From: a virus
Direction: 5' to 3' (one strand)
Virus record (IMG/VR): IMGVR_UViG_3300031885_000088
Coordinates: 1 to 27,693 of that record
DNA: 27,693 bases
The position numbers were made by a program, and so were the translations under genes. Below, piece by piece: positions 1 to 27,693 of the stretch (positions are counted from its first letter, which is position 1; each line of letters starts with the position of its first letter). Below the pieces are notes generated by a model, which saw nothing but the letters and a program-made list of their open reading frames with translations, was not told where the DNA came from and searched no databases.

Positions 1-4
1 GGTT

Positions 5-670
5 ATGAAAATAAAAATAAAAAATAGATGGAATGGGAATATTATCTATGCGTGCGAAACTGAAAATTTAAAAATGGCGGTGGAGATGGCTGTAAAATTA
101 AAAATTAACTTGAGTGGAAGCAACTTGAGTGGAAGCAACTTGAGTGAAAGCGACTTGAGTGGAAGCGACTTGAGTGGAAGCAACTTAAGTGAAAGCGACT
201 TGAGTGGAAGCAACTTGAGTGAAAGCGACTTGAGTGGAAGCAACTTGAGTGAAAGCAACTTGAGTGAAAGCGACTTGAGTGGAAGCGACTTGAGTGAAAG
301 CAACTTGAGTGGAAGCAACTTGAGTGGAAGCAACTTGAGTGAAAGCGACTTGAGTGGAAGCAACTTGAGTGAAAGCGACTTGAGTGGAAGCAACTTGAGT
401 GAAAGCGACTTGAGTAGAAGCAACTTGAGTGAAAGCGACTTGAGTGGAAGCAACTTGAGTGGAAGCAACTTGGATTTTATATCTATCCCCATGTGTTGTA
501 AGAGTTTTGGGGTCAAAATTGATACGCGAATAGCATACCAGATGATTTTGCATGTTTTTGGAGCAGAAATTATTGGAGAAGGATCGGAAGAAATAAAAAA
601 AGCATTAGAACCATTTGCGAAAAAATCTGATAAATGGAAATATTTTGAAAAATATTTAAAGGAGAGATGA
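5..670 (+). CDS. Pentapeptide-repeat protein
   Basis: The 221-residue protein has a short N-terminal beta-like cap (MKIKIKNRWNGNIIYACETE), then from about residue 35 to 157 about 24 units of S(N/D)LS(G/E), then a non-repetitive C-terminus of about 64 residues. The units fit the pentapeptide-repeat consensus A(D/N)LXX with Ser in the Ala position, a fold known to form a right-handed quadrilateral beta-helix; 24 units would give about six coils. The start is kept because this N-terminal cap resembles those seen ahead of pentapeptide repeats in phage proteins, but only four bases lie upstream, so the RBS cannot be judged. Known pentapeptide proteins include DNA mimics that bind gyrase (Qnr, MfpA), but nothing here shows that function. 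The near-identity of the repeats at the DNA level suggests recent expansion. It precedes the recombination module in the same direction. Confidence 0.85.
   Translation: MKIKIKNRWNGNIIYACETENLKMAVEMAVKLKINLSGSNLSGSNLSESDLSGSDLSGSNLSESDLSGSNLSESDLSGSNLSESNLSESDLSGSDLSESNLSGSNLSGSNLSESDLSGSNLSESDLSGSNLSESDLSRSNLSESDLSGSNLSGSNLDFISIPMCCKSFGVKIDTRIAYQMILHVFGAEIIGEGSEEIKKALEPFAKKSDKWKYFEKYLKER
107..472 (+). repeat. 15-bp in-frame tandem array
   Basis: About 24 head-to-tail copies of a 15-bp unit close to AACTTGAGTGGAAGC, plus a partial copy, lie inside the pentapeptide gene. Variation is almost confined to two positions: AAC/GAC (Asn/Asp) and GGA/GAA (Gly/Glu). Other differences are rare, for example CTTAAGT near 184 and AGTAGAAGC near 415. 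Asn-Glu and Asp-Gly units often alternate, giving a 30-bp super-unit. Since the unit is a multiple of three, copy-number change would preserve the frame. Confidence 0.95.
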
Positions 671-746
671 GAAAAAAAGATATGAAATTAAATAAATGCA
701 AGTATTAGGGATTGTAATATTCTTAAAATCAAAAGGAGAAAACAAA

Positions 747-1562
747 ATGACAAATGAAATAGCTGTAAAAGAAAAAGGGAAGATGCAGGAAGTTACTAAA
801 GAAAAATTAATCCAATATTTGAAAGATTTTGGATTAACAAACTCTTTGGAAACTAATGAAATAAATCAGTTCATGGAAATAGCGATAACATTCCAATTGA
901 ATCCTTTTAAAAGGGAAATATATTGCATACCTTTTAAAATGAAAGATGGACAAAGAAAATTATCCATTATAACTGGGTATGAAACTTATTTAAAGCGAGC
1001 TGAGCGATTAGGGACACTGAATGGATGGGAAGTTTCAACTCAGGGAAGCATTAAAGGCGGGGATCTTAAAGCCATAGTTATAATTAATAGAAAAGACTGG
1101 GAAAATCCACTTAAACATGAAGTTTATTTTGTGGAATATAACCAAAATAATCATATCTGGAACACAAAACCAATAACCATGATTAAAAAAGTTGCTATAG
1201 CACAAGCATTTCGCTTGGCTTTCCCTGACGAATTTGGAGGGATGCCATATACCGCGGATGAACTTCCAGAAAACATGACCAATGTAAAAGTTGAAATTGA
1301 AAAACCAACTATAAAACCGCCTCCGATTGCAACTATTCCTGCATCAGAAGATAAAGAAAAAGCATCCGCAGTTGGATTAATAAACGAAAAGCAGGGTAAA
1401 AGAATGTATGCAATTTGGAAAAGTGCGGGACTAGCAGATAGTCAAGCACTAGAAATAATTAAATCTTATGGTTTTACTGGAACGAAAGACGTAACTATTG
1501 AAACCTACGACGTGATTTGCGAAGCATTAAAATTAGCAGAAAAAGGAGATGCGCAGGAATAA
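747..1562 (+). CDS. RecT/Bet-family single-strand annealing protein
   Basis: The 271-residue protein resembles the phage recombinase Bet/RecT family, which anneals complementary single strands during phage recombination. The core includes an N-terminal stretch with LNPFKREIYCIPF, then ITGYETYLKRAER, and a centre with KKVAIAQAFRLAFPDEFGGM, all typical of the family. After a Pro-rich linker (about residues 186-205) the C-terminus INEKQGKRMYAIWKSAGL resembles a domain seen at the end of other phage RecT proteins. The open frame begins at 696, but ATG 747 is chosen because AGGAG at 734-738 sits 8 bases ahead of it. The downstream PD-(D/E)XK nuclease is the expected exonuclease partner, as in lambda Exo/Bet. 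Confidence 0.92.
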   Translation: MTNEIAVKEKGKMQEVTKEKLIQYLKDFGLTNSLETNEINQFMEIAITFQLNPFKREIYCIPFKMKDGQRKLSIITGYETYLKRAERLGTLNGWEVSTQGSIKGGDLKAIVIINRKDWENPLKHEVYFVEYNQNNHIWNTKPITMIKKVAIAQAFRLAFPDEFGGMPYTADELPENMTNVKVEIEKPTIKPPPIATIPASEDKEKASAVGLINEKQGKRMYAIWKSAGLADSQALEIIKSYGFTGTKDVTIETYDVICEALKLAEKGDAQE

Positions 1563-1630
1563 CTATGCCGAAACGCTCATATTTTTGGGATATGGGCGTA
1601 TGTAAATAAATTTTACACTGATGAGGCAAA

Positions 1631-2272
1631 ATGAAAGAAAAAAAGATAACGATAGATGGTTGCAACTTGGGCCTTTACGAACCATATTTTGATTGTTCTG
1701 GGTTCCCCTATCAGTACCATACTCCCGACGGAATAAATCTGGATAGAGTTACAACAGTGTTAAATATGGAATTAGGGATAATGTTTCATGGTGATGGCTC
1801 TGCAGCCGAAAAAGGCACAGCGGTTCATAAAATGTTGCAATATTATAATGAAAAAACTCTTGATATTAAAAAAATGGATGATTTTTATAAACCGTATCTG
1901 GAAAGTTACAAAAAATGCGTTGCAAAAAATAATATTAAATTTGAATATGGAGAAGTAAGAAGATTTCATCCTGCTTTTCTTTACGCGGGGACAATAGATT
2001 TTGTAGGAACAATTAACGGTAAATTGTGTGTAATTGACTACAAAACGGGGGGAATTTATAAACAACATTTGTGGCAGATTTCCTCTTATGAACGATTGCT
2101 TTTAGTTCAGGATGGAAATCCCAGGGAAAGACTTATAATGTATTTATCAGAAGAAGGCGAGGAGGCAAAACTAATAAAATATGATGATCCGAACCATTGG
2201 CCGCAGTTCCTTACTTTACTGATGGCCTACCGGATTAAACTTAATGAAGGATATTTGAAACATAAAAAATAA
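1631..2272 (+). CDS. RecB-like PD-(D/E)XK exonuclease
   Basis: The 213-residue protein has the motifs of RecB-like PD-(D/E)XK nucleases: a G..VH helix motif with H66, the acidic residue E108, TIDFVG with D123, and VIDYKTG with D136 and K138. A helix with Q149...Y153 (WQISSYE) matches the QxxxY motif of this group. Related proteins (lambda Exo, Cas4-like and RecB-like phage exonucleases) resect double-stranded ends to give the 3' tails used by RecT. Its place just after the RecT gene supports that pairing. GAGG lies a few bases ahead of the ATG. All catalytic positions appear intact. The exact subfamily is not certain. Confidence 0.85.
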   Translation: MKEKKITIDGCNLGLYEPYFDCSGFPYQYHTPDGINLDRVTTVLNMELGIMFHGDGSAAEKGTAVHKMLQYYNEKTLDIKKMDDFYKPYLESYKKCVAKNNIKFEYGEVRRFHPAFLYAGTIDFVGTINGKLCVIDYKTGGIYKQHLWQISSYERLLLVQDGNPRERLIMYLSEEGEEAKLIKYDDPNHWPQFLTLLMAYRIKLNEGYLKHKK

Positions 2273-2284
2273 AGGAGAAATAAA

Positions 2285-2917
2285 ATGAATGAAATAGAAG
2301 AAGTTAAAACCAAAGTACCAGAATTAGTAAAAGTTGTAAATGAATTAACCATAAAAGATGATGTAAGCAATGGGCAGGCTTCAATCCTGCTTTCAACTAT
2401 CAGAGAAATGGAAAAGAATGTAAAAAATTATATTCTTGCTGAACCGAAGAAAGCTAAAGACGCGGCATCCAAAGCATTAAAAGACCTTACGGATAAATTC
2501 TATAAACCTTTAGAGGAGTGCGAGGGAATGATCCGGCTTAAAATGAATCAGTTTATTATGATTGAAAATGCAAGGCGCGAAAAACTGGAAGCCGACTTGC
2601 GAGAAAAACAAGCCAAAGAACAAAAGAAATTAGAAAAAGAGAATAAAAAGAGTGGCAATATCATGCCAGTATTTGTCCCCCCACCAGTTGTAATCCAAAA
2701 AGTTACAGTTGCAAATGCAACTTATCGGGATAATTGGAGTGCGGAAGTTGTGGATATGATGGAATTACTTAAAGCAATAGTTGGAAGAGCTGCGCCATTG
2801 GACTGCATAATCCCAAATGAGATTTACCTAAATGGGATTGCCCGAGCAACTAAAAAAGAGTGCGATTTATTTATAGGGGTAAAATGTGTAAATAATCGGT
2901 CTGTGGTATCAAGATAG
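2285..2917 (+). CDS. Coiled-coil phage protein next to the recombination module
   Basis: The protein has 210 residues and a good RBS (AAAGGAGAAATAAA) 12 bases after the nuclease stop. Residues 1-125 are helical and charged; Lys/Glu-rich stretches such as EKQAKEQKKLEKENKK suggest a long coiled coil. A Pro-rich linker (PVFVPPPV) follows, then a C-terminal domain of about 65 residues with YRDNWSAEVVD and LIPNEIYLN-like beta/helix features, ending in NRSVVSR. I recall this C-terminal pattern from unnamed proteins beside recT-like genes in other phages, but I cannot assign a named family. A role with the annealase or nuclease is inferred from position only. Confidence 0.7.
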   Translation: MNEIEEVKTKVPELVKVVNELTIKDDVSNGQASILLSTIREMEKNVKNYILAEPKKAKDAASKALKDLTDKFYKPLEECEGMIRLKMNQFIMIENARREKLEADLREKQAKEQKKLEKENKKSGNIMPVFVPPPVVIQKVTVANATYRDNWSAEVVDMMELLKAIVGRAAPLDCIIPNEIYLNGIARATKKECDLFIGVKCVNNRSVVSR

Positions 2918-2918
2918 C

Positions 2919-2947
2919 TTGATTTATGTTTTAAACCTTTATATAAT
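2919..2947 (+). promoter_or_regulatory. Sigma70-like promoter
   Basis: TTGATT (2919-2924) and a perfect TATAAT (2942-2947) are separated by exactly 17 bases, just after the stop of the preceding gene, with a predicted start near 2954. It would drive the small-gene cluster starting at 2991. It overlaps the inverted repeat at 2928-2969. In AT-rich DNA chance matches occur, but the intergenic location, the ideal spacing and the overlap raise its value. Confidence 0.6.
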
Positions 2948-2969
2948 CCTTAATATAAGGGTTTAAAAT
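2928..2969 (+). promoter_or_regulatory. Long inverted repeat over the -10 box (operator or hairpin)
   Basis: Arms TTTAAACCTTTATAT (2930-2944) and ATATAAGGGTTTAAA (2953-2967) are complementary with a single T.G pair and extend by two more pairs, one of them G.T; the loop is AATCCTTA. The dyad is centred at 2948/2949, covering the -10 box and the predicted start of transcription. That is the geometry of a repressor operator. The alternative is a terminator for the RecT operon, but the flank is short of a clean U-tract. Confidence 0.6.
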
Positions 2970-2990
2970 TGATTATAGGAGTCACAGCAA

Positions 2991-3116
2991 ATGTCAAAAT
3001 GTGAAAACTGCGGTAAAGAATATAATAAAATTATTATTCATCAAAAGTTTTGTAGTCAAAAATGTGGAAATCAAATAAGAATAAATCGCTACTGGCACAA
3101 AAGATTATCAAAATGA
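2991..3116 (+). CDS. Small zinc-ribbon protein
   Basis: A 41-residue ORF starts with ATG at 2991, nine bases after AGGAG (2977-2981). It holds the Cys pattern C4-x2-C7 ... C21-x3-C25, with KCENCGKEY and QKFCSQKC. The same arrangement (CPTCKKEY ... CSIKC) opens the HNH protein at 7340, so this is either a free-standing zinc ribbon or the remnant of such an endonuclease. The end is basic (RINRYWHKRLSK). The stop overlaps the next start (ATGA, 3113-3116). Confidence 0.65.
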   Translation: MSKCENCGKEYNKIIIHQKFCSQKCGNQIRINRYWHKRLSK

Positions 3117-3268
3117 AAAATACAAATAAGATAGTAATTTGCAAAAACAGACACTTTTGTTCTGGAGTTTGCAAGCATAAGAGAAAACACTATTTTTTAG
3201 CAGATTGTGAGAAAAATCTATATGATACCATAAAGTGTGTTTGCGTAGAAATAAAGAAGGATAAATAA
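3113..3268 (+). CDS. Small Cys-rich protein
   Basis: A 51-residue protein is read from ATG 3113, which overlaps the preceding stop by ATGA, suggesting translational coupling. A longer frame opens at 3062, but that start lies inside the previous gene without an RBS. Six Cys (C10, C16, C20, C32, C42, C44) and several His (for example RHFCSGVCKHK) suggest metal binding. Family not recognised. Confidence 0.55.
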   Translation: MKNTNKIVICKNRHFCSGVCKHKRKHYFLADCEKNLYDTIKCVCVEIKKDK

Positions 3269-3282
3269 AAGGAGATAATAAT

Positions 3283-3402
3283 ATGTGTAATTTCATAAGT
3301 TGGATTGAATATGACGGAAAAAACTATTTTATAAAAAATAGTGATTTGGAGACAAAAGAAGGAAAAAAACTATTAGCAAAAGATGTAATTGATGATTTAT
3401 AA
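3283..3402 (+). CDS. Small conserved phage protein
   Basis: A 39-residue ORF has the strong RBS AAAGGAGATAATAAT just ahead of ATG 3283. The opening MCNFISWIEYDGKNYFI, followed by SDLETKEGKKLL, resembles a small phage/metagenome protein type that begins with MC(N/K)FISWIE. Residues up to about 18 look like a beta hairpin, the rest like a helix. Function is unknown. It may be a short form of a longer family. Confidence 0.6.
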   Translation: MCNFISWIEYDGKNYFIKNSDLETKEGKKLLAKDVIDDL

Positions 3403-3426
3403 GGATAATCTAAAAAGAATAATAGT

Positions 3427-3744
3427 ATGAACACTCAATCAGAAGCCAAAGAAAATATCAAAAGTTTTGCGAAAGGATTAAGAGATAAAATCATGGTTAT
3501 CTTTCAGGAAAATTCTAATCGTGGATATACCACAGAGGAAATGGCAATTGCTCTGGGCTATATAATAAATCCAGAACACGATGAAACACAAGTTATCCGG
3601 CCTAGAATGTCCGAATTAAAAAATGATGGCAAAATAGAAATAATCGGCAAAAGACCAAGTCTGGTAAGCAAGAATTTCTCAACTGGAAGATATTTAAATA
3701 TTGCGGTTTATGGATTGATGAAAGGGCAGGCATTATTATTTTAA
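3427..3744 (+). CDS. Predicted winged-helix DNA-binding protein
   Basis: The 105-residue protein has a helix with a conserved GYTTEEMAIALG turn, then QVIRPRMSELKNDGKIEIIGKR, which reads as a recognition helix followed by the beta wing of a winged helix. Small phage wHTH proteins of this type commonly act as regulators or replication accessory factors; neither is shown here. The RBS is weak, with AAGGAT about 20 bases upstream. The next gene starts one base after its stop, so they are probably coupled. Confidence 0.6.
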   Translation: MNTQSEAKENIKSFAKGLRDKIMVIFQENSNRGYTTEEMAIALGYIINPEHDETQVIRPRMSELKNDGKIEIIGKRPSLVSKNFSTGRYLNIAVYGLMKGQALLF

Positions 3745-3745
3745 T

Positions 3746-3991
3746 ATGAAAATAAAAGTTGAAGTAGAGATAAATTTCAAAGATGACAGATGTTATAGAT
3801 GTCATTTTAGTGAAACTCAGAAATGTGATTTATTCAAAGAAAGATTAGAATTATGTGAACATTATAAATATTATACTGGCGAAAAATGTGAAAAATGTTC
3901 ACAAATTGGCTCAGCAGTTTTACGATGTAAAAAATGTTTAGATGCAGAGGCAGAAGTAAATAAAAATAATAAACAATTAAAAATGTTTTAA
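3746..3991 (+). CDS. Cys-rich small protein, probable zinc binding
   Basis: The 81-residue protein has a beta start (MKIKVEVEINF), then CYRCHF, C28 and C37, and later EKCEKCSQI and LRCKKCLD, giving two CxxC pairs plus further Cys residues. This suggests one or two zinc sites. The tail is charged and helical (EAEVNKNNKQLKMF). There is no clear RBS; the start follows the previous stop after one base, so translation is probably coupled. Family not recognised. Confidence 0.6.
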   Translation: MKIKVEVEINFKDDRCYRCHFSETQKCDLFKERLELCEHYKYYTGEKCEKCSQIGSAVLRCKKCLDAEAEVNKNNKQLKMF

Positions 3992-4000
3992 GAGGAGATT

Positions 4001-4183
4001 ATGAAAACCAAGCACTTTAAAGAAGTTGAAAAAAGAATAATCCTCTGGATTGCTTTGGGAATATCCATTTCTTTTAATTTATATTTGAGCTACGGATTGA
4101 TTACGATAAGGCATGATTACATCTTGAATAGTTGCGCGGCTTGCGTGAAAGCGACTATTGAAGGACAGGTATTAAATAACTAG
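4001..4183 (+). CDS. Small single-pass membrane protein
   Basis: A 60-residue protein with RBS AGAGGAGATT ahead of ATG 4001. A basic N-terminus (KTKHFKEVEKR) is followed by a hydrophobic segment at about 12-33 (IILWIALGISISFNLYLSYG) and a short tail with CAAC. By the positive-inside rule the N-terminus would be cytoplasmic. The function is unknown; small early phage membrane proteins often take part in exclusion, but nothing here shows it. Confidence 0.6.
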   Translation: MKTKHFKEVEKRIILWIALGISISFNLYLSYGLITIRHDYILNSCAACVKATIEGQVLNN

Positions 4184-4191
4184 GAGTGATT

Positions 4192-4524
4192 ATGGCAATG
4201 AATAAATTTGTGGAGTGGTTGGAAGAGGTAGCAAATGTATGGGAAAATTTTGTAGATGCAGATATTCCTGCTACACGTATACGTCAATCTTGTTATAAAG
4301 AAAATTTATCAAAAGCCAAAGAACTTCAAGAAAAATATCCGCCTATTGCAGTTTTGGCAGAGAAGAAGGGATTTTTTATATATGAAATAAATAAGTTATT
4401 AAAAATACATAATATAATAATTGAAAACTATAAGTCTGAAAGTTATAAACAATTTTCAAATAAAAATTATTACAAATGCGAAGAAATGGCTAGAGAATGG
4501 TTAGAAAAACAGGAGGGGAAATGA
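4192..4524 (+). CDS. Hypothetical helical protein
   Basis: 110 residues from ATG 4192, preceded by TAGGAGTGATT at good spacing. The frame could open at GTG 4186, but that codon lies inside the RBS. The protein is acidic and mostly helical (NKFVEWLEEVANVWENF at the start, EEMAREWLEKQEGK at the end). Its stop overlaps the next start by ATGA. Family not recognised. Confidence 0.6.
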   Translation: MAMNKFVEWLEEVANVWENFVDADIPATRIRQSCYKENLSKAKELQEKYPPIAVLAEKKGFFIYEINKLLKIHNIIIENYKSESYKQFSNKNYYKCEEMAREWLEKQEGK

Positions 4525-4673
4525 AATTCAAAGATTGGAATATTGATTACTCCAACGAAAGTCTTTTAATCGTTTGGCAAGAATCAACGAATGAAGAAAG
4601 AGCAAAAAGCAAAGAAATAAAATATCGTTGTGCTACGCCATTAGAAGAATTAATGTTTAGAGAATTGCAATAA
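4521..4673 (+). CDS. Small hypothetical protein
   Basis: A 50-residue ORF opens at ATG 4521, overlapping the previous stop, with a strong RBS (CAGGAGGGGAA) inside the end of that gene. It begins with a beta-like stretch (SLLIVWQESTNEE) and ends in a helix (LEELMFRELQ). The RBS and coupling are the main support. Function unknown. Confidence 0.5.
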   Translation: MKFKDWNIDYSNESLLIVWQESTNEERAKSKEIKYRCATPLEELMFRELQ

Positions 4674-4676
4674 AAA

Positions 4677-4784
4677 ATGAATAGTTTAGATAGATTTAAT
4701 AAATTAAGAAAAGATATGAAACCTAAAGAAATAACATTCAGCATAATTTCTGAAAATACTTTTTTGTTGAAAATATATAATTGA
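4677..4784 (+). CDS. Very small hypothetical protein
   Basis: A possible 35-residue protein (MNSLDRFNKLRKDMKPKEIT at the start) begins three bases after the previous stop and ends just before the RBS of the 4794 gene, so it fills the gap exactly. It has no clear RBS of its own. Coding potential cannot be tested at this length. Confidence 0.3.
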   Translation: MNSLDRFNKLRKDMKPKEITFSIISENTFLLKIYN

Positions 4785-4793
4785 GGAGATAAA

Positions 4794-5993
4794 ATGATTA
4801 CAGAATTAACGGAAACTCAAAAAAGTAAATTACCTGAATATGTAGATAAATGGGTAAAAATTGGATTGAATACTGAACCTGCAAATAGAGTTGAAGCAGA
4901 AAAGGGAATTGAATTAGCATATAAAATTGCAGGATTAAAAAAACCTAAAATTGTTTGGACATTATCACCACTGAGTAGTGGAATAACTAGATATTGTGTT
5001 TTTGGAATTTTAAAAAATATAACTAATAGCGTGGGGGATAGCATGGTAAATAGTGTGGGGGATAGCGTGCGGGATAGCGTGCGGGATAGCGTGGGGGATA
5101 GCATGGTAAATAGTGTGGGGAATAGCATGGTAAATAGCGTGCGGGATAGCGTGGGGGATAGCGTGTGGAATAGCGTGTGGGATAGCGTGTGGAATAGCGT
5201 GCGGGATAGCGTGCGGATTAGCGTGGGGGATAGCGTGGCAAATAGCGTGCGGGATAGCGTGCGGATTAGCGTGGGGAATAGCGTGTGGAATAGCGTGTGG
5301 GATAGCGTGCGGATTAGCGTGCGGGATAGCGTGCGGATTAGCGTGGGGGATAGCGTGGCAAATAGCGTGCGGGATAGCGTGGGGGATAGTGTATATGGTC
5401 AACACGATGCAAGTTGGTTAGGATTTTACGATTATTTTTACAATGAATTAAATTTAAAATCTCAAACTAAAAAATTAAACGGATTATGGCTTATTGCTAA
5501 AAATGCTAATTGGTTTTTACCACATAAAAATATATGTTGGATTTCAGAAAGACATGATATATGCAAATTAAAAGATGGAAAAATTCACAGCATAAATAGT
5601 CCTGCTATTCATTATCTTGATGGATTTGAGATTTACGCGCTGAATGGAGTTAGATTACCAAAAGAAATAGTTATGACTCCCGCCGAAAAGATTGACCCAA
5701 AAATAATACTCACTGAAAAAAATGCAGAAATTCGCAGAGAGCTCGTTAGAAAGATAGGAATAGAAAGAGTTATTTATAAATTAGGAGCAAAATCATTAGA
5801 TAAATCGGGAGATGGAATTTACGAGTTATTATCAATAAATTTAGGTGATGAACGATATAGACCATACCTTAAAATGAGAAATCCATCTATCCAAACATGG
5901 CATATTGAAGGTGTAGCACCAAATATCCGAACAGTAGAGGAAGCATTAAAATGGAGAAATCAGTCGGAAGAAAAACCAATACAATTAACGTAA
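4794..5993 (+). CDS. DUF6745-type protein with tetrapeptide repeat array
   Basis: The 399-residue protein has three parts: an N-terminal helical region (1-77, with ELAYKIAGLKKPKIVW), a low-complexity array of about 31 (N/D)SVX tetrapeptides (78-200), and a C-terminal globular domain (201-399). The C-terminus, with QHDASWLGFYDYF, NWFLPHKNICWISER, SPAIHYLDGFEIYALNGVRLP and the ending NIRTVEEALKWR, matches my memory of the DUF6745 family, whose members often carry such SVxx arrays. Biochemical function is unknown. RBS TTGAGGAGATAAA is strong. It is followed 14 bases later by a small gene that I recall as a frequent neighbour of this family. Confidence 0.8.
   Translation: MITELTETQKSKLPEYVDKWVKIGLNTEPANRVEAEKGIELAYKIAGLKKPKIVWTLSPLSSGITRYCVFGILKNITNSVGDSMVNSVGDSVRDSVRDSVGDSMVNSVGNSMVNSVRDSVGDSVWNSVWDSVWNSVRDSVRISVGDSVANSVRDSVRISVGNSVWNSVWDSVRISVRDSVRISVGDSVANSVRDSVGDSVYGQHDASWLGFYDYFYNELNLKSQTKKLNGLWLIAKNANWFLPHKNICWISERHDICKLKDGKIHSINSPAIHYLDGFEIYALNGVRLPKEIVMTPAEKIDPKIILTEKNAEIRRELVRKIGIERVIYKLGAKSLDKSGDGIYELLSINLGDERYRPYLKMRNPSIQTWHIEGVAPNIRTVEEALKWRNQSEEKPIQLT
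5025..5393 (+). repeat. 12-bp tandem array with 60/120-bp higher-order copies
   Basis: About 31 copies of a 12-bp unit related to GATAGCGTGCGG encode (N/D)SV(R/G/W) tetrapeptides. Larger duplications are visible on top: 5041-5100 resembles 5101-5160 (60-bp shift), and 5161-5260 matches 5281-5380 at a 120-bp shift with few differences, including an exact 40-base match (5221-5260 and 5341-5380). All periods are multiples of 12 and of 3, so the frame is kept. Confidence 0.95.
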
Positions 5994-6007
5994 AAGGAGA
6001 TAATAAA

Positions 6008-6322
6008 ATGGTCATACAACAAGGCGACGTGCTCATAGAATCAGTAAATGAAATACCAAATGAAGCAAAAGACGCAGAAGTGAAAAATGGAAGTATCGTG
6101 TTAGCAGACGGAGAAACTACCGGACATGCTCATAGAATATCATGGATTAGCGGTATAACATTCAAAGAACACAATGGCATGTATTATTTAGTCAACAAAG
6201 AAGAATTGACAGTAAAACATGAAGAACACAAACCTGTTACTATTCCACAAGGGACATGGAAAATTAGAAAGGTTAGAGAATACGACCATTTCGAAATGGA
6301 AAGTAGGGATGTTCGTGATTAA
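6008..6322 (+). CDS. Small conserved phage protein (target of HNH insertion)
   Basis: 104 residues from ATG 6008, preceded by AAAGGAGATAATAAA; an upstream in-frame ATG at 5951 lies inside the previous gene and lacks an RBS. The sequence MVIQQGDVLIESVNEIP, DGETTGHAHRIS and HEEHKPVTIPQGTWKI reads as an all-beta, jelly-roll-like small protein. I recall it from many phages and cellular DUF6745 neighbourhoods, usually ending in (R)EYDHFAEEARxVxD. Here the end is EYDHFEMESRDVRD. A second, more canonical-looking copy of this tail is fused to the C-terminus of the overlapping HNH gene, suggesting that the insertion replaced the native 3' end. Function unknown. Confidence 0.75.
   Translation: MVIQQGDVLIESVNEIPNEAKDAEVKNGSIVLADGETTGHAHRISWISGITFKEHNGMYYLVNKEELTVKHEEHKPVTIPQGTWKIRKVREYDHFEMESRDVRD
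6283..6322 (+). repeat. Target-gene 3' end, copy 1 (at the small phage gene)
   Basis: These 40 bases encode the last 13 residues and stop of the 6008 gene. They align without gaps to 6788-6827 (27 of 40 bases the same by my count, both ending GATTAA). In protein, YDHFEMESRDVRD versus NSHFAEEARNVAD. Confidence 0.65.
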
Positions 6323-6827
6323 ACATCCACTTTTTGGCTTAAAGCGTTCAGAAGAATTTAAAAACCATTGTAGAATTGCTGCTCATAAAAGAACTAAAAG
6401 AATTGGATATTATTTTTCGACTCTTGCTAGAAAAAATCAAGTACCTGGTATGCAAGGTAAAAAACATACATTAAAGACTATCAAAAAAATGAGTCAATGT
6501 AAAAAGGGAAGTAAAAATCCTTTTTGGCGTGGAGGAGTTTCAAAAGAAAGAGATAGATATTATAGTTCATATAAGTATAGAATTTGGAGAGAAAAAGTAT
6601 TTACTAGAGATAATTGGACATGTCAAAAATGTAATACTAGGAATGGAAATGGAGTAGAAGTTTATTTACAAGCTCACCATATTAAACCTTTTTATAAGTT
6701 TAAAGAATTGGTTTACATTGTTTCCAATGGTATAACACTCTGTAAAAAATGTCACTCTTTAACAGATACTTATGGTGGGAAAGCCAACAGCCATTTTGCA
6801 GAAGAAGCAAGAAATGTTGCTGATTAA
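6309..6827 (+). CDS. HNH homing endonuclease with NUMOD3 motif and captured tail
   Basis: 172 residues from ATG 6309, which lies within the end of the 6008 gene. An upstream in-frame ATG at 6219 lies deeper inside that gene. Residues about 45-75 hold a NUMOD3-type DNA-binding motif (GMQGKKHTLKTIKKMSQCKK, then NPFWRGG). The nuclease domain has C105/C108, the catalytic pair H123-H124 (QAHHIKP), N140 and C145/C148 (LCKKCH), so the zinc-bound HNH core looks intact. Such enzymes cut DNA lacking their gene and spread by homing. The last 13 residues do not belong to the HNH fold; they resemble the tail of the neighbouring small phage protein. No convincing RBS is seen. Confidence 0.85.
   Translation: MFVIKHPLFGLKRSEEFKNHCRIAAHKRTKRIGYYFSTLARKNQVPGMQGKKHTLKTIKKMSQCKKGSKNPFWRGGVSKERDRYYSSYKYRIWREKVFTRDNWTCQKCNTRNGNGVEVYLQAHHIKPFYKFKELVYIVSNGITLCKKCHSLTDTYGGKANSHFAEEARNVAD
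6788..6827 (+). repeat. Target-gene 3' end, copy 2 (fused to the HNH gene)
   Basis: This codes for the last 13 residues of the HNH protein (NSHFAEEARNVAD plus stop) and is the ungapped partner of 6283-6322. It is probably the original 3' end of the interrupted gene, displaced downstream by the insertion and still in frame. Confidence 0.65.
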
Positions 6828-6852
6828 TTAATTGCATAACCAATTAATTAAT
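6823..6852. repeat. Perfect 12-bp inverted repeat after the HNH gene
   Basis: ATTAATTAATTG (6823-6834) and CAATTAATTAAT (6841-6852) are exact complements around the loop CATAAC, and the HNH stop codon lies within the first arm. It may be a weak terminator or mark the edge of the inserted segment. It is entirely A/T apart from one G:C pair, so the hairpin is not strong. Confidence 0.6.
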
Positions 6853-6866
6853 AATATTATTATGGA

Positions 6867-7028
6867 ATGTTGATAAAATGCAAGAAATGTCCTACTAAAT
6901 ATGAAAGTAAAATATTTAAAGTTTGTCCTAGTTGCAAGAAGATAAAATTTGATTTTAGCCATAAGACAAGTATAAAATTATATAAAAATTCTATGGATTA
7001 TTATTTTATTGATTTTGAGCCACGCTAA
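6867..7028 (+). CDS. Small zinc-ribbon-like protein
   Basis: A possible 53-residue protein with two CxxC pairs (KCKKCP near residue 5 and VCPSCKK near residue 20), as in a small zinc ribbon, followed by a basic then aromatic tail (DYYFIDFEPR). No clear RBS precedes it. It lies between two HNH genes and may be an accessory fragment of the same mobile segment. The Cys spacing is the main support. Confidence 0.4.
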   Translation: MLIKCKKCPTKYESKIFKVCPSCKKIKFDFSHKTSIKLYKNSMDYYFIDFEPR

Positions 7029-7039
7029 TATTGCACTAA

Positions 7040-7080
7040 CCCGAGCAATCGTAGAGCTGGGCATCTCATTAAACTGCCCA
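7040..7080 (+). other. GC-richer patch with two competing hairpins
   Basis: The 60 bases from 7021 are about half G+C, clearly richer than the flanks. GGGCA/TGCCC (7059-7063 with 7075-7079, extended by one T-A pair at 7058/7080) makes one hairpin. CCC-AGC (7040-7046, one bulged G) with GCTGGG (7056-7061) makes another, using the same GGG. The pair sits directly upstream of the 7089 gene, which has no RBS. It could be a small control element or remnant sequence. Confidence 0.35.
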
Positions 7081-7088
7081 ATAAATTT

Positions 7089-7346
7089 ATGATAAAAAAA
7101 TATGAAATATATGATGGATTTGCGAATATACTTGATGATTATCCTATTGTAGAAGCAAAAACTGCAAGTGAAGCTGTTAGAAAATTTTTAATCAATTCAA
7201 AAATTATATTTACAAAAATTAAACGGAGTAAAACTAATAGTGTGCGAATATCCGCACAACCATTTATAGAAAAAAATGGAAATAAATATGCTAATGGAAT
7301 AAAAGTATGGTTTGAGATCTGGAATAAGGATAAATTATTATGTTAA
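7089..7346 (+). CDS. Hypothetical small protein
   Basis: The 85-residue protein begins MIKKYEIYDGFANILDDYP and has a mixed beta/alpha pattern, including a helix around ASEAVRKFLI and a final beta stretch (GIKVWFEIWNK). No RBS precedes its ATG; an overlapping upstream frame ends in ATGA at 7089-7092. Its end overlaps the HNH gene by 7 bases. Family not recognised. Confidence 0.6.
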   Translation: MIKKYEIYDGFANILDDYPIVEAKTASEAVRKFLINSKIIFTKIKRSKTNSVRISAQPFIEKNGNKYANGIKVWFEIWNKDKLLC

Positions 7347-7816
7347 AAATATGTCCAACTTGCAAAAAAGAATATAAAACTTATTATAATCGCCAAAAAA
7401 ATTGTTCTATTAAATGTAAAAATATTTATATGGGTTCTATCTCACCCAATGGTAGATTTAAAAAAGGTCATAAGTCATTATTTGCATGGAAAAAAGGAAG
7501 TCATATTTCACCATCAACAGAATTTAGAAAAGGCAATAGGCCAATAAATTATGAACCGATTGGAACAATTCACTCAAGAACAGTAAATAAAAAACAACAT
7601 TGTAATAATAAATTCATTAAAATTGCAGAACCAAATATCTGGGAGTCATTAAGTATTCATATCTGGAAAAAATATAATGGAAAAATACCTAAAGGAATGA
7701 TTATTCATTTTAAAGATTTAGATAATACGAATTATAAAATTAATAATCTTCAATTAATTACTAGAGCAAAACATATTAATATTCACAGAGATTTAATTAA
7801 TGCTTTTAAACTATGA
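7340..7816 (+). CDS. HNH endonuclease with N-terminal zinc ribbon
   Basis: The 158-residue protein starts with a zinc ribbon (C5, C8, C22, C26), a basic linker with repeated KKGH/KKGSH/RKGN motifs like NUMOD-type DNA-binding spacers, then an HNH_3-like domain (about 70-150) with WESLSIHIWKKYNGKIPKG, IIHFKDLDNTN and NNLQLITRAKHINIH. The usual HH pair of this family is H123-F124 here, so activity could be reduced. Asn and His later in the domain are kept. It overlaps both neighbours (7 bases upstream, ATGA downstream), which suggests an insertion between two adjacent genes rather than into one. It probably spreads by homing. Confidence 0.8.
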   Translation: MLKICPTCKKEYKTYYNRQKNCSIKCKNIYMGSISPNGRFKKGHKSLFAWKKGSHISPSTEFRKGNRPINYEPIGTIHSRTVNKKQHCNNKFIKIAEPNIWESLSIHIWKKYNGKIPKGMIIHFKDLDNTNYKINNLQLITRAKHINIHRDLINAFKL

Positions 7817-8172
7817 AAAACTTTTATAAATACAAAGAATCAAGCTATCAAATTGCATTAGTTAATTATTTAAAATTGCAATACCCAAACATATTATTCA
7901 CAGGAGGATTTGCAGGTGATAAATTAGGGCTGTTGGCCGCTATTAGGCGTAAGAAAATGGGATATATTGCAGGGACTCCCGATCTATTTATAGCAGAACC
8001 TAGGAATAATAAACATGGTATATGGCTTGAAATGAAGAAAGAAGGGGGGACACTATCGCCAAATCAAAAAGAATTTATTAAAAAAGCTATTGACAGGAAT
8101 TATGAAGTATTAATATGTTATAATTTTAATGAAGCAAGAGATAAAATTGATAAATACTTAAAAGGAAACTAA
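7813..8172 (+). CDS. VRR-NUC domain nuclease
   Basis: The 119-residue protein matches the VRR-NUC fold, a PD-(D/E)XK variant: an N-terminal helix ESSYQIALVNYLK, a middle GTPDLFIAEP with D57, IWLEMKKEGGTLSPNQKEF with E73, K75 and Q85, and a final strand/helix (YEVLICYNFNEARDKI). All core catalytic residues are visible. Stand-alone VRR-NUC proteins are common in phages and are thought to cut branched or flapped DNA; the role here is inferred from the family. The start overlaps the HNH stop as ATGA. Confidence 0.88.
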   Translation: MKNFYKYKESSYQIALVNYLKLQYPNILFTGGFAGDKLGLLAAIRRKKMGYIAGTPDLFIAEPRNNKHGIWLEMKKEGGTLSPNQKEFIKKAIDRNYEVLICYNFNEARDKIDKYLKGN

Positions 8173-8175
8173 AAA

Positions 8176-8535
8176 ATGATGCCAATTAATCAGGAACAAG
8201 TAGAAAAATTATGCAAGAAATTTGATGAATTAATGAAAAAATACGATACGCTTTACAATACTTTTTATACTCAAAAAGTAAGACGCAAAGAAAATGAAAG
8301 AAAATTAATCGGTATCCTAGCCAGACGTGTTAACGCAACCATGAAAAACATCACTACTATTAATCGCGCTGTTAAATATTTTAATCAGATAGAAAAAGGA
8401 AAGTTAATCCCGATATTGACACATGACCAGCACTCCAAACTTTTTACATGGCTTAATCATGAAATGCGAATGCCTAGACTTAAGAAAATAGATTTAATAT
8501 CCAATAGCCAAAGCAAGACCATAGAAAGAGTCTAA
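8176..8535 (+). CDS. Hypothetical protein, last gene of the + strand block
   Basis: The 119-residue protein is basic and mostly helical (EQVEKLCKKFDELMKKYDTL at the start). AAAGGA lies about ten bases before the ATG pair at 8176/8179. Its last 42 bases overlap the 3' end of the opposite-strand gene ending at 8494. Family not recognised. Position after the VRR-NUC gene might suggest DNA metabolism or late regulation, but no motif supports either. Confidence 0.55.
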   Translation: MMPINQEQVEKLCKKFDELMKKYDTLYNTFYTQKVRRKENERKLIGILARRVNATMKNITTINRAVKYFNQIEKGKLIPILTHDQHSKLFTWLNHEMRMPRLKKIDLISNSQSKTIERV

Positions 8536-8940
8536 TTTCCACTTGGTGCCTTCTTTCCGCGGCCACCCTGACACATACGGCCCAAACTCAATGTAAGGCA
8601 ATTTGATGCCCTTTACGTGGATTTTACCCCATGAGGAGTTATCGCCTATGCCTACAATGTTGTCCAGGCGTAAACCTATTTGAGCCAAAGGCCTATTTTT
8701 TACAGGATTAGTTTCATAGCCACCATTTATATTTATATAATCAACTCCTGAATTAAAAGTTATTGTCCGTATCGGCATGTAAAATATTGTTGACTCAATC
8801 CCAAACTGATTAATCGCCTTGCCTATCCGTAATTGCTGAGCAAAAGCAGATAAATCAAATATTGGCTTATCTTCCGCTACTACCAAACTACTTATCCCTA
8901 TTAAAATCAATAGGGCTAACATCAATTTTAGTTTTGTCAT
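8494..8940 (-). CDS. Exported protein with Sec signal peptide
   Basis: The 148-residue protein has a clear signal peptide (Lys-containing start, hydrophobic LMLALLILIGISSLVV, likely cut after VVA before EDKP). No lipobox Cys is present, so it is not a typical outer-membrane spanin. The mature part looks beta-rich with alternating polar and aromatic residues and ends YGLALAIGY, an aromatic C-terminus like those of small outer-membrane barrels. GAGG precedes its start inside the previous ORF. It is the last gene of the late block, after the lysis genes. A role in lysis or envelope change is inferred from position. Confidence 0.65.
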   Translation of the reverse strand: MTKLKLMLALLILIGISSLVVAEDKPIFDLSAFAQQLRIGKAINQFGIESTIFYMPIRTITFNSGVDYININGGYETNPVKNRPLAQIGLRLDNIVGIGDNSSWGKIHVKGIKLPYIEFGPYVSGWPRKEGTKWKLDSFYGLALAIGY

Positions 8941-9049
8941 GTTCTTTTACCTCTTTGTTTTTAAATCCAGTCCCCAGAATAGTTCTATAATCAAGACTGG
9001 TCATATTGCCTTTCATTAATTTAGAAAATAAAAATCTAAATATAGACAT
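8888..9049 (-). CDS. Small ORF overlapping the exported-protein gene
   Basis: A 53-residue ORF (MSIFRFLFSKLMKGNMTSLD at the start) is read from ATG at 9049, with GAGGATAGATATA ahead of it. Its 3' end overlaps the start of the next gene by 53 bases in another frame, and that gene's RBS lies inside it. The first 12 residues are hydrophobic/basic, the rest polar. Function unknown. The overlap recalls nested lysis genes, but no lipobox or long TM segment supports a spanin. Confidence 0.45.
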   Translation of the reverse strand: MSIFRFLFSKLMKGNMTSLDYRTILGTGFKNKEVKEHDKTKIDVSPIDFNRDK

Positions 9050-9064
9050 TATATCTATCCTCAT

Positions 9065-9448
9065 TTAATGCGGCTGATTAGTTTCAGGTTGTTCCGTTGC
9101 CTTAACCGCTTCTTTAAGTTTTTCGTCAAGCAATTTAACGTCATCATCTATTATATCTGATACAAGTTTTTGAAACTCTTTAGGGAACATATCAATAACA
9201 AACTGTTTTTTATCTGCTCCCATTCCTTCATCAGGCAAAAGCATTTCAGCCAAGACAATTATTTCATGCCTTACCTTATCAAACTGTGCCTGTATTTTTT
9301 CATTTCCATTAATTAATTTAATGGCAAGTAATGAAATCATCCCATCAGTTATTTTCTTTTGCGTCCAATTCTTAATCCATTTTCTTATAAATGGCGCTGC
9401 TATTCCAATTCCTGCTGTCAAACTTAATCCAATTATCCAGTCTTTCAT
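9065..9448 (-). CDS. Holin-like small membrane protein
   Basis: The 127-residue protein has one N-terminal TM segment (about 4-21, WIIGLSLTAGIGIAAPFI), then a basic stretch (RKWIKNWTQKK) and a long helical cytoplasmic part ending in an acidic/Pro tail. This layout resembles some phage holins of the LLH type, but no diagnostic motif is seen. RBS AGAGGAGATAATAAA is strong and lies within the preceding 50-residue ORF. Its position just downstream of the endolysin candidate supports a lysis role. Confidence 0.55.
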   Translation of the reverse strand: MKDWIIGLSLTAGIGIAAPFIRKWIKNWTQKKITDGMISLLAIKLINGNEKIQAQFDKVRHEIIVLAEMLLPDEGMGADKKQFVIDMFPKEFQKLVSDIIDDDVKLLDEKLKEAVKATEQPETNQPH

Positions 9449-9597
9449 TTTATTATCTCCTCTCGTTTTCGCCCTCTTTTAAGTTTTGATAATCTGTTGT
9501 TAAAAGTTAAGCGATTTATTTCTTTGTTCAATCGTGAACGTAACCATGTGAAATCAGGTTTAGCGGGACTACCGTTAGCTTTTATTGTCGTTTTCAT
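9445..9597 (-). CDS. Small basic protein in the lysis region
   Basis: A 50-residue ORF starts three bases after the stop of the peptidase gene and ends overlapping the next start by ATGA. It is strongly basic (SRLNKEINRL, KLKRGRKREE) with no TM segment. The tight spacing on both sides supports it; no clear RBS is seen. Family not recognised. Confidence 0.45.
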   Translation of the reverse strand: MKTTIKANGSPAKPDFTWLRSRLNKEINRLTFNNRLSKLKRGRKREEIIK

Positions 9598-9600
9598 ATT

Positions 9601-10059
9601 TCAATCTAGTAAATAATAAAATGGCTCGTTTTCTTTTTTAAATGCTTGACTCACCCTAACTATACCAAATGCCGAACCGCAATTTGCGACCATCGGCACG
9701 ATACAATTATATGAACTTGATAATTGCATAGGCACAGGATAAATTATCGCACCATGACTATGGGCTTCCGGCCAGGGAGTCTTTGGGTCATCGGCCGTAT
9801 TAAGCCAACCGGCCAGAATAAGCTTATCGCCATATAATGCTTTTTCTGTGGCCGACACTGCCCCTAAAATTAAACATTCCTGCTGTGCTTTTAAAATTAT
9901 ATGTGTCATATCCAAATCTTTAAATCTATTATCACCCATTAATTCGCAAATTCTGGACACAAAAATATTACAGAATGTTTTAACTATCTTGCCATTTTCG
10001 TAAACAGGTTTAATATCTTCCATTGCCAGAACGGTGTCGCACGCTTCTTTTAAATTCAT
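9601..10059 (-). CDS. CHAP/NlpC-P60-like cysteine peptidase, likely endolysin
   Basis: 152 residues from the ATG at 10059, chosen over the longer frame (from 10134) because GGGAGG lies just ahead and the ATG overlaps the previous stop. The order KTFCNIFVSRICELMG (C30), a central tryptophan region, AHSHGAIIYP (H100/H102) and VPMVANCGSAFG recalls CHAP-like peptidoglycan amidases/endopeptidases, where an N-terminal Cys and a later His form the active site and a final Asn/Gly-rich strand closes the fold. No signal peptide or cell-wall-binding domain is seen, so export would depend on a holin. It sits between an XhlA-like protein and the 9065 TM protein, a normal lysis order. Confidence 0.65.
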   Translation of the reverse strand: MNLKEACDTVLAMEDIKPVYENGKIVKTFCNIFVSRICELMGDNRFKDLDMTHIILKAQQECLILGAVSATEKALYGDKLILAGWLNTADDPKTPWPEAHSHGAIIYPVPMQLSSSYNCIVPMVANCGSAFGIVRVSQAFKKENEPFYYLLD

Positions 10060-10379
10060 GAATGCCTCCCTGAGATAAATCCAACCAAAGCTCCTACTGC
10101 GGAACTGATACCCGTAGCTAACCACTTCATCCAAGACAGGTCATTCTTAACTACTGCGATATCGTTCTTAACGTCAGCGATATCATTTTTATTATCCTGA
10201 TTATCTTTCATTAAAGGTATCAAAGCCTTATTTATAGTTACCTCTAAATTCTTAATATCATCTCTAGTAGCTTTAACCTCTTTAAGAGTATATTCATCTC
10301 TTAACTCCAGAATGGTTACCCTCTTGTCGAGATTTATATTTTCCTTCCTTCTTTCGTTGCCGTCCCAGCTTGGTGTCAT
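10056..10379 (-). CDS. XhlA/holin-like protein: coiled coil plus C-terminal TM
   Basis: The 107-residue protein has a polar start (MTPSWDGNERRKENINLDKR), a long coiled coil (about 17-80) with heptad-like copies of NDIADVKNDIAVVKND, and a C-terminal membrane segment (WLATGISSAVGALVGFISG). This matches the XhlA-type membrane partner of phage lysis proteins and other coiled-coil/TM holin-like proteins. Its stop overlaps the peptidase start (ATGA). Confidence 0.65.
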   Translation of the reverse strand: MTPSWDGNERRKENINLDKRVTILELRDEYTLKEVKATRDDIKNLEVTINKALIPLMKDNQDNKNDIADVKNDIAVVKNDLSWMKWLATGISSAVGALVGFISGRHS

Positions 10380-10381
10380 AG

Positions 10382-11035
10382 TTATTTTCCATTCCAGCTC
10401 TCCAAGTCGCTTAAAATGGCATTCATTTTAGATGGTGTCATTTCTAACATTCTTTTGGCATCTAATTGTTTCCATATTTTAATTTTACTTTGAATTTCTG
10501 CAACTTTTATTTTAGTAAAATCAATGTCTTGAATTGAATCAACTTTAAGTGTTTTGAGAATATCCTCAACAGTCTGTTTCCAATTTATAAATTCGGTATA
10601 AACCTGCTCTATAACCAAGTGAGATTGACTTATCATATATTGTTTGTTGACAATTTCTAATTGTAATTTATCAATTTTAATTCTATCTCGGTTTATATCC
10701 TTATGTTCACTTTTTATGTCTTCTATATCCAACTTTAATTCTTCGATTTCCAATTCAGTTTTTTTAAATTCATAACTTCTTTGAGCTAAATTGTTCATTC
10801 TGGATTGTAATTCCATTAACACTTGCACAAGTTTTCCTTCTTGTGTCGGATATTCAATATCCGATAAAATAAATTTATTAATAAATTCTTTTGAAAGCGG
10901 AAGAAATGGAACTGCAATATAACTTGCCGCTTCTGCAATTTGTTTACATTTGTCCTCGTCAATAATTAAACTTTTGGCTCTTGTTTCTTCTGAAATAATC
11001 GCTATGTCTCTTGCTTTTTCGTATTGCTCATTCAT
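10382..11035 (-). CDS. Coiled-coil protein between fibre and lysis genes
   Basis: The 217-residue protein has RBS GGAGAAAGACA and no TM segment. A conserved-looking helical N-terminus (EQYEKARDIAIISEETRAKS) leads to a long coiled coil at about 80-140 (KKTELEIEELKLDIEDIKSE) and a helical C-terminus ending ILSDLESWNGK. Such proteins after fibre genes can be fibre chaperones or lysis accessory proteins. No family recognised. Confidence 0.55.
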   Translation of the reverse strand: MNEQYEKARDIAIISEETRAKSLIIDEDKCKQIAEAASYIAVPFLPLSKEFINKFILSDIEYPTQEGKLVQVLMELQSRMNNLAQRSYEFKKTELEIEELKLDIEDIKSEHKDINRDRIKIDKLQLEIVNKQYMISQSHLVIEQVYTEFINWKQTVEDILKTLKVDSIQDIDFTKIKVAEIQSKIKIWKQLDAKRMLEMTPSKMNAILSDLESWNGK

Positions 11036-11045
11036 TGTCTTTCTC

Positions 11046-11288
11046 CTATGCTAAGTCCGCTTGCACTTCTTGCAATGTCCTTAATACGACTTCTCCATTT
11101 ACAACTTTTAATCCGCTTACAAGTTTACCTACGGTTGCCATCGCTTCTTTGACATCATTTGCTAATTCTGGAATTACTGCAAAGGTAAAATTACACCACG
11201 TTCCAGAGTCACCATATGCTCCTGATTGTCTTTCATCCATACCTATACATATTACAACATTATTAATATCGTATGCCGCTCTATACAT
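11046..11288 (-). CDS. Small protein after the Kelch fibre gene
   Basis: 80 residues from the ATG at 11288, chosen over the 88-residue frame because TAAGGAGGATATT precedes it at ideal spacing. It begins MYRAAYDINNVVICIGMDERQ, has a beta-rich middle (GTWCNFTFAVIPE) and a helical end. It might be a fibre assembly factor by position. Family not recognised. Confidence 0.55.
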   Translation of the reverse strand: MYRAAYDINNVVICIGMDERQSGAYGDSGTWCNFTFAVIPELANDVKEAMATVGKLVSGLKVVNGEVVLRTLQEVQADLA

Positions 11289-11298
11289 AATATCCTCC

Positions 11299-13383
11299 TT
11301 AATTTTCTTCAACCATTAATGCAACTTTTAAAACTAAATCTTTATTTGGAACATATTTTTCAGTAATACTGGTTCCGGAAGAATACCCACAATCATTTAA
11401 AGTAAATCCCACAGTATCAGAATTAGTTGCAATTAAATTTGCTTTAGTAATCCATAAGTTTGATGCAATATCATAACTTTCAGTTGTAGCAACATTAACT
11501 GTTGTGTATCCACCTGCCGCAAATGCAAATCCTCCAATAGAAAAACTAGTTAAAGACTTTCGAGCTGTGCCTAATGCTGTCTTTGTTACCCAAGCATTAC
11601 TTGAATCATTATATAATTCCACAACAGCAGATACAGCAGTTGTCCATCCTCCAAAAACCATACCATATCCACTTAATGCGTATCCTGTTGTTTGCGTGCG
11701 TGCTGTGGTTAAATTGGTTTTTGCTGTCCAAGTATTCAATTGGTCATTATATTGCTCTACAACAGCCGATGCAGCCGCAACCCATCCGCCTGCTGTATAG
11801 CCAAAACCATTTAAGGAGAACCCTGCGGCCTGTCTGCGATCTGTATTTAAATTAGCTTTAGTCACCCAAGCATTTGTGGCATCATTATATTGTTCTGTAA
11901 CTAAAGAAACAGCCGCTATCCAACCGCCTGCTGTATATCCAAATCCACTTAAAGAAAAACCCGGACATCCATATCTTGCTGTGGCCATACTCGTCTTTGC
12001 TGTCCAAGTATTTGCAACATCATCATATTTTTGAACAACTGCTGATGGACCATTGCCTCCAGCAGAGTATCCATACCCATTCAAAGAAAACCCTCCTGAT
12101 GTATTGCGAGCATCAGGGACTGCTCTCGTAACCCAAATTCCTCCACCTAATCCTGCAACAAATCTAGGTATTCCAACATTAACTTCATAGTTTCTAAAAC
12201 CATTTGCATTAGCAGGAAAAGCTACTGCTAAAACTTCATTAAACTTTCTAACACTATCCACATTACTTTCCGATAATCTGTAACTTGAATTAGTGCTTAA
12301 TTGAATAGGCAAAGTTGTTGCTAAATCATTTATGTAAGTTCCTATATAAATCTTATTAGGAACTTTTGCAGACTTCTTTAACGAGCCGATATACATTGGA
12401 GTTGCATTTGAGTATTGTTCTGTTATTGCTAAAAATACTCCACTGGCACTACCCCCAGTTATGTACCCGTAACCGTCTAAAGAGAATCCTGTAGTATTGG
12501 TTTTCACCGAATTAAGATTTGCTTTTACTATCCAAACATTAGAAAAATCACTATATTGTTCTGTAATCGATGAATCAGCACCTGCATATCCACCTGCTGT
12601 ATATCCAAATCCATTTAAAGCAAATCCTGCTAAATTAAACCTTCCTGTATTAAGATTTGCTTTTGCAATCCAAGCATTTGATACATCGCTATACTGTTCA
12701 GTAATTGCGGACGCAGCTCCCGTATGCCCACCTGCTGTATACCCAAATCCATTTAGAGAAAATCCTGCCATAACTCTTCTCGCTGTATTCAAACTTGCTT
12801 TAACTGTCCAAGTATTAGAAGAATCGCTATACTGTTCAGTAATTGCGGAAACCACACTACTCACATATCCACCTGCTGTATATCCAAAACCATTTAGAGA
12901 AAATGCTGGCATCTCATTGTTTACAGTATTCAAATTAGCTTTTATTGTCCAAGTATTAGCTGAATCAGAATACTGTTCTGTTACTAATGATCCACCTTCT
13001 CCTGTTGTTGTATCTCCTCCTGCAATATACCCATAATTATTTAAAGAAAATGCTGCCATGAAACGCTTAATTACAGATATGTCTGCTTTGTAAATCCATG
13101 TATTTAAAGTATCATTATATTGTTCTACTGTTTTCAACAAATAGGGAGGAGAATTTGTATAATAACCACCAACTATATATCCATATCCATTTAGAGAGAA
13201 ACATGTGGTTTGCATTCTTGCAGTATTCAAATTAGCTTTAGCAATCCAAACATTCATCCCCATTTCTTCTGGATTAAGTTTTATAGTTTTACTTATTATG
13301 AATCCATTATTGAAATTTGCACCTGCTAACGACGCTAAAAATGCAAGTTGTTTATTCGTGTTCAAACCTTTATCTTCATTCAT
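11299..13383 (-). CDS. Kelch-type double beta-propeller, likely tail fibre/receptor-binding protein
   Basis: The 694-residue protein has about twelve repeats of 45-50 residues with the pattern NTW..KANLNTAR...AGFSLNGFGYTAGG....EQYSD, the signature of Kelch-like beta-propeller blades (Gly-Gly pair, spaced Tyr and Trp). Six blades lie in about 43-337 and six in about 424-680. The two sets are separated by a non-repeat spacer of about 85 residues with YIGTYINDLATTLP and VRKFNEVLAVAFP. This suggests two six-bladed propellers joined by a small domain. There is no signal peptide, unlike the next upstream fibre gene. Position after the tail-tip genes makes host-surface binding the likely role. RBS TAAGGAGGAATT is strong. 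Confidence 0.8.
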   Translation of the reverse strand: MNEDKGLNTNKQLAFLASLAGANFNNGFIISKTIKLNPEEMGMNVWIAKANLNTARMQTTCFSLNGYGYIVGGYYTNSPPYLLKTVEQYNDTLNTWIYKADISVIKRFMAAFSLNNYGYIAGGDTTTGEGGSLVTEQYSDSANTWTIKANLNTVNNEMPAFSLNGFGYTAGGYVSSVVSAITEQYSDSSNTWTVKASLNTARRVMAGFSLNGFGYTAGGHTGAASAITEQYSDVSNAWIAKANLNTGRFNLAGFALNGFGYTAGGYAGADSSITEQYSDFSNVWIVKANLNSVKTNTTGFSLDGYGYITGGSASGVFLAITEQYSNATPMYIGSLKKSAKVPNKIYIGTYINDLATTLPIQLSTNSSYRLSESNVDSVRKFNEVLAVAFPANANGFRNYEVNVGIPRFVAGLGGGIWVTRAVPDARNTSGGFSLNGYGYSAGGNGPSAVVQKYDDVANTWTAKTSMATARYGCPGFSLSGFGYTAGGWIAAVSLVTEQYNDATNAWVTKANLNTDRRQAAGFSLNGFGYTAGGWVAAASAVVEQYNDQLNTWTAKTNLTTARTQTTGYALSGYGMVFGGWTTAVSAVVELYNDSSNAWVTKTALGTARKSLTSFSIGGFAFAAGGYTTVNVATTESYDIASNLWITKANLIATNSDTVGFTLNDCGYSSGTSITEKYVPNKDLVLKVALMVEEN

Positions 13384-13392
13384 AATTCCTCC

Positions 13393-14433
13393 TTAATTTG
13401 CCGTGCTTATTAATAACCAAATATCAACTGACCCTTGAGTCGCCGCACTTAAATTCGCTCCTGACGATACAGCGTAAAGTTTAACTGAAGTCGCTGACCC
13501 ATGATTTTCTGAAAATAACCCGTCGCTTAACTGAAATTTTGTATCGCTCGTTGATTGGAATATATCAAATAGAGAAGCGTATTTTTCATAATCTCCATCT
13601 ATTCCCACGCTTATATTATATCCTGATAATGCTCCTCCTGTAAATGTTGAACTGTGCTTAATCTTTACTCCGTGAATAACCGCACCTGCTGGAAGTGAGT
13701 AAAGCTCTATATTATTGTTTACTGCTCCGCTTGAAAGGGCTACATAAGTTTTTGTCACGTGAACCCAAGCTGGATACTCAGTTCCTACTGTTCCTCCTCC
13801 ACCTGTTGACGTTGACAAAGCTACAAAGTTAGAACCGTCTAAGCTTATTTTTAATGCTCTGCTTCCAGTAGAGTCAAAATATATCCGTCCAATAACTGCG
13901 GTAGGTGCTGAGCCCAGATTAGCTAAAGTTATATACCCAGAGGTTGAAAGAGTAGAAGCTGATACTGTGCCTACTTGTAAATCGCCAGTCATAGTTCCAC
14001 CAGCTCTAGCCAGTAACGTTCCCGTAGCTACTTTGACTTCGTTTAAATCCACCCTTAAAGTGTCCGTTGTATTTTTAACTGCTGTTGTGAGTGCGGTCAA
14101 CGCCTGCGCCGTCGTGTTTAACGCTAAAGTAAGTGTTCCTGTCGCTAACTTAACATTATTTAAATCTGTTCTTAATGTTGTTGTTGAATTTTGCAAAGTT
14201 GTGATATTGGTAGCGGTAACGCTTGAAGTAAAGGTTGCCCTGCCATTTACACCATCTAAATTAATATTAAAAGCAGAAGGCGTTTGAGAAGAAGCCGCAA
14301 GATTAATATTTCCAGATATATGCAGGTCAGCTTTTCCTGTCGTCGTTGATATATTCGTTCCGTAATATGGACTTATTGTAAAACCATTAACCCAAAAGGT
14401 TAATGATATTAAAAATAAAAATAAAGTTTTCAT
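13393..14433 (-). CDS. Fibre-like protein with N-terminal signal peptide
   Basis: The 346-residue protein starts with a hydrophobic signal-like segment (MKTLFLFLISLTFWVNGF), then a Ser/Thr/Asn-rich region with helical stretches (LQNSTTTLRTDLNNVKLATG and a second similar copy TLRVDLNEVKVATG), then GGTMTGDLQVG and LKISLDGSNFVAL, common in phage tail fibres, and a beta-rich C-terminus (about 220-346). RBS GGAGGCGTATA is strong. A Sec signal peptide on a virion fibre is unusual. It may be retained from a cellular or moron gene, or the protein may be exported to the envelope. Confidence 0.7.
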   Translation of the reverse strand: MKTLFLFLISLTFWVNGFTISPYYGTNISTTTGKADLHISGNINLAASSQTPSAFNINLDGVNGRATFTSSVTATNITTLQNSTTTLRTDLNNVKLATGTLTLALNTTAQALTALTTAVKNTTDTLRVDLNEVKVATGTLLARAGGTMTGDLQVGTVSASTLSTSGYITLANLGSAPTAVIGRIYFDSTGSRALKISLDGSNFVALSTSTGGGGTVGTEYPAWVHVTKTYVALSSGAVNNNIELYSLPAGAVIHGVKIKHSSTFTGGALSGYNISVGIDGDYEKYASLFDIFQSTSDTKFQLSDGLFSENHGSATSVKLYAVSSGANLSAATQGSVDIWLLISTAN

Positions 14434-14678
14434 TATACGCCTCCTATTACTATAAATCCATTATCGCCGATTGTATTATCGCCAGTGTAAAACATTAATT
14501 GCTGAATATCTGTCGCCCATCCAATTAAACAATATGTTGGTTCAGTATTTGCCAATATTTTCAAATTTGAATAAGTATCTTTTTTAATACCACGCCCTGC
14601 GACAAACCAATTAAACCATAGCATTAATTTTGTAGCGTCTGGAATATCACCATTAACAATATTAGTAGGTTGTGCCAT
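14433..14678 (-). CDS. Small tail-region protein
   Basis: The 81-residue protein begins AQPTNIVNGDIPDATKLM, followed by a WFNWFVAGRGIKK region and a beta-rich C-terminus (ending IGDNGFIVIGGV). The N-terminus is like small proteins between tail-tip and fibre genes in other siphoviruses, where it may be a connector to the fibre. GGAG lies 11 bases ahead of the start. Its stop overlaps the fibre start by one base. No named family. Confidence 0.6.
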   Translation of the reverse strand: MAQPTNIVNGDIPDATKLMLWFNWFVAGRGIKKDTYSNLKILANTEPTYCLIGWATDIQQLMFYTGDNTIGDNGFIVIGGV

Positions 14679-14679
14679 A

Positions 14680-17109
14680 TTATAAAATCTCCGTTAAATC
14701 AAATACCATTTGCCAATTTTCTGAATCTATTTCTATTCCTTCAATTCTCATTTCGTTGCCCCAAAATTTATACCTTGTTGACAAAGTAGCTTCACTGTAA
14801 TATTCTAAATCTGATTGACCGAAAACAATATCGCCATCTCCCCATTTCCATAATCTAAATGCTACTGGCTCCTTATAATAAAGTTTTACCTTGTCGCCCA
14901 GCTCTAATTGCGGAATAAGCATTGTTTTTATTTGGCATCTTTTTCTTGGTAAATAAGTATAATCAAAAACAGTTGGAGCAATAGCAAAAGCAAGGTTTAC
15001 ACTATCTGCAGGCAATAAATTTGAAGATGAAATATTATATTGTCGTGTCCCATATTTTTTTATACTTGTAGGACTGGCCTCTGCTTTATCAGTTGAATTA
15101 TAAACTTTAGTATATATCCCGAATGTAGCTGTAATATAATTATAAACTCTATCAATTCCATCAGAAGCGTTTGAAAGTTCTATTATATTAGTATCGCTAT
15201 GAAAATCTATAACAGAAGGCAACGCTGAATTTCTAGGTCTAATAAAAAAATAATCGTTCGCATTAAATCCCATTTCACCTGAAAACATATTGACTATTTC
15301 TTCAAGTGTTTGTTTCGCTGTCATTCCAGTTAGATTGACTAATGGAATTGTCGTCGTGGTAGTATAATATTTGATAATAACTTGTTGCAAATAAGCAGTA
15401 TATCTTAGGTCTAATGTGGTAAACTCTGCTTTATATTGCAAATATCTCTGCAAAGATTTAATTTGTCCAGATACTTCCAAAGTCTGCCATGCTTCCGTCC
15501 AGTCAATGTTATCTGCTGAACTTCTGGTATAAATTATTATATTTGTATTTGCAGGAATATCAGTATTTGATTCTAATGTCCCCCAAGCAGTTAAACTTGC
15601 GCCGCCATCCAAAACATCAGAGATATAGTTTCCTGTAGAATAAAATAAATTTATATAACAATCATCAACATAATTTGTTGAGACTCCTGCTAGGCCAGCG
15701 CTTCCAGACATAATATGAATATAACTTGCCGAAGTTATAGAAGTATCGGTAACAGAACCTTTAAAAACATCATCAACATAAACTGAAAATAATCCTGCGG
15801 GATTTCTTATTATTTTATAAGTATGCCAATTATGATTTTGAGGATAAGCTATTGTCAATAATGTTGTTACTGTTCCTCCTATTCCTTTCATAAGCTGAAT
15901 ACCATCGCCGAATATTTGTAAATAATAACCCATAAGTTGACTAGAATTACTAGTGCCAAAGAAATTAAATTGTGCTACTTCAGTTGAAGCGCTATTTATT
16001 AATATTTTTAGCGACCATTCAGAATTAACTTCATTTAAAAAATTTTGATTTATAGCTTTTTTTACACCTAAGAAATAATAATTGCTAGGATTCATTGATA
16101 AATAACCACTTGCTTCCATCAATATTCCTGTTCCGACTTTTGTCCATTTATCCGTATATATACCATCCTCAAAATCATCATATAGATATGGTAAATCCAA
16201 AACCACATCTCCGTCGTGAACGTCACTTGCTGTGTCGGAAAATGTTCCTAAATCCCAGTCTGCTTTTATATCCCAAGTATGCGTATTTTCTATAGAATTG
16301 CTGAAAACGATAGGATCAATATTATAATTTGCTATCCCGCATAAAATCATTATCTGCTCAACTATCCAATCAAGCGTTTTATTCTGATACCAATAACTAT
16401 ATTTTGCCCAAACCGAATTGCCTGCTGTTAGGCCAACAACAAGCGTAATTTTGGCAGGTGTTGATAATAAATTTAAATCATCAATAGAATAATCGGTAAC
16501 AGGCGTTAAAATAGAAGCTCCTGCCCACCCGCCTGCTGTTGTTCCCTTTCTTATTTCCTTAATCAATCCAACGCCATTATGTGAAGTTGTAAATTCTGTT
16601 CCGCTATTTGACCCAAGCAACTCACTGGCAACCTGTGTTGCAATATCTTCTGCATTGAAATTTTCTAAATCCAATAAAATACTGGTAATTGTTACATCAA
16701 TAGTTTTGTTATCTGGACTATAAACAGGGTCATCATTTATTTGTCCGCTAAATACATAAATTGTTTCAAATGTTCCGTCTGCCAGCAATGTTCCAAGTTT
16801 AATTTTAATTTGGCTTTTGTTTATTATGTAGTTTGTCGGAAAATGTCCTTTAGCATTATTTTGTAGCCATTGATTGCGGTCGTTTCTTATCGTTAAGGTT
16901 GTATTACTTGCGTTCCAAACGGCATACCCTTCACTGTCTAGCTTCCAAATTATGCGTTCAACTTCAATAACTTCATTTGTTATGTCAATAACCGTATCTT
17001 GAATATATGCGCTTCCATTCCAATACCGTCTACAAAGCTCAACAACTTTGGTATAAGTTGGAGTCTTTCTTATTACTGAATTTTTAAAATTATCTGTTAC
17101 AGTCTGCAT
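14680..17109 (-). CDS. Tail-tip/baseplate protein with inserted lectin-like domain
   Basis: The 809-residue protein has a beta-rich N-terminal half (about 1-300) with NNTTLTIRNDRNQW-like and YVFSGQINDDP features typical of tail-tip (Tal/gpJ-like) proteins. At about 310-490 lies a jelly-roll section (DDFEDGIYTDKWTKVGTG, YLQIFGDGIQLMKG, NWHTYKIIRN, FSVYVDDVFKGS) resembling a concanavalin/LamG domain, which often binds carbohydrate. Tail-tip type sequence continues to the end, so the domain looks inserted. No clear RBS precedes the start, which lies five bases after the previous stop, so translation may be coupled. Function in host-surface contact is inferred. Confidence 0.7.
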   Translation of the reverse strand: MQTVTDNFKNSVIRKTPTYTKVVELCRRYWNGSAYIQDTVIDITNEVIEVERIIWKLDSEGYAVWNASNTTLTIRNDRNQWLQNNAKGHFPTNYIINKSQIKIKLGTLLADGTFETIYVFSGQINDDPVYSPDNKTIDVTITSILLDLENFNAEDIATQVASELLGSNSGTEFTTSHNGVGLIKEIRKGTTAGGWAGASILTPVTDYSIDDLNLLSTPAKITLVVGLTAGNSVWAKYSYWYQNKTLDWIVEQIMILCGIANYNIDPIVFSNSIENTHTWDIKADWDLGTFSDTASDVHDGDVVLDLPYLYDDFEDGIYTDKWTKVGTGILMEASGYLSMNPSNYYFLGVKKAINQNFLNEVNSEWSLKILINSASTEVAQFNFFGTSNSSQLMGYYLQIFGDGIQLMKGIGGTVTTLLTIAYPQNHNWHTYKIIRNPAGLFSVYVDDVFKGSVTDTSITSASYIHIMSGSAGLAGVSTNYVDDCYINLFYSTGNYISDVLDGGASLTAWGTLESNTDIPANTNIIIYTRSSADNIDWTEAWQTLEVSGQIKSLQRYLQYKAEFTTLDLRYTAYLQQVIIKYYTTTTTIPLVNLTGMTAKQTLEEIVNMFSGEMGFNANDYFFIRPRNSALPSVIDFHSDTNIIELSNASDGIDRVYNYITATFGIYTKVYNSTDKAEASPTSIKKYGTRQYNISSSNLLPADSVNLAFAIAPTVFDYTYLPRKRCQIKTMLIPQLELGDKVKLYYKEPVAFRLWKWGDGDIVFGQSDLEYYSEATLSTRYKFWGNEMRIEGIEIDSENWQMVFDLTEIL

Positions 17110-17114
17110 TTTTT

Positions 17115-17879
17115 TTATTTTTCTTGTAAATCTAAACTTATCTCAAATAGTTGTGTCTTTCTGTCAAATGTATAATTCGGCTCATTAACAATAGAAAACT
17201 CATATATTTCTGTCATGTCATAATCACTATAAAAAGCTACTATAATAAAATTTGCTATTTTTAAATATGGCAACAATAAATCTTTATTTGTTTTATTAAC
17301 ATTTGATAAATCTAAGCTGCCAGCACACTTAGTCCATTCCTTCCATGCAACTAACGCGCCGCCAGTCAACCTGTAATTATCGGCTCGTTGCTCATCTTCC
17401 CTGCTAAATTCACTTAGCCATTCCTGCGAACCATCTATTATATTATTGCAAACTTTTAATTCTCCTATGTATTTTTCTGCATTTGCTACAATAGTTGTAG
17501 TTATTTTTATTCTGAATTTAGTTGCAGAAATAGACGTAACAATATCAATCAAAACATTTGCCGCTGAATTGGTTATGCTCGCTTCCGATATTGCAACCCA
17601 ATCAGATCCATTCCAGTAATCGCAAGCCATAGCTTTTGCATTTGTATTCAAAATAATTATAGTGTCAAATGTTCTGGTTATTTCTGTTCCTTGCCAATTC
17701 TTAAAACTTATTTCAATTATTTCTTCAACTGTATCATTAGAGCTAGTGCTTATCCATTTCGTATCTTGTTTTTGGTCATATAAATATGCTTCTAATGCTG
17801 AACCAGAAATGAAAGAATAATCATCATTTTCATCAACAAAATTATCGCTATAAATTTTTATTGCATTCGGCAAACTCAT
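17115..17879 (-). CDS. Distal tail-like protein
   Basis: The 254-residue, mostly beta protein lies between the tape measure and tail-tip genes, where the distal tail protein is expected. The N-terminal part (about 1-150), with DTKWISTSSNDTVEEIIEIS and YWNGSDWVAIS, resembles a galactose-binding/discoidin-like jelly roll. The C-terminal part (about 155-254), ending TFDRKTQLFEISLDLQEK, looks like a tail-tube-type beta sandwich. The start overlaps the tape measure stop (ATGA), with GGAG nearby. Confidence 0.6.
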   Translation of the reverse strand: MSLPNAIKIYSDNFVDENDDYSFISGSALEAYLYDQKQDTKWISTSSNDTVEEIIEISFKNWQGTEITRTFDTIIILNTNAKAMACDYWNGSDWVAISEASITNSAANVLIDIVTSISATKFRIKITTTIVANAEKYIGELKVCNNIIDGSQEWLSEFSREDEQRADNYRLTGGALVAWKEWTKCAGSLDLSNVNKTNKDLLLPYLKIANFIIVAFYSDYDMTEIYEFSIVNEPNYTFDRKTQLFEISLDLQEK

Positions 17880-19678
17880 ATTGCGATTTCTCCTGATTTA
17901 GCAGAGCCAGCTTTATAGCCAACCTTTGCCCCTTCAATCGCCCACGAAACGCCCCTGCGAGTGGCTTCTGTTATCTCTTTAACTATCTTTTTAGTGTCGC
18001 CACCACCCTGAATATTTATAGTTTGGCTAAAATTAATGCCTTTGCCACCTGCCTGCCCAACTCCATTTGTTTTCCCTTCCGATGAACTCCCTTTTTTAAT
18101 TGCTCCAACTACTTCTGGCGACAAAACATATTCGCCTGCGTGTAGTAAATATCCCCCAGTTTTATCAATCGCCCCTCCGCTTGCCTTGCCTTCTCCTGGA
18201 AATCCCATATATGCGTCAAATCCACCCATGGGCATTCCTAATATTGTTGATAATAATCCATACACTGCCGCCCTCGCCGCCATTTGTGCCAGCATATCAA
18301 AAAACGCTTGCAAAATTGATTGGAAGAAAGCGTCTGCAAGGTTTTTAAGGGTTGTAAACATATTGTCGCCAGCTAAAACTATTTGTTTAAAAGAATTAGC
18401 AAAATTGCTTTCAACTGAATTAATCATTCCAGAAGTAGCTGTTGTCCAATTAAAAGAATCAGTTTTCATTAATAATATTGCCTGTTTCCAACCGCTTATA
18501 ATATTTTTACTTCCTTTATCCCAATTATCTTCTATTTCTTTTATTGTTTTTTTGTTTTCTTTAACTCGTTCAGCATCGGTTGCATGTATATCTTTATTCC
18601 AACCTTTAGCATTTTTAACAGTATCTTTGTAATATCGAAGCATGGCTTTATGAGATTTTTCCCATCTTGAAGTTTCATCGTCTAATGCTTCGGAAGAAAT
18701 TTGAGCAGTATCTCTTATATTGGTTTGAATTGTTTTAGATGTTTTTTTATGTTCTGCTTTTAAACGCATTATTTCTGCTGTGTATTCTTTTTGTTTTTTT
18801 AACAAACTATCTGTATCTGCAACTCCTAAATTTCCAATACCTACTCTTGATATATTCTTTAAAGTATCCTCAACTTCTTTAAGATTTTTTTTAGCTTTAA
18901 TTAATGGGTCAGAAGGGAACATTTTTTCCCATTTTTCAATAAGGAAATCCAATACAACTCCGAAATCATCTAACCATTTAACAACTGGCAACGCTATTAT
19001 CCCGCCAATCTTTTCTTTTATATCGTCAAATTTGTTAGCCAATATCGCCATCTTACCTGCGTAAGTCGTCGCATCTGCCTGAGCCATACCGCCAAATCGT
19101 TCATTTATTAAACGCATTACTTCTTCAAATTTTTTAGAGCCAACAATATTCTCTTTTATCCGTAAACCCATCATGGCCAGGCGAGTAGTATTACCCTGAT
19201 ATGCCTTACCAATTAACTCCGAAGCGCTTTGTAAGCTACCTGTTTTGTAGGATAAATCCAAAGTTGCCTTCGTTGCCTCTTTTAATTTATCGCCATACAA
19301 ACCATACGTGGTCAATAAAGTTTCAACTTCAATTATTTGCTCATCTGAAAATTTTGTAACGCGTTGCAGTTCTAATGCGTAATCTGTGTATATTTTTAGA
19401 TTTTGTTTGGTATAGTTGCCAAGATTAACCATGGCGCGGGACAATAATGTAACCTGTTTCTCGCTTTCACCAAAAGATTCTAAACTCGCTTTGCCAAACT
19501 TATATAATCCTGTTAATAATCCACCAACGCCCAACAATGTAATAAAACCGCCAATAGTTTTTGAAACATTATTAACCTTGCTGTTCATATCGTTAATGGA
19601 ATTACTGGCCGCATCAAATCCTTTTCCATTAAATGCTGAACCGATTTCTATGAAAAATTGAGCAAATGAACCTGCCAT
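17876..19678 (-). CDS. Tape measure protein
   Basis: The 600-residue protein has the normal tape-measure layout: a helical N-terminal region with a hydrophobic TM-like stretch (about 41-60, IGGFITLLGVGGLLTGLYKF), LGNYTKQNLKIYTDYA and GLYGDKLKEATKATLDLS, long coiled-coil middle, a second hydrophobic stretch near 450-480 (FFDMLAQMAARAAVYGLLST), and a Gly-rich C-terminus with GGYLLHAGEYVLSPEVVGAI, typical of the end of these proteins. It sets tail length and is threaded through the tube; by the usual rule of about 0.15 nm per residue the tail would be near 90 nm. It follows the G/G-T chaperones as expected. Confidence 0.92.
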   Translation of the reverse strand: MAGSFAQFFIEIGSAFNGKGFDAASNSINDMNSKVNNVSKTIGGFITLLGVGGLLTGLYKFGKASLESFGESEKQVTLLSRAMVNLGNYTKQNLKIYTDYALELQRVTKFSDEQIIEVETLLTTYGLYGDKLKEATKATLDLSYKTGSLQSASELIGKAYQGNTTRLAMMGLRIKENIVGSKKFEEVMRLINERFGGMAQADATTYAGKMAILANKFDDIKEKIGGIIALPVVKWLDDFGVVLDFLIEKWEKMFPSDPLIKAKKNLKEVEDTLKNISRVGIGNLGVADTDSLLKKQKEYTAEIMRLKAEHKKTSKTIQTNIRDTAQISSEALDDETSRWEKSHKAMLRYYKDTVKNAKGWNKDIHATDAERVKENKKTIKEIEDNWDKGSKNIISGWKQAILLMKTDSFNWTTATSGMINSVESNFANSFKQIVLAGDNMFTTLKNLADAFFQSILQAFFDMLAQMAARAAVYGLLSTILGMPMGGFDAYMGFPGEGKASGGAIDKTGGYLLHAGEYVLSPEVVGAIKKGSSSEGKTNGVGQAGGKGINFSQTINIQGGGDTKKIVKEITEATRRGVSWAIEGAKVGYKAGSAKSGEIAI

Positions 19679-19679
19679 A

Positions 19680-20317
19680 TTATCTTTTTCCTATTCCGAA
19701 AGATTTTAATTTTTCGTCAACGTCAATACTTTTATTTTCCTTTTCATTCATATTCATTCCAAATAATGAACCATATTTAATAAGGTTGTCCTTATCTGAT
19801 AAACATGCCTGCTCAAACATTGCCATTATCCAATCGGGAGATTTATTAATTATATCCTCAAAAGTATAATTAAAAGAAGAAGCTATTTTTCGTAAGGCGT
19901 ATGCGGTTGCATCTTCTATTTCGTCATTGGGTTGAGACTTTTTGTTAGAATCGCAAACGCCTTTTGAAAATTTGAGAATAGTTTTTGAAAATCGTTAACC
20001 TCCGAAATGGCAAGTATTATTTCAGATATATCTTCCGTTGATAATTTTTTTATTTCTTCTTTTTCCAATTCTGGAACAAGAATATAAATTAAAACAGGGA
20101 TATGCTCCTCGCCCAGTATCATCATTAATTCTAATACCATTTCTGCTTCTGATTTACTTTTTAATTCTTCAATATTTAATGATTTTGTAACAGTCGCCGC
20201 TAGTTTTCCTATTTTGCAAATCTGCAAGAAGGTTAATTTTTTTATTTTAATAACTTTCTCGTTTATTATTATTTCTTTATCATTAATATTGGTTAAAGTT
20301 TGAACTAAATCATTCAT
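19680..20317 (-). CDS. Tail assembly chaperone G-T (predicted -1 frameshift product)
   Basis: G (next entry) ends at 19916, but a second frame without a start of its own overlaps its end and stays open for about 86 codons to a stop at 19680-19682, two bases before the tape measure ATG. The extension begins KSQPNDEIEDATAYAL if entered after the A-run at 19939-19943 and contains SPDWIMAMFEQACL and LFGMNMNEKEN. The joined product would be about 212 residues. Lambda-type G-T fusions in this place help load the tape measure. The coordinates join two frames and the exact slip point is inferred. Confidence 0.75.
19916..20317 (-). CDS. Tail assembly chaperone G
   Basis: The 133-residue helical, acidic protein lies between the major tail protein and the tape measure. 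It begins MNDLVQTLTNINDKEIIINE, with KIKKLTFLQICKIGKLAATV and LEKEEIKKLSTEDISEIILA. Size, position and overlapping -1 frame identify it as the tail chaperone, the equivalent of lambda gpG, though sequence similarity cannot be tested here. GAGGG lies ahead of the start. Confidence 0.75.
   Translation of the reverse strand: MNDLVQTLTNINDKEIIINEKVIKIKKLTFLQICKIGKLAATVTKSLNIEELKSKSEAEMVLELMMILGEEHIPVLIYILVPELEKEEIKKLSTEDISEIILAISEVNDFQKLFSNFQKAFAILTKSLNPMTK
19937..19945 (-). other. Candidate -1 frameshift site
   Basis: In late-strand sense the bases read ACA AAA AGT in the G frame, with five A residues in a row (19943-19939), allowing a Lys tRNA on AAA to re-pair one base back and continue AAG TCT. 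It is not the canonical X XXY YYZ heptamer, since ACA cannot re-pair as AAC. The -1 frame is open from about 20 codons upstream, so another slip point is possible; +1 movement reaches a stop within five codons. Confidence 0.5.
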
Positions 20318-20330
20318 ATTTTACCCTCAC

Positions 20331-20360
20331 AAGCGGCCTAGCTTTTACACTAGACCGCTT
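20331..20360 (-). terminator. Hairpin between major tail protein and chaperone genes
   Basis: In the late RNA, AAGCGGTCTAG pairs with CTAGGCCGCTT over 11 positions including one G.U, with an 8-base loop. In + strand RNA the same position would be a C.A mismatch, so the late strand is favoured. No U-tract follows in the late direction, so it may lower read-through or act as an RNA-processing/stability element rather than a full terminator. Confidence 0.55.
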
Positions 20361-20374
20361 TTTCTTATTTTAAA

Positions 20375-21247
20375 TTAAGCGCTTACTGAGAATTGCTCAA
20401 TCTTCATCGCCGCAAGTTTGTTTCCTGCAAGGTCTTTAAGACCTGTAGTTACAATCGCCTGCATTGACTCCAAAGTTGTCCAAACTGCATCAGGAGTAAA
20501 CGTAATCGTTTTAGCTGTTGGGCTATAAACAATACTGCCTGCTACCAATGCCGCAGATGCCGGAGTCGTTATGTTTATAATTGAAACCGTATCACCATAA
20601 ACAATACTGTTCTCGTCCATTTGATTGGTTTCCGTTATCGTCCAGACTACAATTCCTTTTGTAGCTTTTGTGACAGTCCCGCCATCTGTCGGTGTTGAAA
20701 GAGCAATCGTTGGAGGCGTTGTATCTAATCCAGTATCTTCTATATTGCCAAATCTCTGCTCTGCTGTTTTAGCCACATCCTCAAGCACATGAAATGAAAC
20801 ATCAATAAGCGTTTCACCGTCTTTTTTATAAGCGTGATTGCTTTTCCCATCTGGAACACATTTCCATAATGTATATTTTCTAGTCCCTGCATCAGGAGAA
20901 TTGACATTTACAAATAATGTTCTTTCCGTATTACTTGTTTTACCTCCCAGATAAAAAATATCACTTGATACTGCTGTGGTTGGATAACCGAAAGCAACCG
21001 CAAGATTTTCTAAAGACGCTTCTGAAAATGTTAATTTGATTTTCATGCTTTCTTTAGTAGTTTTTCTGGCTATTGCCCCCATAGCTTGATCTACAAATAT
21101 TAAAAGCTCGTCCTCGTCGTGTTCAAACTGAACTCCGCCTTTAATGAAACCAACATCAACTGCTGCCGCTTCTAAGTCTCCATAATTCCCTACCTTCAAA
21201 GTATTTAAACTTTGAAGTCCTACAACTACATTATCTTTGTCGCCCAT
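20375..21247 (-). CDS. Major tail protein with C-terminal SbsA Ig-like domain
   Basis: The 290-residue protein has a tail-tube-type N-terminal domain (about 1-165, with GDLEAAAVDVGFIKGGVQFE and KTTKESMKIKLTFSEASLEN). Its C-terminal domain, about 172-290, starts at DTTPPTIALSTPTDGGTV and ends TGLKDLAGNKLA, a strong match to the SbsA Ig-like (Big_5) pattern. Ig-like extensions on tube proteins are known in siphoviruses and would project from the tail surface, where they may bind sugars or cell surfaces. RBS AAGGAGATTATTAAA is strong. The place between tail terminator and chaperone genes is normal. Confidence 0.85.
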   Translation of the reverse strand: MGDKDNVVVGLQSLNTLKVGNYGDLEAAAVDVGFIKGGVQFEHDEDELLIFVDQAMGAIARKTTKESMKIKLTFSEASLENLAVAFGYPTTAVSSDIFYLGGKTSNTERTLFVNVNSPDAGTRKYTLWKCVPDGKSNHAYKKDGETLIDVSFHVLEDVAKTAEQRFGNIEDTGLDTTPPTIALSTPTDGGTVTKATKGIVVWTITETNQMDENSIVYGDTVSIINITTPASAALVAGSIVYSPTAKTITFTPDAVWTTLESMQAIVTTGLKDLAGNKLAAMKIEQFSVSA

Positions 21248-21262
21248 TTTAATAATCTCCTT

Positions 21263-21664
21263 TTATTTCATTTTGAATTTGAAGATAAACGAAACCATAC
21301 GATTATGATACCGTGTATCTTCTTCATATTGGTCATACCCACCTATTTGCTTACTGTAATAAATATATGCGCCTGTCGAGGCAATAGCTTTTGTGTCTTG
21401 CAAATCCAATAATACCGATAACCTTTTTAAAATATTGGTTGCAATCTCATAAGTTGAAGCGATAATATTAAATTGTAACGTTTCGTCTGATAATATTTCG
21501 TCAACAGAACCACCTGAATTAATTGACTTATAAATTACATACGGAACAGTTGCCCCTTCCTTTGCTTTTGATGGATAAATCTTTTTATCACCAACAATCC
21601 CAGACAAAAGAGTCTGTAAAGTTTCATCGCTTGAAACATAACTATAAATTTCGTTTGTTATCAT
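21263..21664 (-). CDS. Tail terminator (DUF3168-like)
   Basis: The 133-residue protein begins MITNEIYSYVSSDETLQTLL, followed by KIYPSKAKEGATVPYVIYKS, the typical N-terminal pattern of DUF3168 proteins (related to the lambda gpU/tail completion group), which cap the tube and join it to the head. The rest has LQFNIIASTYEIATNILKRL and a beta-rich end (HNRMVSFIFKFKMK). Its start overlaps the gp10-like stop (ATGA). Confidence 0.8.
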   Translation of the reverse strand: MITNEIYSYVSSDETLQTLLSGIVGDKKIYPSKAKEGATVPYVIYKSINSGGSVDEILSDETLQFNIIASTYEIATNILKRLSVLLDLQDTKAIASTGAYIYYSKQIGGYDQYEEDTRYHNRMVSFIFKFKMK

Positions 21665-22110
21665 TTTGTTTTGAAAATATTTTTAATTCGTTCTGTCAAT
21701 TCGTGCATATATTTATTAACCATTGGTTGAAGAAATGGTCTTGCTGACATTTTAGAAGTGCCTAATTCCAATGCTTCCGCATATTTTACCTCGCCGCCTC
21801 CACGAATAGCACCTATTTTAAGCGTTATTTCCTTTCCGAGCATAGGTTTTGATACTTCGTATCCTATAGAAGCCCTTAAATTTCCTGTTCGCAATCGTGG
21901 CGGCTCTCCTGCGGAGGACGGTTCATATAATTTGCCTCCTCTTGGGCCGATACCGGTCCTAGCGGACAACGAAACGCTTTGTTTTATATCGCCTTCAAGT
22001 TTTATTCCAGCAATAGTAAACACTTTTATTAATGCTTCCTGTTTTTTTACAGTAAACTCTTTAACAAATTTCTGAAATTCTGGTATTCCTTTAAGTGATA
22101 TTGAAATCAT
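21661..22110 (-). CDS. HK97-gp10-like head-tail protein
   Basis: The 149-residue protein contains AGEPPRLRTGNLRASIGYE, then KYAEALELGTSKMSARPFLQ, the hallmark of the HK97 gp10-like family of head-tail junction/neck proteins. The N-terminal helix has KEFTVKKQEALIKVF. Its start overlaps the previous stop by one base (TAATG), and its stop overlaps the next start by ATGA. Confidence 0.88.
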   Translation of the reverse strand: MISISLKGIPEFQKFVKEFTVKKQEALIKVFTIAGIKLEGDIKQSVSLSARTGIGPRGGKLYEPSSAGEPPRLRTGNLRASIGYEVSKPMLGKEITLKIGAIRGGGEVKYAEALELGTSKMSARPFLQPMVNKYMHELTERIKNIFKTK

Positions 22111-22439
22111 TATTGTTGCACCCGTTCAACTATAATTTTAGTAAACCTTTCACGCCCGCCCATATCTTCAACCCCTAATATCGTATAAGTATTTCCGTCT
22201 ATAATTAATCTGTTTGTAGTTGGATTTACGGTTAAAGTTATTGCATAAACTTTATGAGTAGCTTTAGAATAAATATCCACGTCACTAAAAACTTTATCCC
22301 CTCCACGAGGTTGCAAGGCACAGGCAATTCCAGTGGTAGTATTTGCCCATGTAGGCGTTGTTTCGCCTGTATCAGTATCAAATACATTCGTTAAAGTCTG
22401 CAACGTCATTGTTTTATTTAATTTATCTAAAAAACTCAT
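22110..22439 (-). CDS. Head-tail joining protein
   Basis: The 109-residue beta-rich protein has the features of the phage head-tail joining family (SPP1 gp16-like stoppers): LNKTMTLQTLT, DTGETTPTWANTTTGIACALQPRGG, TNRLIIDGNTYTILGVEDMG and KIIVERVQQ at the end. It sits between the gp6-like connector and the gp10-like gene, the standard order, and its start overlaps the connector stop (ATGA). Confidence 0.85.
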   Translation of the reverse strand: MSFLDKLNKTMTLQTLTNVFDTDTGETTPTWANTTTGIACALQPRGGDKVFSDVDIYSKATHKVYAITLTVNPTTNRLIIDGNTYTILGVEDMGGRERFTKIIVERVQQ

Positions 22440-22996
22440 ATTGTTTTATAAGTATCCAATATTAATTTTATATCTTGCGGAATATCCGCGCTTAAATCTT
22501 TGTAAGAAACAGAATAATCTCCAATCTTTTCGTTTGATATGCCTTCCGACTGTCCATTATTATAAAGTATTGAAATCCATTTCCAACACGCAAGCTCTAA
22601 ATCAGATGGCAATGCGCCCTTTGCTCCATATCCTGCGCTATATGTAACTTTAATATGAGCAAATCCTTCTTCTATCCCGCCATCAAATTTAATTAATCCT
22701 GAATTTTTCCCAACATCATAAATTGAAGAACTTTGAACTACATCATCTATTTTTATTGAAGTTAACGTAATAATAGGAAAGTTTTTAATTTTTAAAATTG
22801 TTTGTCCTTCTTCTTCTATGCTGTAAACTTCATCTGTATAAGTTGTTGTTATAAAATCACGTCCGCAATAATTTTTAATTGCCTGCGAAACGCTATCAAC
22901 CAATATATCAAGCAATGAGTCCCAAGTTACAACAGTTATTTTTAAAAATGTTTTTGTTCTGGCTGTGGTAGTTAATGAATTAGTCGCTTCTGCCAT
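22436..22996 (-). CDS. gp6-like head-tail connector
   Basis: The 186-residue protein has the normal features of gp6/gp15-like connectors: an N-terminal helical part (ILVDSVSQAIKNYCGRDFIT), FPIITLTSIKIDDV, then the conserved VTYSAGYG...LPSDLELACWKWI region and the C-terminus GDYSVSYKDLSADIPQDI. These adaptor rings join the portal to the neck. GAGG lies ahead of the start, downstream of a hairpin at 23016-23039. Confidence 0.85.
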   Translation of the reverse strand: MAEATNSLTTTARTKTFLKITVVTWDSLLDILVDSVSQAIKNYCGRDFITTTYTDEVYSIEEEGQTILKIKNFPIITLTSIKIDDVVQSSSIYDVGKNSGLIKFDGGIEEGFAHIKVTYSAGYGAKGALPSDLELACWKWISILYNNGQSEGISNEKIGDYSVSYKDLSADIPQDIKLILDTYKTI

Positions 22997-23015
22997 AATA
23001 AAACCTCAAAATAAT

Positions 23016-23039
23016 TCCTCCCCCGATTAAGAGGGAGGA
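23016..23039 (-). terminator. Hairpin upstream of the connector gene
   Basis: In late RNA, TCCTCCCTC pairs with GGGGGAGGA over nine positions including one U.G, around the loop TTAATC; in + strand RNA one pair would be C.A. A short A/T-rich tract (ATTATTTT) follows in the late direction. It could be a weak terminator or an RNA-processing site separating capsid genes from connector genes. Confidence 0.5.
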
Positions 23040-23055
23040 TTTTATTTAATTTTAA

Positions 23056-23637
23056 TTATCTATAATGCACATTCAAATAAACTGTTGAACCTGCATCTGA
23101 TTTTCTCCAACAAGGAGCAGTTATCGTTAAAGGATTATTAAAATTTTCTGAATAATTCTGAACATGTTTATTATAAGCACCCGACGTTGTAGTCGCATTT
23201 ACAACTACATAAGCATCTGCAGTTATAACAGAAGTTGTCGTGCATAATTTATAGCGAGTAACAACCTGCTCAGCATTTCCCGAATTGAAAATTTCAATCT
23301 TTTCTATTTTATATGCTCCTGTTCCAATTCTGGCTGTTGATAACCAAAGTAATCCATCTACTCCAGTAATACCATAAGTAGAAAGCGCAATCGTGTAATC
23401 TCCGGCTTTTGCATTTACTGCAAATCCAAACATTAGGGCTAAAAATAATATCTTAGCACCCTTCTTTGCGCCATCAACAATTTTATTAGCCAGTTCACAA
23501 CAAGTTGGGCTGTAATCATGATCTTCAACTACAACTATTTTCTTTTCTACAAGCGCTGCCGCTTCTTTATCGTCAAGCTGGATTCTGTTGCCGACGGTAA
23601 ATCCTGCCATTTGCTTTATTATTTTACATAACTTCAT
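23056..23637 (-). CDS. Capsid-region protein with internal signal-like segment (apparent fusion)
   Basis: The 193-residue protein has three parts: a small N-terminal domain (1-58) with KLCKIIKQMAGFTVGNRIQL and KEAAALVEKKIVVVEDHD, like short proteins found after capsid genes; a segment at 60-78 (KGAKILFLALMFGFAVNAKA) that looks exactly like a Sec signal peptide with an AxA site; and a beta-rich, Thr/Ser-rich domain (80-193) ending in LNVHYR. No ATG, GTG or TTG start is visible at the head of the signal segment, so a single fused reading frame is likely. It may be a capsid decoration protein or a fusion of a phage and an exported-protein gene. RBS AAAGGAGATACTCAA is strong. Confidence 0.55.
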   Translation of the reverse strand: MKLCKIIKQMAGFTVGNRIQLDDKEAAALVEKKIVVVEDHDYSPTCCELANKIVDGAKKGAKILFLALMFGFAVNAKAGDYTIALSTYGITGVDGLLWLSTARIGTGAYKIEKIEIFNSGNAEQVVTRYKLCTTTSVITADAYVVVNATTTSGAYNKHVQNYSENFNNPLTITAPCWRKSDAGSTVYLNVHYR

Positions 23638-23666
23638 TTGAGTATCTCCTTTACTTTTTATTTTAC

Positions 23667-23729
23667 GAAGCCATCAGCTTCAAACTGCTCATTGATTTTC
23701 AGGGAGAAAAGGAATTTATCAATGAGCAG
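23667..23729 (-). terminator. Two hairpins just after the major capsid gene
   Basis: In the 115-base gap after the capsid gene, arms at 23685-23696 and 23718-23729 (CTGCTCATTGAT and ATCAATGAGCAG) are exact complements around a 21-base loop, and GAAGC/GCTTC (23667-23671, 23677-23681) make a second small hairpin. A tract GTAAAATAAAAAG follows in the late direction, lacking a clean U-run. This fits partial termination or mRNA protection after a highly expressed gene. Confidence 0.55.
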
Positions 23730-23752
23730 AACTGAAACTTACGACTTATTTA

Positions 23753-24967
23753 TTAAACTAACAAATAAGCAAAACTTGCTCCTCTTGCTACATCAATTGA
23801 AATCCCACGAGTGAATCTCAACCATGTTTGGTCCTGCAAGAATGCATTGGTCGTATCCCCTGCATCGTATGCGTCCTGTGATAATTTCACAGCCATTGAA
23901 TCACGAGGTGAAACATATAGGAATTGTTTGAAATCACCAAACAATATCGGACTTTGAGCACCTGTTCCATAAGTCGCAAGCATATTGTCTGAAACTTCAT
24001 ACGGTCTATTATTTATGGTTGCAGGCTTTCCCATTTCTGGCTTGTTCCAAATATAATTTCCGTTCTTATCTTTTAATTTAATCATTTGTTTTTCTATCAC
24101 AGAAGGAATAACAAATATTGCATTTTTCCGATAGGGAGCAGTCAATGTATAATATAATTCAATTATATCGTCATAATCCATGCTCGCCCCTGCCATTGTC
24201 GCAACATGCGCGCCTGAAGCATACAGAACTCCATTGAATGGATCTGTTAATCCGCTTACATCGCCGACAAATGCAAGTTTATCAAACTCCTGTGCCATTG
24301 CATTGACAACTATTTCAGCTAAAAACTGCGTTAAGTTTATAGCAGAATCTCTTAAAAGTTCATCTGAACTTTTAATTATGCAAGCGCAAACTTTTGCAGT
24401 TTGCGTTAGAGAAGTTGTGAATGTCGGATTACTTGCAGTTTTGGTCTGAGCTTCTCCAGGCCAATAACAAGTTACTCCACCAGATTGAATTGGAAATGTT
24501 CTTTTCCACGTTGACATCGGGATTACTCTGGCGATTTTGAAAATTATGCTTTCAGAATATAACAATTTTATAACTTCATTGTTAAATTCAGTAGGCACAA
24601 GCACTCCGCCAAGTGACCCTGTTCCTTCAATCATTACTGCTTTAACTGACTGCGCTAGTTCGCTTTGAATCCCTTTGCGCATATCAGACATGGCTTGCAG
24701 GAAACCTGCCATATTTCCGAATTTCTTTCCGTATTCTGAAACCCATTTAATTTCAGGTTGCATTCTTCCTGAAAACTTAAATTCCTGCGCTCTTGCAGCT
24801 AATTCTTCGGGAGTTTCAGGGGTAGGCAGAACAATCCTTTGTTCTGGTCTAAGTTTTGCCTGAATATCAGACGAGATTTTGTCAATCTGGTCTTTTGTGA
24901 TGCAATCTTGAAACTTCTTTTCTACCATTTCGCGCATTTCTTTTACTGCTTTCATTAATTCATCCAT
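23753..24967 (-). CDS. HK97-type major capsid protein
   Basis: 404 residues from the ATG at 24967, preceded by GGAAGGTAAATAAA; the longer frame to 25009 has no RBS. The first about 60 residues are coiled coil (MDELMKAVKEMREMVEKKFQ), the delta/scaffold region expected to be removed by the prohead protease. The capsid core starts near MIEGTGSLGGVLVPTEFNNE and has VTCYWPGEAQTKTASNPTF, AMAQEFDKLAFVGD and ILFGDFKQFLYVSPRDSM near the end, all normal for the phage capsid family. The gene next upstream in the operon encodes the protease. Confidence 0.93.
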   Translation of the reverse strand: MDELMKAVKEMREMVEKKFQDCITKDQIDKISSDIQAKLRPEQRIVLPTPETPEELAARAQEFKFSGRMQPEIKWVSEYGKKFGNMAGFLQAMSDMRKGIQSELAQSVKAVMIEGTGSLGGVLVPTEFNNEVIKLLYSESIIFKIARVIPMSTWKRTFPIQSGGVTCYWPGEAQTKTASNPTFTTSLTQTAKVCACIIKSSDELLRDSAINLTQFLAEIVVNAMAQEFDKLAFVGDVSGLTDPFNGVLYASGAHVATMAGASMDYDDIIELYYTLTAPYRKNAIFVIPSVIEKQMIKLKDKNGNYIWNKPEMGKPATINNRPYEVSDNMLATYGTGAQSPILFGDFKQFLYVSPRDSMAVKLSQDAYDAGDTTNAFLQDQTWLRFTRGISIDVARGASFAYLLV

Positions 24968-25018
24968 TTTATTTACCTTCCTATTTTTTAAAATATAACC
25001 ACCATTCACAAATGATAG

Positions 25019-26002
25019 TTAAATCGGTTTTGATAATTCAGCAAATAATGTTTTACTTAATTCTCTGTTTTTTTCTGCTTCAATCCATTTATCTATTTCA
25101 GCTTTAGCATTTAATAATGAAGTTTTAACATTAATATCATTGCTTTCTTTATCCTCAATTACTTTTAATGCTTTTTGCATGGCTGTAGTTAAAGCGTTTG
25201 GGTCTGCTCCAACTCCTACCGGGGATATGTGATAAATTTCTGCAAGCGTAAGAATAGAAGGATTATTTTTATCTTCATAATGCCATCTGCCTGCTATAGA
25301 TAATGCTTTGCCATGTCCCTCAGCGTAAACTGTTCTTGCATGTTTTATAAGTGGCAAATCACTATTTGAAAATACTGCTTTAAATTTTAATCCTATTTCA
25401 TCTTCTGCCACTTCAAGGAATGACCCTGCTATATGGTCAACCTGATTAACATGGTCTAAAAGCATAACAGGATTTTTCTTAAATTCTGTTAATTCATAAA
25501 CAAATCCTCTTTCTTTGGTAGGAATAGGAATATCACCATATCTATCCGCATTATTTTTAGTATTTGCATATCCCTCAATATAAAGCAATCCATCTTTTTC
25601 ATAACTTTTATGTTTTATAATCGGCAATATTTTAATAGCAGGAGCTTCTTTTGAGCCGACACTTCTGGAATAAATTTCTATTCCAAAACCGTCAAATATT
25701 TCATGTGTTTTTATTTCAACTATTCCCTTTGCCATAAATCCCATATATTCAATTAAAGATTTCTCATGCTCTTTGACCCACATTTCAGCTTGCTTTGCTG
25801 TCCATTTCTCTTTATCAAATATAAATGTTTGAATAACTAAGGACTCTGGGTCATGTCCTTCTTCTGGATTTATTAATTTACCTGCAACCGCTTTTATTCC
25901 TTTCGATTTAGAAATTGTTAAAGTTACAAATGTCCCTTCTTTAAATAATTCTGGATTTCTTACTCTTATTCTTATTGAAGTTTCTGTTATGTCAACGGGC
26001 AT
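25019..26002 (-). CDS. HK97-type prohead protease
   Basis: The 327-residue protein contains the family's core at about 125-275: IEGYANTKNNADRYGD, VMLLDHVNQVDHIAGSF with likely catalytic H184, GHGKALSIAGRW with likely nucleophile S236, and EIYHISPVGVGADPNA. The N-terminal 110 residues form an extra domain (TAKQAEMWVKEHEKSL) seen in some phage protease proteins. The C-terminal helix-rich tail probably has a scaffold role. It processes the capsid protein during head assembly. RBS AAAGGAGAATAAA is strong. Confidence 0.92.
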   Translation of the reverse strand: MPVDITETSIRIRVRNPELFKEGTFVTLTISKSKGIKAVAGKLINPEEGHDPESLVIQTFIFDKEKWTAKQAEMWVKEHEKSLIEYMGFMAKGIVEIKTHEIFDGFGIEIYSRSVGSKEAPAIKILPIIKHKSYEKDGLLYIEGYANTKNNADRYGDIPIPTKERGFVYELTEFKKNPVMLLDHVNQVDHIAGSFLEVAEDEIGLKFKAVFSNSDLPLIKHARTVYAEGHGKALSIAGRWHYEDKNNPSILTLAEIYHISPVGVGADPNALTTAMQKALKVIEDKESNDINVKTSLLNAKAEIDKWIEAEKNRELSKTLFAELSKPI

Positions 26003-26013
26003 TTTATTCTCCT

Positions 26014-26280
26014 TTACTGTGCCTGCAAATAATTGTCTATCGCTATTGCTTCTGTTTTTAACTGAGCAGATAATAATTTTATTTTAACCAATAAATCTAA
26101 TATTTGTTGTTCAGTCATATCCTGAACAATATCAGTTTGATCTATTCCATCATTGCTATACGTATTTATTTTAAAATCATTTATCGCTAAATTAGAAAAT
26201 CTGCTTAATTTTCCAATCAATATGCTTATTGCATCTATGCGTCCATTTATAATATTTAATTCATCTTTAGTCATTGTCAT
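26014..26280 (-). CDS. Small helical protein before the protease
   Basis: 88 residues from the ATG at 26280, preceded by AAAAGGAGAAATAAAAAA; the longer frame (to 26322) lacks an RBS and overlaps the previous gene. It is mostly helical (KDELNIINGRIDAISILIGK, EQQILDLLVKIKLLSAQLKT), suggesting a two-helix coiled coil. By position it may assist head assembly. Family not recognised. Confidence 0.55.
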   Translation of the reverse strand: MTMTKDELNIINGRIDAISILIGKLSRFSNLAINDFKINTYSNDGIDQTDIVQDMTEQQILDLLVKIKLLSAQLKTEAIAIDNYLQAQ

Positions 26281-26296
26281 TTTTTTATTTCTCCTT

Positions 26297-27028
26297 TTAA
26301 TTACACGCAGTAGTCTTAGCACTTAAATCTGAAAAATTACCTACTGCAATTCCTGTGCTGATACATATATTTGAGATTGTGCAATTTGAACAATAATATT
26401 GTTCTCCAACTTCAACAGGGTCTATCGCAAATATTTCTGCCTTCGTTCTGGAATAAATAGCAAACGCTCCGCCTTCAATTTTTAATTTCTGCAAAGGACT
26501 CCCTGTCCCTATCCCTACCATTCCATTTGATTTTACACACATAGTGCCATCTGCTACTGTAAAAAGACAGGATGGTGAAGTTGAAGAAATGCCTACATTT
26601 CCTCCTGATTTTAACGTTAAACGATTACCCGCTGGCGTTGTATAATCATAAAATAATAAATCATACGCCCCCGAGCGCTGTATCAACCAACGATTAACGA
26701 TGTCTGGCATATAGATATTTGCGGACTGACCCGTTCCAGATTGTATGCGCATTGAAGGAACAATATTTTTTATGTGCAAATCCATATTCGGCGTATTTGT
26801 CCCTATTCCAACCATTCCATTTTTAATTACAAAAGTAGAATTACCTACACTGAACTCTGAACCCTGTATCGTTTCCGTTCCCGTTACAATAAAATCTTGA
26901 ACTTGCAAATCACCTGTAATTATGCCGTCTGTCTTTTTTACATATTGGCCGCTTGTATTCCAAAGTTGCGAATATAAATTGCTATTTAAAAAAATAAACA
27001 AAAATAATAATATAAATATATTTTTCAT
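26297..27028 (-). CDS. Fibre-like protein with signal peptide and GIGT repeats
   Basis: The 243-residue protein has a strong signal peptide (MKNIFILLFLFIFLNSNLYS, likely cut before QLW), then TDGIITGDLQVQDFIVTG, and repeated GMVGIGT.(T/S)P segments (GMVGIGTNTP, GNVGISSTSP, GMVGIGTGSP), a pattern common in phage and bacterial fibre/adhesin proteins with peptidase-tail-spike-like regions. The C-terminus has several Cys (YYCSNCTISNICIS). It lies among head genes between a decoration-like protein and the protease. It could be a head fibre or an exported surface protein. RBS CGAGGTATGAATAA. Confidence 0.6.
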   Translation of the reverse strand: MKNIFILLFLFIFLNSNLYSQLWNTSGQYVKKTDGIITGDLQVQDFIVTGTETIQGSEFSVGNSTFVIKNGMVGIGTNTPNMDLHIKNIVPSMRIQSGTGQSANIYMPDIVNRWLIQRSGAYDLLFYDYTTPAGNRLTLKSGGNVGISSTSPSCLFTVADGTMCVKSNGMVGIGTGSPLQKLKIEGGAFAIYSRTKAEIFAIDPVEVGEQYYCSNCTISNICISTGIAVGNFSDLSAKTTACN

Positions 27029-27358
27029 TTATTCATACCTCGCATAACTAACTTTAATAGAAGCAGAACCGCTTACCGCTATTGCTAGAAATCTTTCTAG
27101 GTTCGTTTGCCCTTCAATTTCAATAACCCCATCAGCCAAAACTTGATGACCGACCGTTGTAGTAGGATTTCCTCCGTCCAGTCTGTAACGAATATCAGCT
27201 CCTTCAACAGTTATCCAAGTTCGGATAGCTTTAGCTTTTCCTGCAACCGCTAATTTTGAAGCTGTAAAACCGATAGCAACACCTGCAACAGTAATCGCTT
27301 CATAATCATAAACTTTTAATTCTTTACCAAAATAATATCCGTATTGTGATTCAAGCAT
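27029..27358 (-). CDS. Head decoration-like protein
   Basis: The 109-residue beta-rich protein has ADIRYRLDGGNPTTTVGHQV, then LADGVIEIEGQTNLERFLAI and a final KVSYARYE. I recall this pattern from small phage head/decoration proteins located between minor head and protease genes. RBS AAAGGAGAATAATAAA is strong. The family name is uncertain. Confidence 0.6.
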   Translation of the reverse strand: MLESQYGYYFGKELKVYDYEAITVAGVAIGFTASKLAVAGKAKAIRTWITVEGADIRYRLDGGNPTTTVGHQVLADGVIEIEGQTNLERFLAIAVSGSASIKVSYARYE

Positions 27359-27362
27359 TTTA

Positions 27363-27693
27363 TTATTCTCCTTTTTTAACTACTGGAAAAATAGTGCATC
27401 TGCAATTTATGTCCTCGCCTGCTACTCCCAACTGGCAGGGAGCAGGGCCCTCGCCATCACCTACAATAAAATTCTCATCAACTGGAATGGGATTACCATT
27501 AGGGCCGTATTCAATTCCTGCCTCAATATGGCTTTCTCTTGTATAATTATCAATAGTCGCCAACCAACCTTTAAATTCAACTAATGGCTCATCCCGATAA
27601 ACTTCTAAGCTTGACTCATTTAATGCCGCCATTGTTTCAGTCTGCGCTATTCTATCAGACCTATAATCTTTTTCTATGTCAAAAAAATCTGCA
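27363..27693 (-). CDS. Mu-F/SPP1-gp7-like head morphogenesis protein (partial)
   Basis: Only the C-terminal part (about 109 residues) lies in the window; the frame stays open to the right edge, so the ATG at 27632 is internal. The sequence DYRSDRIAQTETMAALNE is the conserved IARTE-type helix of the Mu gpF/SPP1 gp7 family, and the end has PCQLGVAGEDINCRCTIFPV with the family's NCRC motif. These proteins are minor head proteins linked to the portal. The portal and terminase are expected beyond the edge. Confidence 0.85.
   Translation of the reverse strand, partial: ADFFDIEKDYRSDRIAQTETMAALNESSLEVYRDEPLVEFKGWLATIDNYTRESHIEAGIEYGPNGNPIPVDENFIVGDGEGPAPCQLGVAGEDINCRCTIFPVVKKGE

Follow-up and report, generated by a model that had tools for sequence, protein, structure and literature searches.

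A small gene in the virus DNA analysed here (the window; a 27.7-kb stretch of 27,693 nucleotides) has its 3' end present twice, the two copies flanking an HNH nuclease gene. We consider it highly probable that this nuclease gene is a free-standing homing gene whose insertion, within the last ~10 codons of the gene at 6008–6322, brought in a substitute 3' end and displaced the original tail.

The target, the nuclease and all of the elements described around them lie on the plus strand. The target (6008–6322) encodes a small phage protein assigned to phrog_27831 (E = 1.8e-11), in which the TGHxH and HEEH motifs are conserved; its current 3' end is the substitute tail HFEMESRDVRD (6287–6322), and the protein finishes ...VREYDHFEMESRDVRD before the stop. 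The nuclease ORF (6309–6827, initiating at either ATG 6309 or GTG 6315) overlaps the target's stop codon, its start codon(s) being contained within the last codons of the substitute tail, and a stretch at 6302–6308 within the same tail is, as judged by eye only, a possible Shine–Dalgarno sequence. At its other end, the ORF reads ...GGKANSHFAEEARNVAD and then stops: here the in-frame C-terminus of the nuclease is the displaced tail, HFAEEARNVAD (6792–6827). Deletion of 505 bp (for example 6290–6794, the inserted unit, whose edge is uncertain by a few codons) restores the canonical target ending, REYDHFAEEARNVAD followed by the stop. The coordinates and peptides given for both ORFs in the initial annotation proved correct.

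Pattern and profile scans yielded 83 non-redundant homologues of the target protein, the phrog_27831 family; single-sequence queries with the target against viral, genome and phage collections did not recover close homologues. The TGHxH and HEEH motifs are common to the homologues, and the family C-terminus is almost invariant, with EYDHFxEEARxVxD running directly into the stop: in an alignment of 57 tails, the seventh residue is Glu in 43, the eighth is Glu in 45, the twelfth is Val in 54, and the last is Asp in all 57. A fold search with a model of the target (mean pLDDT 70) gave no significant match. Upstream, and outside the insertion, lies the gene for a DUF6745 repeat protein (4794–5993; PF20530, 5e-22), the constant neighbour of the target in its relatives, which adjoins target homologues in ~110 loci. 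The two genes (4794–6322) form a conserved phage pair that occurs in either order across these related loci; the DUF6745 partner has long degenerate repeats (DSVGDSV... and DKVWAKV... in the relative L011), and the small partner has conserved His motifs. Very regular repeats, of the SDLSGSNLSES type, are also seen in a pentapeptide-repeat gene at the left end of the window (5–670). L011 is a syntenic relative that lacks the HNH gene: its DUF6745 and target genes are followed by a different gene, and its target protein, 51% identical to that of the window, has the single tail EYDHFAEEARVVRD. A search for a strain-level empty-site relative of the window phage found none.

To score the two tails, a profile was built from the 57 homologous tails, with 31,702 ORF ends in 80 HNH loci as controls. 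The nuclease end, AEEARNVAD, scores 34.7, which is the family maximum (family range 15.1–34.7), and the gene end, EMESRDVRD, scores 18.5, within this range and off-consensus; none of the control ends in the 80 HNH loci, and none of the other 1,612 ORF ends within the window, reaches the score of either tail. At the DNA level, the two ends match without a gap at 26 of 40 bases, or at 28 of 45; the initial annotation had rightly noted that GATTAA terminates both, but its count of 27 of 40 was one too high. Among 3,428 stop-anchored ends in the window, an identity of 23/37 is attained by one only, the pair itself. A chance likeness of the tails is rejected by these profile and DNA-end controls, together with the mismatched-locus null and the non-HNH gene-pair control described below. 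The nuclease-linked tail is closer than the gene's present tail to 74 of the 83 homologues, and to all 20 of the nearest, and is indeed the more canonical of the two, as the initial annotation had it. The homologue tails likewise support the original proposal of an insertion near the 3' end that supplied a divergent tail and left the first one fused to the nuclease, and they do not fit a family whose intact members have EMESRDVRD-like ends only. That the displaced copy is like those of the relatives, and the supplied copy divergent, is suggestive of replacement, the displaced copy being also the family consensus.

The nuclease carries Pfam HNH (2.6e-6) and NUMOD3 (2.2e-6) domains, both above the cut-off, as in NUMOD3–HNH free-standing phage endonucleases, and matches phrog_8446 (2.7e-17). 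The NUMOD3 motif (PF07460) spans 6456–6524 (residues 50–72) and the HNH core (PF01844) 6621–6758 (residues 105–150); within the latter, which has its metal and zinc ligands, the CxxC pairs, the HH and the N residues are intact, and the invariant columns are all present (Cys105, Cys108, His124, Asn140, Cys145, Cys148 and His149). In the AlphaFold model, the HNH core is confident, and residues 155–172 are predicted to be unstructured (pLDDT <50). The tail is taken to lie outside the HNH fold, as first proposed, because the alignments of HNH relatives extend only to approximately residues 149–161 of the window nuclease, no other HNH ORF among 80 HNH loci, at whatever site, has a FAEEARNVAD-type end, and the region is predicted to be unstructured; HFAEEARNVAD was accordingly rejected as HNH-family sequence. 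A second HNH gene in the window (7340–7816; HNH_3 type, E = 6.6e-13), a short distance downstream, is flanked by a short ORF and a VRR-NUC gene. The tail of this second nuclease bears no resemblance to that of the upstream ORF, and no capture is apparent there.

An intein is excluded by the in-frame stop at 6320. Phage introns often carry HNH ORFs, and excision would give the exact consensus tail, which invites the suggestion that a self-splicing intron joins REYDHF to AEEARNVAD, the substitute tail being intron read-through. However, the HNH ORF fills nearly all of the 505 bp, and the sequence at which the intron would start codes for a family-like tail with its own stop; moreover, an Rfam scan of the window returned no family at gathering score, and a permissive scan of 5900–7200 (E up to 10) returned no intron family, and with it no ribozyme core. 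Such an intron is, in our judgement, very improbable.

The same anatomy recurs behind unrelated genes. We surveyed 145 non-redundant HNH ORFs with a candidate upstream gene, comparing stop-anchored tails and taking mismatched loci as the null: 13 of them share the tail of the upstream gene at a score of ≥22 (0.22 expected), and nine do so at ≥30 (0.08 expected). Of 525 ordinary pairs of neighbouring genes from these loci, only two reach a score of 22, both in one locus (Fisher p = 1e-7). The best cases are L257 (21 aa), L267 (a DNA methyltransferase, 24 aa), L248 (DTSSARYF) and L283 (capsid-like, by eye), with L216, L036, L103 (a phosphoesterase), L243, L071 and the L082/L214 pair adding to these. 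The targets are diverse: among them are a methyltransferase, a phosphoesterase, and proteins that are fibre-like or capsid-like. The nuclease genes that share a tail all start ≤60 nt from the target stop. L086 and L272, the weakest of the 13, may be chance matches, and neither these nor L226 are relied on individually. When the tail search was unanchored, 26 loci were found, against 2.4 expected, including out-of-frame tails and tails lying directly past the nuclease stop (L043, L044, L223 and L077; in L043 the two copies read SCRYTFQSA and SCKYTFASA); L045 was rejected as a captured tail, being a tandem HNH pair. In-frame capture is thus common and not obligatory, given these out-of-frame and post-stop examples. 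Approximately 90% of the surveyed HNH genes lack an in-frame tail duplication, so that 3'-end replacement would be one among several modes of insertion. Tail-sharing at about one in 10 related nuclease genes suggests a repeated phage strategy of inserting and repairing the host gene, and the initial annotation's description of gene restoration as unusual for a free-standing HNH gene no longer holds, as other HNH genes carry the tails of different upstream genes.

Several of these loci have further features. In L257 (1911–4920), a glycosyltransferase is split between two ORFs; where they meet lies an HNH gene in which 21 residues from the first of them are repeated, with ATGA stop/next-start overlaps retained at both stops. 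A family of small structural-type genes with the tail VLTIA (L082, L213, L214 and L255) has at least three different HNH genes behind its 3' end, and in L255 a captured tail is not visible. In L239, two adjacent non-HNH gene pairs (583–1635 and 2047–2886) have common C-termini (EGLGAKGKQ and EGLGMKGKE, before and in a DNA methylase), and are possibly decayed or unrecognized elements of the same kind.

Recurrence also bears on the origin of the second tail in the window. Tandem paralogues occur in phages, and a second copy of the target, its body replaced by the HNH gene and its tail left as a remnant, would likewise account for a second family tail. Further remnants of such a copy are not visible, however, and the shared tail begins right past the HNH core at many unrelated targets, a coincidence that is hard to credit across all of these; we therefore regard a tandem-copy remnant as distinctly improbable.

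The codons of the paired tails indicate what kind of selection they may have experienced. A pooled set of 13 cases (126 codons), which includes L082 (score 21) and L214 (score 19) and omits L086 and L272, contains 37 identical codons, 49 synonymous differences and 40 non-synonymous ones, and the base differences at codon positions 1, 2 and 3 number 40, 21 and 75, respectively. Divergence is almost purely synonymous in both copies at L248, L082, L036 and L243: the VLTIA copies of L082 use five different synonymous codons, leaving no identical codon in the shared tail, and of the codons for DTSSARYF in L248, five are synonymous and three identical. Because the codon differences are mostly synonymous and at third positions, both tail copies have evidently been coding and under protein-level selection, which suggests that one of them derives from a divergent homologous gene. 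In the window, where five of the 11 residues differ and there are only two synonymous changes, this signature of a foreign but functional tail is weaker than in L248 or L082.

These patterns weigh on two further explanations. Homologous tails on both sides of an insertion, with no donor identified, might also arise had the insertion doubled the target's own tail, much as in a long target-site duplication, with the upstream copy subsequently drifting and nothing foreign involved. Drift predicts the reverse of the arrangement in the window, where it is the gene-tail copy that is divergent and the nuclease-fused copy that is canonical, and a redundant copy would not keep the near-pure synonymous divergence of the four loci above; local duplication is, therefore, unlikely. 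Alternatively, the upstream copy could be a DNA operator that resembles the homing site, its peptide likeness being incidental: operators of this type are described upstream of the I-TevI, I-TevII and I-TevIII ORFs, with autorepression by I-TevI (PMC2988022). This we find scarcely credible, as third codon positions hold 75 of the 136 differences, and identity is tied to the reading frame and the stop; the shared tail of L082 contains no identical codon.

Intact relatives of other targets are consistent with these comparisons. L306 (EBPR siphovirus 2 gp76), which is HNH-less, ends GVLTLA and matches both VLTIA copies of L082, and intact phosphoesterases end INRLMKEYK (L311) or LRYLKEKYA, comparable to the RLMEMY and RLLEMY of L103. 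A filled and empty pair exists in the Zobellviridae at a phosphoesterase–MazG junction (PQ867841 with and PQ867852 without the HNH gene), in which the nuclease belongs to a different type (HNH_3) and the repeat is very short. For the L248 target, a viral scan for HNH-less relatives returned just the L248 contig itself.

Our best reading is that the HNH gene would move by homing and take along a target 3' end of foreign origin, an arrangement that would keep the target working, probably make it uncuttable, and preserve its coupling to the neighbouring genes; cleavage, mobility and resistance we infer from the yeast and mitochondrial precedents described below. At its 5' edge the element would carry the target's 3' end in a divergent version, stop codon included, so that the target protein would be completed by the element, with the nuclease start overlapping that stop. 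The original tail, pushed 505 bp downstream, would then supply, in frame, the last codons of the nuclease. In a co-infecting phage, the nuclease would be expected to cut the intact target 3' end, and repair would copy the substitute tail along with the nuclease gene, using the target body as the left homology arm and the displaced tail as the right. The substitute tail, presumably of foreign origin, would no longer match the cut site and would thereby protect the new host gene.

The usual picture of free-standing homing genes in phages is of harmless intergenic residents. Homing elements that replace a 3' end have so far been described chiefly in fungi, and a literature search, with subscription papers outside its coverage, found no description of such replacement for phage HNH genes. 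We lean, if only slightly, towards the view that an appreciable proportion of the free-standing HNH genes of phages act as natural home-and-rescue elements, in which a recoded target 3' end keeps the gene working, uncuttable and translationally coupled, with the old 3' end fused to or lying just behind the nuclease; the 11-residue repeat at the ShiLan insertion (see below) would fall into the same class. If so, a recurring class of gene-end elements that provide their own host-gene repair would account for the ability of nucleases to enter compact genomes and to use conserved genes as targets, and would offer a natural parallel to engineered recoded-rescue elements. A target tail repeated at the nuclease C-terminus would, moreover, be a simple signature for cleavage sites without recourse to biochemistry. 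The C-terminal residues of many annotated phage HNH proteins would not be nuclease sequence, and the genes beside them may have foreign ends.

The initial annotation drew its analogy from integrases at tRNA genes, but a better match is provided by homing elements that replace gene 3' ends (PMC7282813, PMC3630166). Among phage systems, the free-standing T4 homing endonuclease genes mobE, segC, segF and mobA similarly overlap the end of the upstream gene, with translational coupling; they differ in that insertion is described as intergenic and the cleavage sites as distant, and a search of passages from PMC2988022 found no tail duplication. The ShiLan HNH insertion in a mycobacteriophage DNA methylase is neither intron nor intein (PMC11855218). 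Translated in the frame of the host gene, its first 11 residues are similar to the 11 that follow the insertion site, and the DNA similarity of these repeats is below their protein similarity; unlike the window element, it lies within the gene and keeps the reading frame open, with no stop intervening. The authors weighed the repeated residues solely as an intron signature (PMC11855218); the insertion probably belongs to the class described here.

The mobile ORFs of Glomus mitochondria (with atp6, atp9, cox2 and nad3 hybrids), with which an Allomyces atp6 case is cited, share the outline of the phage anatomy: a foreign C-terminus is inserted together with an endonuclease ORF and expressed, and the native C-terminus is displaced downstream, the two Glomus atp6 ends having identities of 63.5% at the DNA level and 91% at the protein level (PMC3630166). 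The differences are that the nucleases are LAGLIDADG or GIY-YIG enzymes, the genomes are those of organelles, the tails are longer, and, in the passages of PMC3630166 consulted, the displaced tails are not described as nuclease-fused. The WHO elements of Torulaspora and Lachancea home into FBA1 and replace its 3' end, the old fragment downstream serving as the second homology arm (Coughlan et al. 2020, PMC7282813). As in the window, the nuclease gene is directly downstream of its target, homing swaps the target 3' end, the old fragment stays beyond the nuclease, and the new 3' end is proposed to be resistant (PMC7282813). It is on this shared outline with the WHO elements and the Glomus mobile ORFs that we propose homing with replacement of the target 3' end. 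WHO elements, however, reside in nuclear yeast genes, mostly at FBA1, with ~400-bp fragments and an intein-like zinc-finger nuclease related to HO (PMC7282813), whereas the phage elements have an HNH nuclease (HNH/NUMOD3 in the window), tails of usually 5–24 codons, many targets, and an old tail that is usually fused in frame. Overall, we conclude that the window element works like a WHO element, yet is not a member of the WHO family proper.
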